Source of the DNA: Peptoniphilus harei | GTDB lineage: Bacteria > Bacillota > Clostridia > Tissierellales > Peptoniphilaceae | Assembly: GCF_900454685.1 (NCBI RefSeq) | Contig: NZ_UATM01000032.1 | Location: forward strand, 1,302,001-1,366,000 | Length of the DNA: 64,000 bases | Direction of reading: 5' to 3' | Shown: positions 1 through 64,000 of the stretch, in pieces | Position numbering within the stretch: the stretch's first letter is position 1 | Layout of the letters: each line of letters starts with the position of its first letter | The notes under the pieces: generated by a model | What the model was told of the DNA's origin: nothing | The model's input: only the letters and a program-made list of their open reading frames with translations | Databases searched by the model: none | Position numbers and translations under genes: made by a program

Positions 1-450
1 AACAGAATCTATTATTATTAAATCAACTGCATTAGATCTTACAAGGGCTTCTGTTATTTCTAAGGCTTGTTCACCAGTATCAGGTTGAGAAATAATTAGA
101 TTTTCAACGTCGACACCAAGGTTTTTTGCATATCCAGGGTCAAGAGCGTGTTCTGCATCTATAAAAGCTCCTGTACCGTCCATTTTTTGAGCTTCAGCTA
201 ACATATGAAGCGCCAAAGTAGTTTTACCTGAAGATTCAGGACCATAAACTTCAATAATTCTTCCCTTTGGTATACCGCCAATTCCAAGGGCAATATCCAG
301 GGCAAGTGATCCTGTTGGAATAGCATCAATGTCAAGCTTTACATCGTCTCCAAGAATCATTACGGATCCTTCACCATATTGTTTTTCTATTTTTGATAAA
401 ACATTGTGAAGAGCTTCTTGTTTTTCTTTACTTAAATTGCTTTCTTTCAT
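1..450 (-). CDS. recA: Recombinase RecA (N-terminal 150 codons; cut by window start)
   Basis: RecA is the ATP-dependent strand-exchange protein of homologous recombination and the co-protease that triggers LexA cleavage. The reverse complement of the first 450 bases reads in one open frame. It starts [14 protein letters not shown] and carries the RecA Walker A motif GPESSGKT (about residues 69-76), followed by [10 protein letters not shown] and a Walker B-like LIIIDSV at the window edge. The start ATG (450) is preceded by AGGAGTAATT. The ribosome binding site lies inside the end of cinA, whose stop codon is two bases away, so the two genes are surely co-transcribed, as in many Firmicutes. The remaining C-terminal part lies to the left of the window. 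Identity is very secure. Confidence 0.97.
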
Positions 451-452
451 AA

Positions 453-1688
453 TTACTCCTTAAAATTTTTCCTTAGTAAATAAAGAATTTGTGATAAAGT
501 CCTATTTACTGTGCTTCTGCGAATTTTATTTCTATCTCCTGAGAAGAAATAATGTTTAGTATTATAATTATCTTCACCAAAATATATACATGTGAAGACA
601 TTTCCTACTTCAGTTTCAGATGAATTTGGTCCTGCTTCACCAGTAGTTGAAACTCCAATATTAGCTTGAGTTCTTTCTTTTACACCCTTAGCCATTTCAT
701 ATGCAGTATTTTCACTTATTGCTCCAAACTTATCTAAAGTTTCTTTAGATACATTTAAGTTTTTATTTTTGGAACTATTTGAATAAGTTACAAAAGAGGA
801 CTCTAAAACATTTGATGCACCACTTACATCAGTAATTGCAGATGCCATCATACCACCAGTTATTGATTCGGCAAAAGAGATTTTTAAGTTATTTTTCTTT
901 AAAATATCCACAATCTGTTTTGAAACATCCTCATTATTTTCAGAATATATATGAGTTGTAAACTCCTTATATAGAGAATTTATAGTCTGTTCTATAGAAG
1001 ATTGTAACATATATTTTTCTTGACTTTTACCAATAATCTTGACTTCAGTATGTGTTCCATGGGCAAAAGTATTTATAGAAATACTCTTGTCAAGAAAATT
1101 CATCTTCCTTATTCTATCTTCGATTATGGATTCTCCAAGTCCAATAATATCAATAGATTTAACCATTATATTGTCCTTTGTAAAGGATTTGTTTGAAAAA
1201 TAATAGTCTAGCATTGGTTCCATTTCGTTGGGAGGTCCTGGAAGTAAGATTATTTTTTTATTGTCAAATTCAATGTATTCACCTAGGGCTACTCCCCACA
1301 TGTTTTCTATTTTTTCTGATCCTTCAATAAGCATAACCTGCTTTAGGTTATTAGGTGTCATATTTCTACCAAGTCTATTAAATCTATCTTCCATTTTTTG
1401 TTTCTCATCTTCATCAATGTAGACTCTTCTATTTAAAAACTTGGCAACAGCATCTCTTGTTAAATCATCTTCTGTTGGTCCTAGACCACCACATATAACA
1501 ATTAGGTCAGATTTTTTAGAAAGATATTTTAATTCTTCTACAATGTCATCTAATCCATCATCTACAGATACTTGTCTAATAACGTCTATTCCCATATCAG
1601 TTAGTTTTTCTGATATGTATTTTGAGTTAGTATTGGTAATGGATCCAATTAAGATCTCTGTACCAACTGTAAGAATACTTGCTTTCAT
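453..1688 (-). CDS. cinA: CinA: nicotinamide-nucleotide amidohydrolase / competence-damage protein
   Basis: 411 aa, the usual full length for two-domain CinA. The N-terminal half (about 1-170) is a molybdopterin-binding-like (MoCF/COG1058) domain with [18 protein letters not shown] and LPGPPNEM; this family has ADP-ribose pyrophosphatase activity in some members. The C-terminal half (about 255-411) is the PncC nicotinamide-mononucleotide deamidase domain with FAESITGG and STTGEAGP, which returns NMN to NAD synthesis. A good AAGGAGATTT site precedes the ATG. It sits between pgsA and recA, the classic cinA-recA arrangement, where read-through links it to recombination genes. Its role in competence here is not evident from the sequence. 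Confidence 0.95.
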
Positions 1689-1696
1689 AAATCTCC

Positions 1697-2230
1697 TTAA
1701 ATGTTTTCTAGGTCTAAAACTTTTTTATTTTTAATTAAATAATCCGCTCCAGAAATAACAGTAAAGATTACAGCTAAGTAAAAAACTATCATTCCAGGAG
1801 TTTTAAAATCTTCTAATCCTGTTAAGAGTAAAATATTTGAAATAAGCTGTGTAACAGTTTTAAATTTTCCTAAAGGACTGGCAGCTATAGTGATATTTTC
1901 TGATGCCGCAATAATTCTAAAACCAGTAATTGTAAATTCTCTTGCTATAATAATGATTACGCCCCAAGCTGGCATCTCACCAGTACTAACTAGCATAATC
2001 ATAGCCGAACAAACTAAAATTTTATCAGCTAGAGGATCTGCAAATTTACCGAAGTTAGTAACTAAGTTGTCACGTCTTGCAATATGACCATCTAAAAAAT
2101 CAGTAAAAGAAGCTATAGCAAATATTGCAGTAGCTATTAGTCTAGAATTATTAAAATTAAAGTACATGCAAAGTACAAAAACGGGAACTAGAAGTGTCCT
2201 CATTAAAGTTAGTTTATTTGGAGTATTCAT
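1697..2230 (-). CDS. pgsA: CDP-diacylglycerol--glycerol-3-phosphate 3-phosphatidyltransferase
   Basis: 177 aa integral membrane enzyme making phosphatidylglycerol-phosphate, the committed step to phosphatidylglycerol and cardiolipin. The CDP-alcohol phosphotransferase signature DG-x2-AR-x8-G-x3-D-x3-D is seen as DGHIARRDN...GKFADPLADK around residues 47-71. Several hydrophobic helices follow. The start ATG overlaps the rimO stop as ATGA, so translation is probably coupled. The next gene downstream is cinA, 8 bp away. Confidence 0.94.
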   Translation of the reverse strand: MNTPNKLTLMRTLLVPVFVLCMYFNFNNSRLIATAIFAIASFTDFLDGHIARRDNLVTNFGKFADPLADKILVCSAMIMLVSTGEMPAWGVIIIIAREFTITGFRIIAASENITIAASPLGKFKTVTQLISNILLLTGLEDFKTPGMIVFYLAVIFTVISGADYLIKNKKVLDLENI

Positions 2231-3543
2231 ATTAATTCACCTACTAAGTCATAATCAAGACTATCAATTATTTCAACTTGGACAAAGTCTCCTATCTCAA
2301 GCTCTTTATCTGATTGAACATAAGTTACTCCATCTATTTCTGGAGAATCCATATATGTTCTTCCCACATAATTATTGTCATCAATCTTTTCTTCAATTAA
2401 AACTTCAAAAGTTTTTCCTAAATTCTTGGATAGAATTTCACCTGAAATGTCACTTTGGATAGCCATTATTTCGTTCTTTCTTTCTTCTTTAATATTATCT
2501 GGGATTTGTTCATCTAAGCTTGCAGCTCTAGTCCCCTCTTCCCTAGAGTATTCAAAAACACCTAGCTTATCAAATTTTATATCTTCAATAAAATCAACTA
2601 GTTGATCGAAATCTTCCTGATTTTCTCCTGGGAAACCAACAATAAAAGTCGTTCTAATAACAATGTCTGCTACAGATTTTCTCAAGTTCTTAAGAGTTTT
2701 TATTATATGGTCCTTACTTGTCTTCCTGTTCATATTTTTTAAGACATCATCAGATATGTGTTGAAGAGGCATATCTACGTAATTTACAAGCTTATCGTTG
2801 TTTTTAAATTCCTCTATCAAATCATCTGTAAAGTGATCAGGATAAAGATATAAAACTCTAATCCATTTTAATTCTTCTATTTTTGATATTTCTCTTATTA
2901 AATTGGCAAGTGAATATTTTGAGTAGAGGTCTATTCCATAATCAGTTGTATTTTGAGCTATGAGAATTATTTCTCTTGCTCCTTTACTTACAAGATATTC
3001 AACTTCCTTATATACATCTTCTATTTTTCTAGACCTATTTTTGCCACGTAATGAAGGAATAATGCAATAAGAACAGTTATTATTACATCCTTCAGAGATT
3101 TTCACATATTCTGTTGTATTAACTTTTTCTTTTCTAATGCCTTCTAGATAAGCAGAGTTTAAATTGTCAGTCTTTACAAATAAATCACCTGATAGACTTC
3201 TATCTAATAGCTCATTTATATATTCAATATTACCTGTTCCAAGTATACCGTCTATTTCAGGAATTTCTTTTATTAGCTCTTCAGGATATCTTTGAGCTAG
3301 ACAACCTGATAGAAGAACCTTTTTACATCGTCCCTCATTTTTATATTCTACTGACTCAAGTATTGTGTCAATAGATTCTTCTTTAGCCGCATCAATAAAC
3401 CCGCAAGTATTTACGATTAAAATGTCGGCTTCGTTTGGATTCTCTACCATTTTATATTTATCTTTATCTAAAAGTGAGTACATCATAGAAGAGTCTACAT
3501 CATTTTTTGAGCAACCCAATGTAACTATGTGGACATTATTCAT
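2227..3543 (-). CDS. rimO: Ribosomal protein S12 methylthiotransferase RimO
   Basis: Radical SAM enzyme that adds a methylthio group to the conserved aspartate of ribosomal protein S12. Three regions are visible. The UPF0004 domain has TLGCSKNDVD, NTCGFI and LSGCLAQ cysteines that hold the second 4Fe-4S cluster. The radical SAM core has CNNNCSYC (about residue 155). A C-terminal TRAM domain follows. I place the start at the ATG at 3543 (MNNVHIV), because AGGTGA lies just upstream; a GTG three codons earlier is also in frame. The start lies inside the end of ftsK (8 bp overlap) and the stop overlaps pgsA. RimO rather than MiaB is favoured by the GCSKN motif and the length of about 440 aa. Confidence 0.93.
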   Translation of the reverse strand: MNNVHIVTLGCSKNDVDSSMMYSLLDKDKYKMVENPNEADILIVNTCGFIDAAKEESIDTILESVEYKNEGRCKKVLLSGCLAQRYPEELIKEIPEIDGILGTGNIEYINELLDRSLSGDLFVKTDNLNSAYLEGIRKEKVNTTEYVKISEGCNNNCSYCIIPSLRGKNRSRKIEDVYKEVEYLVSKGAREIILIAQNTTDYGIDLYSKYSLANLIREISKIEELKWIRVLYLYPDHFTDDLIEEFKNNDKLVNYVDMPLQHISDDVLKNMNRKTSKDHIIKTLKNLRKSVADIVIRTTFIVGFPGENQEDFDQLVDFIEDIKFDKLGVFEYSREEGTRAASLDEQIPDNIKEERKNEIMAIQSDISGEILSKNLGKTFEVLIEEKIDDNNYVGRTYMDSPEIDGVTYVQSDKELEIGDFVQVEIIDSLDYDLVGELI

Positions 3544-5902
3544 CTTCATCACCTAAAATCATTTCTAATTCTTCCTTTGTTTTTAAAAGCTTACGAGGTT
3601 TAGAACCTTCGTGAGGTCCTATTATACCCAGTTCTTCCATTTGATCAACGATCCTACCAGCCCTTGAATAGCCGACCTTTAGCTTTCTCTGTATATAGGA
3701 TATTGAGGCTTGCTCATCATTTACAACGAGCTCTACGGCCTCTTTGAAAAGTGGATCTTTTTCATTATCAATCTTTACCTTTTTGTCCTCAATTGCTTGT
3801 TCTATCTTTGATTCAACAGTATTTTTAATTTCATTATTATTTTTTACAAAATCAACAAGTCTTTCAACTTCGCTATCACTAATGAAAGCTCCTTGAATTC
3901 TTTTTGCTTTTGGATATTTACTTGGATAGAATAACATATCTCCTTTTCCAAGTAGTTTTTCAGCACCACCCATGTCAAGAATAGTTCTTGAGTCTACAGA
4001 AGATGCTACGGCAAAGGCTATACGAGATGGTACGTTTGCCTTTATTGTTCCTGTGATTACATCAACAGAGGGTCTTTGAGTTGCAAGTATTAAATGCATT
4101 CCTGCAGCTCTTGCCTTTTGAGCAAGTCTTGCGATATATTCTTCAATCTCTTTTGAAGCAACCATCATAAGATCTGCTAACTCATCTACAATTATTAATA
4201 TCTTAGGAAGTTTTTCATCTTCCCTTCCCTCAGCAACCATCTTTTTATTAAATCCCTTTAAATCCCTTACGTGATTTTCAGCAAAAGCTTGATATCTTTT
4301 CTCCATTTCATCAACAGCCCAGTTAAGAGCAAAGGCTGCTTTCTTAGGGTTAGTCACTACATCTATTAAAAGATGAGGTATGCCATTATATACACTAAGC
4401 TCAACAACTTTGGGGTCTATAAGCATTAACTTCACATCTTTAGGAGATGACTTATAAATAACACTTGTAATTATTGAATTAATACATACTGATTTACCTG
4501 AACCAGTAGCACCAGCAATTAAAAGATGAGGCATGTCTTCCATGCCAGAGATTAGTACGTTGCCTTCAACGTCTTTACCTAGGGCAAGTGGAATATCAGA
4601 CTTACTATTTTTAAATTCTTTGGACTCAATTAGTTCCTTGAGGCTAACAGAATCTTTCTCCTTATTAGGAACTTCAATGCCAACCACTGTTTTACCAGGT
4701 ATGGGTGCTTCAATACGCAAGTCAGAACTTGCCAGAGCCATAGCTATATTGTCACTTAAACCAACAATCCTAGATAGTTTTATTCCTGGTGCAGGCTTTA
4801 ATTCATAGGATGTAATAACCGGTCCACGATTTATAGCCACTACCTTTGAATCAATACCAAAGTTTTTCATAGTATTTTCAATTATTTTTCCTTTTTCAAG
4901 TACTTCATCTTTAGAAAAATTACCTTTTGAAGGAATTCTCTCTAGAAGTGCTGTATCTGGATAAGTATATACAAATTCTTCTTCTTTTTTGTGCTCAATA
5001 TCATCCTTTATTGTATCCACTACCTCGTCTTCAATTTTTTCTTGAGCTTTTTGAGGAGTTACTTCATCTTCCTTTAAATTTATGTTTTCATCAATTTCTT
5101 CAAAATCATTATTTTCAGTTAAAGAATCCTCTGAATAGTCTTTAACAATTAAGTCTTCAGTAAAGTTATCATAATTTTCAGATTTTGTTTCTTCTTTAAG
5201 TTTTTGTTTTTCAACTTTTTTATTTTCTTTTAGAGCTTTTTTCTTATCTTTCTCTTCAGCCTTTAATTTTTTCTCTTTTATTTTCTCTTCACGAGCAATT
5301 TTTTTATCATTAAAGTATTCTCCAAGGTCTTCAAAAGCCATTATTATTTGTTCCATATTAGGCCTTAACATTAAGTAAATTGAAGCAATTATAATTAGGC
5401 TGAGAATAATATAAGTTCCAAGTGAACCCAAAAGTTTATAAGAGAAGAATCCGAAGATTGCTCCAATTATACCTCCACTTCTAGTTATATCCATGTACTC
5501 CGTTGATTTTACTATTCTTTCAATTAGAGTCATGTCCATTTCTTTAGATCCATCTAAGAAAACTAAAGTGCAAAGAAGTATAATTAAAGTATAAACTATA
5601 TAGGAAGACATTCGATTTTTAGTAGCTTGAAGGTTAAAGAGTATTCCCCAAAAAATAAAAAGTAAGGGGATAGCAAAGTTTGCAGAACCTGCTAAAACAG
5701 AAAATAGTTTATATACTAATGCCCCAACGATTCCCATTCTTTGACTATATAAGCATATAAAGAAGACTATTCCAATAACTATTAGAAATAGTCCCTTAAT
5801 TTCTCGTCCATTATCTATTTCAGAAGATATTTTTCTCCTATTAATTTTTTTATTATTATTTTTCTTTTTAGTTTTTTTATTTGTTTTTATATTTCTTTTC
5901 AA
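3536..5902 (-). CDS. ftsK: DNA translocase FtsK/SpoIIIE
   Basis: 788 aa septal DNA pump that moves chromosome termini out of the closing septum. Order of parts: basic cytoplasmic N-terminus; four hydrophobic segments (about 35-52, 60-95, 101-118, 144-178); a charged Lys/Glu-rich linker (179-305); the RecA-like motor with Walker A GATGSGKS (about 464-471), Walker B IIVDELADLM and ATQRPS; and a C-terminal gamma winged helix (about 715-788) that reads KOPS/SRS sites. The start is TTG at 5902, with GAGGTG seven bases upstream; no ATG fits better. Length matches the SpoIIIE type rather than the long proteobacterial FtsK. The gene lies 38 bp after dut. Confidence 0.95.
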   Translation of the reverse strand: MKRNIKTNKKTKKKNNNKKINRRKISSEIDNGREIKGLFLIVIGIVFFICLYSQRMGIVGALVYKLFSVLAGSANFAIPLLFIFWGILFNLQATKNRMSSYIVYTLIILLCTLVFLDGSKEMDMTLIERIVKSTEYMDITRSGGIIGAIFGFFSYKLLGSLGTYIILSLIIIASIYLMLRPNMEQIIMAFEDLGEYFNDKKIAREEKIKEKKLKAEEKDKKKALKENKKVEKQKLKEETKSENYDNFTEDLIVKDYSEDSLTENNDFEEIDENINLKEDEVTPQKAQEKIEDEVVDTIKDDIEHKKEEEFVYTYPDTALLERIPSKGNFSKDEVLEKGKIIENTMKNFGIDSKVVAINRGPVITSYELKPAPGIKLSRIVGLSDNIAMALASSDLRIEAPIPGKTVVGIEVPNKEKDSVSLKELIESKEFKNSKSDIPLALGKDVEGNVLISGMEDMPHLLIAGATGSGKSVCINSIITSVIYKSSPKDVKLMLIDPKVVELSVYNGIPHLLIDVVTNPKKAAFALNWAVDEMEKRYQAFAENHVRDLKGFNKKMVAEGREDEKLPKILIIVDELADLMMVASKEIEEYIARLAQKARAAGMHLILATQRPSVDVITGTIKANVPSRIAFAVASSVDSRTILDMGGAEKLLGKGDMLFYPSKYPKAKRIQGAFISDSEVERLVDFVKNNNEIKNTVESKIEQAIEDKKVKIDNEKDPLFKEAVELVVNDEQASISYIQRKLKVGYSRAGRIVDQMEELGIIGPHEGSKPRKLLKTKEELEMILGDEDE

Positions 5903-5940
5903 GAGCTAGCACCTCATTAATATTATAACAATTTGTGCCC

Positions 5941-6372
5941 TTAAAGACCAGTATGACCGAAGCCTCCATCACTTCTTTCGGTATCACTAATCTCCTCTAC
6001 TTCAACTATATCGGGAATTTCAATTTTCATAAAAACAACTTGGGCAATCCTATCGCCATCTTCTATGACAACATCATCTATACTCATATTAATTAGAATC
6101 ACCTTCAATTCTCCCCTATAATCAGAATCAATAGTTCCAATACCATTTGGAAGTCCTAGGCCTTTTTTTAATGCTAAGCCTGATCTAGCTCTAACTTGAG
6201 CTTCATAACCTTTTTCGAATTCGAAATAAAGACCTGTTGGAACTAGCACTCTATCTAGAGGTTTTAAAACTAAATCTTCATCTAGATTAGCTCTTAAGTC
6301 CATTCCTGAAGAGCCATCTGTTTCATACTTAGGCAGAGGATGCTTACTTTTATTAATAACTTTTAATTTCAT
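5941..6372 (-). CDS. dut: dUTP diphosphatase (trimeric Dut)
   Basis: Hydrolyses dUTP to dUMP and pyrophosphate, keeping uracil out of DNA and feeding dTMP synthesis. 143 aa with the five motifs of trimeric dUTPases: [32 protein letters not shown](VV) and the C-terminal arm [10 protein letters not shown] that closes over the active site. I chose the ATG at 6372 (MKLKVINK), preceded by AAAGGAGAATTT. A longer frame beginning at 6396 would have to be translated through the pnp terminator hairpin and has no ribosome binding site. Confidence 0.95.
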
Positions 6373-6383
6373 AAATTCTCCTT

Positions 6384-6416
6384 TAAAAAATCGCATTAAA
6401 ATAAATTCTAATGCGA
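6384..6416 (-). terminator. Intrinsic terminator after pnp
   Basis: On the minus strand TCGCATTA and TAATGCGA (6409-6416 and 6391-6398) form an 8-bp perfect stem, extendable inward, followed by a run of T (6385-6390). It lies 12 bp past the pnp stop and just before the dut ribosome binding site. It ends the rpsO-pnp unit or attenuates read-through into dut-ftsK-rimO-pgsA-cinA-recA. Confidence 0.85.
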
Positions 6417-6427
6417 CTTAACTTTAC

Positions 6428-8539
6428 TTATTTATTTTCTTCTTTCTTGGAATTATCTTCTCTTTTAATAAGAGCTTTTCTTGATAGAGAAATCTTACCT
6501 GTATCTTTGGCTATGTCAATTACTTTAACTTCAACTGAATCGCCAACTTTTAATACATCTTCTACATTGTTAGTTCTTTCATGAGCAATTTCAGAAATGT
6601 GAAGGAGACCTTCTGTTCCTTTTTTAATTTCTACGAAAGCTCCAAACTTAACAATTTTCTTAACCTTTCCTAGATAAACTTCTCCAACTTCAATTTCTTT
6701 TACTATATCTTCAATGATTGCAATAGCTTCTTTAGCTTTTTCATCACTATCAGATAAGATAGAAATTTTTCCGTCATCATCAATATCGATTTTTACACCA
6801 GTTTGTTCAATAATTTTATTTATTATCTTTCCACCAGCACCAATAACTTCTCCAATTCTTTCTGGATCAATAGAAATCATGTGGATTATTGGAGCATACT
6901 TGGAAAGCTCTTCTCTTGGTTTTTCAATTGTTGTAGCAAGATGATCTAAAATCTCAAATCTAGCATCTTTTGCTCTATCAAGAGCAGTTTCAAGAATTTC
7001 TTTTTTAATACCTTCAACCTTAATATCCATTTGGATAGCTGTGATACCCTTTCTTGTACCTGCTACCTTAAAGTCCATATCTCCAAAGTGGTCTTCCAAA
7101 CCTTGGATATCAGTCAGTATTTTTATAACTCCATCTTCTTCAATAAGACCCATAGCTATACCTGCAACAGGTGCCTTGATAGGTACACCTGCATCCATTA
7201 GGGCAAGAGTTGATCCACAGATAGATGCTTGAGAAGAAGATCCATTAGAAGATAATACTTCTGAAACAACCCTTATTGTATATGGGAAGACTTCTGAATC
7301 TGGAATTACTGGAAGTAGAGCTCTCTCTGCAAGAGCACCGTGACCAATTTCACGTCTACCAGGAGACCTAGATGGTTTTGTATCTCCAACACAGAATCCT
7401 GGGAAATTATAGTGGTGAATATATCTCTTTGGTTTGTCATCTCCAAGTCCATCAATAACTTGCTCTTCAGAGATTGCACCTAGAGTGGCAATTGAAAGCA
7501 CTTGAGTTTGTCCTCTTGTAAATAAGCCTGAACCATGAGTTCTTGGTAGAACACTAACTTCAGATGATAGATGTCTAATTTCATCTAGTTTTCTATCATC
7601 AGGCCTTCTTTCTTCTTCAAGAATGCCACGTCTAATTTCAGTAACTTCAATTTCTTCAATTGCAGCTGAAATATCTTTTGAGTGTTCTTCCATAAGGTCC
7701 ACGAAGTGTTCTCTAATAGCTTCTTTAGCTTTTTCAGTGTTTTCTTCTCTTACAACCTTATCTTTTTCTCTAATAGCATTAACTAGTAAATCTTTACCAA
7801 AATCTTTTACCTTAGCTACAATTTCTTCGTCAGCTTTAAATACTTCGTATTCAGCTTTTTCTTTTCCAACTTCACTAGAAATTTCTTCTACAAACTCACA
7901 AATATCTTTTATAACTTCGTGACCTTCTAGAATAGCTTCAAGCATTTCAGATTCACTTACTTCTTGCGCACCAGCCTCTACCATCATAATTGCAGTCTTT
8001 GTTCCAGCAAGAGATAAGTTTATTTTAGAATTGTTTCTCTCTTCTTCGTTAGGATTTATGATATATTTTCCGTCAATATATCCAACTTCAACTGAACCTG
8101 TAGGTCCATCAAAAGGAATATCAGAAATAGAAAGAGCAATAGAAGAACCTATCATTGCAACAATTTCAGGTGAATGATCTTGATCAACACTTAAAACAGT
8201 TGCTACTATGTGTACATCATTTCTATAACCTTCTGGGAAAAGAGGTCTAAGTGGTCTATCAATTAGTCTAGCGGATAGGGTAGCCTTTTCGCTAGGTCTT
8301 CCCTCTCTCTTGATAAATCCTCCAGGGATTTTACCAACTGCATACATTTTTTCTTCATAGTCTACACTTAGAGGAAAAAAGTCGATTCCCTCTCTTGGCT
8401 TAGAAGAAGATGTAGCTGTAACAAGTACAACAGTATCTCCATATTGTACTAAACAAGCACCATTTGCTTGCTCAGCAACTTTTCCAATTGTTACTTTTAA
8501 CTGAGAACCTGCAAGATCCATAGTATAAGTTTTTTCCAT
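6428..8539 (-). CDS. pnp: Polyribonucleotide nucleotidyltransferase (PNPase)
   Basis: Phosphorolytic 3'-5' exoribonuclease and degradosome partner. 703 aa in the standard order: two RNase PH domains (about 1-220 and 300-540) separated by an alpha-helical domain, then KH (about 555-615, [16 protein letters not shown]) and S1 (about 620-690, [20 protein letters not shown]). Family motifs such as [22 protein letters not shown] and [12 protein letters not shown] are intact. A short charged tail ([12 protein letters not shown]) closes the protein. The start ATG follows AAGGAGGAAATA. It is downstream of rpsO, the conserved rpsO-pnp pair. Confidence 0.97.
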
Positions 8540-8555
8540 TATTTCCTCCTTCTAA

Positions 8556-8579
8556 TAAGAAAGAGCGGAATTACCGCTC
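8556..8579 (-). terminator. Terminator-like hairpin between rpsO and pnp
   Basis: Minus strand GAGCGG-TAATT-CCGCTC (8574-8579 with 8563-8568) followed by TTTCTT, starting 4 bp after the rpsO stop and ending just before the pnp ribosome binding site. The short stem and imperfect U tract suggest partial termination, or an RNA-processing/stability element that sets the rpsO to pnp ratio. Confidence 0.6.
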
Positions 8580-8582
8580 CTA

Positions 8583-8849
8583 TTATCCTCTGATTTGTAG
8601 TTTTTTAATAAGTGTACGATATCTTTCTATATCCTTATTCTTTAAATATCTTAATAAGTTTCTTCTTTTACCTACCATTTTAAGAAGTCCTCTTCTTGAG
8701 TGGTGGTCTTTTTTGTGAACTCTTAAATGTTCGTTTAAATCGTTAATTCTTCTAGTAAGAATTGCAATTTGAACTTCTGGTGATCCTGTGTCACCTTCGT
8801 GTGTTTTAAATTCGTCAATAATAATTTGTTTGATATTTGTTTCTAACAT
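8583..8849 (-). CDS. rpsO: 30S ribosomal protein S15
   Basis: 88 aa, the standard length. S15 is a primary binder of the 16S rRNA central domain and also contacts 23S rRNA (bridge B4). Diagnostic family segments are seen: [31 protein letters not shown] and [10 protein letters not shown]. The start ATG is preceded by AGGAGGAAAAT. It has its own promoter and a structured leader upstream and is followed by pnp, the order found across Firmicutes and proteobacteria. Confidence 0.98.
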
Positions 8850-8872
8850 ATTTTCCTCCTAAATTTTTTAGA

Positions 8873-8925
8873 TAAAGCTAATCAAAGTAGGCGTCGAGGA
8901 GCGACCAACTGTGAATAGCTATTTA
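8873..8925 (-). promoter_or_regulatory. Candidate structured rpsO leader (S15 autoregulation)
   Basis: The untranslated leader can fold with an outer stem (minus-strand TAAATAGCT with AGCTTTA, one bulge; 8917-8925 with 8873-8879). Inside is a hairpin ending in GTCG-CTCCT-CGAC (8902-8905 with 8893-8896). Several bacteria control rpsO through leader RNAs that imitate the S15 rRNA site, often three-way junctions or GU/GC helices. The match here is by position and shape only. Confidence 0.4.
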
Positions 8926-8934
8926 ACCTTAAAT

Positions 8935-8963
8935 ATCTTACCATATAAAGGCTGGCTTGTAAA
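8935..8963 (-). promoter_or_regulatory. Promoter for rpsO-pnp
   Basis: Minus strand TTTACA (8958-8963), 17-base spacer, TAAGAT (8935-8940). It begins right at the ribF stop, so rpsO-pnp can be transcribed independently of the long rimP-ribF operon. Confidence 0.65.
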
Positions 8964-8964
8964 G

Positions 8965-9873
8965 TCATCTATTCCTTGTAACTAAAACATCTTTAGCAAT
9001 CTGATCGAATAATTCTTCTATGGAATCAAATTTCAATTCAGGTCTTACAAAATCTAAAAGTTCAAGCTCAACAATTTCCCCATAAATATCTCTATCAAAA
9101 TCAAGTATATGAGCTTCAATTTTTATCCCATCATGCTCAACAGTTGGGTTTGTACCAATGTTAGTTGAAGCTTTAAACCTCTCTCCATTTATAATAATAT
9201 CTGTGTCATAAACTCCATATCTCGGAATTACAAAATTATCTACTAATTTTAAGTTGGCAGTTGGATATCCCATTTTTTTTCCAAGACCTTTTGCATGTAT
9301 AATTTCCCCAATTAGCTTATAGGGTCTTGATAAAAGATCATTAGCCTCTTTTATCCTACCTTCTTCAATTAAGTTTCTTATTAGGGTCGATGAAATTTTC
9401 TCTCCATGAGATGAAATTTGATTAATAACATCAATAGTATCAAATAAATCTTTATTTTCTAATAAAAAATCCACATCGCCAGATTTTTTAAATCCATAAG
9501 TGTAATCATAACCTACAACAACTCCTCTAATTTTAAGATTATCTGCTAGAAAATCTTTTAAGAACATCTTAGGAGTGTAAGCCATAAATTCTCTTGTAAA
9601 GTTTATAAGATAAATTATATCAACTCCTAGATTTTCTAGAATTTCAAATTTAGTTTGATTTGTTGTTATAATGTCCTTTTTACCGACCTTAATAAGGTTG
9701 TCAGTGTGTTCATTAAATAACAATATGCTAGACTTAATATTTAAATCATCAGCTCTTGCAACTGCTTTATTAATTAATTCCATATGGCCCTTATGAACAC
9801 CATCAAAGTTTCCTAGGGCAATAACTGAATCTTCGTCTGCTATATAATTTAAGTCAATTTCAATTATTTTCAT
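8965..9873 (-). CDS. ribF: Bifunctional riboflavin kinase / FAD synthetase RibF
   Basis: 302 aa. Makes FMN and then FAD from riboflavin. The N-terminal FAD synthetase nucleotidyltransferase domain shows ALGNFDGVHKGHMEL (about 20-34) and the ISS-like segment SHGEKISSTLIR (about 155-166). The C-terminal riboflavin kinase domain shows GLGKKMGYPTANL and the TNIGTNPT loop. The start ATG overlaps the truB stop by 4 bp and has AGGTGATTT before it. It ends the infB operon; truB-ribF order is common in Firmicutes. Confidence 0.95.
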   Translation of the reverse strand: MKIIEIDLNYIADEDSVIALGNFDGVHKGHMELINKAVARADDLNIKSSILLFNEHTDNLIKVGKKDIITTNQTKFEILENLGVDIIYLINFTREFMAYTPKMFLKDFLADNLKIRGVVVGYDYTYGFKKSGDVDFLLENKDLFDTIDVINQISSHGEKISSTLIRNLIEEGRIKEANDLLSRPYKLIGEIIHAKGLGKKMGYPTANLKLVDNFVIPRYGVYDTDIIINGERFKASTNIGTNPTVEHDGIKIEAHILDFDRDIYGEIVELELLDFVRPELKFDSIEELFDQIAKDVLVTRNR

Positions 9874-10760
9874 AAATCACCTATTAATCTCTTCTTCATC
9901 TTAAGATAAGGTTTTTCATCAATAAATCTAATTTCTCCAATTCCTAAAAAAAGATTTTCGCAATACACTCTGTAATTATCAACTTCTGGCTTGTGATTAA
10001 GCCTGTAAAATTGTCCATTAAGAAATTTATTAAGAAATCTTTTGTCTAAATCAATTTTTTTAAGATTAGTTAAGGCTAAATCCATTGGTAGAATTTTTTC
10101 CTTTATTTCATCAATAGACATATTTTCAAAATCAGAGCTATTAATAGAATCCTCTATTTTAAAATTTCCAGTTCTTATTCTTCTAAGCTCTGTTAGTGTA
10201 CCATAAGTGCCTAAAAAGTTCCCAATATCATTTGCAAGAGACCTTATATAAGTTCCCTTAGATACCTTAACTCTTATTAGGAATTCATCACTTCCGTTAA
10301 AATCTAAAAGTTCATTTTTATAAATCTCAATATTTCTTTCTTTTATTTCTACCTCTTTACCTTCTCTTGCATACTCGTAAAGTTTCTTACCACCCACTTT
10401 TAAAGCAGAGTAAATAGGAGGCTTTTGTGACAACTTACCAGTAAAATTTTGAAGAGCTTTTTTTATGTCTTCTTCATTGAAGATAACTTTTTCTTCTTTT
10501 AAAATATTACCAGCAATATCATATGAATCGGTCAAGATACCTAGTTTGATTTTAGCTTCGTATTCCTTGTCACTTGAAAGAATATATTCGCTTGTTTTAG
10601 TTGCTTTTCCAATAGATATAACTAGCACTCCTGTAGCCATAGGATCAAGAGTACCAGTATGACCTACTTTTTTTATCCCTAATTTGCGCCTAACCTTATA
10701 AACTAAATCATGGGATGTTATTCCTTTATCCTTGTCAAATACTAAGAGACCATCAATCAT
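9870..10760 (-). CDS. truB: tRNA pseudouridine(55) synthase TruB
   Basis: 296 aa. Converts U55 in the T-loop of tRNAs to pseudouridine. The catalytic motif GHTGTLDPMATGVL (catalytic Asp in LDP, about residue 38) is intact, together with KxYSALKVGGKKLYEYAR and RVKVSKGTYIRSLANDIG. A divergent C-terminal region with little PUA character follows. The start overlaps the nrnA stop as ATGA. Confidence 0.95.
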   Translation of the reverse strand: MIDGLLVFDKDKGITSHDLVYKVRRKLGIKKVGHTGTLDPMATGVLVISIGKATKTSEYILSSDKEYEAKIKLGILTDSYDIAGNILKEEKVIFNEEDIKKALQNFTGKLSQKPPIYSALKVGGKKLYEYAREGKEVEIKERNIEIYKNELLDFNGSDEFLIRVKVSKGTYIRSLANDIGNFLGTYGTLTELRRIRTGNFKIEDSINSSDFENMSIDEIKEKILPMDLALTNLKKIDLDKRFLNKFLNGQFYRLNHKPEVDNYRVYCENLFLGIGEIRFIDEKPYLKMKKRLIGDL

Positions 10761-11731
10761 AATTCTTCTTCCGCCACTTCAACTAAATCTTTTTTTGCCT
10801 TTTTGATATCGGTGTGGTTTATTGTACCGCCTGAAGCCCTAATATGTCCTCCGCCATTAAACTTAGACGCAATTTTCGTACAATCAACATAAGATTTAGA
10901 CCTAAGAGATAGCCTAATACAATCGTCTTTTTCTTTAAGGAGAACTGCAAGTTCAACAGTATCAATATCTCTAACAAATTCTACTATTCCGTCAGCATCT
11001 GACTTTGCTGCTTTAGTCTTTTCTATATCTTCTTTAGTTACTATAACTACAGCAATCTTATCTTTATCAAAATACTCAATAGAGTTCATGGCCCTAATTA
11101 ACAAATCAGTCTTTTGTCTAGACCTACTTTGGTAAACATTTTGCGTAACTTCATTTATATCGATGTCATACTTAAATAAGTCTGATGCAATTTCAAAAGT
11201 TTTTGAGCTAACTGAACTATATTTAAAAGAACCTGTATCTGTTGAAAGTCCTGTAAATAAGGAAGTCGCTATTTCTTTATCTAATTGTAAATTAAGATAT
11301 TTGAAAATTCTTGCAAGGACTTCACAAGTTGCTGGTGAATTTTCATCAACAATATTCAAATCAGCATAATTCTTATTACTAAAGTGATGGTCAATATTAA
11401 CAGTTTTTTTAGACTTGTTAAATATTTCTTTCACCCTATCTCCCATTCTATCTTCATCTGAAGAGTCAAGAGCAATAAATAAATCGAAATCCTCATCAAT
11501 ATTTTCTGGACTTTTTGAATAAGAAAGATTTGGTAAAAATTTAAAATGGGATGGAACACTGTCATCTAGTATAAAGACTGGATTTTTACCAAGCTTATTA
11601 AGCATGCCAAGCATTGCAGTAGCAGATCCTAAGTTATCTCCATCAGGATTTAAGTGAGATGCAACTGCAATACTATTGCTATTATCTATTAAATTTTTTA
11701 ATTCAGAGGATAATTCCTTTAGATTAATCAT
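10757..11731 (-). CDS. nrnA: DHH-family phosphoesterase, NrnA-type nanoRNase / pAp phosphatase
   Basis: 324 aa. Degrades 2-5 nt oligoribonucleotides and 3'-phosphoadenosine 5'-phosphate in related species. N-terminal DHH domain motifs are SHLNPDGDNLGSA (metal-binding Asp), ALDSSDEDRMGDR and NIDHHFSNKNYAD. The C-terminal DHHA1 domain has the substrate-binding FNGGGHIRASGG (about residue 295). It lies between rbfA and truB, the usual place in Firmicutes. The start overlaps the rbfA end by 8 bp, with GAGGTAA somewhat far upstream. Confidence 0.92.
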   Translation of the reverse strand: MINLKELSSELKNLIDNSNSIAVASHLNPDGDNLGSATAMLGMLNKLGKNPVFILDDSVPSHFKFLPNLSYSKSPENIDEDFDLFIALDSSDEDRMGDRVKEIFNKSKKTVNIDHHFSNKNYADLNIVDENSPATCEVLARIFKYLNLQLDKEIATSLFTGLSTDTGSFKYSSVSSKTFEIASDLFKYDIDINEVTQNVYQSRSRQKTDLLIRAMNSIEYFDKDKIAVVIVTKEDIEKTKAAKSDADGIVEFVRDIDTVELAVLLKEKDDCIRLSLRSKSYVDCTKIASKFNGGGHIRASGGTINHTDIKKAKKDLVEVAEEEL

Positions 11732-12077
11732 TTTTGTGATTTACCTCATCTATAAGTTTATCTAATTCCATAGCTCGTTCAATAGAGTCATCCTTAATAA
11801 AAATGAGTTCTGGCATCGCCCTTAGTTTAACCCTATTAGCCAATTCTTTTTTTATAAATCCCTTAGCTGAATTAAGTCCTTCAACTGCTTCATCCCTATC
11901 ATAGTCATCTCCTAAGACAGAAACATAAACTTTTGCGAAGGATAAATCATTTGTAACTTCAACATGAGAAATACTAGTAATAGAAGGTATCCTTGGATCT
12001 TTTAACTCATTTTGAACTATATTAGATATTGTTCGTCTTACTTCTTCTGATATTCTGTTAATTCTTTTATTGTTCAT
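11724..12077 (-). CDS. rbfA: 30S ribosome-binding factor A
   Basis: 117 aa, the normal size. KH-like protein that binds immature 30S subunits near the 5' end of 16S rRNA during maturation and cold adaptation. Family hallmarks: RINRISEEVRRTISNIVQNELKDPR at the N-terminus (first 20 or so residues diagnostic), SFAKVYVSVLG and the C-terminal RAMPELIFIKDDS. Shares one base with the infB stop (TAATG), so translation is likely coupled. Confidence 0.95.
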   Translation of the reverse strand: MNNKRINRISEEVRRTISNIVQNELKDPRIPSITSISHVEVTNDLSFAKVYVSVLGDDYDRDEAVEGLNSAKGFIKKELANRVKLRAMPELIFIKDDSIERAMELDKLIDEVNHKND

Positions 12078-14338
12078 TATGATCTTTCAACTTCCTTCAT
12101 GATGTAAGATTCAAGAAGATCGCCTTCTTTAATATCATTAAAACCATCAATAACAAGTCCGCCTTCAAAACCTGTTGCAAGCTCTCTAGCATCATCTTTA
12201 AATCTCTTTAGAGAAGCAATGTCTCCTTCGTGAATAACAACGTCATTTCTTAGCACTTTAACCTTAGAGTTTCTTAGGATTTTACCGTTTAGGACATAAA
12301 CCCCAGCAACCATTTGGTTGTTTGGAAGTTTAAATGTTTGTCTTATTTCACATCTTCCAAGGATTTCTTCTACAATATCTGGATCTAGCATACCCTTAGC
12401 TGCTTGTTCTATATCGTTAATAATTTCATAGATAACTCTGTATGTCCTAATTTCAACATCTTCAGTTTTTGCAAGTTCTATAGCATTAATATTAGGTCTA
12501 ACATTAAATCCAATAACAATTGCATTAGATGCAGAAGCTAGAGTAACGTCAGATTCATTGATTCCACCAACGCCTGAGTGAATTACAGAAATCTTAACTT
12601 CTTCAGTGGAAAGTTTTAGTAAAGATTGGTTAAGCGCTTCAACAGAACCTTTTACATCACCTTTTACAACAACATTGAGTTCTTTTACATCTTCTTCAGA
12701 AATTTTTTCGAATAGGTTGTCAAGACTAATCTTAGTTGTTTGACTCAATCTCTTTTCTCTAGAAATTTCTGTATTCTTATCGGCAATTGCTTTTGCAGTC
12801 TTATCATCATTAACTGCATAAATTGTGTCTCCAGCATTAGGAACATCGTTAAGTCCTAAAATTACAACTGGCATAGAAGGTCCAGCTTTTTTAACTTTTT
12901 TGCCTTTATCATCTTCCATAGCTCTTATTCTTCCTGAGCAAGTACCAGATACAATAGCATCTCCAAATCTTAAAGTACCGTTCTTAATAAGAATAGTTGC
13001 CATAGGTCCCTTAGCCTTGTCAAGATTGGCTTCGATTATAGTACCAATAGCACGTCTATTAGGATTTGCTTTTAACTCTTTCATTTCAGCTACTAATAGA
13101 ATCATTTCTAGAAGTTCATCAATGCCTTCGCCAGATTTTGATGAAACTCCAACAACAATTGTGTCACCGCCCCATTCTTCAGGAACAAGATTTTCGTTCA
13201 TTAATTCTTGTTTAACTCTTTCAGGGTTGCCTTCTGGTTTATCAATTTTTGTAATTGCTACAATTATTGGAACATCAGCGGACCTTGCGTGAGAAATTGC
13301 TTCAATTGTTTGAGGCATTACACCATCGTCTGCGGCTACAACAAGTATTGCTATGTCTGTAGTTTGAGCTCCCCTAAGTCTCATGGAAGTAAAAGCTTCG
13401 TGACCTGGTGTATCGAGGAAAGTTATTTTCTTTCCAGATAAATTAACAGTGTAAGCCCCTATATGTTGAGTAATACCGCCAGCTTCAGATTGAGTAACAT
13501 GAGTTTTCTTAATAGAATCTAATAGAGAAGTTTTTCCGTGGTCAACGTGACCCATTACTGTTACAACAGGTGGTCTTGGTTTAAGATCTCTTTCCCTATC
13601 TTCTCTTAGAAGCCCATATTCTTCTTCAACCGATTGGTCAAGATTTGGAGCTTCAATTTCAATTTCAATTCCAAGTTCATCAGCTAGTAATATACAAGTA
13701 TCTTCATCAATACTTTGGTTTTGATTTGCCATAACTCCAAGTCCAATTAGTTTTGTAATAACTGTTGATACAGACACTCCCAATTGGTTAGCAAAATCCT
13801 TTACTGTTATAGGTGCTATAACTATTATAGAATCATCTCCCTTATCTTCCTCTTCAACCTTATGTTTTGATCTAACTTTTTTCTTTGGTTTTTTCTTAGT
13901 CAAATCTCTCTTAAAGGAGTGGTTTTTATCATTATCATTTTCTTTGTTTTTAGACTTATTCTTTTTGTTATTTTTCTTTTTTTGATTAGATGAATGTTCG
14001 CTCTTATCATCATTTTTTTTATTTTCTTTATTAAAAGTCTTGTTTTTATTATCTTTTTTAAATTCTTTATTATCTGAATTGTTATTGTTTTGTTTTTCCT
14101 TATTAGGATGAGTTTTTTTCTTGTTGTCTCCCTGCTTATCATTGTTTTTCTTTTCTACAGGAGAGTCATTCTTTGAAGAATTTTTGTTATATAAATTTCT
14201 TACTCTATCTTCTTCAGCGCTATCTAATGTTGACATATGATTTTTTACAGATATTTCAAGTTCATTTAACTTTGCAATTAATTCCTTACTTGTAATACCA
14301 ATTTCCTTTGCCAACGCGTGTACTCTAATTTTTGACAA
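12077..14338 (-). CDS. infB: Translation initiation factor IF-2
   Basis: 753 aa GTPase that places fMet-tRNA in the 30S P site and promotes subunit joining. N-terminal IF2_N helix, then a long low-complexity Lys/Asn-rich linker (about 50-165), a second IF2_N motif, the G domain with GHVDHGKTS (about 264) and DTPGHEAF and TKID, then EF-Tu-like domain II and the C1/C2 domains. I place the start at TTG 14338 (protein MSKIRVHALAKEIG): AGGAGG lies eight bases upstream. The in-frame GTG at 14347 overlaps that Shine-Dalgarno. The Lys/Asn linker is unusually biased but typical of AT-rich genomes. Confidence 0.96.
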   Translation of the reverse strand: MSKIRVHALAKEIGITSKELIAKLNELEISVKNHMSTLDSAEEDRVRNLYNKNSSKNDSPVEKKNNDKQGDNKKKTHPNKEKQNNNNSDNKEFKKDNKNKTFNKENKKNDDKSEHSSNQKKKNNKKNKSKNKENDNDKNHSFKRDLTKKKPKKKVRSKHKVEEEDKGDDSIIVIAPITVKDFANQLGVSVSTVITKLIGLGVMANQNQSIDEDTCILLADELGIEIEIEAPNLDQSVEEEYGLLREDRERDLKPRPPVVTVMGHVDHGKTSLLDSIKKTHVTQSEAGGITQHIGAYTVNLSGKKITFLDTPGHEAFTSMRLRGAQTTDIAILVVAADDGVMPQTIEAISHARSADVPIIVAITKIDKPEGNPERVKQELMNENLVPEEWGGDTIVVGVSSKSGEGIDELLEMILLVAEMKELKANPNRRAIGTIIEANLDKAKGPMATILIKNGTLRFGDAIVSGTCSGRIRAMEDDKGKKVKKAGPSMPVVILGLNDVPNAGDTIYAVNDDKTAKAIADKNTEISREKRLSQTTKISLDNLFEKISEEDVKELNVVVKGDVKGSVEALNQSLLKLSTEEVKISVIHSGVGGINESDVTLASASNAIVIGFNVRPNINAIELAKTEDVEIRTYRVIYEIINDIEQAAKGMLDPDIVEEILGRCEIRQTFKLPNNQMVAGVYVLNGKILRNSKVKVLRNDVVIHEGDIASLKRFKDDARELATGFEGGLVIDGFNDIKEGDLLESYIMKEVERS

Positions 14339-14362
14339 ATTGAACACCTCCTAAAAAGAAGC

Positions 14363-14626
14363 TTAATCTACAGATTCAATTAGTTTCTCATAAACTTCCT
14401 CACTAATCTCTGTCGTGAATGCCCTATTTAAAGCTTTTGACTTTATCGCTTTTTCCAAACAACTTTTGTCATTGCATAAGTAAGCTCCTCTTCCATTTGC
14501 CTTTCCAGTTTTATCTATAAAGATTTCATCGTCTTTGTTCTTTACAACTCTAATTAAATCTTTCTTTTCTTTTTGTTCTCTACAACCTATGCAAGTACGC
14601 ATAGGTACCTTCCTAATTTTAGTCAT
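14363..14626 (-). CDS. rnpM: RnpM/YlxR family RNA-binding protein
   Basis: 87 aa. The family (YlxR, DUF448) binds RNA and in B. subtilis modulates RNase P, hence RnpM. The signature PMRTCIGCREQKEKKDLIRVV (residues 8 onward, conserved CIGC) and GKANGRGAYLC are clear. It sits between nusA and infB as usual. The L7Ae-like gene ylxQ/rplGB that commonly follows it is missing here; only 16 bp separate rnpM from the IF-2 frame. GGAGTAAGTA precedes the ATG. Confidence 0.93.
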   Translation of the reverse strand: MTKIRKVPMRTCIGCREQKEKKDLIRVVKNKDDEIFIDKTGKANGRGAYLCNDKSCLEKAIKSKALNRAFTTEISEEVYEKLIESVD

Positions 14627-14651
14627 TACTTACTCCATTAAATTAAGAATT

Positions 14652-15932
14652 TTAAATGTTAACATCTTCATCTATAGAATTTGTTTCTATGCTTTCTTCA
14701 TCCTCAATATTCATATCAGAGTTTTCATCAATATGAGAATCTGATTCTTCAGGATGTATTTCAGTTGTTTCTAAATTTTCTCCAGATTTTTCAAAGTCTT
14801 CAGATATTTCCTCAACTTCTTCATCAGAAAATTCTTTTTTAGCATTTTCAAATTCTTCTTTAAGTTCTTCTTCTGTTATATTTCTCTCTTCAAGGTATTC
14901 TTCAAACTGAAGATTTGATTTTATATCTATCTTCCATCCGGTTAATTTTGCAGCAAGCCTAACATTTTGACCTTCCTTACCAATAGCAAGAGAAAGTTGG
15001 TAGTCAGGAACTATTGCAAGTGCAGATTTTTCTGCTTCATTAACAAATACTTTTTCAACCTTTGAAGGGCTTAGGGAATTTGCAATAAACTTGTCTATTT
15101 CCTTCTCGAATATAACAATATCTATTTTTTCATTATCAATTTCATCAACTATTGCATTTACTCTTTGACCCTTGTATCCAACACAAGCTCCTAGAGGATC
15201 TACTTCTGGGTCTCTTGAAAATACAGCGATTTTTGTCCTTGAACCAGCTTCTCTAGAAATAGAGTATATTTCAACTATTCCTTCACTTACTTCAGGGATT
15301 TCTAATTCAAATAATCTCTTTACTAAATCTGGATGAGATCTTGAAAGGACTATTTGAGGTCCTTTTGTTGATTTTTCTACTGATAGAATCAACATCTTAT
15401 ATCTATCCCCGTGATTATAGGACTCACCATTAATTTGTTCACTATAAGGAAGAATTGCCTCAGTAGTTCCTAAATCAACATAAACATTGTTATAAGCTTT
15501 TCTTTGGACAAGACCAGTTATAATTTCTTTTTCTCTTTCAACGTATTCATCGAAAACAATATCTCTTTCAGCATCCTTTATTCTTTGGATTACCACTTGT
15601 TTAGCTGTTTGTGCAGCAATTCTACCAAAATTTTTAGGATGAATTTCTAGATTATATATGTCTCCAATTTCATAACTTGGGTCTAATTTCTTTACCTCTT
15701 CTAAAGATATTTGTAGTTGAGGGTCTTCCACAACATCTACAATTTCTTTAGAGGAGTATAATTTGATTTCTCCAGTTTCTCTATCCATATTTACGATTAC
15801 ATTTTCTGATGTACCATAATTTTTTCTATAACTAGAGACTAAGGCCGATTCCAAAGCTTCAAAGACAATTTCTTTAGAAATCCCTTTTTCTTTTTCGATT
15901 TCATTTAAAGCGTCAATAAACTCTTGATTCAT
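14652..15932 (-). CDS. nusA: Transcription termination/antitermination factor NusA
   Basis: 426 aa. Binds RNA polymerase and nascent RNA, stimulating pausing and intrinsic termination. N-terminal polymerase-binding domain (about 1-125), S1 (about 135-200), KH1 (RDPEVDPLGACVGYKGQRV around 235-253) and KH2 (SLAIGKEGQNVRLAAKLTG). The last about 75 residues form an acidic Glu/Asp/Ser-rich tail absent from B. subtilis-length NusA (about 370 aa). AGGAGGAATAA precedes the ATG. It lies 11 bp after rimP. Confidence 0.96.
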   Translation of the reverse strand: MNQEFIDALNEIEKEKGISKEIVFEALESALVSSYRKNYGTSENVIVNMDRETGEIKLYSSKEIVDVVEDPQLQISLEEVKKLDPSYEIGDIYNLEIHPKNFGRIAAQTAKQVVIQRIKDAERDIVFDEYVEREKEIITGLVQRKAYNNVYVDLGTTEAILPYSEQINGESYNHGDRYKMLILSVEKSTKGPQIVLSRSHPDLVKRLFELEIPEVSEGIVEIYSISREAGSRTKIAVFSRDPEVDPLGACVGYKGQRVNAIVDEIDNEKIDIVIFEKEIDKFIANSLSPSKVEKVFVNEAEKSALAIVPDYQLSLAIGKEGQNVRLAAKLTGWKIDIKSNLQFEEYLEERNITEEELKEEFENAKKEFSDEEVEEISEDFEKSGENLETTEIHPEESDSHIDENSDMNIEDEESIETNSIDEDVNI

Positions 15933-15943
15933 TTATTCCTCCA

Positions 15944-16405
15944 TTAAAATTTTATAGTTTGTTTCATTGATGAAATTGATTTAATTGGTATTGCCAATTC
16001 TTTCTCATCTTTCATAAAATAAATATTCTCGTCATCATATTTATCCAAAACAAAACTAAATTCTTTCTGTCCGTCTATTGGAGCATAAAGTTTTACATCA
16101 ACTTCATTGCCAACATTTCTTCTATAGTCATCTTTTGTTTTAAGAGGCCTATCAAGTCCAGGAGAAGAAATCTCAAGATAGTATGGATTTTTCAAAGCTT
16201 CTAAGTTATCAAGTTTCTTTTCTAAACTTCTACTCATTTCGGTGCAGTCATCTAAATCAATGCCTTCTTTTTTATAAATAAAAATTGACAAAAGATCATG
16301 CTTTGATCCATTTTGAAATTCTATGTCTACAATTTCGTAGCCAAGTTCTTCTGCTACCTCTTCAGCTAGTGGGTAGATTTCTCTTTTTAATTCTTTTTTA
16401 TTCAC
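15944..16405 (-). CDS. rimP: Ribosome maturation factor RimP
   Basis: 153 aa, standard length. Needed for 30S maturation. N-terminal alpha/beta domain with VDIEFQNGSKHDLLSIFI and the conserved LDDCTEMSRSLEKKLD, ending with the LEISSPGLDRPLK motif, then an SH3-like C-terminal domain. The start is GTG 16405 with GAGGTGTTAA before it. First gene of the rimP-nusA-rnpM-infB-rbfA-nrnA-truB-ribF operon; its leader holds a strong terminator hairpin. Confidence 0.95.
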   Translation of the reverse strand: MNKKELKREIYPLAEEVAEELGYEIVDIEFQNGSKHDLLSIFIYKKEGIDLDDCTEMSRSLEKKLDNLEALKNPYYLEISSPGLDRPLKTKDDYRRNVGNEVDVKLYAPIDGQKEFSFVLDKYDDENIYFMKDEKELAIPIKSISSMKQTIKF

Positions 16406-16421
16406 TTAACACCTCACTACT

Positions 16422-16452
16422 AAAAAACAAAGAGTGGGCTTCCCCACTCTTT
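16422..16452 (-). terminator. Strong intrinsic terminator in the rimP-nusA leader / after polC
   Basis: Minus strand AAAGAGTGGG-GAAG-CCCACTCTTT, a perfect 10-bp stem with tetraloop (16443-16452 with 16429-16438), followed by GTTTTTT. It ends 17 bp before the rimP GTG. It terminates polC transcripts. Because the only readable promoter for rimP lies upstream of it, it also acts as a leader attenuator. Confidence 0.88.
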
Positions 16453-16476
16453 ACTCTAAATATCTTACTTAATTAA

Positions 16477-16504
16477 ATTATAACACAAATTGCTATAAAT
16501 ACAA
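16477..16504 (-). promoter_or_regulatory. Putative promoter of the rimP-nusA-infB operon
   Basis: Minus strand TTGTAT (16499-16504), 16-base spacer, perfect TATAAT (16477-16482), right after the polC stop codon. Transcription would start near 16470, upstream of the terminator hairpin. Confidence 0.65.
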
Positions 16505-16509
16505 GTTTT

Positions 16510-19500
16510 TCAAAAATTGAATAATGAAATTTGATTGGTTTCATCAAGGTCTTTTAATATTCCATTTTTTTGTAAAATTGTAATAACAGAATTCCCAGCC
16601 TTTGTTCTTTTGGAAAAATCTTCTATTGATAAATAATTAGATTTTTTTGATTCTTCTTCTATTTTGTTAGCACAGTTTTCGCCTACACCAGGTATTGCCC
16701 TAAGTGGCATTCTAATTTTTCCATCTTCAATAGTAAATTTAGATGCTTTTGACTTATAGATATCAGGACTTAAAAATTCAAATCCTCTCGCATACATTTC
16801 AAGGGCTACTTCAGATACTCTTATCTCTCCCTTGTCCTTAGCTGTTGGTTTTTCAATATCTCTTAAAATTTTAATTCTATTTTTGAGAAAGCCTGGACCT
16901 TCAATAATATTCTCTCCATTAAAATCATTTAGTTTAATAGTAAAGAAAGTTGCATAAAAGGCTAAAGGATGATTGAGCTTATAATAAGCAATTCTGAAAG
17001 AAAGCATTACATAAGCAACTGCGTGAGCCTTAGGGAACATGTACTTGATTTTCTTACAAGAATCAATATACCACTCAGGCAAATCTAAGTTTTTCATTAT
17101 ATTTTCTTGTTCTTCAGTTAGGCCTTTTCCCTTTCTTACTTTTTCCATAGTATCAAAGGCCATTTTATTTTCAGCACCTGCATTTATTAGATATACCATG
17201 ATGTCTTCCCTTGTAGCGATAACATCTTTTAATTCAGCTCTACCAGAATCAACTAACTCTTGGGCATTAGAAATCCAAACGTCAGTACCATGGGATAGGC
17301 CAGATATTCTCACAAGATCTGCAAAGTTTTTTGGTTTTGTTTCTAGTAACATAGATATAACAAAAGAAGTTCCAAATTCTGGTATTCCTAGTGTCCCAGT
17401 CTTGCAAGAGAAAATATCTTCATCCATGTGAAAGGCTTCCGCACTATTAAATATAGAAAGTGTATTTTGATCATCAAGCCTAATTGTACTAGAGTCTATT
17501 CCAGTGAAGTCCTCTAACATTTTAATAATTGTTGGACCATCGTGACCTAGTATATCCAATTTCAAGATTTTTCCATGAATAAAGTTATAATCAAAATGAG
17601 TTGTTATAACTCCTGAACTTGGATCGTCTGCTGGATATTGAATTGGTGTGAAGTCGAAAATTGAATTTGTTTTAGGAACAATCATTACACCGCCAGGGTG
17701 CTGTCCACTAGTTCTTTTACCATCAGTGATCGCCCTTGAAAGTCTGTCAATTTCAATTGGTGAGATACGCTGATTTTCAAAATATTTTTTCACATAACCA
17801 TAAGCAGTTTTTTCAGCAATTTTTCCTATAGTTCCTGCCCTAAATACATACCCTTCTCCAAATAACTCTTCAGTGTATTTATGGGCTCTAGGTTGATACT
17901 CACCAGCAAAGTTTAAATCTATATCTGGTTCCTTATCTCCATAAAAACCTAAGAAAACTTCAAACGGAATATTGTGCCCATCTTTTATGAGTTGGGTTCC
18001 ACATTTAGGGCATACTTTATCTGGCATGTCAACCCCAGATCCATAAGTTAAGTCTTCAGTAAATTCAGAATATTTGCAGTTAGGACAAATGTAGTGTGGT
18101 GGAAGGGGGTTTACTTCTGTTATATCTGCCATTGTTGCAACAAAAGAAGATCCAACAGACCCTCTAGAACCTACTAGGAATCCATCATCATTTGATTTTT
18201 TCACAAGTTTTTGTGCAATAATATATAGAACTGAATAACCATTTGAAATAATAGATTTTAGTTCCTTCTCCAACCTGTCTTCAACAATCTTAGGAAGAAC
18301 TTCTCCATAAATGTCATGGGCCTTTTTGTAAGTCATATCCCTTAAACTTTCATCAGAACCTTCAATAACTGGTGGATAAGTTCCATCTGGAATTGGTTTT
18401 ATATCCTTAATAAAATCTTTTAATTCATTTGTATTAGTTACAACAACTTCATAGGCTTTGTCTTGACCTAAGTAGGAAAATTCATCTAGCATTTCTTCTG
18501 TTGTCTTAAAATAAAACTTTTGGTTTCTACTAGATCTTGGATCAGGTCTACCAGGTTTGCCGTTTAGGACAATTTTTCTAAGGAGGTCCTCGGACTCCTC
18601 TATATAATATGTGTCTGAATCAGCAACAACAGGAATATTTAGTTCTTCTCCAAGCTCTAAGATTTTTTTGTTTATATCTCTTATATCTTCTAGTGTATAT
18701 TTTCCATCTTCAATTGACATAATGTTGTCACTTGCTGGCTGGATTTCTAGAAAATCATAGTAAGATGCAATTTTAACTAATTCTTCATGAGGACACATCC
18801 TATATATAGCATCAAACAATTCTGAATTGGCATTACCAGATCCAACAAGAATTCCTTCTCGATATTTATCTAATAAACTTCTAGGAACTTTTGCAACAAA
18901 ATTAAAGTATTTCATATGCGAATCAGAAATTAACATATATAAGTTTTTCAAACCAACTTCATCTTTAACTAACAATAATAAAGAAGATTCGAATAAACGT
19001 TTAGAATCTGTGTTTTTTATTTGTTGATTTAAAATTTCAAAATTGAAATCTTCTTCCTCTCTTTTAATTTTGTCAATTAACTTTATAAAAACCTCTGCTG
19101 TAGCTTCAGCATCATTAACTGCTCTATGCGCTCCCACAAGAGACACACCAAGATTTTTACAAAGAGTTCCAAGATTGAATCTCTTCATATGTGTCATTGT
19201 TGCTCTTGCCATTACAAGTGTATCAAGTATTGGATGGTTAAATTCTAAGCCATTGTTAGCATACTCTCTCCTAATAAATGAAATATCAAATTTTGCATTG
19301 TGGGCAACTAGTACGGCATCTTTAGCAAATTCATAAAATTTAGGAATAACCTCTTCTATTGTAGGTTCATTTTCAACTAAGGAGTTACTAATCCCTGTTA
19401 AATTAACAACAACTTGAGGAATTTCTTTTTCAGGGTTAATAAGTTGTGAAAATCTATCTGTTATAATACCGTCTTTTATTTTTACTGCACCAATTTCTGT

Positions 19501-20772
19501 AATTTTATCATTTCTAGATGAAAGACCAGTAGTTTCTATATCAAAGACTACGTAAGTATCGTAAGTTTTTCCATCTATATAGTTAGTTACAATTTTTTCC
19601 TTATCATCAACAAAATTTATGTCTGTTCCATAAAGAATTTTAAGTCCAGTTTTTTCTCCGGCCTCCATTGCTTCTGGGAAACCTTGAACGTCATTAGTAT
19701 CAGTAATGCCAATTGCATCATGTCCCCAAAGTTTAGCTCTATTTGCAAAGTCAGTAAAAGATGTAACACCAGACATCTGAGACATTTTGGAATGAATTCT
19801 TAACTCTGTTCTCTTTTCATCAGAATAATCCATCCTAAGGACCTTATCTCTTTTTTCAATGTACCTAATCATAATAGTTTCACATTTTGAGAAATTATCA
19901 TAGGACACATTTCCAGTAATAACAACATGGTCACCTACACCGAAGCTTTCTAAGAACTCTTCTGCCTTGTCAGGTTTTAAGAATATTTTTGCAAGAGTTG
20001 ATGATGTGTAGTCTGTAATAGAAAGGGAAATCAAAAAGTTACCGTTTTTAAGTTCTCTACTTTCTAAATTAAATATATCGACTTCAACACTTACCTTTTG
20101 TGAATTTACATTAACATCAACTAGCTTTTCTATTATTCCTATATCTTTTTTTCCATAGGAGTTAGATTTTTTAATTTTCTTTTCTTTAGACTTATTTTCT
20201 ATTTTTGTCTTTACTTCAATTTCATGTTTAGTAGAAATAACTTCTTCAGCTTCTTCTATTTGAGAAATAAAGTTTTCAATATTATCCTCTACAAGATCTT
20301 TTTTATCAAAATCAAATTTTATACTGAAGTTACCAAAAACTTTTAATTCTTTTTCCAGATATGATGCAAACCCATTTTGACTTAAGCTATAAAATGCTTC
20401 TTCACTAGGTAGTTTTATATTTATTAAACCAATTTTATCATTTTTATTTATTAGAACATCCTTAATCCATATTTGTGATGAAGGATTGTACTTCAAAATT
20501 TCAGCATAAATTAAATCATCTTCACTTTTATAAAGAGAAGATGATTTAAAGTCAATATAAGTCTTGTATTCTTCTAAGCTTGTAGAAAAAATTTTAGAAA
20601 TTTCATTCTTAAAATTTATTTCTAAATCATTTTTTGAATTAATTACAAAATAAACTTCTCCTTTATTTTTGTTTCTTCTAATTGACTCTATATAAATGTC
20701 ATCTGGAACATCATTATAAGAAGAATTTAATTTTTGTAAAATATCTTTTAATAAAATCAAATTATCACCCAA
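16510..20772 (-). CDS. polC: DNA polymerase III alpha subunit, PolC type
   Basis: 1420 aa replicative polymerase of low-GC Gram-positives, with built-in proofreading. Parts: N-terminal domain; OB fold (about 225-305); split PHP domain (HSKMSQMSGVTS near 330); DnaQ-like 3'-5' exonuclease inserted in PHP (about 405-575, VVFDIETTGLSS and HNAKFDISFI and HRAVNDAEAT); then palm/fingers with a zinc knuckle (CPNCKYSE...CPKCGTQL), PDIDLNFAGEYQ carrying the catalytic Asp pair, and a helix-hairpin-helix C-terminus. It begins at TTG 20772, overlapping the ispG end by 8 bp; the ribosome binding site is weak. Last gene of the rpsB-polC run. Confidence 0.97.
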   Translation of the reverse strand: MGDNLILLKDILQKLNSSYNDVPDDIYIESIRRNKNKGEVYFVINSKNDLEINFKNEISKIFSTSLEEYKTYIDFKSSSLYKSEDDLIYAEILKYNPSSQIWIKDVLINKNDKIGLINIKLPSEEAFYSLSQNGFASYLEKELKVFGNFSIKFDFDKKDLVEDNIENFISQIEEAEEVISTKHEIEVKTKIENKSKEKKIKKSNSYGKKDIGIIEKLVDVNVNSQKVSVEVDIFNLESRELKNGNFLISLSITDYTSSTLAKIFLKPDKAEEFLESFGVGDHVVITGNVSYDNFSKCETIMIRYIEKRDKVLRMDYSDEKRTELRIHSKMSQMSGVTSFTDFANRAKLWGHDAIGITDTNDVQGFPEAMEAGEKTGLKILYGTDINFVDDKEKIVTNYIDGKTYDTYVVFDIETTGLSSRNDKITEIGAVKIKDGIITDRFSQLINPEKEIPQVVVNLTGISNSLVENEPTIEEVIPKFYEFAKDAVLVAHNAKFDISFIRREYANNGLEFNHPILDTLVMARATMTHMKRFNLGTLCKNLGVSLVGAHRAVNDAEATAEVFIKLIDKIKREEEDFNFEILNQQIKNTDSKRLFESSLLLLVKDEVGLKNLYMLISDSHMKYFNFVAKVPRSLLDKYREGILVGSGNANSELFDAIYRMCPHEELVKIASYYDFLEIQPASDNIMSIEDGKYTLEDIRDINKKILELGEELNIPVVADSDTYYIEESEDLLRKIVLNGKPGRPDPRSSRNQKFYFKTTEEMLDEFSYLGQDKAYEVVVTNTNELKDFIKDIKPIPDGTYPPVIEGSDESLRDMTYKKAHDIYGEVLPKIVEDRLEKELKSIISNGYSVLYIIAQKLVKKSNDDGFLVGSRGSVGSSFVATMADITEVNPLPPHYICPNCKYSEFTEDLTYGSGVDMPDKVCPKCGTQLIKDGHNIPFEVFLGFYGDKEPDIDLNFAGEYQPRAHKYTEELFGEGYVFRAGTIGKIAEKTAYGYVKKYFENQRISPIEIDRLSRAITDGKRTSGQHPGGVMIVPKTNSIFDFTPIQYPADDPSSGVITTHFDYNFIHGKILKLDILGHDGPTIIKMLEDFTGIDSSTIRLDDQNTLSIFNSAEAFHMDEDIFSCKTGTLGIPEFGTSFVISMLLETKPKNFADLVRISGLSHGTDVWISNAQELVDSGRAELKDVIATREDIMVYLINAGAENKMAFDTMEKVRKGKGLTEEQENIMKNLDLPEWYIDSCKKIKYMFPKAHAVAYVMLSFRIAYYKLNHPLAFYATFFTIKLNDFNGENIIEGPGFLKNRIKILRDIEKPTAKDKGEIRVSEVALEMYARGFEFLSPDIYKSKASKFTIEDGKIRMPLRAIPGVGENCANKIEEESKKSNYLSIEDFSKRTKAGNSVITILQKNGILKDLDETNQISLFNF

Positions 20773-21820
20773 TTTTTTCGATTTCAGATAAAAGTTCTGT
20801 TAGTAGTTTATCTTCTGGAACTTTTTTTATTATTTCTCCCTTACGGAAGATTAATCCTTCACCATGTCCACATGCAATACCTATATCGGCCTCTCTTGCC
20901 TCACCAGGTCCATTAACAGGACATCCCATAATTGCCACCTTTAAATTTTTATCGATCTTATAAAGTTTTTCTTCAGCCTGATTTACTATTTCTATTAAAT
21001 CTACCTTAGTTCTTGCACAAGTTGGACAGGAAATTAAATCTATGCCCTCTCTTCTAAGGTCAAGTGCTTTTAAAATATCTTTTCCAGCAATTATCTCATC
21101 ACTAGGATCAGATGTTAAAGACACCCTAATAGTGTCGCCAATACCTTCAGCTAAAAGAGTACCTATACCTATGGCAGACTTTACAATACCTTTTTTAGGG
21201 CTTCCTGCTTCAGTTACTCCTAAGTGAAGAGGATAGTCTGACATTTCAGAAAACTTCCTATAACTTTCTATTGTTAGATTTACACTAGAAGCTTTTAGAG
21301 ATACTGCTATGTCATGAAAATTATTTTTTTCTAACAATTCGATTTCTTCCATAGCACTATAACAAATGGAGGATGCATTAACTCCTTTAAATTTATCCAA
21401 AAATTCTTGTTTTACAGAACCAGAGTTAACTCCTACTCTTATTGGAATATTGTGAAACTTACAAGCTTCAATAACTTCCTTTATCTTCCAAGGAGCTCCA
21501 ATATTTCCTGGGTTAAGCCTTATTGCATCTGATTCATTTTCACAAGCAGCAAGTGCTAGCTTATAATCAAATTGTATGTCTGATATTATTGGAATATTAA
21601 TCTCTTTTTTAATTTCTCTAAGTGCGGCTGCATCTTCTAAATCATTAACAGCCATCCTTATTATGTCACAACCTAGTTCTTCTAGATTTTTTGTTTGTGA
21701 GACAGTTGACTTTATATCTTTAGTATCTGTGTTAGTCATAGATTGAATAGAGATGAAAGAATCTCCGCCAACTGGGACATTTCCAACATAAACTTTTTTT
21801 GTTTTTTTTCTATTTATCAT
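20765..21820 (-). CDS. ispG: (E)-4-hydroxy-3-methylbut-2-enyl-diphosphate synthase IspG
   Basis: 351 aa iron-sulfur enzyme of the MEP isoprenoid pathway, converting MEcPP to HMBPP. N-terminal TIM barrel with SIQSMTNTDT and RMAVNDLEDA. The C-terminal cluster-binding domain has ISCPTCART and AIMGCPVNGPGEA, whose cysteines ligate the 4Fe-4S cluster. The start overlaps the rseP stop as ATGA. Same run as uppS and cdsA, linking isoprenoid supply to undecaprenyl phosphate. Confidence 0.96.
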   Translation of the reverse strand: MINRKKTKKVYVGNVPVGGDSFISIQSMTNTDTKDIKSTVSQTKNLEELGCDIIRMAVNDLEDAAALREIKKEINIPIISDIQFDYKLALAACENESDAIRLNPGNIGAPWKIKEVIEACKFHNIPIRVGVNSGSVKQEFLDKFKGVNASSICYSAMEEIELLEKNNFHDIAVSLKASSVNLTIESYRKFSEMSDYPLHLGVTEAGSPKKGIVKSAIGIGTLLAEGIGDTIRVSLTSDPSDEIIAGKDILKALDLRREGIDLISCPTCARTKVDLIEIVNQAEEKLYKIDKNLKVAIMGCPVNGPGEAREADIGIACGHGEGLIFRKGEIIKKVPEDKLLTELLSEIEKIG

Positions 21821-22827
21821 TTATTAAACAACCTTCCAATATCATTAAAAATAGTTACGTAAATCATTAAAGAAAATAAAAGACTTATACCTATTAGTGA
21901 GAGTCCTTGCTCAATTTTTTCATCTATGGGTTTACCTCTAAGGGCTTCAATTAATAAAAATAAAAACTTTCCTCCATCAAGTGCAGGAATTGGGAGCAAG
22001 TTAAAAACACCAAGATTGACTGATATTAGTCCTAAAATCTGTAGAAAATTTAAAAATCCCTTTGAAGACTCTGAACCAATTAATTGTACAACACCAACAG
22101 GGCCTGATAAGTATTCCATTTTAAAAGAACCAGAAAACATCATTTTAATACTTTTGAGAATCAATTTGGACATTTCTAAAGTTCTATTTGCCCCAAGACT
22201 AATGGATTTTAATAGTGAATGATCTAGCTTTGAAGTGATACCAATTAAATACATCTGATTTTCTACAGAATACTCAGGTTTTATCTTTAAATTTAATATA
22301 TTTCCTTCTCTATTAATTTGAAAATCCATTTCTTCTTTTTGATTTTTGGAAATTATTGAATTTATATCGTATATGTCCTTAACCTTATTTTCATTAATTT
22401 TTATAATTAAATCGCCTGATTGTATTCCTGCCTTATCTGCAGGTGAGTTAGAAATAACTTTTTCAATTTCACTTGATCCATATCCTACTATGGAAAAAAT
22501 AAGGGTAAAAGCAATAAAAGCCAATACGAAATTCATAAAGGCTCCAGCTAAAACAACTGCCATTCTTTTTACGATGAAAACATTGTTAAAGGCTCTTGGG
22601 TCATGGGAGTTATCTTCCTCGCCTTCCATAGCAACATAGCCTCCAACAGGAAGGGCTCTTAAACTATAAAAGGTTTCACCTTTTTGTTTCTGATAAATTT
22701 TTGGACCCATACCTATGGAAAACTCATTAACTTTAATTCCTGATAATTTGGCAACAGCAAAGTGACCAAATTCATGAAGCATAACAACGAGTAAAAAAAC
22801 AAGTAAAGAGCTAATTAAAGTAATCAT
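21817..22827 (-). CDS. rseP: Site-2 protease RseP/RasP (intramembrane zinc metalloprotease)
   Basis: 336 aa. Cleaves membrane-embedded substrates such as anti-sigma factors and signal peptide remnants. First membrane helix carries the zinc motif HEFGH (residues 18-22). A periplasm-side PDZ domain follows (about 115-190, SPADKAGIQSGDLII). The second metal motif is NLLPIPALDGG near residue 280. Four hydrophobic segments are visible. AAGGAGAATAA precedes the ATG. It sits directly after cdsA; the dxr gene that often lies between them is absent. Confidence 0.95.
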   Translation of the reverse strand: MITLISSLLVFLLVVMLHEFGHFAVAKLSGIKVNEFSIGMGPKIYQKQKGETFYSLRALPVGGYVAMEGEEDNSHDPRAFNNVFIVKRMAVVLAGAFMNFVLAFIAFTLIFSIVGYGSSEIEKVISNSPADKAGIQSGDLIIKINENKVKDIYDINSIISKNQKEEMDFQINREGNILNLKIKPEYSVENQMYLIGITSKLDHSLLKSISLGANRTLEMSKLILKSIKMMFSGSFKMEYLSGPVGVVQLIGSESSKGFLNFLQILGLISVNLGVFNLLPIPALDGGKFLFLLIEALRGKPIDEKIEQGLSLIGISLLFSLMIYVTIFNDIGRLFNK

Positions 22828-22836
22828 TTATTCTCC

Positions 22837-23619
22837 TTAAATAAAATGGTACAGAATATACACGAAGGGGCTTATAAATATAAGACTGTCAAACCTGTCA
22901 AGTATTCCACCGTGACCAGGTAAAATCTGTGCATAATCTTTTATACCTGTGAATCTCTTAATCTTTGATGCAAACAAATCTCCAAACTGTCCAGCAATGG
23001 AAGTAAGGAAAATAATTATGATTACAACAAGATTAAGGTCGTAAATAAAATTATATTTATTTAAAAGTGTGAAATACACAGCTGTTAATATAAGAGCAAA
23101 AAAAGTTCCACCAACGGCACCTTCTATCGATTTATTAGGACTAACTCTTTCAATTAACTTGTGCTTGCCAAAAGTAGAACCTACAAAATAAGCAAAGGTA
23201 TCTGTGGTAAAGGCAATTACAAAAGCAGAAATAATTATGTAAATATCATCAAGACTTCCTAGTAAATTTAAGAAAAATACTGTATAGAAGTAGGCCATAT
23301 TTGTAAAGGAATAATTGCTCAAATTATAGTCTTCTAAAATTACATACAGAGAAGAATTAAAAATAAAATAAAAAACAAGGGCAAAGGTTAAGTTTTTATC
23401 AAAAATTGAGCACAAAAAAGTTACCAGAGCCCCTAAAAGTAAACTTGGCAAATAAAGTTTGATTTCTTTTTTTATTAGTGCGTTGTATAGCTCTCTTATT
23501 GCCTCAAGAGTTAAAATAAAAATTGAAAACTTTATAGCATTTAATCCTAAGTAAAAAATTAAAATTAATAGACCAATACCCACTATTCCTGTTGAAACTC
23601 TTTTTTGTAAATCAGTCAA
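22837..23619 (-). CDS. cdsA: Phosphatidate cytidylyltransferase CdsA
   Basis: 260 aa membrane enzyme making CDP-diacylglycerol from phosphatidate and CTP; its product feeds PgsA at the left of the window. Seven to eight hydrophobic helices. The C-terminal signature is present: SPNKSIEGAVGG (about 155-166), then GDLFASKIKR and KDYAQILPGHGGILDRFDS. The start is TTG 23619, with GGAGGATTATAATC upstream inside the uppS end; two bases separate the two genes. Confidence 0.95.
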   Translation of the reverse strand: MTDLQKRVSTGIVGIGLLILIFYLGLNAIKFSIFILTLEAIRELYNALIKKEIKLYLPSLLLGALVTFLCSIFDKNLTFALVFYFIFNSSLYVILEDYNLSNYSFTNMAYFYTVFFLNLLGSLDDIYIIISAFVIAFTTDTFAYFVGSTFGKHKLIERVSPNKSIEGAVGGTFFALILTAVYFTLLNKYNFIYDLNLVVIIIIFLTSIAGQFGDLFASKIKRFTGIKDYAQILPGHGGILDRFDSLIFISPFVYILYHFI

Positions 23620-23621
23620 GA

Positions 23622-24347
23622 TTATAATCCTCCGTATCTCCTATTTCTTTTTTGAAAATCATAAATGGCCTTATAGAATTCCTCTTCATGAAAGTCTGGC
23701 CACAATATATTAGAAAAATAAAACTCGCTATAGGCTAGTTGATATAATAAAAAATTAGAAACTCTAAGCTCACCACTTGGTCTTATAAGTAGGTCCAGAT
23801 CTTCTTGATCTCTTGAATATAAATAATCCTTAAAAGATTCTGTATCAATATCTTCAAGAGATAGCTTACCAGCAATAACATCTTCACAAATCATTTTGCT
23901 AGCTCTAACTATTTCACTTTGTCCCCCATAATTTAGACCAATATTTAATATCATTTTATCATTTGATCTAGTTTCCTGCAATGCAGTCTCGATTAGTCTA
24001 ACTATCTTATCAGGAAAGGCTTTATAATCTCCTAAGACATTTATTCTAATATTATTTTTTTTAATTTTTTCAAGTTGATTTTTAATATAGTAGGCAAGTA
24101 AATCCATTAACTTAGAAATCTCTTCATCAGGTCTCTTCCAGTTTTCAGTAGAGAAGGCATAAAGAGTTAAAGATTTAATATTGATTTTATAGGCTGCTTC
24201 TACAATTTCGATTACCCTTTGTGTTCCTTCTCTATGTCCAAAAGTTCTTGGCATTTTTCTTTTCTTTGCCCATCTTCCATTTCCATCCATTATTATGCCT
24301 ACGTGTTTGGGAATATTTTCTAAATCTAATTTATCGTAATAATTCAT
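23622..24347 (-). CDS. uppS: Undecaprenyl diphosphate synthase (isoprenyl transferase) UppS
   Basis: 241 aa cis-prenyltransferase that makes the C55 carrier lipid for peptidoglycan. Conserved motifs: HVGIIMDGNGRWAKKR (catalytic Asp in MDGNGR, about residue 20), GHREGTQRV, YAFSTENWKRP, and the C-terminal DLLIRPSGELRVSNFLLYQ (conserved RxSGExR) and FSNILWPDF. AAGGAGTTTT precedes the ATG. A terminator-like hairpin stands just upstream. Confidence 0.96.
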   Translation of the reverse strand: MNYYDKLDLENIPKHVGIIMDGNGRWAKKRKMPRTFGHREGTQRVIEIVEAAYKINIKSLTLYAFSTENWKRPDEEISKLMDLLAYYIKNQLEKIKKNNIRINVLGDYKAFPDKIVRLIETALQETRSNDKMILNIGLNYGGQSEIVRASKMICEDVIAGKLSLEDIDTESFKDYLYSRDQEDLDLLIRPSGELRVSNFLLYQLAYSEFYFSNILWPDFHEEEFYKAIYDFQKRNRRYGGL

Positions 24348-24357
24348 AAAACTCCTT

Positions 24358-24387
24358 AAAAAAAGAGCCTTAGAATAATCTAAGGCT
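24358..24387 (-). terminator. Terminator hairpin between frr and uppS
   Basis: Minus strand AGCCTTAGA-TTAT-TCTAAGGCT, a perfect 9-bp stem (24379-24387 with 24366-24374), followed by CTTTTTTT. It lies immediately after the frr stop and in front of the uppS Shine-Dalgarno. No promoter can be placed between hairpin and uppS, so read-through is probably partial. Confidence 0.82.
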
Positions 24388-24392
24388 AAAAA

Positions 24393-24950
24393 TTAAATTT
24401 CCATAAGTTCTTTTTCTTTTTCTTCTGCTACACCATCGATGTCTTTAATATATTTATCAGTTAACTTTTGAATATCTTCTTCATAAGTTTTTCTATCATC
24501 TTCAGATATTTCTTTAGCTTTTTCAGCTTTTTTAATATCTTCCATAGCATCTCTTCTAATGTTTCTAACAGAAACTTTTGCTTCTTCCGCATACTTTCCA
24601 ACTAACTTAGTAAGATCTTTTCTTCTTTCTTCAGTTAGTTGAGGTATAACAAGTCTAATAACTTTTCCGTCATTTGAAGGAGTTATTCCCAAATCAGACT
24701 TTTGTATTGCTTTTTCAATTTCAGGAATTAATGTAGCATCCCAAGGTTGAATAGCAAGCAGTCTTGCTTCTGGTGCAGAAAGACTAGCAACTTGATTAAG
24801 TGGAGATTGTTGTCCATAATAATCAACGTAAATCTTGTCAAGCAAACTTGTATTAGCACGTCCTGCTCTTATAGACTGAAGTGATTCAGTAAGTGAGTCA
24901 ACAGATTTTGACATTCTTGACTCAGTATTTTTTTTAAGATCAGATATCAT
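24393..24950 (-). CDS. frr: Ribosome recycling factor
   Basis: 185 aa, standard length. With EF-G it splits post-termination ribosomes. Family landmarks: [17 protein letters not shown] near residue 25, [40 protein letters not shown] and the C-terminal coiled helix. AGGAGGATACT precedes the ATG. It lies 9 bp after pyrH. Confidence 0.97.
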
Positions 24951-24959
24951 AGTATCCTC

Positions 24960-25664
24960 CTATTTAACATTAGTACCAATGTCTTCGCCACAAACCACTT
25001 TATACATTGCATCTTCTTCATCTATTCCAAATACTTGAAGCGGAATATTCTTGTCCATGCAAAGTGTAGTAGCTGTGCCGTCCATAATTTTTAAGTTTTT
25101 ATTTAAAATTTCCCTATAAGTTAGATTATCAAACTTTTTAGCATCAGGATTTATGTTAGGATCGGAATCATATATACCATCTACTCCTTTTTTAGCTAAA
25201 AGAATGACATCAGCATCTATTTCAGCAGCTCTAAGCGCTGCTGCAGTATCAGTTGAGAAATATGGATTTCCAACTCCTGCTGAGAAAATAACTACACGAC
25301 CCTTTTCTAAGTGTCTAATAGCTCTTCTTCTTATATAGGGTTCTGCAACTTGCTTCATTTCAATAGCAGTTTGCACACGAGTAATAACGCCTAATTTTTC
25401 TAAGGAATCTTGAAGTGCTAAAGCATTCATTACAGTGCCAAGCATTCCCATATAGTCAGATGTAGCACGGTCTATGTTGTTTTCGTCACGTCCTCTCCAA
25501 AAGTTTCCGCCACCAACAACTATTCCAGTTTCTACTCCTGAGTCATAGATTTTCTTAACTTGCTTAGCTATTAGGTTGACATAGTCTATGTCGATTCCAA
25601 CTGTATTTGATCCTGCTAATGCTTCTCCGCTGAGTTTTAAAACAATTCTCTTATATTTTGGCAT
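24960..25664 (-). CDS. pyrH: UMP kinase PyrH
   Basis: 234 aa hexameric bacterial UMP kinase of the amino-acid kinase fold, making UDP for pyrimidine nucleotides and cell-wall precursors. Motifs: [13 protein letters not shown] at the N-terminus, [33 protein letters not shown] (about 130-150) and [29 protein letters not shown] precedes the ATG. Part of the conserved rpsB-tsf-pyrH-frr order. Confidence 0.97.
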
Positions 25665-25680
25665 TTACTCCTCCAATTTG

Positions 25681-26325
25681 TTATCCTATTTGTTTTGCTA
25701 CTTCTGCTGCAAAGTCTTCTTCTCTCTTTTCAAGACCTTCGCCAACTTCAAATCTAACAAATCTTCTAATTTTAATGTTTTCGCCAATCTTAGCAATTAA
25801 ATCATTAAGAATGTCTCTAATTTTCTTGTCTGAATCTTTAATGAAGTCTTGGTCAAGTAGACAAATTTCTTCATAGAATTTTTCAAGTCTTCCTTCAACC
25901 ATTTTTTCAATTATATGTTCAGGTTTGTTTTCACTTCTTGCTTGTTCAGTTAAAATATTTTTTTCGTGTTCAACTTCCTCAGCAGGAACTTCTTCACGAC
26001 TAACATATTTAGGAGCAACTGCTGCGATTTGCATTGCAATATCCTTAACAAAGTCTTGGAATTCTTCGTTCTTAGCAACGAAGTCTGTTTCTGAGTTTAC
26101 TTCAACTAAAACACCAATTCTTCCGCCGTGAACATAAGATTCAACGAGACCTTCAGAAGCTATTCTAGAAGATTTTTTAGCAACAGAAGCTAATCCCTTT
26201 TCTCTTAAAAAGTCCACTGCTTTGTCCATATCACCATTTGTCTCTGTTAAAGCCTTTTTGCAGTCCATCATACCTGCTCCAGATTTTTCTCTTAATTCTT
26301 TAACCATTGCTGCTGTAATAGCCAT
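25681..26325 (-). CDS. tsf: Elongation factor Ts (short form)
   Basis: 214 aa nucleotide-exchange factor for EF-Tu. The N-terminal UBA-like module ([19 protein letters not shown]) and the core with [12 protein letters not shown], carrying the conserved TDFV loop that contacts EF-Tu, are intact. At 214 aa it is shorter than the roughly 290 aa proteins of E. coli or B. subtilis; one core half-domain is condensed, as in the short forms of Thermus type. It ends cleanly, with no sign of frameshift. AAGGAGTGAATTAAA precedes the ATG. Confidence 0.95.
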
Positions 26326-26349
26326 TTTAATTCACTCCTTATTTATTTT

Positions 26350-26387
26350 AAAAAAAGAGAGTTATAAAGGATTACTTTAGAACTCTC
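26350..26387 (-). terminator. Terminator hairpin between rpsB and tsf
   Basis: Minus strand GAGAGTT/AACTCTC outer stem (26381-26387 with 26357-26363) plus TAAAG/CTTTA inner stem with one mismatch, followed by seven T (26350-26356). It lies 10 bp after the rpsB stop. With no promoter visible between it and tsf it probably attenuates tsf and later genes relative to rpsB. Confidence 0.78.
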
Positions 26388-26396
26388 GAAATATCT

Positions 26397-27170
26397 TTAC
26401 TCTTCTATAGCTGACTTTTCATCCTCAACTGCTTCTTCTTCAGAAACTTCTTGAGTGGATTCATCATAATCTGTATCTTCTATTTGACTGCCTTGTTTTC
26501 CTTCGATAACTGCATTAGCAATTGTTTCTGTAATTAGTTTAACTGCTCTAATAGCATCATCGTTTCCTGGAATTGGAATATTAACTTCTTCAGGATCACA
26601 GTTAGTATCAACAATACCGATTACAGGAATTCCTAAAATATGAGCTTCTTTAACTGCAATATTTTCTTTTTTAGGGTCTACTACAAATAAAGCTTGAGGC
26701 ATACCCTTCATTTCTTTAATTCCACCTAGGAATTTTTCAAGCTTTTCTCTTTCGTGAAGTAATTGAGAAACTTCTTTCTTTGGAAGAACGTCGAAAGTTC
26801 CATTTTCTTCCATTTCATATAATTTGTAAAGTCTTTCAATTCTGTTCTTTATAGTCTTGTAGTTAGTTAAAAGACCACCTAACCATCTTTGGTTAATGTA
26901 TGGCATACCACATTTAGTAGCTTCTTTTTCAATTGCATCTTGAGCTTGTTTCTTTGTACCTACAAAAAGTACTTCTCCACCGTTAGCTGCAATTTCTCTT
27001 ACAAAATCGTAAGCTTCTTCTACTTTTTTAACTGTTTTTTGAAGGTCGATTATATAGATACCATTTCTTTCGGTAAATATAAATCTCTTCATTTTAGGGT
27101 TCCATCTTCTAGTTTGGTGTCCAAAGTGTACACCAGCTTCTAATAAGCTTTTCATTGAAATTACTGACAT
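26397..27170 (-). CDS. rpsB: 30S ribosomal protein S2
   Basis: 257 aa. Late-assembling 30S protein beside S1/S21 sites. Family segments: [58 protein letters not shown] and [32 protein letters not shown] (each only partly quoted here as landmarks). An acidic C-terminal tail of about 30 residues is typical in Firmicutes. GGAGGTGGCTTAA precedes the ATG. First gene of a run reaching polC. Confidence 0.97.
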
Positions 27171-27282
27171 TTAAGCCACCTCCGTGTTTTTTCCTCCATT
27201 TTCATCTTTTGTCATCGGGACCAAATTGGCAACTCCAAAGACATCAGAAAATGTGTGTATTTCATATGTGCATTTCTTACCG
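27171..27282 (-). promoter_or_regulatory. Long 5' leader of rpsB, possibly autoregulatory
   Basis: About 110 bases lie between the promoter and the rpsB ATG. On the minus strand TTGG...CCAA (27235-27238 with 27226-27229) can pair inside a TGTC...GACA stem (27240-27243 with 27210-27213). This is a plausible small structured element upstream of the Shine-Dalgarno. Ribosomal protein leaders commonly bind their product; no known family could be confirmed by eye. Confidence 0.35.
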
Positions 27283-27288
27283 GATAAA

Positions 27289-27317
27289 AGTATAACACAA
27301 GCACAGAAAATTAGCAA
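27289..27317 (-). promoter_or_regulatory. Promoter of the rpsB-tsf-pyrH-frr... operon
   Basis: Minus strand TTGCTA (27312-27317), 17-base spacer, TATACT (27289-27294), preceded further upstream by the rubrerythrin terminator. Confidence 0.65.
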
Positions 27318-27374
27318 TAAATACTTTGGTTTATGACATTTATTTTTTCTGAAGTCTAATAATTAATATAATAC

Positions 27375-27405
27375 AAAAAATCTCCCCATTTAAAATGAGG
27401 AGACT
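27375..27405 (-). terminator. Terminator after rubrerythrin
   Basis: Minus strand CTCCTCATTT-TA-AAATGGGGAG type stem (about 10 bp with one G-U) ending in ATTTTTTG, 14 bp past the rubrerythrin stop. It isolates this gene from the rpsB unit. Confidence 0.8.
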
Positions 27406-27418
27406 TTTTTAACAAAAA

Positions 27419-27961
27419 TTAATAAGCAACAAATTTGCTTCCTGCGCATCCACAGATTGGACATTTATCTTCTTCTTCGAAAGTAATATATCCACATACT
27501 GGGCATAGGTAGATGTTTTCAACATCTAAATCTTTTCCAGCATCTACAGCTTCTTTAGCTGTTTCAAATCTCTTAGCATGAACTTCTTCAGCTGCTGTAG
27601 CATATTTCATTGCTCTAACAGCTTCTTTTTCTTCTTGCATTTCTGCAACTGCGATGAAAGCAGGGTACATTTGAGTTGACTCAAAAATTTCTCCGTTTTT
27701 AGCAGCTTCAAGATTTTCAGAAGTTGAATTAATTCCAAATCCTGCCATTGAAGTTACAGGGAAATCTCCTGAAACATCTTTTAAAGCTTTAAAGTGAAGT
27801 GTAGCGTGAATTTTTTCTGCATCAGAAGTAGCATCAAAAAGTCTTTTAACATTTTTGAAACCATCTTTTTCTGCTACATCTCCCCAGATGTTATATCTAG
27901 TACGTGCTTGAGATTCGCCACCGAATGCTGATCTTAAATTGTCACTTGTCATTTGATTCAT
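27419..27961 (-). CDS. rbr: Rubrerythrin
   Basis: 180 aa peroxide reductase of anaerobes. N-terminal ferritin-like four-helix domain with the di-iron ligand Glu residues (FGGESQARTRY, EKIHATLHF, EMQEEKEAVRAM, AEEVHAKRFE). The C-terminal rubredoxin domain has CPVCGYI and CPICGCAG, the four iron-binding Cys. A single-gene unit with its own promoter and terminator. GGGGGTAATATT precedes the ATG. It supports an oxygen-sensitive lifestyle for the host. No PerR-like operator was identified with confidence. Confidence 0.96.
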   Translation of the reverse strand: MNQMTSDNLRSAFGGESQARTRYNIWGDVAEKDGFKNVKRLFDATSDAEKIHATLHFKALKDVSGDFPVTSMAGFGINSTSENLEAAKNGEIFESTQMYPAFIAVAEMQEEKEAVRAMKYATAAEEVHAKRFETAKEAVDAGKDLDVENIYLCPVCGYITFEEEDKCPICGCAGSKFVAY

Positions 27962-28004
27962 AATATTACCCCCATAAAATTTAATAATAAAACTACCATC
28001 ATCA

Positions 28005-28033
28005 TTATAGAATATTATTAATGAAAAATCAAA
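28005..28033 (-). promoter_or_regulatory. Promoter of rubrerythrin
   Basis: Minus strand TTGATT (28028-28033), 17-base spacer, perfect TATAAT (28005-28010), giving a leader of about 40 bases. Confidence 0.7.
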
Positions 28034-28072
28034 TAGTCTATTAAAATTATACTAAATAAATAATAATTATTT

Positions 28073-29140
28073 TTATGATATTTTTTCTAACTTTTGAGTT
28101 TGATCATAAGTGATTAGTGCATCTATTATTTCATCAAGGTCACCGTCATTTATTTCATTTATCCTGTGTGATGTTAAGTTGATTCTATGATCAGTTACCC
28201 TACCTTGAGGATAGTTATATGTCCTTATTCTTTCAGACCTATCGCCTGTTCCAATTTGAGATGATCTTTCCATGGACTCTTTTTCATTTTGCTCTTGTAA
28301 CTTCAAATCATAAAGCTTAGATCTTAAAAGTTTCATGGCCTTTTCTTTATTTCTTAGTTGTGATTTTTCATCCTGGCATGAAATGACTATTCCTGTAGGA
28401 ATATGTGTAAGTCTTACAGCTGAGTCTGTTGTATTTACACATTGACCACCATTTCCTGATGCACGAAAGACATCAAACTTAATTTCTGTTGGATCAATTT
28501 CTATGTCAACGTCTTCAGCTTCAGGTAATACTGCAACAGTAGCTGTAGATGTATGAATCCTTCCTCCACTTTCAGTTTCTGGAACTCTTTGAACCCTATG
28601 AACACCAGATTCATATTTTAGTCTTGAATATGCCCCATTTCCAATTATCATAAAGACAATTTCTTTATATCCACCAATTCCTATTTCATTTGATGACATA
28701 GTCTCAACTTTAAAGCCACATCTTTCAGCGTATCTAACATATTGTCTATAAAGAACTCCTGCAAATAAAGCAGCTTCATCTCCACCTGCACCAGCACGTA
28801 TTTCTACCATTACATTCTTGCTGTCATTTTTATCCTTAGGAATCAAAAGAATTTTTAACTCATTTTCAAGTTCTTCAACCTTTTTACTTCCTTCGTTTAT
28901 TTCTTCTCTTACAAGATCCTTAAAATCGTCGTCTAATTTCTCTTTTATTAACTCTTTATTCTCATTTAATGTATTTAAAGTTTCTTTATACAATTTATAT
29001 TTACCAACAATAGGCTCTATTTCGGCGTGCTCAATAGCTTTTTGTTGGTAAAGTTTAGAGTTATTTATAATATCAACGTTACTAAGATCCTTTTCTAATT
29101 CTACTAATCTATCTTCAAATACTGAAAGTTTTTCGTACAT
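28073..29140 (-). CDS. prfA: Peptide chain release factor 1
   Basis: 355 aa. Reads UAA and UAG and triggers peptide release. The GGQ motif is in [10 protein letters not shown] (about 229-232), the Gln being the target of PrmC encoded next door. The codon-reading loop is [18 protein letters not shown] (PxT type, as RF1, not SPF of RF2). GAGGTTATT precedes the ATG, 8 bp after prmC. No clear terminator follows its stop. Confidence 0.96.
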
Positions 29141-29148
29141 AATAACCT

Positions 29149-29979
29149 CTACATCCTTAACTGTCCAACTACGACTCTATCCAGTTTACTCAAATCTTTA
29201 ATAACTTCTACATCAAATTTATCTTCCATGAGGGCACATATATCTTTAGCCTCATCATGTCCAATTTCAAAAACCAAGTATCCTCTATCATTTAAATATT
29301 CTGGTGCTTTTTCAATTATTTTTCTATAAAAATAAAGTCCATCTTCTCCACCATCAAGGGCAAGTCTAGGTTCATGTTTTCTTACTTCAACCTGTAGCTT
29401 CTCTATTTCATCAGATTTTATATAAGGAGGATTTGAGTAAATTATATCAAACTTATTTTTAATATTTGAAAACAAGTCACTCTTTAGTACTGTTATTGTT
29501 GATCCTATTTTTTCTTTATTGATTTTAGTATTTTCAATTGCCTTTTGACTTATATCAACAGCAGTAACATCAACTTTTGTTTCAAGGTCAACGCTAATGC
29601 TGACAATCCCTGTGCCACAACCAATTTCTAACATATTATTAATCTTGTTATTTTTTATTATTTTTAATAGGGTTTCTACGGATATTTCTGTATCTTGTCT
29701 AGGAATCAAAACATCTTTAAGAACTTTGAAGCTTCTTCCATAAAAATCTTCTTCACCTAAAATATATTGTATCGGCATACCATTTTTTCTTTTGTCTAAA
29801 ATCTCGAAATATCTTTCTTCAACTGTTGAATCTAATAGCTCACTATCATGAGCCACTAGATATGATAAATCTTTATTTAAAAGAAAGCTTAGGATTCGTC
29901 TTGTTTCATATATTGGATCAGTATATTCTAAATCTTTTAAATATTTTCTACCTTCTATTAAGGCCTCTTTAATTTCCAT
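29149..29979 (-). CDS. prmC: Peptide chain release factor N5-glutamine methyltransferase PrmC (HemK)
   Basis: 276 aa SAM-dependent enzyme that methylates the GGQ glutamine of release factors. Motifs: [38 protein letters not shown] (SAM site, about 115-129) and the catalytic SNPPYI (about 180). A Shine-Dalgarno is not visible before the ATG; the codon follows the U-run of the rpmE-prmC hairpin by about 13 bases. Standard prmC-prfA neighbourhood with rpmE upstream. Confidence 0.94.
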
Positions 29980-29992
29980 AAATTTAAGTAAT

Positions 29993-30015
29993 AAAAAAGG
30001 TTAGCTAGGCTAACC
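29993..30015 (-). terminator. Terminator hairpin between rpmE and prmC
   Basis: Minus strand GGTTAGC-CTA-GCTAACC, 7-bp perfect stem (30009-30015 with 29999-30005), followed by TTTTTT. It lies 7 bp after the rpmE stop and just before the prmC start, so it should sharply reduce read-through to prmC-prfA. Confidence 0.82.
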
Positions 30016-30021
30016 TCATTG

Positions 30022-30225
30022 TCATTTATTTCTCTTATATCTGCTGTTGAATTTCTCAATTCTTCCGCCGTGATCAGAGAGTTTTTGCTTTCCTGTAAAG
30101 AAAGGATGACAAGCTGAACAAATTTCAACTTTTAAATCTTCTTTAACGGATCCTGTTTTAAAAGTGTTGCCACATGCACAAGTTACAGTAGCTTCTTTAT
30201 AATCTGGATGAATTCCTTTTTTCAT
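30022..30225 (-). CDS. rpmE: 50S ribosomal protein L31
   Basis: 67 aa. Peripheral large-subunit protein. It has CACGNTF and [13 protein letters not shown] with cysteines in the pattern of zinc-containing L31, then [28 protein letters not shown] precedes the ATG. It lies downstream of rho, the conserved order in Firmicutes, but with its own promoter. Confidence 0.96.
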
Positions 30226-30266
30226 TGTATTGCCCCCTTAAACTTATTTTATAACTCAATTTTTAT

Positions 30267-30295
30267 ATTATAACACAATTTTCACTCTAGTGCAA
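30267..30295 (-). promoter_or_regulatory. Promoter of rpmE-prmC-prfA
   Basis: Minus strand TTGCAC (30290-30295), 17-base spacer, perfect TATAAT (30267-30272). Confidence 0.7.
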
Positions 30296-30363
30296 ACACA
30301 ACTATTTGCTTAATTATTATATAATATTAAGATTAAATTTTCAAGATTTTATTATTGGAAATC

Positions 30364-31800
30364 TTATCTAACAAAATATTTTTTTAAAAATTCCTTATTA
30401 TTTTTAGTCTTTGAAATGGAATCTAAAAATCTTTCTGTTACATCTTCTATATTTTCTTCTGACAATTTATTTCTAAATTCATAACTGAAGTCCAACTCTC
30501 CCTTGCTAAGCAAAAGTTCTTCTTTCCTTGTATCTGACTTTAATATATCTATAGCTGGGAAAATCCTTTTTTCTGATAGACTTCGATTTAGATGGAGTTC
30601 CATATTTCCTGTACCTTTAAACTCTTCGAAGATGACATCATCCATCCTTGAACCAGTGTCTACAAGAGCAGTGGCAAGTATGGTTAAGCTGCCGCCCTCT
30701 TCAATGTTTCTTGCTGCCCCGAAAAATCTCTTTGGCTTGTGAAGTGATAGAGGATCCAGACCACCTGATAGAGTTTTACCACTAGCTGGTGTTGTTAAAT
30801 TGTAAGCTCTTGAAAGTCTTGTAAGAGAATCAAGTAAAATTACTACGTCTTCTTTGTTCTCAACAAGTCTTTTTGCTCTATCAATAACCATCTCAGCAAC
30901 CCTAGTGTGATTCTTAGGATTTTCATCAAAGGTAGAATATACTACTTCTCCTTTTACAGACCTTTTCATGTCTGTAACTTCTTCAGGTCTTTCGTCTACT
31001 AACAGGACTATTAAATGAAGATCTGGATAATTACTATTTATAGATTTAGAAATCTTTTTAAGTAGAGTAGTCTTTCCTGATTTTGGTTGTGAAACAATAA
31101 GGCCTCTTTGTCCAAAACCAACAGGAGCCAAGAGGTCAATAATCCTCATAGCCCTGTCTTCAGTTTCTAAATTAATCTTTTCCTTTGGATAAATTGGAGT
31201 TAGGTTATCAAAAAAAGGTCTATTAATTATTTTTGAAGGATGAAAATTGTTGACAGACTTGATGTATAAAAGAGCATTGAAATTTTCTCCGTCTTTTGGT
31301 GGAGATTTTATTCCAAGGATTTCATCGCCATTCCTAAGTCTAAACTTTCTTATCTGCGAAGGCGAAACATATATATCTTCTTCACTTGGAAGATAATTAA
31401 TTGTTCTTAAAAAACCATATCCATCCTGGTGAAGTTCAAGTATTCCTCTTACATAATTTTTATTGTCAAGATTTTTTAAAATTTCTGCAGCGTTATCAGA
31501 TAAATCTAGCTTATCAATTTTTTGTGATTCTTTTTTTAACTTTATTTCTTTTATAAGCTCATCTTTTTTTAAGGAATATGATTTTTCTATTTTACATTCT
31601 TTCGCCAGTTCCCTAAGTTCTGAAACCTTGAGTTTATCTAAGTCTTTATCAGATAGTGAAGAAGCAGGAGTTTTACCTGTCTCTATAAACTCTTTTAAGT
31701 CTTCTACATTATAATTTTCAGGATTTTCAAGACCAAGGGATAAGGCTATTTTTCTCAAGTCATCTATTGATTTATTATTTAATTCAATTTTGTTAGTCAT
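30364..31800 (-). CDS. rho: Transcription termination factor Rho
   Basis: 478 aa hexameric RNA translocase. The N-terminal Rho_N helical domain is doubled by a charged insert (about 1-100). An RNA-binding cold-shock-like domain follows (about 110-180, [14 protein letters not shown]). The RecA-type motor has [12 protein letters not shown] Walker A (about 242), [20 protein letters not shown] and the Q/R loops. No clear Shine-Dalgarno precedes the ATG, 8 bp after glpX, so coupling is likely. Last gene of the FHA-to-rho run. Confidence 0.95.
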
Positions 31801-31808
31801 GACAAAAA

Positions 31809-32774
31809 TTATTTAGCATAATCTGGTTTTAAATCAAGAGAGTGGACTGATCTTATAAATCTTTGTGTTCCACTTGGAAGTCTCAATACAAGAGTGTCTG
31901 TCTTTGCCTTGTTATCGCCATAGTATTTTACTCCATCAAGAATTTCTCCTGAAGTAATACCTGTAACTGAAAATATAACTTCATTTCCTTTTACAAGATC
32001 ATCAATTGAATAGATTTTCTTTAAATCAGAATGAAGGTCCTTACATCTAGCTTCTTGTTTTTCATCTGTTGGATGAAGTCTTCCTTGGAAGTCTCCACCT
32101 AAACATTTAAGAGCAGCTGCTGCTATTACACCTTCTGGAGCTCCACCTCTACCTATTACTAGATCAATTCCTGAATCTTCGTAACAAGTTTCAATAGCTG
32201 TAACAATATCACCATCAGAAACTTTCTTAACTCTTGCTCCAACAGCGATAATTTCTTTTATAATTTCTTCGTGTCTTGGTCTATCAAGAACAGCAACCGT
32301 TATTTCTTCAATATTTTTGTTGAGAGCCTTAGCTACTCTTTTAACATTTTCTGAAGGAGAATCATCAAGTTTAATTGCTCCTTTAGCTTTTGGTCCACAA
32401 GCAATCTTATCCATATAGATGTCTGGAGCATTTAATAAGCATCCTTTAGGTGCTACTGCAAGTACAGCTATAGAGTTATCTGTTCCATTGGCAATTGAAT
32501 TTGTACCATCAATTGGGTCAACTGCAATATCAACTTGGTCTTCCCCTTCTTTTGTACCAATTTTTTCACCAATGTAAAGCATTGGAGCTTCGTCGATTTC
32601 ACCTTCCCCAATAACTACAGTTCCATCAATATCAACTGTATCAAACATTCTTCTCATTGCGTCTACTGCTGCACCATCAGCTGCATTTTTGTCGCCTTTT
32701 CCTAACCACTTACCTGCTGAAAGGGCCGCTGCTTCTGTTACTCTTGCTAAGTTTAATGCTAAATTTCTGTCCAT
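31809..32774 (-). CDS. glpX: Fructose-1,6-bisphosphatase class II (GlpX)
   Basis: 321 aa. Dephosphorylates fructose 1,6-bisphosphate, also sedoheptulose bisphosphate in some relatives. Motifs: VVIGEGEIDEAPML (metal-binding Glu), VDPIDGTNSIANG and GRGGAPEGVIAAAALKCLGG. AAGGAGAAATAGG precedes the ATG. It is adjacent to the fsa transaldolase-like gene, the same order as in B. subtilis ywjH-ywjI-rho-rpmE. Confidence 0.94.
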   Translation of the reverse strand: MDRNLALNLARVTEAAALSAGKWLGKGDKNAADGAAVDAMRRMFDTVDIDGTVVIGEGEIDEAPMLYIGEKIGTKEGEDQVDIAVDPIDGTNSIANGTDNSIAVLAVAPKGCLLNAPDIYMDKIACGPKAKGAIKLDDSPSENVKRVAKALNKNIEEITVAVLDRPRHEEIIKEIIAVGARVKKVSDGDIVTAIETCYEDSGIDLVIGRGGAPEGVIAAAALKCLGGDFQGRLHPTDEKQEARCKDLHSDLKKIYSIDDLVKGNEVIFSVTGITSGEILDGVKYYGDNKAKTDTLVLRLPSGTQRFIRSVHSLDLKPDYAK

Positions 32775-32775
32775 C

Positions 32776-33429
32776 CTATTTCTCCTTTGTCTTTACGCTT
32801 TTAAAATCTTCTAAAAATTTCTTTAATCCTGCGTCAGTTAACTGATGCTTAATCATTTCTCTAAATATCTTATAAGGAATTGTACCTATATCTGCACCAG
32901 TTCTTGCTACATCTTCTACGTGATTTATATGTCTTATACTTGCAGCTATTATTTGAGTATGGTATCCGTACTCCTTGAAAATATAAGCAATATCTGCCAC
33001 AAGATCCAAGCCTGATTCTCCAATGTCATCAAGTCTTCCCATGAAAGGACTCACATAAGTTGCACCTGCATTTGCAGCAAGGATAGCTTGCGAAACTGAA
33101 AATATTAAAGTTACATTAGTTCTTATGCCTTCTTTACTTAAAATACTTACAGCCTTAAGTCCTTCTTCAATCATTGGAATTTTTATGACAATATTATCTG
33201 AAATCTTTGCAAGTTCTCTTGCTTCTTTAAGCATTCCATCTAAATCAGTGGAAATAACTTCAGCTGAAATATCTCCATCAACGATTTCGGATATTTCCTT
33301 TATGACATCCTCAAAAACTCCACCACTTTTTGCTATTAAGCTTGGATTAGTAGTAACTCCTGACAGGACACCCCAGGAGTTAATTTCTTTAATTTCATCA
33401 ATATTAGCAGTATCGATAAAAAACTTCAT
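32776..33429 (-). CDS. fsa: Transaldolase / fructose-6-phosphate aldolase family protein
   Basis: 217 aa, the short TalC/MipB/Fsa-type TIM barrel. Seen: [15 protein letters not shown] with the conserved Asp, [27 protein letters not shown] (the Schiff-base lysine in the KIP motif), [29 protein letters not shown]. Either transaldolase of the pentose phosphate pathway or fructose-6-phosphate aldolase; the sequence alone cannot choose. Two bases separate it from glpX, suggesting joint sugar-phosphate work. Confidence 0.88.
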
Positions 33430-33432
33430 TTT

Positions 33433-33909
33433 TTAATCATCCCTTTCAAGTAATACTACAGCTTCTGAAGAGATACCTTCCCCTCTTCCAACAAAGCCAA
33501 GTCTTTCTGTCGTCGTAGCCTTTATAGAAACATTATATATATCAGTCTTTAAAATATGTGCAATAGTCTTTCTCATATCGTCAATATGACTTGCAAGCTT
33601 AGGAGCCTGACATGCTACAACAGAATCTATATTTCCAATTTTATAATTTTTTGACTTCATTATCTCATAAACCTTACTTAGAAGTACTTTTGAATCAATA
33701 TCTTTATACTTATTGTCATTGTCTGGAAAATGATAGCCAATGTCCCTTAAGGCAAGGGCACCTAAAATGGCATCCATAATAGCATGAATAAGAACATCAG
33801 CATCAGAATGTCCCAAAAGTCCTCTTTCATAGGGGATATCAATTCCACCGATTATAAGTTTTCTATCCTCAACTAGTTTATGAACGTCGTATCCTATTCC
33901 TATTCTCAA
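33433..33909 (-). CDS. ispF: 2-C-methyl-D-erythritol 2,4-cyclodiphosphate synthase IspF
   Basis: 158 aa trimeric MEP-pathway enzyme cyclising CDP-ME-2-phosphate. Metal ligands are in IGYDVHKL and [18 protein letters not shown]. Further: [10 protein letters not shown] and [19 protein letters not shown]. The start is TTG 33909, with AAGGTGAAAA upstream, overlapping the ispD stop by 4 bp. ispD-ispF pairing supports a working MEP pathway with ispG. Confidence 0.95.
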
Positions 33910-34607
33910 ATTTTCACCTTCTTAACAAGTATTTGTGCAATAGACAAGTCCTCTCTTGTAGTAATTTTTATATTATCGTAAGAATTGTAAATTAATTTTA
34001 CTTTTACTCCAGTCTTTTCAACTAAAGAGCAGTCATCTGTACCATAATATCCTTCTGCATAAGCCTGACTATAGGCTTTCATTATAATTTCTTTTCTGAA
34101 AACTTGTGGAGTTTGAACTTGCCATAGTCTATCTCTATTTGGTGTGTAATCTACTAGCTTACCATCTGTCGACACTTTAATTGTATCCTTAACAGGATTT
34201 GCAAGAACAGAAGCCCCAGTGTCCATTACATTTTCTATAGCTTCGTCTATTTTATCTACTGATACAAAGGGTCTTGCGCCATCATGGGTTAAGACAATAT
34301 CTGTTTCATGAGGCATATTTAAAAGTCCATTATTAATGGAATCTTGTCTTTCTTTTCCACCATAAACTATTTTGTAGTCCATGTGTATCTTATGTTTCTT
34401 GATAGTATCATGAACATAGCGCATATCACTTTCTTTTACAATAAGAAGTAAAAAGTCAACGTATTTGGATTTTTCAATTTTTTTAATTGTGTGAGCAAGT
34501 ATTGGAATTCCATCAATTGTCAAAAACTGCTTATTTATGCCCATTTTCATTCTCTTGCCCATACCTGCTGCTGCAACTATGGCAGTAACAAATTTATCCT
34601 TATACAC
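33906..34607 (-). CDS. ispD: 2-C-methyl-D-erythritol 4-phosphate cytidylyltransferase IspD
   Basis: 233 aa. Makes CDP-methylerythritol from MEP and CTP. N-terminal nucleotide-binding motif [18 protein letters not shown] with [18 protein letters not shown] and NPVKDTIK carry the magnesium and substrate contacts; the C-terminus has [11 protein letters not shown] favour GTG 34607 as start because AAGAGTGAT lies just upstream; a TTG at 34625 inside the end of the penicillin-binding protein gene is also possible. Confidence 0.93.
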
Positions 34608-34611
34608 AGTA

Positions 34612-36054
34612 TCACTCTTCTTCAAGTTGTAAATTATTAATAGCGTACTTTAAAAGTTCTCCTGCAATTGGAGCTGCTGCTTGAGACCCATAGTCCTTAA
34701 CATTAGGAATAACTACAGAAATTGCAATTTGTGGATCGTCAGCTGGTGCAAATCCAACAAACCAAGCATTATTTGTTCCTTCTTTAAGGTCAAGTTGTGC
34801 AGTACCAGTTTTACCTGCAACCTTTACTCCTGAAACATAAGCTTCAGTTCCAGTACCATTGTTAACAACATTGACCATGTATTTTGTGATTTGGTCAGCA
34901 TTTTCTTTTGAAGTAACTTCACTTAAGACTGTTGGAGTATTTCTAATTACATTTTTACCATCAGATGAATCTATCTTCTTAACTATGTGAGGTTGCATCA
35001 TGACTCCGTCATTTGCAATAGTAGACGCAATCATACACATTTCAAGTGGTGTAACTAAAATGGTGTCATGACCGATACCACCTGCACCAAGGGCAGTCCT
35101 GTCGAAATCATTTCTCTTAAAGGTCCAAGTAGAAGTTTCCAAAGGTAGTTCAAAATCAACCTTTTTGTTAATCATATACTTCTCAGAAACTTGACCCATG
35201 ACATCAATCCCCATGTCAACAGACTTTCTAACGAAATAAGTGTTAAGAGAATTTGTAAAAGCCTTCCTAAGGTCTACTCTGCCGTATGTTTTATTACCAG
35301 CATTCCTAAACTCTCTTCCATTGTCAATTTTTTCCATACCTTCATCAGTGTATTTTTGAGAAATTCCCGATTCTAAAATTGCAGTTGTTGTAACTATTTT
35401 ATAAACAGACCCTGGTGCAAATTTGCCCTTTGTGGAACTGTTAAAAAGAGCACCATTGTTAGCTTCATTTATTTTTTGCATATCTTTTGCAATATTTTGA
35501 GAATTGAAGTCTGGGAGAGAAACCATGGATAGGACTTCTCCTGTCTTTGGATTCATAATAACAACAGATCCCTTATCTGATCTTGATGATAATACAGATC
35601 TAGTTTTTTCTTGTAGGTCCGTATCTGTTGTAAGGGTAATGTCATCTCCAGTGTAAGGGTCGTAATTTTTATTTATTATGGACTTAAAAGTCTTTAGTAT
35701 TTTGGAGCCTTCCTTACCAACGAGATAGTCATTCAACTCTTTTTCAAGACCATATTTATCAACTATTTTGTCAGAATAGCCAATAATATGAGAATAAATT
35801 ATTGGCTGATTATAAATCCTATGGTAATTATATTTTTCACCATTGGAGTAAGCTAAGATTTCGTGATTCCTATCATAAAAAGTTCCTCTTTTTACCGAGT
35901 TTTCTCTTAGTTCACTTCTTCTGTTAGCTGGGTGTTTTACAATATCATCAGCCTTAAAAACAGTAAAGTAAGTTAAATATATAATTGGAGCAACTAATAA
36001 AATCATTAGAAATACAAGTAATACTAGAATTCTTTTATTATCTTTACTATTCAT
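34612..36054 (-). CDS. Penicillin-binding protein, monofunctional transpeptidase (class B-like)
   Basis: 480 aa. Cross-links peptidoglycan outside the membrane. One N-terminal membrane anchor (about 10-32), a dimerisation-like region (RRSELRENSVKRGTFYDR, an allosteric motif of class B PBPs), then the transpeptidase domain with SxxK in APGSVYK, SLN (as SxN) and KTGTAQ. I place the start at ATG 36054 (MNSKDNKRIL), behind AAAAAGGAGTGGACA; the longer frame starts inside that ribosome binding site. It overlaps the FtsW/RodA gene by 8 bp, so it is probably the cognate transpeptidase of that glycosyltransferase. Confidence 0.92.
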   Translation of the reverse strand: MNSKDNKRILVLLVFLMILLVAPIIYLTYFTVFKADDIVKHPANRRSELRENSVKRGTFYDRNHEILAYSNGEKYNYHRIYNQPIIYSHIIGYSDKIVDKYGLEKELNDYLVGKEGSKILKTFKSIINKNYDPYTGDDITLTTDTDLQEKTRSVLSSRSDKGSVVIMNPKTGEVLSMVSLPDFNSQNIAKDMQKINEANNGALFNSSTKGKFAPGSVYKIVTTTAILESGISQKYTDEGMEKIDNGREFRNAGNKTYGRVDLRKAFTNSLNTYFVRKSVDMGIDVMGQVSEKYMINKKVDFELPLETSTWTFKRNDFDRTALGAGGIGHDTILVTPLEMCMIASTIANDGVMMQPHIVKKIDSSDGKNVIRNTPTVLSEVTSKENADQITKYMVNVVNNGTGTEAYVSGVKVAGKTGTAQLDLKEGTNNAWFVGFAPADDPQIAISVVIPNVKDYGSQAAAPIAGELLKYAINNLQLEEE

Positions 36055-37312
36055 TGTCCACTCCTTTTTCATATTTATATGATAAATCTTCGCTTGTCAC
36101 TTGTAAAATACCTAAAGCAACAAAGCTTGAATTAAGAGAACTTCCTCCATAGGAAATAAAAGGAAGAGTTAGACCTGTCATTGGGATAAGTTTTATAACT
36201 CCTCCAATGTTTAAAAAGGCCTGTACTGTAAATAAGATTGCAACTGAAAGTGCAAGAATCCTATAAAATAAATATTCTTGATTTAAGGCAATTTTAATGG
36301 CTCTATAAACTAAGAGCATATAGAGCATGATAATTCCTATACCAGTCAAAACTCCCATTTCTTCACAAATTGCTGAGAAGATTACATCGGAATAAGCAAA
36401 GGCAATTTGTTTTGGGTAACCCAAGCCAATTCCCTGGCCAATAAATCCTCCTTCTCCTATACCGAAAAGAGATTGAACAATTTGTCTAGCAGAATTAACA
36501 ACCTTATCAGCAGTCCAAGGATTTAACCAAATATCCACCCTATTCCTAACGTGGGAGAATAAAAAGTAGCCCGTAACAGATCCCACAGCCATTAAGCCAA
36601 TATTAACAAGAATTGATTTTCTGTTCTCATCGTAGACATATTGGATAAGGGTATAAATAGCAATAAAAATTGCAGCTGTTCCCAAGTCTCTTTGAATAAA
36701 CAAAAATCCTACAAAAATATATATTACTCCCATTAAGTAATATGAAGTATACTTATAATTTAATTTTTTTAATCTTGTTTGGAAAGTTGTGTAAAAAGAA
36801 GCTATTAAAAATATTACTAAGATTTTAGTAAATTCGGACAACTGAATTGTTATATTTTCAGAAATTTCTATCCAGTTTTTGGCACCATACTTGGATGGAG
36901 CAAGAATAATTGTGAGCAAGAAAAATAAAATTGAAAGCCCTAAATAAAGACCTGTCATATATTCTAATCTTCTCATTGCCCTAATAATAAAATAAGTTAA
37001 ATAAAAAACTAAAATGCCTGCTAAAACCCATATAAGTTGTCTAAGTCCAAGTTTTGGAGACAACCTGTAGATGGTTATTATTCCAAGACTTAAAAGCATG
37101 GAAACTATTAAGAAAATATAATTATCGCCAGAAGAAACCCTGCCTAGGACTAGGTTGGAAATATAAACTATTAAGATTAGTCCTAAAAATAAAATAACTA
37201 TGTACCTATCAATATTATTGTTATTAAAAGTAAATAATAACAAAATACTTAAAATTTCAAAAATTAATAGTAAGTTTCTAGGTTTTCTCTGTTTAAAAAT
37301 TTTATCTAACAC
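36047..37312 (-). CDS. FtsW/RodA/SpoVE family peptidoglycan glycosyltransferase
   Basis: 421 aa with about ten membrane helices. SEDS proteins polymerise lipid II with a partner class B PBP. Diagnostic C-terminal signature: LPFISYGGSSLNSSFVALGIL. Conserved mid-protein segments are GAKNWIEI and FIQRDLGTAAIF. The start is GTG 37312 with AAAGGTGAAAAT upstream inside the FHA gene end. The FHA-SEDS-PBP arrangement resembles actinobacterial and clostridial clusters for regulated wall growth. FtsW versus RodA cannot be decided here. Confidence 0.9.
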   Translation of the reverse strand: MLDKIFKQRKPRNLLLIFEILSILLLFTFNNNNIDRYIVILFLGLILIVYISNLVLGRVSSGDNYIFLIVSMLLSLGIITIYRLSPKLGLRQLIWVLAGILVFYLTYFIIRAMRRLEYMTGLYLGLSILFFLLTIILAPSKYGAKNWIEISENITIQLSEFTKILVIFLIASFYTTFQTRLKKLNYKYTSYYLMGVIYIFVGFLFIQRDLGTAAIFIAIYTLIQYVYDENRKSILVNIGLMAVGSVTGYFLFSHVRNRVDIWLNPWTADKVVNSARQIVQSLFGIGEGGFIGQGIGLGYPKQIAFAYSDVIFSAICEEMGVLTGIGIIMLYMLLVYRAIKIALNQEYLFYRILALSVAILFTVQAFLNIGGVIKLIPMTGLTLPFISYGGSSLNSSFVALGILQVTSEDLSYKYEKGVDNE

Positions 37313-37316
37313 ATTT

Positions 37317-37757
37317 TCACCTTTTATCTACAAAAATAAATTGAATAAAGCCAACTCCAATTTTGTCATTGTTTTGAAGTTCAATTAGCTCATTTGGATC
37401 AATTTTTACACCATTTAAAAATGTACCATTTGCAGAACCCAAGTCCTCTAAATAATATCTTTGGTTCTTTACACGGATTAATAAATGATTTTTACTTACG
37501 AATTTATCTTTGATGACAACATCGTTTTTAGAACTTCTTCCGAGACTAATATCGCCATCTATTACATAGTATTCCTGCATCTTAAAATTTAAGGAATCAA
37601 GTCTATTTACAACTTTTAGATAGGCATCATCAAGAGAACCACCGCCACTTGTTATGCTCTTAACATCGAGATACATTAATCTTAAAATACTAAATATAAA
37701 AAGGTAAATTAAGATAATAAATACATATCTCAAAACTTGTGAGATTAACTCAAACAT
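37317..37757 (-). CDS. FHA-domain protein with N-terminal membrane anchor
   Basis: 146 aa. One N-terminal hydrophobic helix (VFIILIYLFIFSILRLMYL, about 12-30), a linker, then a forkhead-associated domain (about 62-146) with the phosphothreonine-binding pattern SLGRSSKNDVVIKDKFVSKNH and LGSANGTFLNG. FHA domains bind phosphothreonine, usually made by PASTA Ser/Thr kinases. As first gene of the unit with a SEDS enzyme and a PBP, it probably couples kinase signalling to wall synthesis. GAGGTGTAAT precedes the ATG. No kinase gene is in the window. Confidence 0.87.
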   Translation of the reverse strand: MFELISQVLRYVFIILIYLFIFSILRLMYLDVKSITSGGGSLDDAYLKVVNRLDSLNFKMQEYYVIDGDISLGRSSKNDVVIKDKFVSKNHLLIRVKNQRYYLEDLGSANGTFLNGVKIDPNELIELQNNDKIGVGFIQFIFVDKR

Positions 37758-37787
37758 ATTACACCTCTCAGTCTTAAACTCTATCTA

Positions 37788-37817
37788 ATTATATACTTTT
37801 TGCTCTTAATTTTCCAA
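37788..37817 (-). promoter_or_regulatory. Promoter of the FHA-FtsW/RodA-PBP-ispDF-fsa-glpX-rho run
   Basis: Minus strand TTGGAA (37812-37817), 18-base spacer, perfect TATAAT (37788-37793). Confidence 0.65.
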
Positions 37818-37838
37818 TATTTTGTTAATTTAGATAAA

Positions 37839-37867
37839 TTGGTGAATTAGAGCTTTTATGATAAAAT
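37839..37867 (+). promoter_or_regulatory. Promoter of recX and the GIY-YIG gene
   Basis: Plus strand TTGGTG (37839-37844), 17-base spacer, TAAAAT (37862-37867), diverging from the FHA promoter about 20 bp away. The short leader ends at GGTGATAAA before the recX ATG. Confidence 0.6.
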
Positions 37868-37882
37868 ATTTTTGGTGATAAA

Positions 37883-38491
37883 ATGATTATTTCTAATATT
37901 ATTTTTGATAAGAAAAAATTTATTATTAGCTTCAATAATGACGAAGAAATAAAAATTTCTGAAGACACCTTGGTAAACTTTGGACTATATAAGGGCCAAG
38001 AAGTTGAAGAAGAATTTGTAGAAAACTTAAAGTTTGAAGATGAGAAGACAGAAGCCCTTCTCCTATCCTATAAATTTTTACAAAGAAATAAAACTAAGAA
38101 GCAACTAGTGGATCATTTATATAAAAATAAAATTCCAAGAGAGATAATAGAAACTATCTTGCCAATTCTCGAAGAAAAAAAATATTTAAATGATGAAGAC
38201 TACGCAAGAAGATACCTTAACGATGCATTAAATATAAAAAAATATGGTAAAAACAAGACGAGATATATGTTGATGTCTAAAGGAATCGAAAGAAATGTAA
38301 TTGATAAGGTTATGGAAAATTATGATTATGAATTAGAATACATGAACGCTCTTGAGCTTGTTAAAAAAAGAATTTCAAAAGATGAGTCTGATCCTAAAAA
38401 AATTTACTCTGCCAAGAACTATCTTCAAGGTCGTGGATTTGAGTTCGAAATAATAAACTTTACAGTTGACGATTATCTAAGCGGTGAGTAA
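37883..38491 (+). CDS. recX: Regulatory protein RecX
   Basis: 202 aa. RecX binds RecA filaments and limits their activity. Three-helix repeats are seen: LLSYKFLQRNKTKKQLVDHLYKNKIPREII, YLNDEDYARRYLNDAL and KYGKNKTRYMLMSKGI (landmark parts). A beta-rich N-terminal extension of about 55 residues is common in Firmicutes. It lies about 37 kb from recA, on the other strand. The stop abuts the ATG of the GIY-YIG gene. Confidence 0.88.
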   Translation: MIISNIIFDKKKFIISFNNDEEIKISEDTLVNFGLYKGQEVEEEFVENLKFEDEKTEALLLSYKFLQRNKTKKQLVDHLYKNKIPREIIETILPILEEKKYLNDEDYARRYLNDALNIKKYGKNKTRYMLMSKGIERNVIDKVMENYDYELEYMNALELVKKRISKDESDPKKIYSAKNYLQGRGFEFEIINFTVDDYLSGE

Positions 38492-38788
38492 ATGGCATCT
38501 TACGTTTATATTTTAAAATGTGCTGATGAAAGCCTCTATACTGGCTACACAGTAAATCTCGAAAAGAGATTAAAGACTCATAATGATGGAAAAGCTTCTA
38601 AGTATACAGCTTCAAGATTACCTGTGAAGATGGTATTTAGTGAAGAGTGCCTAGACAAGTCTGACGCATTAAAAAAAGAATATTTTATAAAAACTCTAAC
38701 AAGAGAAAATAAGATTAAATTAATTAAAAACAAAGCATCACTTCAAGAACTTTACGATACTTACTTAATAAAAAAATCAAAAAAATAA
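38492..38788 (+). CDS. GIY-YIG nuclease family protein (UPF0213/YhbQ-like)
   Basis: 98 aa. The GIY-YIG core is clear: YVYILKCADESLYTGYT, then KRLKTHNDGKASKYTASRLP and the catalytic Glu region. Small single-domain members (YazA/YhbQ/SLX1-like) are widespread; their role in DNA repair or recombination is only suspected. It starts immediately after recX (GGTGAGTAA before the ATG), suggesting joint expression with recombination control. It ends at a bidirectional terminator. Confidence 0.87.
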   Translation: MASYVYILKCADESLYTGYTVNLEKRLKTHNDGKASKYTASRLPVKMVFSEECLDKSDALKKEYFIKTLTRENKIKLIKNKASLQELYDTYLIKKSKK

Positions 38789-38830
38789 AGACTTAAGTTT
38801 AAATACAAACCTAAGTCTTTATTTTTATTT
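38786..38830. terminator. Bidirectional terminator between the GIY-YIG gene and herA
   Basis: AAAGACTTAAGTTT (38787-38800) pairs with AAACCTAAGTCTTT (38807-38820), leaving one small bulge. Runs of A on the left and T on the right give U tracts on both strands. It serves the convergent ends of the recX unit and herA. Confidence 0.85.
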
Positions 38831-40657
38831 TATCTTATACATTTCCGTTAAAAAGTTTGTTTCTTTTTCTATTAATTCAATTTCACACAACTTATCTAAA
38901 TTGTTCTTAAACTCATCATAGGACAAGTTTTCACCAGATTTTTTATTGTAATTCATAAGTGCTCCATTTAGGTTGGATGTATCTATGGGAAGCAAATCTT
39001 TTATATCTAAAAAGAACTTCTCATAAACTTCTTCGTCGTGGGATGTTAATTCGTCAAATGGATTTTCTGTGTGAGGTGAAATTGTATTAGCTGCCCTTAT
39101 CCTTACAAAGGAAGTCCTCCCCTTCTTTGCTGATGAAATGAAAACATCACCTGAACTTAAATAAGGAAGTCTCTTTGTTTCATCAGATGATAGGTCTGTC
39201 TCTTCCCTAATTGTGTCTATGTCTGAAGCCCTAACTGTCCTAAAAATTAATTTAGTATTTAATTGAGCCGTTATGGTTTCATCTAGGAGAGTTGGTCTTT
39301 GTGTTGCTAAGATTAAAAAGACACCATACTTTCTTCCCTCTTGAGAAATTTCACGCAAGATTGATTTTGAAGGTGTGTCAAAGCCCTTCGGTGCAAAATT
39401 GTGGGCCTCGTCAGTAATTATAATAAAAGGTGGAAAGTAGTCAACTTTAACATTATTCCTATAAAGTTCGTCCCTGTATTCCTTTCTCAAATAATATAAC
39501 TTTGCCAAAAGATAAGTTGAAAATACATTTATCATCCTTGTGGAGCCTTGAAGTACAACTAACTTTCTTCTCTTTAATAGGTCCAAAAGCTCATCAATAT
39601 TATGAGAGAATATTCCCTCTCCTTGTAGGGTCATAAGTCTCCACAAGACTCCACGGACACTCATGGAGTTACAAGTCTTATCATATCTTTCATAAATATC
39701 TAAAACTTCTTCAAGCCTATCTCTTCTCGTTTGGTCCTCTTCAATTGCTATCTCTTGTAAAATTTTATCTCTTGATCCAATTTCTTGGCCTTCTAGTAAG
39801 AAGTCTAATTTATTCTTAAAGGATTCAAAACTAGCACCCTTTGAGAGCATAACATCTATTACATTGTTCATGGAATCAGTAAGAGGCGATGCAGCGTTTA
39901 AAAGGTTTTTTAAATCTCTTTTTTGCAATTCTTGAAACTTTATTCCCGTGTGAATTCCAATTTCAAGACACTTGAACTTATCACTGTAGTCCTTATCTGA
40001 AATTTCAGAATTATTTGTAAAGTCCATTTCATAATGGGGGTCCATTACAATTGTTGGTACTCCCATTTCCATTAGTTCTTCCAAGACAACTCTTAGGCCA
40101 AAGGATTTACCACTCCCAGATCCACCAAAAACCCCAATGTGGGGATATTGATGCATTGACTTGTAGTCAAATAAGTAAGGAAGTTCTCTTTGTTTTATGA
40201 ATTCATTATTTTGAAAAGTTGTAAATAAACCTTTATAAATATCATCCATTCCCTCAGCAATATTATCAGTATTTTTTATAGAGCCTAAGATTAAAGACTC
40301 CTTAGGAAGAGTGTCAATTAATAAATTTTTTATTTCATCAAAAACTGGTGCTCTTAAATCACTCCCTGTTAGGGGTGGATATAGAAGTTCTTCAAAAAAC
40401 CTTAGCTTTGCAACATAAACTGTTTCATCTCCAACATCGTATCCCATAGATCCAAGGGATGACAAAACGTCACTGTCAATAAAGTCACCGCCAATATCAA
40501 GAGGAATAAAGCGGTTAAAAGTTTGCGAATCCACAACTTCTCCAATGATATCGCCTTGAACTGGGTCTTCAACTATTAAAAACTCATTGTTCCTAAAGTT
40601 TTTTTCCTTAGAACCAATATATACTTCTCTTGTTGTTGTAACTCCAAGTACCTTCAT
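38825..40657 (-). CDS. herA: HerA-type DNA translocase/helicase ATPase
   Basis: 610 aa. An N-terminal HAS-barrel-like region (about 1-100) is followed by a FtsK/HerA-clade RecA fold with Walker A GGSGSGKS (about 178-185), PTIVMDPHYEMDF, Walker B IIITDEAHNFAP (about 415), a sensor segment LILATQRPTLLDETITAQLNTK and an arginine-rich KGRTSFVRIRA. HerA hexamers work with the NurA nuclease to resect DNA ends. The gene directly upstream (8 bp) encodes a NurA-like protein, strongly supporting the assignment. AGGAGGAAAT precedes the ATG. Confidence 0.86.
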   Translation of the reverse strand: MKVLGVTTTREVYIGSKEKNFRNNEFLIVEDPVQGDIIGEVVDSQTFNRFIPLDIGGDFIDSDVLSSLGSMGYDVGDETVYVAKLRFFEELLYPPLTGSDLRAPVFDEIKNLLIDTLPKESLILGSIKNTDNIAEGMDDIYKGLFTTFQNNEFIKQRELPYLFDYKSMHQYPHIGVFGGSGSGKSFGLRVVLEELMEMGVPTIVMDPHYEMDFTNNSEISDKDYSDKFKCLEIGIHTGIKFQELQKRDLKNLLNAASPLTDSMNNVIDVMLSKGASFESFKNKLDFLLEGQEIGSRDKILQEIAIEEDQTRRDRLEEVLDIYERYDKTCNSMSVRGVLWRLMTLQGEGIFSHNIDELLDLLKRRKLVVLQGSTRMINVFSTYLLAKLYYLRKEYRDELYRNNVKVDYFPPFIIITDEAHNFAPKGFDTPSKSILREISQEGRKYGVFLILATQRPTLLDETITAQLNTKLIFRTVRASDIDTIREETDLSSDETKRLPYLSSGDVFISSAKKGRTSFVRIRAANTISPHTENPFDELTSHDEEVYEKFFLDIKDLLPIDTSNLNGALMNYNKKSGENLSYDEFKNNLDKLCEIELIEKETNFLTEMYKIK

Positions 40658-40665
40658 ATTTCCTC

Positions 40666-41610
40666 CTATAGAGTTCTCTTATCTCTTTCAGAAATAAAAA
40701 ATCTTTCATAAACATCTCTGTCCAAATATTCTTCCAAAAGAGTGGTAAGTATTTCATCAGTTATCTTTACATCCTTATCAACTATATCAAGCCATAGGGG
40801 CACTCCCCTTGATGACATAGGAGTCAATGTATAAACAAGACTAGCAATTTCTTCGAGATATTTTTCTTGTGTATCTAATATATCAAGTCCAACTGCACCA
40901 GGGAATTTTGCCGTCCTCATAAAAGCTGATGAAAAACCTTCGCCTAAACCGTCTTTTATAAATTTTTTATTGATTTCATTTCTAATTAGAAGAGCTTCAC
41001 CTGTCATCAGTCTATTAAATAAAATTTCTCTATCGTAAATGCTCTCATCTATTTCTAAACTCCTAGCAATGACATTGGTTTTTAGGTCTTTTATGACACC
41101 AAAAAGTATAATGTTTTTTGCTTCACACTTTTCTCTTAATTCAGTGAATAAATCAAGACAGTTAATCTTATATCTAATAAAACCACCGTCCATCATTAAG
41201 TAATCAAAATCATACTCATCTATATATTCAAGAGCCGTTTCTATTTCTATGGTGGCAAGATATTTTTGCGAAAGATTTTTGTCATCATAAATATCATTTA
41301 AAGTCGGCGTATAGACCGTATTTTTATAAACTTCATTACCATCAGTTGACTTAGCAAGTCCTTGAAAAATTTCTATAAAGTGAGGAAAAGCTCCGCCAGA
41401 CCTATTGTTAGATCCGTCAACCCCAACAGTTCTCTTATATTTGGAAAGTTTCTCTTTAGGGAACTTTTCCATTTTTATAAGTCTTCCAACATTATTTGTA
41501 AGTTCTTTTCTAAAAGCATCATTGTCTAAGTTAAAGATAAAGTCATATTTATTCTTTAAGTTTGTGTTTACTTCTTTTAGTTGACCTTCCAGATCTTGTA
41601 AATTAATCAT
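40666..41610 (-). CDS. nurA: NurA-domain 5'-3' nuclease
   Basis: 314 aa. NurA nucleases use an RNase H-like fold with two acidic metal sites. Seen: RTVGVDGSNNRSGGAFPHF (the conserved DGSN with active Asp, about 64-67), LMMDGGFIRYK (second acidic motif, about 139), and a C-terminal region with SSRGVPLWLDIVD. It partners with HerA, encoded immediately downstream. The start overlaps the rsmI stop as ATGA. Role is probably double-strand break processing or defence; no direct evidence for which. Confidence 0.82.
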   Translation of the reverse strand: MINLQDLEGQLKEVNTNLKNKYDFIFNLDNDAFRKELTNNVGRLIKMEKFPKEKLSKYKRTVGVDGSNNRSGGAFPHFIEIFQGLAKSTDGNEVYKNTVYTPTLNDIYDDKNLSQKYLATIEIETALEYIDEYDFDYLMMDGGFIRYKINCLDLFTELREKCEAKNIILFGVIKDLKTNVIARSLEIDESIYDREILFNRLMTGEALLIRNEINKKFIKDGLGEGFSSAFMRTAKFPGAVGLDILDTQEKYLEEIASLVYTLTPMSSRGVPLWLDIVDKDVKITDEILTTLLEEYLDRDVYERFFISERDKRTL

Positions 41611-42401
41611 AGGTCCAGACTCTCCTTATAAACATCATTCTTAGGAAGATTATACTTTTTTGAAACTTCTTTTACTGCCTGAGACTTCTTCATTCCAGTT
41701 TGTAATTCTTCTTCAAGAAGTTTTTTTATGTCGTAGACCTCTTCTTCGTTATTACCTTCAAGGACAATAACAAATTCTCCTTTTTCCACAATATCTTTTT
41801 CCAATATTTCTGATGTTGTAGACCTAATGGTCTCTTCAAAGACCTTAGTTATTTCTCTAGAAATAGAAATCTTTCTCTCACCAAAAACCTCGTGGACATC
41901 ATGTAAAAAGTCCCTAATTCTGTGAGGAGCTTCGTAGAAAATTAAAGTGAATTTTAAATCCTTAAGAGATTCAAATTCTTTTCTTCTTCCACTAGACTTA
42001 CTTGAGGTGAATCCATAAAAAGTAAAGTGGTCTGTATCAAGCCCTGATAAGACTAAGGCTGTTAAAGCTGCGTTGGCTCCTGGTAAAACTCTAAATTCAA
42101 TATTTTCTTCTATAAGTTTTTTTACCAATACTGCACCCGGATCACTTATTCCTGGCATGCCTGCATCTGTAACAAGAGCGATGTCTTTTCCTTCTAAGTG
42201 TTTAATAATTTTTTCTGACATTTCGGCCTCATTAAACTTATGATAAGTTCTCAGTTCCTTATTAATATCAAAGTGGTTTAAGAGTTTTAGAGTCACCCTC
42301 TTATCCTCTGCATAAATTATATCCACTGACTTCAAGATTTCTATTGTCCTAAGGCTTATATCCCCTAAATTACCTATGGGAGTTGGGCAAAAATAAATCA
42401 C
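41607..42401 (-). CDS. rsmI: 16S rRNA (cytidine(1402)-2'-O)-methyltransferase RsmI
   Basis: 264 aa tetrapyrrole-methylase fold enzyme that 2'-O-methylates C1402 in the decoding centre. Motifs: CPTPIGNLGDISLRTIEIL, AEDKRVTLKLL, VTDAGMPGISDPGA and EAPHRIRDFL. The start is GTG 42401, with GAGGTAATCTT before it, overlapping the preceding methyltransferase stop. trmN6-like-rsmI order is typical of Firmicutes (yabB-yabC region). Confidence 0.95.
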   Translation of the reverse strand: MIYFCPTPIGNLGDISLRTIEILKSVDIIYAEDKRVTLKLLNHFDINKELRTYHKFNEAEMSEKIIKHLEGKDIALVTDAGMPGISDPGAVLVKKLIEENIEFRVLPGANAALTALVLSGLDTDHFTFYGFTSSKSSGRRKEFESLKDLKFTLIFYEAPHRIRDFLHDVHEVFGERKISISREITKVFEETIRSTTSEILEKDIVEKGEFVIVLEGNNEEEVYDIKKLLEEELQTGMKKSQAVKEVSKKYNLPKNDVYKESLDL

Positions 42402-43087
42402 AAGATTACCTCATTTCTATAAACTCTTTCCATTTCCTCTGTGTAACTATCTCCTTGTCTTATGTAAAAGTCCCTGAATTCATTTCCAAAGTTAGCCTGC
42501 TTTTTTGCTATTACAATGGAATTTTTAGAATCCTTATTTAGATTTCCGTGGATGTTTACTATGTGTTTTACTCTTAGGCCAGCTAGGTTAATCTTATAAA
42601 TAAGTTCAGCCAACCTATAAGTTGGATAAATAATATAAAGATTTCCAGAATTTTTTAAGAGAAAGTTAACTATGTAGAGACTTTTCTCAATGTCAAAAAA
42701 ATGTTTGGCAGGAATGGTTTCAAATTTTATATTTTCATAATCGTAATAGGGTGGATTAAAAACCACAGTATCAAAAAAATTTGTCTCGTAGACTTTTTTT
42801 AAATCAAAAATATTTTTCTCTATTATTTTTATTTTATCATCTAGCTCATTTGCACTTACAGATTCTTTAAAATTATCTAAGACTTTCTTATTAATATCAG
42901 TTGCATGAATTTCATCAAACCTATCCACTAGCCTTAGAGAAAGTATTCCATTGCCACATCCAAGGTCTATAGCTCTCTTTCCCTTCTTTACAAAGGAAGA
43001 TAGTATTAAAGAATCTGTAGTGTACTTAAATTCATCTTCATCCTGAAAAATTATAAAATTTGTACCTGGCACTTGGTCTTTATTCAT
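42398..43087 (-). CDS. tRNA1(Val) (adenine37-N6)-methyltransferase-like protein (TrmN6/YfiC/YabB)
   Basis: 229 aa Rossmann-fold methyltransferase. The SAM motif is AIDLGCGNGILSLRLVD (about 39-55) and the catalytic adenine-N6 motif is VFNPPYYDY (about 110). The N-terminal DEDEFKYTTDSLILSSFV fits the TrmN6 family. The start overlaps the capA-like stop as ATGA. The tRNA target is inferred from the family and the rsmI neighbour. Confidence 0.88.
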   Translation of the reverse strand: MNKDQVPGTNFIIFQDEDEFKYTTDSLILSSFVKKGKRAIDLGCGNGILSLRLVDRFDEIHATDINKKVLDNFKESVSANELDDKIKIIEKNIFDLKKVYETNFFDTVVFNPPYYDYENIKFETIPAKHFFDIEKSLYIVNFLLKNSGNLYIIYPTYRLAELIYKINLAGLRVKHIVNIHGNLNKDSKNSIVIAKKQANFGNEFRDFYIRQGDSYTEEMERVYRNEVIL

Positions 43088-44262
43088 ATTTCACCTTGTA
43101 AAACCCCAAGGGCTTCCTTATATTTTTTGTCAGCTGTCTTTTGTAAGTTGGCATCTGTTACTTCACTCAATTTGCCACCAGGGATTATGTCTTGAAGTTT
43201 CACAACGTCGTAGTTAAGTCTCCCATTTGCCCTATACCTATTTACATAAGTCGGTTGAACATCATAGGACTTTAGATGAGTTACTCCACTTACATTGTCC
43301 TTTTCTATTTCAAGTTTAACAAGGGCACCTGTATCTACACCAGCCTTCCTTAAGTTTTCTACCCTTTGATTAGATAAGGCATTTCCCATTGAATAAATTG
43401 TAAAATATTTTTTATCGTTAATTTCTTCGACTTCATATTTTTGCAAAACATGAGGATGTGAGCCTAAAATTATATCAGCACCATACTCATTGAGCTTCTC
43501 TTTTAAATAAATTTGTCTCTCACTTGGATGGTAGTGGTACTCATTACCCCAGTGAGGATAAACTATTACAATATCGGACTTGTCCTTTATATTTTTTATA
43601 TCACCAGCAACATCTTGAGAAAAAGTATTGACAGAATACTCCTTATTCCTCATTAGTGAGTCCATTCCATTTAAGGTGTCGGTAAAGGAAATAAGACCAA
43701 TTTTTATTCCATTTTTTTCAACAACAATACCCTTTTCAAGGTCTTCTGTCATGGTTCCAAAGGATTCCATTCCACTTTCCTTAATGTGGCTTAGGGTTTC
43801 TGCAATCCCGTCAAGTCCTGTGTCAAGTGAATGATTGTTAGCTGTGGACATAAGATCAAAGCCTGCAGCTTTTAAAGAATAAATTGTTTCTTTGGGAAAA
43901 TTAAAAAGTGGAAATCCTGATAACTTTCTATTTGAATTTACTGATCCTTCAAAGTTTGCAATGGCAAGATCTGCTTCATTAATATCTTCTGATATATTTG
44001 CAAAGATTGGGGTAAAGTCATAGGAATCTTCGGTCCTATAATTTTTAACAATGGGTTGGTGAAAAATCATATCACCCATGGCAAGAATCTTTACTTGTGT
44101 CTTATCTTCTTTAATTTCTTTTTTATTTTCAACTTCTTCTAAATTAGCATTATTATTTACATTTAGATCTTTAAATTTAAAATCCGTCCTATAGGCAACA
44201 AATAAACTAAGACTTAAAAAAAAGACAAGAGAAATAATAAAAATATTTTTAAAATTTTTCAA
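43084..44262 (-). CDS. CapA family protein (PGA_cap-type metallophosphatase), membrane-anchored
   Basis: 392 aa. An N-terminal hydrophobic anchor (about 7-24) precedes a short linker and the CapA/PGA_cap domain with ILAMGDMIFHQP, IANFEGSV, STANNHSLDTGLDGI, VVYPHWGNEYHYHPS and GSHPHVLQ, all metal-site residues. CapA proteins belong to poly-gamma-glutamate synthesis, but stand-alone homologues like this, without capBC next door, have unknown surface roles. The start is TTG 44262 with CAAGGAGCGAAGA before it, overlapping queH by 4 bp. Confidence 0.87.
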   Translation of the reverse strand: MKNFKNIFIISLVFFLSLSLFVAYRTDFKFKDLNVNNNANLEEVENKKEIKEDKTQVKILAMGDMIFHQPIVKNYRTEDSYDFTPIFANISEDINEADLAIANFEGSVNSNRKLSGFPLFNFPKETIYSLKAAGFDLMSTANNHSLDTGLDGIAETLSHIKESGMESFGTMTEDLEKGIVVEKNGIKIGLISFTDTLNGMDSLMRNKEYSVNTFSQDVAGDIKNIKDKSDIVIVYPHWGNEYHYHPSERQIYLKEKLNEYGADIILGSHPHVLQKYEVEEINDKKYFTIYSMGNALSNQRVENLRKAGVDTGALVKLEIEKDNVSGVTHLKSYDVQPTYVNRYRANGRLNYDVVKLQDIIPGGKLSEVTDANLQKTADKKYKEALGVLQGEI

Positions 44263-44870
44263 TCTTCGCTCCTTGAAAATTCACATCCACAATAATCTTG
44301 CCTGTACATATTAAACTTATCTGTTAATTCTACAGACCTTCTAAAACCATTTTTTTTCTTAAAATCTGAGAATAAATATTTTATTTCGTACTCTTTGGAT
44401 AAAAAATCTCCCAATTTATTTAAAATTTGAGAATCCTTGTGGGGAGAAATGGAAAGTGTTGTTGTGAAGAAGTCATAATTGTTTTCAGCAGCAAACTCTG
44501 CTGCCTTTTCCATCCTATGCCTATAACACTTAAAACATCTTGGACCCCCTTCTTGGTACTCTTCAAATCCCTTAACATATTCAAGAAAGTCTTGGTGATC
44601 ATACTTTATAACCCTTACACCTATCTCATCTTCAAGGCCCAAATCTTTTACAAGTTGAACTTGTTCATCAGCCCTCCTATAAAATTCCTCTTCACTATCG
44701 ATGTTTGGATTGTAATAAAATACATCAATGTCAAAGTATTCATTTATTCTTTCCAATATGGCAGAAGAACAAGGACCACAACAAGAATGCAAGAGTAGTC
44801 TTGGCTTGTGATCCTTATCTATTTTCTTTATTACTTTTTCCATTTCCAAATTGTAATTTATCTTATTCAA
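44259..44870 (-). CDS. queH: Epoxyqueuosine reductase QueH
   Basis: 203 aa (DUF208). The last step of queuosine synthesis in tRNA, the non-orthologous replacement of QueG. The cysteine motifs are all present: LLLHSCCGPCSSAIL (about 23-37), GPRCFKCYRHRMEKAA and YRQDYCGCEFS near the C-terminus, which hold an iron-sulfur cluster and metal centre. The start is TTG 44870 behind AGGTGATATT. No other queuosine genes are in the window, so the precursor may be salvaged or made elsewhere. Confidence 0.93.
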   Translation of the reverse strand: MNKINYNLEMEKVIKKIDKDHKPRLLLHSCCGPCSSAILERINEYFDIDVFYYNPNIDSEEEFYRRADEQVQLVKDLGLEDEIGVRVIKYDHQDFLEYVKGFEEYQEGGPRCFKCYRHRMEKAAEFAAENNYDFFTTTLSISPHKDSQILNKLGDFLSKEYEIKYLFSDFKKKNGFRRSVELTDKFNMYRQDYCGCEFSRSED

Positions 44871-44881
44871 AATATCACCTA

Positions 44882-44910
44882 TAAAATTAGACTAGTTGCC
44901 TAGTCTAATT
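44882..44910 (-). terminator. Terminator after lgt
   Basis: Minus strand AATTAGACTAG-GCAA-CTAGTCTAATT (44900-44910 with 44885-44895), a perfect 11-bp stem with GCAA tetraloop, then TTAT. The U tract is poor, so termination may be partial; queH starts only 12 bp later and no promoter is evident between. Confidence 0.7.
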
Positions 44911-44912
44911 AA

Positions 44913-45668
44913 TTATTTATTCTTTTGTCTGCTTTTTGATACAAATCTTATAGCTAGTCCAAAGACTACAATTGCAAGACTCACAAGTTGTGAAACTCTA
45001 AAGTCACCAATATAGAGAGAGTCTGTTCTCATTCCCTCAATGAAGAATCTTGCTATACCATAAACTATAAAGTAAAAAGAAGTTAATTGTCCTTCAAACT
45101 TTTGCCTCTTTGAAAGATAAAAATATAAAAATATAAATATTAAAAAATTTACAAAGGATTCATAAAAAAATGTTGGATGAACCCTCTCGCCATTGACTAG
45201 AATTGCCCAAGGCACATCAGTCACACCACCGTGAGCTTCTCCATTGATATAGTTGCCCCACCTGCCAATAGATTGGGCAAGGGCAAGGCCTGGTGCAATA
45301 CAATCTGTAAGAGTCCAAAATTTTATTTTTTTAACTCTTGTAAAGACATAAATTGTAAGTCCTCCAGCAATAATACCGCCATAAATTGCGAGCCCACCAT
45401 TTCTGATGGCAAAAATTTCATCTAAATGTTGGCTATAATATTCCCATTCAAAGGCTACATAATAGAGTCTTGCTCCCAAAACTCCAATGATAACTGCAAA
45501 TAGAGAAACATCATTTGCAATATCTTTATAAAGTCCATTTTTATAAGATTTTTTCTTTGCCATGGACTCTGTTGTAAGAATTGCCAAGAGAACTCCAAGA
45601 GCAATTAAAATTCCGTACCATTTAACTTCTAGTCCAAAAATTGTAAAGGCAACGGGATTTATATTCAT
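44913..45668 (-). CDS. lgt: Prolipoprotein diacylglyceryl transferase Lgt
   Basis: 251 aa, seven membrane helices. Transfers diacylglycerol from phosphatidylglycerol to the lipobox cysteine. The Lgt signature GRWGNYINGEAHGG (about 136-149) is intact, along with IYGGIIAGG, VHPTFFYES and GIARFFIEGMRTDSL. The start overlaps the deoC stop as ATGA. It uses the lipid made by PgsA. Confidence 0.96.
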   Translation of the reverse strand: MNINPVAFTIFGLEVKWYGILIALGVLLAILTTESMAKKKSYKNGLYKDIANDVSLFAVIIGVLGARLYYVAFEWEYYSQHLDEIFAIRNGGLAIYGGIIAGGLTIYVFTRVKKIKFWTLTDCIAPGLALAQSIGRWGNYINGEAHGGVTDVPWAILVNGERVHPTFFYESFVNFLIFIFLYFYLSKRQKFEGQLTSFYFIVYGIARFFIEGMRTDSLYIGDFRVSQLVSLAIVVFGLAIRFVSKSRQKNK

Positions 45669-46324
45669 AGTGACTTGCTTTCTTTGTAGATATTAACTCC
45701 AGCAGAAACACCAAGTCTGTCTGCACCCTTTTCAATCATTTCAAGTGATTTTTTATAATCTCTTATTCCACCACTTGCCTTAACCTTAACTCTATCAGAG
45801 ACTGACTTTCTCATAAGGGCAACATCATCTGCATCAGCACCAGAAGTTGAAAAACCTGTAGAAGTCTTTACAAAATCTGCTCCTGCTTCGTCAGATAGTT
45901 CGCATGCCTTTACAATTTCTTCTTTTGTAAGAAGGCAGTTTTCAAGGATAACTTTTAAAAGAGCTCCATTATCGTGGCAAACCTTAGCAATTTCTTGAAT
46001 TTCTTCTTTAACAAGGTCATATTTTCCTGACTTAAGTAGTCCAATATTAATTACCATGTCAATTTCATTTGCACCATTTTTTATGGCGTTTTCAGTTTCA
46101 AAAACTTTTACTTCTTTTGTGTTTGCGCCTAATGGGAAGCCAATAACAGTACAAACTTTTACATCAGTACCCTTTAAGCTTTCGGCACATTTTTTAACCC
46201 ATACAGGATTTACGCAAACTGAGAAAAAATTATATTCTTTTGCTTCATCAAGTATTTTTTCAATTTGTTCTTCTGTTGATTCTGGTTTTAATAAAGTATG
46301 ATCAATAATTCTATTAATTTCCAT
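45665..46324 (-). CDS. deoC: Deoxyribose-phosphate aldolase
   Basis: 219 aa class I aldolase splitting 2-deoxyribose 5-phosphate into glyceraldehyde 3-phosphate and acetaldehyde. Seen: IDHTLLKPESTEEQI, VCTVIGFPLGANTKEVK, LKVILENCLLTKEE (second lysine) and FVKTSTGFSTSGA (Schiff-base lysine), KASGGIRDY. The start is placed at ATG 46324 (MEINRIIDH), which has GGAGAGAGATTA before it and shares one base with the yebC stop; the longer frame lacks a site. Confidence 0.95.
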   Translation of the reverse strand: MEINRIIDHTLLKPESTEEQIEKILDEAKEYNFFSVCVNPVWVKKCAESLKGTDVKVCTVIGFPLGANTKEVKVFETENAIKNGANEIDMVINIGLLKSGKYDLVKEEIQEIAKVCHDNGALLKVILENCLLTKEEIVKACELSDEAGADFVKTSTGFSTSGADADDVALMRKSVSDRVKVKASGGIRDYKKSLEMIEKGADRLGVSAGVNIYKESKSL

Positions 46325-47049
46325 TAATCTCTCTCCCATGAAGTAAATACATCTGTTACATCGTCATTATCTTCTAAGGCATCAATTAACTTTTCCATAT
46401 TTTTGATATCTTCTTCATCATCTAAAGCTGTTTCAGTTTGAGGGATATAAGTTATATCAGACTCAATAAAAGAATGACCTTCATCTTCTAGGGCCTTTCT
46501 AACATTGTGGTAGTCTTCTGGCTCAGTCACTATTTCAAAAGCTTCTCCCCTGTCTATAACATCTTCAGCACCAGCATCAATGGCAATTAAAGTAAATTCA
46601 TCCTCATCAAGGCCTTCCTTTAATACACCAAGGGAACCCTTCTTGTCGAACATAAAGGATACACAACCTGGTTGTCCAAGATTACCTGCATACTTATCAA
46701 AAATATGTCTTACTTCTGGTGCAGTTCTGTTTCTATTGTCAGTTAGGCAATGAACCATAACAGCAACTCCGCCTGGTCCATATCCTTCATAAACAATTTC
46801 TTCGAAGTTATCGTCGTTGTCTCCGCCGCCTGCTTTGGCAATGGCTCTGTCAATATTGTCATTAGGCATATTTTCTGCCTTTGCTTTATCGATGGCAACC
46901 TTAAGAGAAGGGTTGTAATCTGGATCAAGTCCACCTTCCTTAGCTGCAACAGTTATTTGTCTAGCAAGTTTAGTAAAAATTTTACCTCTTCTTGCGTCTT
47001 CCTTACCTTTTTTATTTTTAATATTATTCCATTTAGAATGTCCTGACAT
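46324..47049 (-). CDS. YebC/PmpR family transcriptional/translation regulator
   Basis: 241 aa. Opening MSGHSKWNNIKNKKGKEDA is diagnostic. Further: KLARQITVAAKEGG, NMPNDNIDRAIAKA, YEGYGPGGVAVMVHCLTDNRNRTA and GCVSFMFDKKG. Family members are described as DNA-binding regulators and, more recently, as factors easing ribosome stalling at prolines. AAAGGTGATTTT precedes the ATG. First gene of the yebC-deoC-lgt unit. Confidence 0.94.
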   Translation of the reverse strand: MSGHSKWNNIKNKKGKEDARRGKIFTKLARQITVAAKEGGLDPDYNPSLKVAIDKAKAENMPNDNIDRAIAKAGGGDNDDNFEEIVYEGYGPGGVAVMVHCLTDNRNRTAPEVRHIFDKYAGNLGQPGCVSFMFDKKGSLGVLKEGLDEDEFTLIAIDAGAEDVIDRGEAFEIVTEPEDYHNVRKALEDEGHSFIESDITYIPQTETALDDEEDIKNMEKLIDALEDNDDVTDVFTSWERD

Positions 47050-47093
47050 AAAATCACCTTTCTATATAAATCGCTATTTTAAGCATATTGACT

Positions 47094-47123
47094 ATTATAT
47101 TACAAATATTAAGTAGTCGTCAA
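47094..47123 (-). promoter_or_regulatory. Promoter of yebC-deoC-lgt
   Basis: Minus strand TTGACG (47118-47123), 18-base spacer, perfect TATAAT (47094-47099), about 45 bp before the yebC ATG. Confidence 0.72.
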
Positions 47124-47161
47124 TATTATGGGCATAAGTGTAAGCTTTTATCTATTTGTTT

Positions 47162-48472
47162 TTAATTTATATTAAAAATAAAAGAAACTTTTACACCTGA
47201 GCTTAGATTCTGAACTTCCATTTTGCCCTTATGCAAATTACAAATTTGTCTAGATATAAATAAGCCCATTCCATGCTTTTGAACATCTGAAAGATTTTCT
47301 TCATTAAGTCTTTTTATCACGCTCTCTTCAATGGGGTTTCCTTCATTTTTGATTGAAATAATTAATCTATTATTCATAAGCTCATAAATAATACAAATTT
47401 TCCCATCTCCATACTCAAGGCTGTTATTTAAAATATTTTCAAGCATCCTATAAAACAAATGATCATCCATTTTTATTTTTATTTCTTTATTTATTTTGTT
47501 TTCAAAAATAATTTCCTCACTTGAATTTTCATTTAAAGTGTTTACAATTAACTTTCTTATAACAGAAATTGGATCTTTATATTCAAAATGCTTGTCACTT
47601 AGATTTTCCAAACTTTTTGTCAGATTCAAGTCCTCAATAATTCTACTTATTTTTATAACTTGATTTTCAATATTTTTTACCTCATCTAAATTTTCCTTTG
47701 TTTTGATCCCCTCCATCTCCCAAGAAATTTTTGTAAGAGGGGTTCTTATATCATGACTAATTCCCCTAAGCCAACTTGCTTGACTTTTTTTAAGATTATT
47801 GAACTTCTCATTTGCATCGTTAATAGTTTTTGAAATTTCTCCTAATTCTCCTTCTTCTTCAAGTTTTTCATAATTTTCATCAAAAATATTGCCTATTGCT
47901 TCTTGAAGTGGATTTAATTTTTTAAAGATTCTTTTAACTTCATGGTGATAAAATAAATAAACAAGTAGAGCAAACAATATGATGCTAATGAGTAAAATTA
48001 ACAAATTTATTTTTACTAAATCATAGGAATAATAGTTAAAGGGAAATTTATCTAGAGAATTTTTTGGATAAGCAAGAACTAACACTCCGTCATCTACTAC
48101 AAATGTAAATACAGGATAATCATTTAAGTAATACCTTGTAAATCTTACCATGTCGGTAATTTCAAATTTATTTTTAACTTCTTCAGGCTTGTTAAAGCTT
48201 TCAATTACTTTTCCATTTTTGTCAATTCTTATAGCCCAAATATTTTTATCTTCTAAATAATTCTTATTTTCCTCTGTAAAATAAATATCTTCAACCTTAT
48301 TATCCTCTTTATTCTTTTCTACATATTCAAACACCTTACTTGGCTCTATATATTTTTTAGAAAATTTAAAACTAGAATAAAAGATTCCAGCTAAACTTGT
48401 AATCATTAAAATTAATAAAATTAATATAAATAAAACAAACTTCTTTAGTCTTTTAAAAAAATAATTTAACAT
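47162..48472 (-). CDS. Sensor histidine kinase
   Basis: 436 aa. Membrane helix 1 (about 11-34), an extracytoplasmic domain of about 110 residues, helix 2 (about 153-175), a HAMP-like linker, then HisKA with SWLRGISHDIRTPLTK (phospho-acceptor His240). The HATPase_c part has the N box MLENILNNSLEYGDG and the G box KHGMGLFISRQI. It overlaps the response regulator gene by 7 bp. Divergent from an ABC exporter, which it probably controls. The long external domain differs from the very short ones of BceS-type sensors. No hairpin was found after the stop. Confidence 0.93.
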   Translation of the reverse strand: MLNYFFKRLKKFVLFILILLILMITSLAGIFYSSFKFSKKYIEPSKVFEYVEKNKEDNKVEDIYFTEENKNYLEDKNIWAIRIDKNGKVIESFNKPEEVKNKFEITDMVRFTRYYLNDYPVFTFVVDDGVLVLAYPKNSLDKFPFNYYSYDLVKINLLILLISIILFALLVYLFYHHEVKRIFKKLNPLQEAIGNIFDENYEKLEEEGELGEISKTINDANEKFNNLKKSQASWLRGISHDIRTPLTKISWEMEGIKTKENLDEVKNIENQVIKISRIIEDLNLTKSLENLSDKHFEYKDPISVIRKLIVNTLNENSSEEIIFENKINKEIKIKMDDHLFYRMLENILNNSLEYGDGKICIIYELMNNRLIISIKNEGNPIEESVIKRLNEENLSDVQKHGMGLFISRQICNLHKGKMEVQNLSSGVKVSFIFNIN

Positions 48473-49170
48473 TCTTTATTATCTCCAAGCAACTTATATC
48501 CCAATCCCTTTACGGTTATTAGTATTTTAGGGTTAGCTGGATCTTCTTCAAGCTTATCTCTTAACCTATAGATATGTGTAATTAGTGTGTTTTCATAACC
48601 AAAGCTATCTTCCCAACACTTCTCCAATATTTGATCTATTGAAACAATTTTATTTAAATTCATGGAAAGATATTCCAAAATTTTATATTGTTTAGCTGTT
48701 AATTGTATTTCCTCGTCATTCTTTATTAACATTGCCCTCTCCCTATCAAATAAAATTCCACCAGATAAGATTATTTTTTCATTTTTATCTTGATAAGTTC
48801 TCCTAAGCACTGCCTCAACTCTCCACAAGAGGTCTTCAGGCAAAAAGGGTTTTACAATGTAATCGTCAACTTCTAAATCAAATCCTTCTTTTTTGTCGTC
48901 AATACCACTTAAGGCCGACAAGACAATTACAGGCAAGTTGGATTTTTTTCTAAGATCTTTTAACAAGTCAAAACCACTCCCATCTGGAAGCATTATATCT
49001 AATATCATTAAATCAACTTTATTGTTCTTGAGTTTAAAATTTGCTTCTGCAATATTTTTTGCTGTTAAAAGATTACTGAAGCCTTTTTTCTTTAAAAAAC
49101 TATACATGCTATTTATTAAGTCAGATTCATCATCAACTAATAAAATCTTCGCTTCTCTAAAAATATTCAT
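48466..49170 (-). CDS. OmpR/PhoB-type response regulator
   Basis: 234 aa. Receiver domain (about 7-120) with acidic pocket LLVDDESD, phospho-acceptor Asp58 in LMILDIMLPDGSG, and LSALSG and IVKPFLPEDLL (Lys). The C-terminal winged helix (about 138-230) has SIDQILEKCWEDSFGYENTLITHIYRLRDKL and the end TVKGLGYKL. AAAGGAGAAAGAA precedes the ATG. Probable target: the facing ABC operon and its own promoter. Confidence 0.94.
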   Translation of the reverse strand: MNIFREAKILLVDDESDLINSMYSFLKKKGFSNLLTAKNIAEANFKLKNNKVDLMILDIMLPDGSGFDLLKDLRKKSNLPVIVLSALSGIDDKKEGFDLEVDDYIVKPFLPEDLLWRVEAVLRRTYQDKNEKIILSGGILFDRERAMLIKNDEEIQLTAKQYKILEYLSMNLNKIVSIDQILEKCWEDSFGYENTLITHIYRLRDKLEEDPANPKILITVKGLGYKLLGDNKEC

Positions 49171-49185
49171 TTCTTTCTCCTTTAA

Positions 49186-49276
49186 ATCAATTTTATCACA
49201 ATAAAAATTGATATTTGAAAATGTGATGTAAAAGTAATCTAGATAAAATTTCCATGTGATAGCAACTTAATATAAT
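49186..49276. promoter_or_regulatory. Divergent control region between the two-component system and the ABC operon
   Basis: A 9-bp inverted repeat ATCAATTTT/AAAATTGAT (49186-49194 and 49204-49212) surrounds ATCACA (49195-49200), and TGTGAT recurs at 49222-49227 and 49255-49260. The two ATGTGAT copies (49221 and 49254) are 33 bp apart, about three helical turns. TATAAT (49271-49276) is the likely -10 of the ABC operon; its -35 (around 49248-49253) is poor, as expected for an activated promoter. Likely response regulator sites. Confidence 0.55.
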
Positions 49277-49304
49277 TAATTTACTAAAAAGAGAGGAGAA
49301 GAAA

Positions 49305-50201
49305 ATGAATAATATTTTAAAAATTGAAAACCTTAATACATCTTATGGAAAAAATTTAGTTTTAAAAGATATTAATTTAGAAATCAAAGAAGGAAGTATC
49401 TTTGGACTGATAGGACCCAATGGTGCTGGTAAGTCCACTCTAATGAAATCTATCCTAGGTTTAGTAAAGAAGGATTCAGGAAAAATAACTTTATACGGAA
49501 AAGAAATAAATGAAAAAAATCAAAAGGAAACAAATAAAAATTTAGGTTCCTTAATAGAAGCCCCATCTTTTTATGACCATCTCACTGCCTATGATAACTT
49601 AGATCTTATCTGTGATATGAAAAATATAAATAAAGACAAGATTGATAAAACGCTAAGAGATGTGGGACTAATAAAAAGTAAAGACAAAAAGGTCAGAGAA
49701 TTTTCACTTGGTATGAAGCAAAGGATGGGTATTGCCATCGCCCTTATTGGGAACCCAAAATTTTTAATATTAGATGAACCCATTAATGGACTTGACCCTT
49801 ATGGCATTGAAGAGATGAGGGACTTGTTCAAAAGAATTGTAAAAAATTCAAATACCAGCATCTTAATCTCGTCACATATCTTGGATGAAATCGAAAAAAT
49901 TTCAACTCACATAGGAATCCTTAAAAATGGATCCTTAACTTACAGTGGTTCCCTAGAAGAATATAGAGAACTTCATCCACCAGTAATTGTCTTAAAAACC
50001 TCAGATAATCTTAAGGCTTCAAAAATCCTAGCTTTATCTCAAGAAAATATAATTGACGACTATTTAGTCCTAGGTAACAAGAGTAAAGAAGAAGTTGCAA
50101 AAATAATTAAGACTCTTGTGAAAGATCTTGATATTTATAGGGTTGAAAAAAGGAAAGAAAGTCTTGAAAAATTATTTATTAAAGAAACAAGTGCAAGGTG
50201 A
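49305..50201 (+). CDS. ABC transporter ATP-binding protein (lantibiotic/bacitracin-resistance type)
   Basis: 298 aa. Walker A GPNGAGKST (37-45), Q loop near SLIEAPSFYDHLT, signature FSLGMKQRMGIAIAL (about 134), Walker B FLILDEPINGLDP, H loop SSHIL. After the ATPase core comes a C-terminal extension (about 215-298) as in BcrA/LanF-like subunits. It pairs with two small permeases next to it. GAGGAGAAGAAA precedes the ATG. Role is inferred: export or sensing of an antimicrobial peptide. No lantibiotic biosynthesis genes are near, so resistance is likelier than self-immunity. Confidence 0.92.
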   Translation: MNNILKIENLNTSYGKNLVLKDINLEIKEGSIFGLIGPNGAGKSTLMKSILGLVKKDSGKITLYGKEINEKNQKETNKNLGSLIEAPSFYDHLTAYDNLDLICDMKNINKDKIDKTLRDVGLIKSKDKKVREFSLGMKQRMGIAIALIGNPKFLILDEPINGLDPYGIEEMRDLFKRIVKNSNTSILISSHILDEIEKISTHIGILKNGSLTYSGSLEEYRELHPPVIVLKTSDNLKASKILALSQENIIDDYLVLGNKSKEEVAKIIKTLVKDLDIYRVEKRKESLEKLFIKETSAR

Positions 50202-50205
50202 TCTC

Positions 50206-50961
50206 ATGAAAAATCTAGAAATAAAAAAGAATAAGGGACTAAAATTAAATTTCACTCTTTTAATTTTATTTGCAATTCATTTATTTTCTATCCTTATTGC
50301 CTTCAAGACAAAAGACTTTCAATCTAACAAGTATCCTCTTGCAAGAATATTAGATTCTTATCTTGCAATTTCCTTATTCTTTAATCCCATTGCACTATCA
50401 TCACTTGTGAAAAAAGTAATTGAGATTGAAGAGAAAAATAATATGTGGCAAATGCAAATAAGTCTTGGCTTAAAGGTTCAGAAGATTTTGTTGGGTAAAA
50501 TTAAAAACTTGTCCATAAATGTTTTCTCACTCCAAATTATTGAGTGGTTGATAATTATATTCTTAGCAAGTAAAAATATAAACTTTGACTTAGACATAAA
50601 CTTAATAAAAAGAATAATAATTTACTTTTTAACGACTTTATCAATTAACATTTCTATCATCATGATCTTCACAATAATTGAAATTAAAAGTAAAAAGATT
50701 TACTTCTCTCTTTTCTTTTCAATTGTGGGAGCAATGTCTGGAATAATTACTATGCTAACATCAAAGTTTTTATCACAAATAAATCCCTTTGGACTCTTCG
50801 CCACTATTTTAAATATAAATTATGTAAGAGAAGGACAAGTTTTTATACAGACTATGAATAATATAAATTATCTCACATTGCCAATAAGTTTAATTTATAT
50901 TATTCTCGCTTTAATTTACATCACAAGACTTAATAAATTTTCACTTTCAAAGGACATCTAG
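50206..50961 (+). CDS. ABC transporter permease (LanE/G or CprB-like)
   Basis: 251 aa with about six hydrophobic helices (first at about 16-36). Resembles the ABC-2 permeases of lantibiotic-immunity/CPR systems by size, topology and place after the ATPase gene. I start at ATG 50206 (MKNLEIKKNKG), behind AAGGTGATCTC and 4 bp after the ATPase stop; an in-frame upstream ATG lies within the ATPase gene. No individual catalytic motif exists in this family, so the function rests on context. Confidence 0.85.
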   Translation: MKNLEIKKNKGLKLNFTLLILFAIHLFSILIAFKTKDFQSNKYPLARILDSYLAISLFFNPIALSSLVKKVIEIEEKNNMWQMQISLGLKVQKILLGKIKNLSINVFSLQIIEWLIIIFLASKNINFDLDINLIKRIIIYFLTTLSINISIIMIFTIIEIKSKKIYFSLFFSIVGAMSGIITMLTSKFLSQINPFGLFATILNINYVREGQVFIQTMNNINYLTLPISLIYIILALIYITRLNKFSLSKDI

Positions 50962-50970
50962 GAGGTATTC

Positions 50971-51684
50971 ATGTTAAAAATAGAATTTAAAAAATTAAAA
51001 TTATTTTCACTCTTAACTACAATATTAATTATTCCCCTTCTTGCAAATATCTTTGGGACAATAAACTATTTGCAAAATCAAGAAATTTTAAAAAATAAAT
51101 GGGAAAGTCTTTGGACACAAACATCCTTATTTTACTTCATGTTTTTTATAATCCCCCTTATAGCAATTATTGTTTCAAGTCTTTGGTCAGTGGAACATAA
51201 GGCTGGTCTAAAATTAATTAGAACTAGCCCAATAAAAAATATTAGTTTTATAATGAGTAAATCTATTGTTGCCCTAATACTAATAAGTTTATGTCAAATT
51301 TATTTTATAGTTTTATTTATCATGAGTGGAAAATTCATCTGCGGATTTAAAATTGAAGGGCTGGGCCTCTACTTTTACTACATTGGGATAAGCATCCTAT
51401 CTTCAATTCCAATAATTTCCATAATGAATTACCTAAGTTTGAAATTTAAGTCTTTAGGTTTAATAGTTCTTATCTCTATTTTGATTTCAATTTTTGGCTT
51501 CGCCCTTGTAGCACAAAATATATTGCCAATTTTTCAAAATATTATAGCTTCAAGCAAACTCGCCATTACAACAAATCATTTTGAAATAATAAAAAAAGAT
51601 GAATTAATAAAAATGTTCTTATTCTCATTAGTGGAATTCTTAATATTTACAAGATTATCAAATAAGATATTGAAGTATGAATAA
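50971..51684 (+). CDS. ABC transporter permease, second subunit
   Basis: 237 aa with six hydrophobic segments (about 12-32, 48-70, 92-120 and more). Near N-terminus FKKLKLFSLLTTILIIPLLAN; SSLWSVEHKAGLKLIRTSP resembles a cytoplasmic coupling helix conserved in ABC-2 peptide exporters. Follows the first permease by 9 bp behind AGGAGGTATTC. Completes a one-ATPase, two-permease exporter. A clear terminator was not found after it; the metY promoter starts 29 bp on. Confidence 0.84.
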   Translation: MLKIEFKKLKLFSLLTTILIIPLLANIFGTINYLQNQEILKNKWESLWTQTSLFYFMFFIIPLIAIIVSSLWSVEHKAGLKLIRTSPIKNISFIMSKSIVALILISLCQIYFIVLFIMSGKFICGFKIEGLGLYFYYIGISILSSIPIISIMNYLSLKFKSLGLIVLISILISIFGFALVAQNILPIFQNIIASSKLAITTNHFEIIKKDELIKMFLFSLVEFLIFTRLSNKILKYE

Positions 51685-51712
51685 TTAAATTTTTAAAATT
51701 AAAAAAATATCC

Positions 51713-51741
51713 TTGACAAAAAAATTTTCTCAACTTATAAT
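51713..51741 (+). promoter_or_regulatory. Consensus promoter of the T-box-metY unit
   Basis: Plus strand perfect TTGACA (51713-51718), 17-base spacer, perfect TATAAT (51736-51741). The strongest promoter by consensus in the window; control is left to the riboswitch that follows. Confidence 0.85.
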
Positions 51742-51749
51742 TCAACACA

Positions 51750-52010
51750 TAGACTTTGAAGAGGAGAGTACATTGTAAAAGTTTTTACAGAGAGATTTCA
51801 TTTGGTGAAAGAAATCAAAATGGATACTTTGGAACATGGCCTTGGAGTCTTCGCACCGAGACAAGTGTTTAGGCTGCGACAGGTACGCCTGTTATAGCGT
51901 TCGGAGTATGTTGGTACTCTATGAGGTTATTTTCGCGATAAAATAATAAAAAAAGGTGGTAACACGAAGCTCAAGCTTTCGTCCTTTATGGGACGGGAGC
52001 TTTTTTTATT
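51750..52010 (+). ncRNA. T-box riboswitch, probable methionine specifier (AUG)
   Basis: Leader RNA that binds uncharged tRNA and then favours an antiterminator. Stem I closes with GACT/AGTC (51752-51755 with 51846-51849). The AGTA (51767-51770) and GAA (51832-51834) of the loop E motif flank the specifier loop, in which AUG (51836-51838) sits in the usual place. The distal AGAGAG bulge (51789-51794) and GGTGA apical loop (51804-51808) match conserved Stem I features. The T-box AAGGTGGTAACACG lies at 51954-51967. The terminator competes: AGCTTTCGTCC/GGACGGGAGCT (51975-51985 with 51992-52002) then a T run. Methionine fits the downstream metY. The rest of the gene-free stretch (51685-52081) holds only the promoter and the metY ribosome site. 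Confidence 0.92.
51975..52009 (+). terminator. Regulated terminator of the T-box leader
   Basis: An 11-bp stem (51975-51985 with 51992-52002, two G-U pairs) is followed by seven T. Its 5' arm follows directly on the T-box sequence (51954-51967), whose pairing with Stem-side bases forms the alternative antiterminator. Confidence 0.9.
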
Positions 52011-52081
52011 TTACAAAAGCTTTATATATAAACTATTTCCTTTTGAGCTGCCGACAAGTTTATAAAATCTAGGAGGATAAT

Positions 52082-53362
52082 ATGACAAAGAAAAATTTAG
52101 GAACCCTATGTGTGCAAGCAGGATATGAACCAAAGAATGGTGAACCAAGAGTTGTCCCAATCGTTCAATCTACAACTTTTAAATACGATTCATCTCAGCA
52201 AATGGCAAATCTTTTCGACTTGAAAGAAGCCGGTTACTTTTACACTAGACTTGCCAATCCAACAAATGATGCAGTAGCAAATAAAATCACTGCTCTTGAA
52301 GGAGGCGTTGCTGGTATATTGACATCATCAGGACAAGCTGCAAACTTCTATGCCCTACTTAACATTTTAAAGGCAGGTGACCACATTGTAGCTTCATCAG
52401 CAATCTACGGTGGAACTTACAACCTAATTGCCAATACAATGAAAAATCTTGGCATAGAAGCAACTTTTGTTGAACCAGATGTTAGCATAGAAGAATTAAA
52501 TAAAGCCTTTAAAGAAAACACTAAAGTAGTCTTTGGAGAAACTCTTTCCAACCCATCACTAAGTGTTTTGGATATTGAAACTTTTGCAAAAGCTGCTCAC
52601 GACCATGGAGTTCCACTTATTGTAGACAACACCTTCCCTACACCAATTTTCTTGAGACCAATTGAATGGGGTGCAGACATTGTCACTCACTCAACAACAA
52701 AATACATGAACGGCTTTGCCAACTCTGTTGGTGGAGTTGTTGTTGACTCAGGAAACTTTGATTGGTCAAAATATAAAGACAAGTATCCTGGACTAACTAC
52801 TCCAGACGAATCTTATCACGGAGTTGTCTTTACAGAGACCTTTGGCAAGGGAGCTTATATAACTAAGATGACTACAACATTAATGAGAGACCTTGGAAGT
52901 ATTCCTTCCCCACAAAACTCATTTTATCTTAGCATTGGACTAGAAACACTTCACTTGAGAATGCCAAGACACTACGAAAATGCCCTTGCCCTTGCAAAAT
53001 ATTTAAAAGACCATGACAAGATTTCTTGGGTATCCTTCTCTGGACTTGAAGATGATTCACAACACGAGCTTGCACAAAAATATTTACCAGATGGATCATG
53101 TGGCGTAATTGCCTTTGGAATAAAGGGCGGAAGAGAAGCAGCGACAAAATTCATGGATGGATTAAAACTTGCAGCAGTTGTAACTCACGTAGCCGATGCA
53201 AGAACTTGTGTCCTCCACCCTGCTTCCACAACACATAGACAAATGAATGACGACGAACTTGCTCACGCTGGCATTAGCCCTGATTTAATTAGAATGTCCG
53301 TTGGCATTGAAGATGCAGAAGACATAATCAAAGACGTAGAACAAGCTCTTGAAAATTTATAA
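52082..53362 (+). CDS. metY: O-acetylhomoserine aminocarboxypropyltransferase (sulfhydrylase)
   Basis: 426 aa PLP enzyme making homocysteine from O-acetylhomoserine and sulfide (direct sulfhydrylation), one step from methionine. Typical segments: GTLCVQAGYEPKNGEPRVVPIVQS, YTRLANPTNDAV, VDNTFPTP and the PLP lysine in THSTTKYMNG (Lys207), ending with LIRMSVGIEDAEDI. A long insertion-type C-terminal half (about 425 aa in all) distinguishes MetY from about 390 aa MetB/MetC. AGGAGGATAAT precedes the ATG. Regulated by the upstream T-box, so expression rises when tRNA-Met is uncharged. Confidence 0.93.
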   Translation: MTKKNLGTLCVQAGYEPKNGEPRVVPIVQSTTFKYDSSQQMANLFDLKEAGYFYTRLANPTNDAVANKITALEGGVAGILTSSGQAANFYALLNILKAGDHIVASSAIYGGTYNLIANTMKNLGIEATFVEPDVSIEELNKAFKENTKVVFGETLSNPSLSVLDIETFAKAAHDHGVPLIVDNTFPTPIFLRPIEWGADIVTHSTTKYMNGFANSVGGVVVDSGNFDWSKYKDKYPGLTTPDESYHGVVFTETFGKGAYITKMTTTLMRDLGSIPSPQNSFYLSIGLETLHLRMPRHYENALALAKYLKDHDKISWVSFSGLEDDSQHELAQKYLPDGSCGVIAFGIKGGREAATKFMDGLKLAAVVTHVADARTCVLHPASTTHRQMNDDELAHAGISPDLIRMSVGIEDAEDIIKDVEQALENL

Positions 53363-53401
53363 AATTTAAAAAACTCTTTTATTTAACATTCTCACAAAAA
53401 G

Positions 53402-53440
53402 CTTCCCCATAAGTTTTAATTTTTGGGGAAGTTTTTATTT
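53402..53440 (+). terminator. Terminator after metY
   Basis: Plus strand CTTCCCCA (53402-53409) pairs with TGGGGAAG (53424-53431), followed by TTTTTATTT. Confidence 0.82.
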
Positions 53441-53469
53441 GTATTCATTAAATTTCTATTTATAAAAAA

Positions 53470-53499
53470 TAAAAAAAGAGAAAGCCTAAGCCTTCTCTT
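53470..53499 (-). terminator. Terminator after hsdR
   Basis: Minus strand AAGAGAAGGC-TTAG-GCTTTCTCTT, 10-bp stem with one G-U (53490-53499 with 53476-53485), followed by a T run, 8 bp past the hsdR stop. It converges with the metY terminator. Confidence 0.85.
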
Positions 53500-53507
53500 A
53501 AATAAAT

Positions 53508-56500
53508 TTATGCAACTTCTGAATTGTAATTTATTTCCCTTATAATTCCAAGGATGGAGTTTAAATCATTTCTATTATCCTCAAAAATCTTGCTAATTGA
53601 GCCGAGACTCTTAAAGGGTTCATATTGAAAGTCTCTTGGGTCCAAGTAACCATTCTTCATTATATATTCCATCACAGTTGATAAAAACTTTGATTGAATA
53701 TAATTTAATTTTGTGGACTTGTGAAAGTCTGCAAAAGCTTTTCTCACTGCCTCTTCATCAAGACCATTAATCTTTCTAATGAGTTTTAGAATCTTCATGT
53801 CACCAAATTCTTTTTCATAGTCTTCCCTAGTCCCCAAGTCCTGCCAAAGAATTTTTTCAAGACTAGAGATATCATCCTGACTCAAGATTTCATTCCTATA
53901 AATTTTCTGCAAGACTTCATCGTCCTTGACAGAAATCTTTATATAGTTTTCAACCTTCTCCTTATAAGATGAAAGGTCATTGGCAAAGAACTCGGTCCCA
54001 TGTTCTTCAACAGAGATAATTGTGTCTTCAAAGTCCACATAATATTTAGATTTAGGACCGACCTCAATTAATGGAACAAGATTCCTAATTCGAAGCCTCA
54101 TATCTTCAAGTTTCAAAAAGTCTATGTCCTTCCAGAAGTCTTCACCTGCCACATCAATAATAAAATCTTTCTCATCAAAGACTGCAGGGATATTGCCATG
54201 CTTCATAATGTCATTGCAAGTCTCTCTTATAAGTCTTATTAAGGACTTACTTGTTCCACCTTCAAGTATTGCAAGAGCAAGACTCAATACACTTAAATCA
54301 AACCTTTGAATCATCTCATGGTCCTTTGGCGGAATAATTATTGGTGCGACCTCATCTTCTAATTGAAGAATATCTTGATTGTTTAAGTTAGTCCAAGCCT
54401 CTATCTTCTTAAATTTACTAACGACTTCAATCCTCTTCCTCACTCTAAAGGAGTTTGTATCCAAGGCCCTTATCTCATTAATAAGTTCACTTACGTAGTC
54501 ATCCCTTATTTTCTTATAAGGATCCTCTTGATATTTTAAATTTTGGAGAGCCATAACAATCTTTACTTTACTTGCAAAGATTCTCTCTGAAAGAGACTTA
54601 ACAAGAGGTGGATTAACTACTGGACTTCCATCAGTAAACCTCTTGAAGTTTCCACCATAATCAAAAATCAAGAAGTCCTTCTTATCAAGTCCAGGACCAA
54701 ACAAGTCCTTGCAGAGTCTTGTTCCCCTTCCAATCATCTGCATAAACATAATTCTTGAGAACAAGTCTTTAAAGAAAACTAAGTTCACAACTTCTGGCAC
54801 ATCTATACCAGTGTCAAGCATATTGACAGATATGGCAACTTGCGGAAGCTTATCCTTTACTGAGAACCTGTCAATTAGATCTTGGGCATAGGTCACTGTG
54901 TGAGTTATGACCTGGGCATATTCTGGTCCCTTTTCAGGATACAAGATGTCGAACCTTTCCTTTATAAGTTCAGCGTGCAATTGATTTTTGGCAAAGACAA
55001 TAGTCTTACCTATCTCATTTCCCGATGAATTTTTAATTCCCCTCTCCATCAAGTCATTGATTACAATGTCAACAGTTGAAATACTGTAGACCCATCTGTT
55101 AACATCAGATCCAGAAATATCAAAGCCCTCATCATCTGGTCCAAAAATGCCATCGAATCTCTCCTTCTCTTCAGGAGTCAAGTTGCTATAATGAATTCCT
55201 TCACTAGGAAACTCTAAAACAGTTTCAATCCTATTATAAGGAACTAAGTACCCATCCTTAACAGCTTCCTCATATTCATAAGCATAAGTCGGGTCATTGT
55301 CCTCCAAATGAAAAATTTCATAAGTATTCCTGTCAATGTCATCTCTAGGCGTAGCAGTTAAACCAAGAACCTTGGCATCAAAATATTCAAAGACATCCTT
55401 GTACCTTTGATAGATTGACCTGTGGGCCTCGTCAATAATAATTAAATCAAAATGTCCAACTGTGAAGAGCCTGTCACCCTTGTCATCAAGAACATTGTCA
55501 ATGGAGTTGATCATTGTTTGGTAAGTAGAAAAAATCATCCTACTAGACCTTATGTCCTTGCTGTTTTTCTTGGCCTCAGTTAGGTTTGCAAGACTTAAAT
55601 CAGGCAAGAGAGAGTTGAAATTTCTCATGGCTTGGTTAACTAGGGCAGTCCTATCAGCCAAGAACAAGATGTTGGTTACTGCATTGGCCTTAGTGAGAAT
55701 GTCCACAATAGAAATTGCCGTCCTAGTCTTACCAGTTCCCGTTGCCATAACAAGAAGAGCCGACCTGCGATTATTTCTAAAAGCTTCAATGCTGGCATCA
55801 ACTGCGTCTCTTTGGTAATACCTGTTTGTGATGTCATCATTAATAGAATAACTTGCAAGAGACTTCTTCAAGTGCCTTCGGTCCATTATCCTTTGAAGGT
55901 CATCTTGACTATAAAAACCAGACACAAGCCTTTGACTCTCGTCATCAGTAAACCAAGTTACAAAACCATTGGAATTAAAGTAGAAGGGCCTTCTCCCGTA
56001 TTTCTTCTCCAAGCACTCCGCATAGAGATGGGCCTGGTGGGCTCCAGCCTTTGGGTCAACAGAAGTCTTCTTTGCCTCAACAAGAGCAAGAGGCAGACCG
56101 TCTTTGCCATAGAGGACATAATCAACATAGCCCTTGCCAGAAGTGTTTGGCATCCCATCTATCTCAACTTCAAAGATTACGTTCTTGTTGATTTGCCAGC
56201 CAGCAAGTTCAAGGTCCACGTCAATAAATTCCTTGCGAGTGAGGGCCTCTGTCCTTGGGTCAATCTTATAAGTAATATCAGAATTATTTTGATTTTTATT
56301 TTTATTCTCAACTAATTTCTCTTGAAGATCATCAGGAGTTTCTTGACGTTGGTCCACAAGGGCCTTGTCAACTTCCTCTTCCCTCTTGCGATTAAGGTCT
56401 TCAGTCTCAGACTTATTTAACTTTTCCCTAACACTGTCAAGGCTTGGGATAAGTCCTTCATCATAAGTCCTCTCAACATAAGAGTCTCCATAGCAGTAGT

Positions 56501-56864
56501 CAATCCAGTCAACAAAGGCAAAGAGGTTCCTGAGAGAAGCCACAGCCTTTTGCTTATCAATCTTCTTATTGGTGTGGGTTGCAAGATTGCCCAGCTTAAT
56601 GATGTAGAGAATTAACTCATCAAGTCCTGGGTCGATAATATCTATGAAGTCCTTGTGTCTTGTAAGAGAAGACAAATTGTCCCTGTAGGGCAGGCTAAGG
56701 TCAGTGTCCACCTTGTAGACCCACTTGACTGCAAGTTCTAGGGCACGTCTTGTGGCAGAAGCAGCATTTATTGTAGATATAATAAGAGACCTCTCGGCAT
56801 CAACGCAAGCCTCTGCGAAGTCCTTGTAGTTTTTATTGTTTAATAAGAAATCAAAATTGCCCAC
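53508..56864 (-). CDS. hsdR: Type I restriction enzyme, R (endonuclease/translocase) subunit
   Basis: 1118 aa. The motor and nuclease of a type I system: after HsdS recognition it pumps DNA and cuts far away. N-terminal DUF4145-like helical part (about 1-130), coiled linker, HSDR_N PD-(D/E)XK nuclease with GYVDYVLYGKDG...LVEAKKT (Asp248, Glu263, Lys265), SF2 helicase with MATGTGKT (373-380), LIIDEAHRS, LGLTATPRD and motif VI MIGRGTRLCKDLFGPG, then an EcoEI-like C-terminal domain. Start GTG 56864 behind GGGGAGGTAGAC. Base composition is clearly richer in GC than hsdS. Full length and intact. Confidence 0.95.
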   Translation of the reverse strand: MGNFDFLLNNKNYKDFAEACVDAERSLIISTINAASATRRALELAVKWVYKVDTDLSLPYRDNLSSLTRHKDFIDIIDPGLDELILYIIKLGNLATHTNKKIDKQKAVASLRNLFAFVDWIDYCYGDSYVERTYDEGLIPSLDSVREKLNKSETEDLNRKREEEVDKALVDQRQETPDDLQEKLVENKNKNQNNSDITYKIDPRTEALTRKEFIDVDLELAGWQINKNVIFEVEIDGMPNTSGKGYVDYVLYGKDGLPLALVEAKKTSVDPKAGAHQAHLYAECLEKKYGRRPFYFNSNGFVTWFTDDESQRLVSGFYSQDDLQRIMDRRHLKKSLASYSINDDITNRYYQRDAVDASIEAFRNNRRSALLVMATGTGKTRTAISIVDILTKANAVTNILFLADRTALVNQAMRNFNSLLPDLSLANLTEAKKNSKDIRSSRMIFSTYQTMINSIDNVLDDKGDRLFTVGHFDLIIIDEAHRSIYQRYKDVFEYFDAKVLGLTATPRDDIDRNTYEIFHLEDNDPTYAYEYEEAVKDGYLVPYNRIETVLEFPSEGIHYSNLTPEEKERFDGIFGPDDEGFDISGSDVNRWVYSISTVDIVINDLMERGIKNSSGNEIGKTIVFAKNQLHAELIKERFDILYPEKGPEYAQVITHTVTYAQDLIDRFSVKDKLPQVAISVNMLDTGIDVPEVVNLVFFKDLFSRIMFMQMIGRGTRLCKDLFGPGLDKKDFLIFDYGGNFKRFTDGSPVVNPPLVKSLSERIFASKVKIVMALQNLKYQEDPYKKIRDDYVSELINEIRALDTNSFRVRKRIEVVSKFKKIEAWTNLNNQDILQLEDEVAPIIIPPKDHEMIQRFDLSVLSLALAILEGGTSKSLIRLIRETCNDIMKHGNIPAVFDEKDFIIDVAGEDFWKDIDFLKLEDMRLRIRNLVPLIEVGPKSKYYVDFEDTIISVEEHGTEFFANDLSSYKEKVENYIKISVKDDEVLQKIYRNEILSQDDISSLEKILWQDLGTREDYEKEFGDMKILKLIRKINGLDEEAVRKAFADFHKSTKLNYIQSKFLSTVMEYIMKNGYLDPRDFQYEPFKSLGSISKIFEDNRNDLNSILGIIREINYNSEVA

Positions 56865-56878
56865 GTCTACCTCCCCTC

Positions 56879-58012
56879 TCAGTCCTTAAATAAATTTCCA
56901 GAAAAAGCATCTTGCATAAGAGCGTCAAAAAGTGTTTCCAGTTCAGCAAGAGAAGATCTTAGCTTTTTCTTTTCCTCTTCTATTTTTATTACATAGTCAG
57001 CAAATTTATTTTGTAATTCTATTGGTGGTATTTTAATAGTTTGATTTCTAACTATTTCTTCTTTAACTGCCGGATAACTTGCTCCAGTAGAATTAATTAA
57101 AAGCTTTTTTGTAAATTCCTCAGTTAATACACTATAAAATAAAAATCTTGGGTTTATTTTTTTTATATCTGCTCTTAAAACAGTAAACCCTGTTGATCCA
57201 ATAGCTAAACAAGTACTATTAAAATCAAAATAAGCAATGTTTTTTAAGTTTGGTCTAACATTAGATAGTAATATATCATTTTTTTCTAATATTTGTTTTG
57301 CCCTTCCAGGTCTATCACTTGCTTTTGTTATAATTTTTTCTTCCTTTATCACATTTTTCAAATTATCAATAGATGATATATCATAATATGAAATAGAACT
57401 TTTATTATCTTTTGACAATCGTTTAGGTTTTTCTAAAATCAAGTCATTAATCTTTATTAATTCATACTTCGAATTATCTATAGAAGATAAAAATAAACTT
57501 TCAATTAAATCATTATAGGATTGAATTTGTTTTTTTCTTCTACTCATTAATTCTTCTAATTTTTTTAGGGCATCAACTATTTTCTGCTGATTCTTAATAT
57601 TAATTATTGGAATTTTAAGTTTTAACAAAGCAGGCCTGGAAATATGTGGGATAGTTGCCCCCGTAGTTGTAGCCCTCAAATAGTAATTTTTGCACCTTAA
57701 ATAATATCCTAAGAATTCTGAGGACAAATTATTTTTATATAATCCATTAATTTCTAGAGCAGATATAGTACTTCCAATTGCTCCTTCCAAATTAAAACCA
57801 ATTGTACCAGCATTAGCTCCATCCCAAGCAATTAGTATGTGTTCTTTATTTACTATAATTGCTTTAGAGTCTTCGGTATATTTTAGATTGTCATCATTTC
57901 TTAAATCTTCAATTTGTATATATCTAATTGCTTTTTCTGACTCGTTTGTTGATTCTTCAACTTTTTTTCCTTTAATGATTTTTACTATATCACCTAGTCT
58001 AACCGATTCCAT
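56879..58012 (-). CDS. hsdS: Type I restriction enzyme, S (specificity) subunit
   Basis: 377 aa. Two target recognition domains (about 1-140 and 185-320), each followed by a conserved helix: QQKIVDALKKLEELMSRRKKQ and QNKFADYVIKIEEEKKKL. These set the spacing between the two half-sites and hold the HsdM pair. TRD1 opens MESVRLGDIVKIIKGKKV, TRD2 opens YELIKINDLILEKPKRL. The start is placed at ATG 58012, where AGGTGA is six bases upstream; the stop/start with hsdM is TGATG. The gene is much more AT-rich than hsdM and hsdR, a usual mark of exchange of recognition domains. Target sequence is unknown. Confidence 0.93.
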   Translation of the reverse strand: MESVRLGDIVKIIKGKKVEESTNESEKAIRYIQIEDLRNDDNLKYTEDSKAIIVNKEHILIAWDGANAGTIGFNLEGAIGSTISALEINGLYKNNLSSEFLGYYLRCKNYYLRATTTGATIPHISRPALLKLKIPIINIKNQQKIVDALKKLEELMSRRKKQIQSYNDLIESLFLSSIDNSKYELIKINDLILEKPKRLSKDNKSSISYYDISSIDNLKNVIKEEKIITKASDRPGRAKQILEKNDILLSNVRPNLKNIAYFDFNSTCLAIGSTGFTVLRADIKKINPRFLFYSVLTEEFTKKLLINSTGASYPAVKEEIVRNQTIKIPPIELQNKFADYVIKIEEEKKKLRSSLAELETLFDALMQDAFSGNLFKD

Positions 58013-59481
58013 CACATGTCACCTAGGATCTTTTTTAAGTCTTCAAGCCCATCTTGGATTTCTCTTTCCATGGACTCTATCCTCCCAATAATAACTTGAG
58101 GTGGGTCATATTCCACTTCTTCATATTCTATTTCCTTGTACTTGTTGATGGAAAGGTCGTAGTCATTTTCCGCTATCTCTACCTTGTCAACCATGAAAGA
58201 CTTCCCTGTGCGAGGCTTGTCCTCTTGGTCGCTTAAATTTTTGAAAGCCTCAATTATATCTGGTATGTCGTTGTCTTCTATTGGTGTCCTGTTATCGTTA
58301 AGTGAATAGCCATCTGCTTCCATGTCGTAGAACCAAACATTCTTTGTGTTACCAACCTTATTGGTCTTGACGAAAATCAAAACAGCAGTGGAAACTCCTG
58401 CATAGGGTTTGAAGACTCCACTTGGCATGGAGATAACTCCCCTTAGGTCGTTGTTCTCCACTAATTCCTTTCTCAGGTCCTTGTGGGCCTTTGATGAACT
58501 AGAGAGAACTCCATCAGGAACAATTACTGCTGCCCTTCCTCCAGACCTTAGCATATTTAAAATTAATTCTACAAAGAGAAGCTCGGTCTTCTTTGTCTTG
58601 ATATTGGCCAAGAGGTCGTTGGCAACTGATTCATAATCAAGAGATCCCTTGAAGGGTGGGTTGGCAAGTATAAGTGAATACTTTGCCCTGTCCTTGTTGT
58701 CTTCTGAGAGAGAATCTTGGTATTTGATTTGAGGATTGTCTACATTGTGAAGCATCATATTCATGGCAGAAATCCTAAGCATGGTGTTGTCCATGTCGTA
58801 ACCATAAAACATGTCGTTGTGGAAGTGGTGTGACTTAGTCTGGTCATACATAAAGTCCTTGTCATTGTCACGAAGGTATTCAGATGCCGCAACCAAAAAT
58901 CCCGATGTTCCACAGGCAGGATCGCAAATGACATCTTCGGCATTTGGTTCTACTAATTCAACCATCATCTTGATGATGTGCCTTGGTGTACGGAACTGTC
59001 CATTGGTACCTGATGTTTGAAGTTTTGACAATAGGTATTCGTAAATGTCGCCCTTGATGTCGTTGTCTTCTGTAGGAAGTTGGTCTATAGCTGTCACAAC
59101 TTTTTGCAAGGTTTGTGGTTTATTGATTTGGAAGTTTGCTTCCTTCATGTATCTTGAGAAGGAAGTGTCCCCGTCTTCTCCCTGCAAGTTTTTTATAAAG
59201 GGGAAGATTTCTCCCTGCATGAGTTCAAACATTTCTGTAGCTGACCCAAGATTTTTGAAGACGTGCCACCTGTAGTTTGGCTTGTCCTTTGGGAAGATTG
59301 TCTCAAAGTCTAGGCCCAAAAGATTTGCATCTTCTTCCTTTTGAAGTTGCAGTTGGTCTAGGCCCTTCATAAATAATAAGTATGTAATCTGTTCTATATT
59401 TGTAAGTGGATTTGTCGAACCTTCTGTCCATAAGGTTGTCCAGATTGCGTCCACCTTGTTTCTCAATTCACCTGTTAGCAT
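58012..59481 (-). CDS. hsdM: Type I restriction enzyme, M (N6-adenine methyltransferase) subunit
   Basis: 489 aa. N-terminal HsdM helical domain (about 1-140, LRNKVDAIWTTLWTEG), then the gamma-class methylase with SAM motif I DPACGTSGFLVAAS (187-200), catalytic LANPPFKGS (NPPF 274-277) and the C-terminal HsdS-contact region. With HsdS it methylates host DNA; with HsdR added it restricts. GAAAGGAGTTACT precedes the ATG. First gene of the hsdM-hsdS-hsdR operon, which has its own promoter. Confidence 0.96.
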   Translation of the reverse strand: MLTGELRNKVDAIWTTLWTEGSTNPLTNIEQITYLLFMKGLDQLQLQKEEDANLLGLDFETIFPKDKPNYRWHVFKNLGSATEMFELMQGEIFPFIKNLQGEDGDTSFSRYMKEANFQINKPQTLQKVVTAIDQLPTEDNDIKGDIYEYLLSKLQTSGTNGQFRTPRHIIKMMVELVEPNAEDVICDPACGTSGFLVAASEYLRDNDKDFMYDQTKSHHFHNDMFYGYDMDNTMLRISAMNMMLHNVDNPQIKYQDSLSEDNKDRAKYSLILANPPFKGSLDYESVANDLLANIKTKKTELLFVELILNMLRSGGRAAVIVPDGVLSSSSKAHKDLRKELVENNDLRGVISMPSGVFKPYAGVSTAVLIFVKTNKVGNTKNVWFYDMEADGYSLNDNRTPIEDNDIPDIIEAFKNLSDQEDKPRTGKSFMVDKVEIAENDYDLSINKYKEIEYEEVEYDPPQVIIGRIESMEREIQDGLEDLKKILGDM

Positions 59482-59504
59482 AGTAACTCCTTTCGCATAA
59501 TCTT

Positions 59505-59533
59505 ATTATATCAAAAACGCGAGAAATTTCTCA
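59505..59533 (-). promoter_or_regulatory. Promoter of hsdMSR with a palindrome in the -35 region
   Basis: Perfect TATAAT (59505-59510, minus) stands 24 bp before hsdM. The -35 is not consensus, and its place is occupied by the perfect 12-bp palindrome GAGAAATTTCTC (59521-59532). This looks like an operator or activator site, though an AT-rich chance palindrome cannot be excluded. Confidence 0.5.
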
Positions 59534-59627
59534 TTTATGGTGCATTTCTTTCTTTTTTTATGAAGAACTTAATGATTATTTTTTAATTTATCAAGTGACA
59601 AGATTTACTTAGTCTATAAAATTTTTT

Positions 59628-59656
59628 AAAAAAAAATAACCCGACATAGTCGAGTT
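59628..59656 (-). terminator. Terminator after the broken ATPase gene
   Basis: Minus strand AACTCGAC-TAT-GTCGGGTT (59649-59656 with 59638-59645, one G-U) followed by ATTTTTTTTT. The stem includes part of the stop codon. The stretch from here to hsdM (59482-59627) holds only the hsdM promoter. Confidence 0.85.
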
Positions 59657-60251
59657 ATAATTCTTCATCAAATAATAAGTTCATCATTCTTTCAGGGTCA
59701 TCTAAGAATGCTTTGGTCACACTATAGGAATCTGTTTCTTTATAAGTTGTCCTCTCCAGTCCATTTTCGTTAAACTCGTAGATATCTGCATTGGGATAGG
59801 CGAGGATAATTGGAGAGTGACTTGCAATTATAAATTGTGAGTCTTTTTTCACTAGTTCATCTATTACACAGAGGAGAGACATTTGTGATGTTGGTGAAAG
59901 TGCTGCCTCAGGTTCGTCTAGAAGATAAAGTCCCTTGGGTCTAAATCTATTTATGATTAAAGACCTAAAGCTCTCGCCGTGGGATTGATCATGAAGTGAC
60001 TTTCCACCATAAGAATCATAAAAATTTGTGGGACCAGACACTGCCAATTCTTCAACTTCTGTTGCGACGTTATAAAAGGATTCGGCCCTAAGAAAAAATC
60101 CATCCTCTTCTCTCCTTGGTCCCCTGGCTATTTCTAATAAGCTCCCGAGTTCTGAATGAGTTTCTTTTGTTGAAAAATTAAAATTTTTGGACCCACCTTC
60201 TGGGTTTAGACCCAGCGCAATAGCTATGCCTTCTAAAAGAGTTGACTTACC
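59655..60251 (-). pseudogene. Predicted AAA-type ATPase (COG3910-like), 5' end lost at the Walker A codons
   Basis: The open frame on the minus strand runs from GKSTLLEGIAIALGLNPEGG at 60251 to the stop at 59655 (198 codons). Seen: the last part of Walker A (GKST), SHGESFRSLIINRF (signature-like), LYLLDEPEAALSP (Walker B), IIASHSPIILAYPNADIYEF (H loop). Family members are about 240 aa and begin some 40 residues before GKST with the missing N-xxx-GxxG half. Directly upstream of the GGT codon is an in-frame TAG, then unrelated AT-rich DNA. No good start codon with a ribosome site lies in the remaining frame, so it is probably inactive. The cut at the P-loop is best explained by insertion of the element to the right. 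A shorter 130-codon frame (to 60047) is only part of this gene. Confidence 0.85.
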
Positions 60252-60273
60252 CTACAATGTCAAGCAATTGTTA

Positions 60274-60307
60274 CATAAAATTAGACGATATTTCTATCGC
60301 CTAATTT
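60274..60307 (-). terminator. Terminator after the KilA-N gene, near the element end
   Basis: Minus strand AAATTAGGCGATA-GAAA-TATCGTCTAATTT (60295-60307 with 60278-60290), a 13-bp stem with one G-U and a GAAA loop, followed by TTTTATG. It lies 13 bp past the KilA-N stop and about 25 bp from the element boundary. Confidence 0.78.
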
Positions 60308-60320
60308 ATATACAAAACTT

Positions 60321-61124
60321 TTATTTTAACTTTTTTATACGTTCACTTTCTGTTAGAATCCTCATTTGTTCAATAGCAATTGCATTTAATTTTTCTATCC
60401 TTTCAGTTGCATCCATTCCCTCATTTATAAAAACAGCATTTAAGTTCTCAAGATTTGATAAACACACTAATTGTGATATATCAGCATAGTCTCTCATATT
60501 TCCTTTTAACTCCGGATTACTTTCACGCCATTCTTTTGCTGTCATTCCAAACAAAGCTACATTTAATATATCTGCTTCACTTGCATAGATATAGTTTATT
60601 CTTTCCTTTGATAATTTTTCAGGGACAAGATTATTCTTAATTGCATCTGTATGAATTTTGTAATTTATCTTTGCTAAATTCCTCTTGATATCCCAACCTA
60701 ATTGTTTTTGTTCTTCTTCTTTTAAGCGCTCAAACTCTTTAATAAGATAGAGCTTAAAATAAGGTGATACCCACGACGCAAATTCAAAAGCTATGTCTTT
60801 ATGTGCATATGTTCCACCATATCTTCCTGCTTTGGCAATAATTCCGATAGAATTCGTCTTATTGACCCATTGTTTAACCGATAAAATAAAACGATTAAAA
60901 CCTGCTTCATTTTTAATTCCCTCGAATTCGGTGGAATTAAAATTCGCATTATACATTTCTTCCCATATTCCTAAAAATTCAATTGTATTTTTATTCCTTA
61001 GCCATTTTTCTATCAGTGCCACACCATTTTCAACATTTCTAACCATGTCGGTTAAAGAAATATAATCTCTATTATCTATGGCAATAATGCTAATTTCTGA
61101 TCCTTCCACATTTATTTTAGACAC
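60321..61124 (-). CDS. KilA-N domain protein
   Basis: 267 aa. KilA-N domains (phage and mobile element DNA-binding/antirepressor-like modules) show here as ISIIAIDNRDYISLTDMVR, then VALIEKWLRNKNTIEFLGIWE, and the hallmark GRYGGTYAHKDIAFEFASWVSPYFKLYLIKEF (about 115-145; only landmarks quoted). The C-terminal half is helical with TAKEWRESNPELKGNMRDYA, a DUF-like motif often paired with KilA-N. I place the start at GTG 61124, as GAGGTGATTTTT precedes it; an upstream in-frame ATG at 61148 overlaps that site. A -10-like TATAAT sits at 61159-61164. Function in the element is unknown: regulator, antirepressor or defence are possible. Confidence 0.85.
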   Translation of the reverse strand: MSKINVEGSEISIIAIDNRDYISLTDMVRNVENGVALIEKWLRNKNTIEFLGIWEEMYNANFNSTEFEGIKNEAGFNRFILSVKQWVNKTNSIGIIAKAGRYGGTYAHKDIAFEFASWVSPYFKLYLIKEFERLKEEEQKQLGWDIKRNLAKINYKIHTDAIKNNLVPEKLSKERINYIYASEADILNVALFGMTAKEWRESNPELKGNMRDYADISQLVCLSNLENLNAVFINEGMDATERIEKLNAIAIEQMRILTESERIKKLK

Positions 61125-61158
61125 AAAAATCACCTCACAATATCTCATTTTAACTATA

Positions 61159-61164
61159 ATTATA
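61159..61164 (-). promoter_or_regulatory. -10 element before the KilA-N gene
   Basis: Perfect TATAAT on the minus strand, 34 bases before the GTG start; no good -35 is visible. The rest of the gap to the recombinase stop (61165-61313) is AT-rich, with no other recognisable feature. Confidence 0.4.
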
Positions 61165-61313
61165 TCATTTTTTTGTTTGTTCCTAAATATTTACCCTATC
61201 AACTCATAGTAAACAGTACTATTTATTTCCGCAAATTTTCTCGTCATTATTTACATTTTGGCGTATTAAAATTAAAGTTGGCGAGATTATGAGTTACTTT
61301 TAATACTATCCAT

Positions 61314-62834
61314 CTATATTTCTACAATTTCTATTTCTCCACTTCTTGATACAATTATCTTATCAATTTTATTGTCTAAATAAGCCTTCAATAAACTTTC
61401 TTCGTCTAAGACTGTAATATCCATTTCTTTCCTTGAATCAATCTTCTCTGACTTCAATTCTTCCAACTTACTCTCCAATAATATCTTTTTATCTTTGATA
61501 AAAGTTTTTTCCTTTAGATACTCCTCTTTCGAAATATTTTTCTTTTTATAGTTTTCATAGATGATTTGTAAATTACTGTTTAATATGGATATTTCCTTTA
61601 GAATCTCGTCTTTCACATTCTTGTGTTCTATGACTTTCTCTTCATTTAATGTGTTTTGTATCTTAAAATCTTTTAATTTGGGTTTTATAAGTTCAATAAT
61701 ATCTTTCTCTTTGATATTGTTTGGTGTTTTCTCAGCTTTACATAAATTACAATAATAACTTTTATACTTGTATATTTTATCAGAATTCTTCTTTTGTCTA
61801 CTGTCACATCGAAAACTCATATGTCTACCACATTCTTTACAAAAAATCTTATCAGAAAAAATAGAACGATTTTTATTTCCTGTATATCCCCCAAAACTTC
61901 TTTTTTCTTTTATTTTCTTAACCTTATCAAACACTTCTCTGGAAATAATAGCTTTATGGGTATTTGGAAGTATTTTCCACTCCTCTTCAGGAAGTAAAAT
62001 TCTTTTTCTTCCACCTATTTTTGTTTCTTTGAATTTATTATATACATAATCTCCTGTATATAGTTCGTTCCTTGTAATCTGTGAGATAGCTGCATTTGTC
62101 CAAACTCTTTTCTTTACTTCACTTCCGGTAATTAAATTTCCAGTATAATCAGAAAGTTTCAGTTCTTCTTTTCGTTCAGAGCGTGTAATATAACCTTTTT
62201 CATTAAATATATTAGCCACTTGAATACACGAATATCCTTTTAGCAATAAATCAAAAGCTTCTTTAACTATAAAAGCTGTTTTTTCATCAATGATGATACT
62301 ATGTTTATCTTTTGGATCTTTAATATATCCAAAAGGTGCTGCCCAATTTATATTTTTCCCCTGCGATTTAATTTGCCTAATAGAACCTCTTACCTTTTCA
62401 GATAATTCCTTACTGAATAAATCATAATACAATGTCTTAAACTGTGTATCTGTATCTAAGCCATTACCTTGTTCTTTTAAAGAATCATAGTTGTCATTAA
62501 TAGCAATAAATCGTATTTTTAGAAATGGTAATATATTGCTTAAGTAATCCCCAAGCAAAATATAATCTCTTGAAAACCTAGACATATCTTTTACAATTAT
62601 AGTTCCCACTTTACCACTCTTTATATCCTCAATAAGCCTTAAAAAGGAAGGTCTATTTGTATTAGTAGCAGAATATCCATCATCTACATATTCTTCTATT
62701 TCACAACTTTTTAAAGATGTTTCATTTTCAATGTAGCTTTTTATATAATCTCTTTGATTTGCTATACTTTCACTTTCATCCACTTTGTGATAATCTTCTT
62801 CAGAAAGTCTTAAATATATAGCTATCTTATTCAT
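61314..62834 (-). CDS. Large serine recombinase
   Basis: 506 aa. Site-specific DNA integrase/excisionase. Resolvase domain (about 1-150) with the nucleophile in IYLRLSEED (Ser11, Arg9), DDGYSATNTNRPSFLRL, KDMSRFSRDYILLGDYL; then the Recombinase domain (about 160-290, GYIKDPKDKHSIIID), the zinc ribbon with CKECGRHMSFRCDSR and CNLCKAE (about 355-390), a coiled coil (about 400-470) and a hydrophilic tail. TnpX/Tn4451-like in length and order. GGAGGTAGAGC precedes the ATG; it overlaps the next recombinase gene by 8 bp, so both are translated from one message. Confidence 0.93.
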   Translation of the reverse strand: MNKIAIYLRLSEEDYHKVDESESIANQRDYIKSYIENETSLKSCEIEEYVDDGYSATNTNRPSFLRLIEDIKSGKVGTIIVKDMSRFSRDYILLGDYLSNILPFLKIRFIAINDNYDSLKEQGNGLDTDTQFKTLYYDLFSKELSEKVRGSIRQIKSQGKNINWAAPFGYIKDPKDKHSIIIDEKTAFIVKEAFDLLLKGYSCIQVANIFNEKGYITRSERKEELKLSDYTGNLITGSEVKKRVWTNAAISQITRNELYTGDYVYNKFKETKIGGRKRILLPEEEWKILPNTHKAIISREVFDKVKKIKEKRSFGGYTGNKNRSIFSDKIFCKECGRHMSFRCDSRQKKNSDKIYKYKSYYCNLCKAEKTPNNIKEKDIIELIKPKLKDFKIQNTLNEEKVIEHKNVKDEILKEISILNSNLQIIYENYKKKNISKEEYLKEKTFIKDKKILLESKLEELKSEKIDSRKEMDITVLDEESLLKAYLDNKIDKIIVSRSGEIEIVEI

Positions 62835-64000
62835 GCTCTACCTCCAACTGCTTTCCCACATCTTTATCAAGTTTAAACTTAAAATATATGGTAACCTGCT
62901 TATACTCTGATATTTCTATATGACTAATTAATGTATCGACCAATTCTTTATCAACTTCTATGCTTTTAGCATCCAAGCAGCAAAATAGTACATCTATAAA
63001 TTCTATAATTTCTCTTTTTTTCTTTTTTATATTTCTTATTCTTTCAGCAAAAACTTTTAATTCATTTTTTAAGGTTTTTATTTGATTATTTATTTTTTTA
63101 CTTTCTATTTTAAAATCACTTAAAAGAACCTCTCCTTTAACATAGTTTTCATATTGTTCTTGTAGATTGATCCTAAGAGAAGCAATCTTTTTATTATTTA
63201 CATCTGTTTTTAGAGAAACTTGATTTATCTTTTCAGTACTTATATTTTCTAAATATATTTTTAGTCGTAATCTTTTATCCTTTTTATAAAAGCTTGAAAA
63301 CAGTCTTTTAAAGGTATCTACTAAAATTTTGTCTAGGTCTGTTTCATATATTCTGACATGAGATTTTTCTAATTTTAATCTGTCTCCACCTTTACAATAA
63401 TAGCAATAGCAAATCTCATCATGATATTTCAGTCCTCGTGGTCCATATTGTTTTTTCAAATTTCTACCACAAACACTGCATTGTATGAGGTCGTCATACT
63501 TTCCTTCTTTTTTATGATCTCTTTGAATTTTTACTCCAACATTTTCTTTTCCGTCTTTTATTATGTTTTTCAGTGAATGGTAAGGTAGATAGTTTTGTTT
63601 TTTCTCCTTTATCTCTCTGATATTTTCAAATGTAGTTTTGTCTATTAAACCTTCGTGGGTGTTCTCTGTTATAATCCACTCTTCTTTATCACGAAACTTA
63701 CTTTTCCTACTTGGATCATGTCTATTTGAGTAAACTCTTTGAATCAAATTCCCAATATATACTTCATCAGAAAGCATTTTTGATATATAAGAAATATCCC
63801 ATTGTCTTGTATCTTCTTTATCCTTAAAAATTTTACCTGTTCTTTTATATTCATCAGGTGTCGTATATGTTTTAGTCAATTCTCTTGCTATTTGCATATT
63901 GGATTCACCTTGACTTGCCATATAAAAGATAAGTCTTACTACATCTGCTGCCTTTTCGTCCATCATCAGAACTCTTTTTCCATCAATTTTATCAACCTTA
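62827..64000 (-). CDS. Second large serine recombinase (C-terminal 390 codons; 5' end beyond window)
   Basis: The frame is open to the window edge (KVDKIDGKRVLMMDEKAADVV at the right), so the apparent start at 63966 is only an internal Met. Seen: the Recombinase domain (DEKAADVVRLIFYMASQG, SDEVYIGNLIQRVYSNR), a zinc ribbon with CSVCGRNLKKQYG and CYCYYCKGGDR, and a long Lys/Glu coiled coil. The resolvase catalytic domain is outside the window. Tandem large serine recombinases with different sequences, as in ccrA/ccrB, may act together. The gene stop lies inside the start region of the first recombinase. Confidence 0.9.
   Translation of the reverse strand, partial: KVDKIDGKRVLMMDEKAADVVRLIFYMASQGESNMQIARELTKTYTTPDEYKRTGKIFKDKEDTRQWDISYISKMLSDEVYIGNLIQRVYSNRHDPSRKSKFRDKEEWIITENTHEGLIDKTTFENIREIKEKKQNYLPYHSLKNIIKDGKENVGVKIQRDHKKEGKYDDLIQCSVCGRNLKKQYGPRGLKYHDEICYCYYCKGGDRLKLEKSHVRIYETDLDKILVDTFKRLFSSFYKKDKRLRLKIYLENISTEKINQVSLKTDVNNKKIASLRINLQEQYENYVKGEVLLSDFKIESKKINNQIKTLKNELKVFAERIRNIKKKKREIIEFIDVLFCCLDAKSIEVDKELVDTLISHIEISEYKQVTIYFKFKLDKDVGKQLEVEHE

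Follow-up and report, generated by a model that had tools for sequence, protein, structure and literature searches.

A terminator hairpin with a conserved stem, located before rimP-nusA-infB, has been described as the rimP-leader (Naville and Gautheret 2010, PMC2965389). According to the accessible text of that paper, its authors saw no antiterminator in the leader's common form, and NusA was assigned, without a test, as the best candidate regulator. In Bacillus subtilis, NusA limits its own synthesis by stimulating termination in the 5' leader of its gene, as stated in the accessible part of a 2025 review (PMC12288461, citing Mondal 2016); the first-pass annotation of the locus studied here had named this autoregulation too, in agreement with the review. 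For S. agalactiae gbs0413-gbs0418, RNA-seq data in the available text of PMC4448216 include a short RNA that ends 31 nt past the start, with a predicted intrinsic terminator. For Escherichia coli, the available accounts give two terminators upstream of rimP and control by NusA of its own operon. Control of rimP-nusA by something other than NusA exists or may exist in other organisms; a pneumococcal study, in its accessible text, raises the speculation that CiaR controls the rimP-nusA operon (PMC6560143).

Here we describe a leader of this kind in a stretch of 64,000 nucleotides of Peptoniphilus harei DNA (the window). The kind itself is already known; what we add is a set of genomes lacking rimP and the depth to which the stem is conserved.

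Anatomy of the rimP leader

On the minus strand of the window, the order is polC, promoter, hairpin, rimP, nusA, ylxR, and infB, with the following features.

16510-20772, minus strand: polC (Pfam), the upstream same-strand gene, with its stop at 16510 just before the promoter
16477-16504, minus strand: predicted sigma-A-type promoter (TTGTAT at 16504-16499, 16-base spacer, TATAAT at 16482-16477)
16429-16452, minus strand: predicted terminator hairpin (rimP-leader), a perfect 10-bp stem of AAAGAGTGGG and CCCACTCTTT closed by the loop GAAG
16422-16428, minus strand: U-tract GTTTTTT, directly 3' of the stem (direct reading)
16410-16417, minus strand: probable ribosome-binding site GTGAGGTG (by eye)
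15944-16405, minus strand: rimP, with a GTG start at 16405 (Pfam PF02576, E 2.7e-22; PF17384, E 5.4e-13)
14652-15932, minus strand: nusA (Pfam NusA_N, E 1.4e-46; KH_5; S1)
14363-14626, minus strand: ylxR (Pfam PF04296, E 5.7e-34)
12077-14347, minus strand: infB, encoding IF-2 (Pfam)

Direct reading bore out the first-pass annotation in its coordinates for the promoter hexamers and their spacing and in its description of a perfect 10-bp hairpin with GTTTTTT that ends 17 bases before rimP. It was also right that a promoter does not fit downstream of the hairpin, because the 16 bases left there (16421-16406) are occupied by the probable ribosome-binding site. The -10 element is extended (TG at 16485-16484, minus strand), and the promoter position predicts a transcription start at about 16470, which would leave only about 18 nt of RNA 5' of the stem. 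Intrinsic terminators that depend on NusA are marked by a weak hairpin, a broken U-tract, or both; here the stem is strong, and a single G separates UUU from the six U's that follow. The fold of the leader RNA has an energy of -19 kcal/mol (shuffles, -9.7 +/- 2.4; z, -3.8) and shows no strong alternative.

A strict terminator scan (a minimum of 9 Watson-Crick pairs with 4 or more G-C, and 6 or more T in 8) returned two sites in the 64 kb on both strands, the rimP-leader hairpin being the longer, while 60 first-order random sequences gave 0.017 sites per 64 kb. A general terminator scan of the window did not list this hairpin, probably because the stem extends into the T run once G-U pairs are allowed. 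The stem GAGTGGGNNNNCCCACTC has exactly one copy in the P. harei genome. Allowing up to 2 mismatches adds one place (L123), a near copy with 2 mismatches and no T run.

By the available text of PMC2965389, the window hairpin resembles the rimP-leader in sequence form: it sits in the 5' untranslated region of rimP-nusA-infB, has a G-rich 5' arm with GGG and a C-rich 3' arm with CCC, and lies within the published 4 to 130 nt of the gene start (23 nt from stem to GTG here), followed by a T stretch. It differs from the motif GGGc...gCCC given there in that, within GAGTGGG...CCCACTC, GGG is followed by G and not by c, although CCC is preceded by G as in the motif. Since the inner c...g is printed in lower case, we take it as preferred rather than defining, and membership rests on the other features. 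The resemblance to the B. subtilis nusA leader is one of description, in that leader termination limits transcription into nusA (PMC12288461, accessible part), and NusA dependence in the window would hold by analogy. The S. agalactiae leader, likewise compared by description from the available text of PMC4448216, has an early terminator before rimP-nusA, with an RNA of 31 nt measured there versus about 50 nt predicted here. The Rfam family RF01770 (rimP) shares the gene context by name; no match in the window reached its gathering score, and 0/21 genomes (the P. harei genome and relatives) were over the cut-off, against 1/14 controls. Weak subthreshold matches to RF01770 occur in all 21 genomes, and none of those listed for the P. 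harei genome lies at rimP. Weak matches of the hairpin to other, unrelated Rfam families (E up to 10) were discarded.

What the sequence itself gives is the set of leader parts, the order and conservation of these parts, some compensated pairs, and the association with nusA. From them we infer promoter activity, termination, and NusA dependence in this organism. We put the probability at about 0.78 that the hairpin is a rimP-leader attenuator of rimP-nusA-ylxR-infB that works by feedback through NusA-stimulated termination. RNA polymerase would initiate near 16470, and some 18 bases on, the RNA would fold into the hairpin, followed by the U-tract. Part of the polymerases would then terminate, releasing an RNA of about 50 bases, and the others would continue into rimP-nusA-ylxR-infB. 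If NusA stimulates the stop, abundant NusA would lower expression of its own operon and scarce NusA would raise it. An antiterminator would be unneeded in such a scheme, because the level of free NusA would set readthrough.

Conservation of the promoter-hairpin order

By tblastn, rimP was found in 14/14 genomes of the genus (P. harei included) and in 122/130 genomes of the family. With one genome dropped (G077, contig edge), the family set consists of 121 upstream regions from 39 genera, and nusA lies downstream of the rimP hairpin in 121/121. A search for a hairpin plus T's that was blind to the motif recovered a hairpin in 115/121; in the other six (G022, G026, G027, G030, G031, and G034), the motif encloses a long loop of 9 to 10. 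Scored against the 14 letters of GAGTGGG/CCCACTC, the stem reaches at least 12 in 95/121 family genomes, compared with 0/121 and a maximum of 11 for a reversed-letter control; a cut-off of 10/14 was abandoned because the control itself scores 10 to 11. The six-letter arms GAGTGG/CCACTC are exact in 94 of the 121, and 27 are variants. A promoter-like element is found 8 to 60 nt before the hairpin core in 117/120 family genomes (27.2 expected from shuffles) and between the hairpin and rimP in 1/120; one genome was excluded because its upstream region was too short.

Outside the family, the RimP_N profile matched 144/149 phylum genomes and 8/8 order relatives. Seventy-eight of these loci were read: the best-scoring 30, 40 that add further families, and the 8 order relatives. 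The stem scores at least 12 in 77/78 and has 14/14 letters in 65/78, and the reversed-letter control reaches 12 in 3/78 and 13 in none; nusA is downstream in 78/78. A promoter-like element precedes the hairpin in 67/77 (7.6 expected) and lies between hairpin and rimP in 8/77, again with one genome excluded for too little upstream DNA. The promoter-hairpin order before rimP, for which the first-pass annotation had proposed a search in related genomes, recurs in most of those read. Because the hexamers are no commoner than in shuffles (47 promoter-like sites in 12 kb versus 49.6 expected) and taken alone are weak evidence, the promoter call rests on position in these relatives.

Whole-genome searches with GAGTGGGN{2,12}CCCACTC found the motif in 118/149 phylum genomes, nearly always as a single copy; an exact copy is absent in 31/149. 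In a motif-first scan, named species genomes were searched with AAGAGTGGGNNNNCCCACTCTTTNNT, which gave a sample of at least 119 stretches. Among the 119 matches listed, 111 have the motif at most 450 nt upstream of rimP or, in L259 only, of nusA directly; in three of the eight failures (L264, L334, and L358), the motif is within 170 bases of an end of the stored stretch. Titles beyond Firmicutes among the matches listed are Nitrospira, Nitrospirota, Thermodesulfovibrio, Nitrospinota, Synergistaceae, Fusobacterium, Leptotrichiaceae, and Omnitrophota. Since many of the motif-first records are metagenome bins, their titles may err. Two records, L297 (titled Thermodesulfovibrionales) and L298 (titled Nitrospinota), have nearly identical rimP leaders and flanks and may represent a mislabelled or mixed bin.

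Upstream genes, genomes lacking rimP, and alternative readings

In the genus of the host, about 60 to 90 nt separate the end of polC from the stem core. A mere polC terminator, with rimP transcribed via readthrough, would therefore look similar to the attenuator here. In the window, polC is indeed the same-strand upstream gene, with its stop at 16510, and a polC match lies upstream in 62/121 family genomes. However, such a match is absent in 59/121, two of which (G023 and G114) have little upstream DNA, and the hairpin is still there. By a longest-frame test, the upstream gene is divergent in 26/121 family genomes, with doubtful calls for G107 (polC on the same strand) and for G040 and G041 (short frames). 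Among four divergent frames searched with Pfam, three are real genes (CstA, AAA_5, and an ABC transporter) and one is without a match, and four further divergent frames look CstA-like by eye; the hairpin is retained behind these divergent genes. Because the upstream gene is sometimes divergent, the hairpin is not just the terminator of polC. The promoter-like element that precedes the hairpin in relatives also speaks against a plain polC terminator, as does the comparison of its stem core, kept across the phylum sample, with a control terminator that drifts within the genus.

24366-24387 (24387-24366), minus strand: control terminator between a frr-like gene (24393-24950, by eye) and the undecaprenyl diphosphate synthase gene (23622-24347)

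Only one terminator served as the control, and its frr gene was named by eye. The frr-uppS stem is alike in 11 close relatives; the genus's two most distant species (L221/L222, corresponding to G005/G008) carry unrelated stems there, and their rimP stem core is intact. We therefore regard a plain polC terminator as unlikely. In the host's genus, polC transcripts would meet the hairpin, so the attenuator may also end polC transcripts here. It is very improbable that the hairpin instead caps the 5' end and protects the operon mRNA while causing little termination. The hairpin does lie at the very 5' end of the operon RNA, and in the large genus g3 the stem core begins 11 to 16 nt past the -10 element in 28/31 genomes, with several short tails such as CTCTTTTAAT, so that termination may be weak in this genus. 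Against such a cap stand the tail, which is T-rich (though interrupted) in family and phylum, and the early termination seen in S. agalactiae (PMC4448216, available text).

A further reading is that the attenuator responds to RimP or to a different product (IF-2 or the ribosome assembly state) and not to NusA. RimP feedback was named as a hypothesis by Naville and Gautheret (PMC2965389, accessible text), and conservation of the stem sequence exceeds what pairing requires, which would be expected if a specific factor, whatever it is, reads it. Genomes without rimP allow the two candidate feedback products, RimP and NusA, to be told apart. Those without RimP_N are G146, G234, G238, G279, and G280 in the phylum set and, in addition, G060, G062, G378, G473, G484, G533, and G534; G058, G059, and G061 are negative by both tblastn and RimP_N, and G097, G111, and G112 have no RimP match by tblastn only. 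NusA_N was found in 4/5 and 8/13 of these RimP-negative genomes, giving 12 nusA loci, and the genomes in which NusA_N was not found (G234, G097, G111, G112, G533, and G534) were left out. Two loci were dropped because it is not clear that they lack rimP: L376 (contig end, with text resembling the RimP C terminus) and L378, in which a RimP-like frame starts between the hairpin and nusA, where the sequence is incomplete.

Of the 10 rimP-less genomes in which the start of nusA could be read, 8 carry the hairpin immediately upstream of nusA: L374, L375, and L377 have the full 14-letter stem, L379, L380, and L382 have GAGTGG/CCACTC, and L381 and L383 have GAGAGG/CCTCTC. Five of the eight belong to one genus of the host's family, which makes fewer than eight independent cases. 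The RimP match is absent in these five genomes at 99% completeness, and G063, the only sibling with RimP that was examined, has the hairpin before rimP. By eye, a promoter-like element is seen ahead of most of the eight hairpins, L375 being an exception. The hairpin is absent before the rimP-less nusA of L372 and L373, which come from two species of the same genus. In both, nusA is preceded by a gene that looks MgtC-like by eye, and the leader seems lost.

Judged from gene content, retention in 8/10 rimP-less genomes favours NusA over RimP as the feedback product; infB and other genes are still candidates. The published regulation in B. subtilis is also by NusA (PMC12288461, accessible part). 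Sensing of RimP or of another product is thus, in our view, improbable, and feedback by NusA, the loop proposed in the first-pass annotation and supported in part by these comparisons, is the reading we prefer. Retention of the hairpin without rimP was not found described in the accessible portions of the open-licence literature surveyed.

Stem sequence, tail, and other features of the window

The stem core GAGYGG/CCRCUC is nearly invariant among the family and order/phylum genomes read. At core pair 4, 130 rows (family and nusA-only, L378 included) have T-A in 107, T-G in 11, C-G in 10, and A-T in 2, and a few swaps are found at core pairs 1 and 6 in the family and nusA-only rows. These counts lean towards pairing, since the script prefers paired sites by design, and its 208/208 is no independent proof of pairing; in G109 it picked a wrong site, the source of single swaps at pairs 2 and 3. 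Compensated variants are GAGCGG/CCGCTC and GAGAGG/CCTCTC. Some compensated pairs thus suggest that core pairing is kept through change, as for a feature of the RNA and not of the DNA. Near-invariance of most of the core is not explained by pairing alone. The loop varies in length and sequence among relatives. The E. coli K-12 leader, read by eye, has GGGC...GCCC plus a U run, with a second hairpin upstream, and the outer GAGU/ACUC pairs are therefore not universal.

One possible explanation, which we offer tentatively and hold to be less probable than not, is that GAGYGG/CCRCUC is a dedicated sequence-specific NusA operator, whose stem bases NusA would read either by itself or when bound to RNA polymerase, rather than acting by stability alone. 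Such an operator would have been kept with nusA across several phyla, mostly persisting before nusA after rimP loss. Together, the widely kept stem and its few compensated variants form a ready panel with which reading of the sequence by NusA could be distinguished from an effect of stability alone.

Across family and phylum, the tail is rich in T but interrupted; in the order/phylum genomes, T falls to 20% at tail position 4 and 28% at position 5. Two candidate elements were rejected. The four-mer AGAA, a candidate NusA KH-type site in the leader, occurs in 30 of 103 segments versus 16.8 expected, but it was selected after the fact as the top scorer among all four-mers, and the genomes are related. 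A NusG-type TTNTTT after the core is present in 82/121 family genomes but in 14/78 order/phylum genomes and is thus not a general part of the leader.

Elsewhere in the window, a small L31-like frame (by eye) lies on the minus strand at about 30225-30022, between rho (30364-31800) and prmC (29149-29979); a promoter-like TATAAT precedes it, and a terminator (30016-29998, minus strand) lies just before prmC. A T-box leader (RF00230, 113.6 bits) is found at 51747-51989 on the plus strand, before a gene for a Cys/Met metabolism PLP enzyme (52082-53362).
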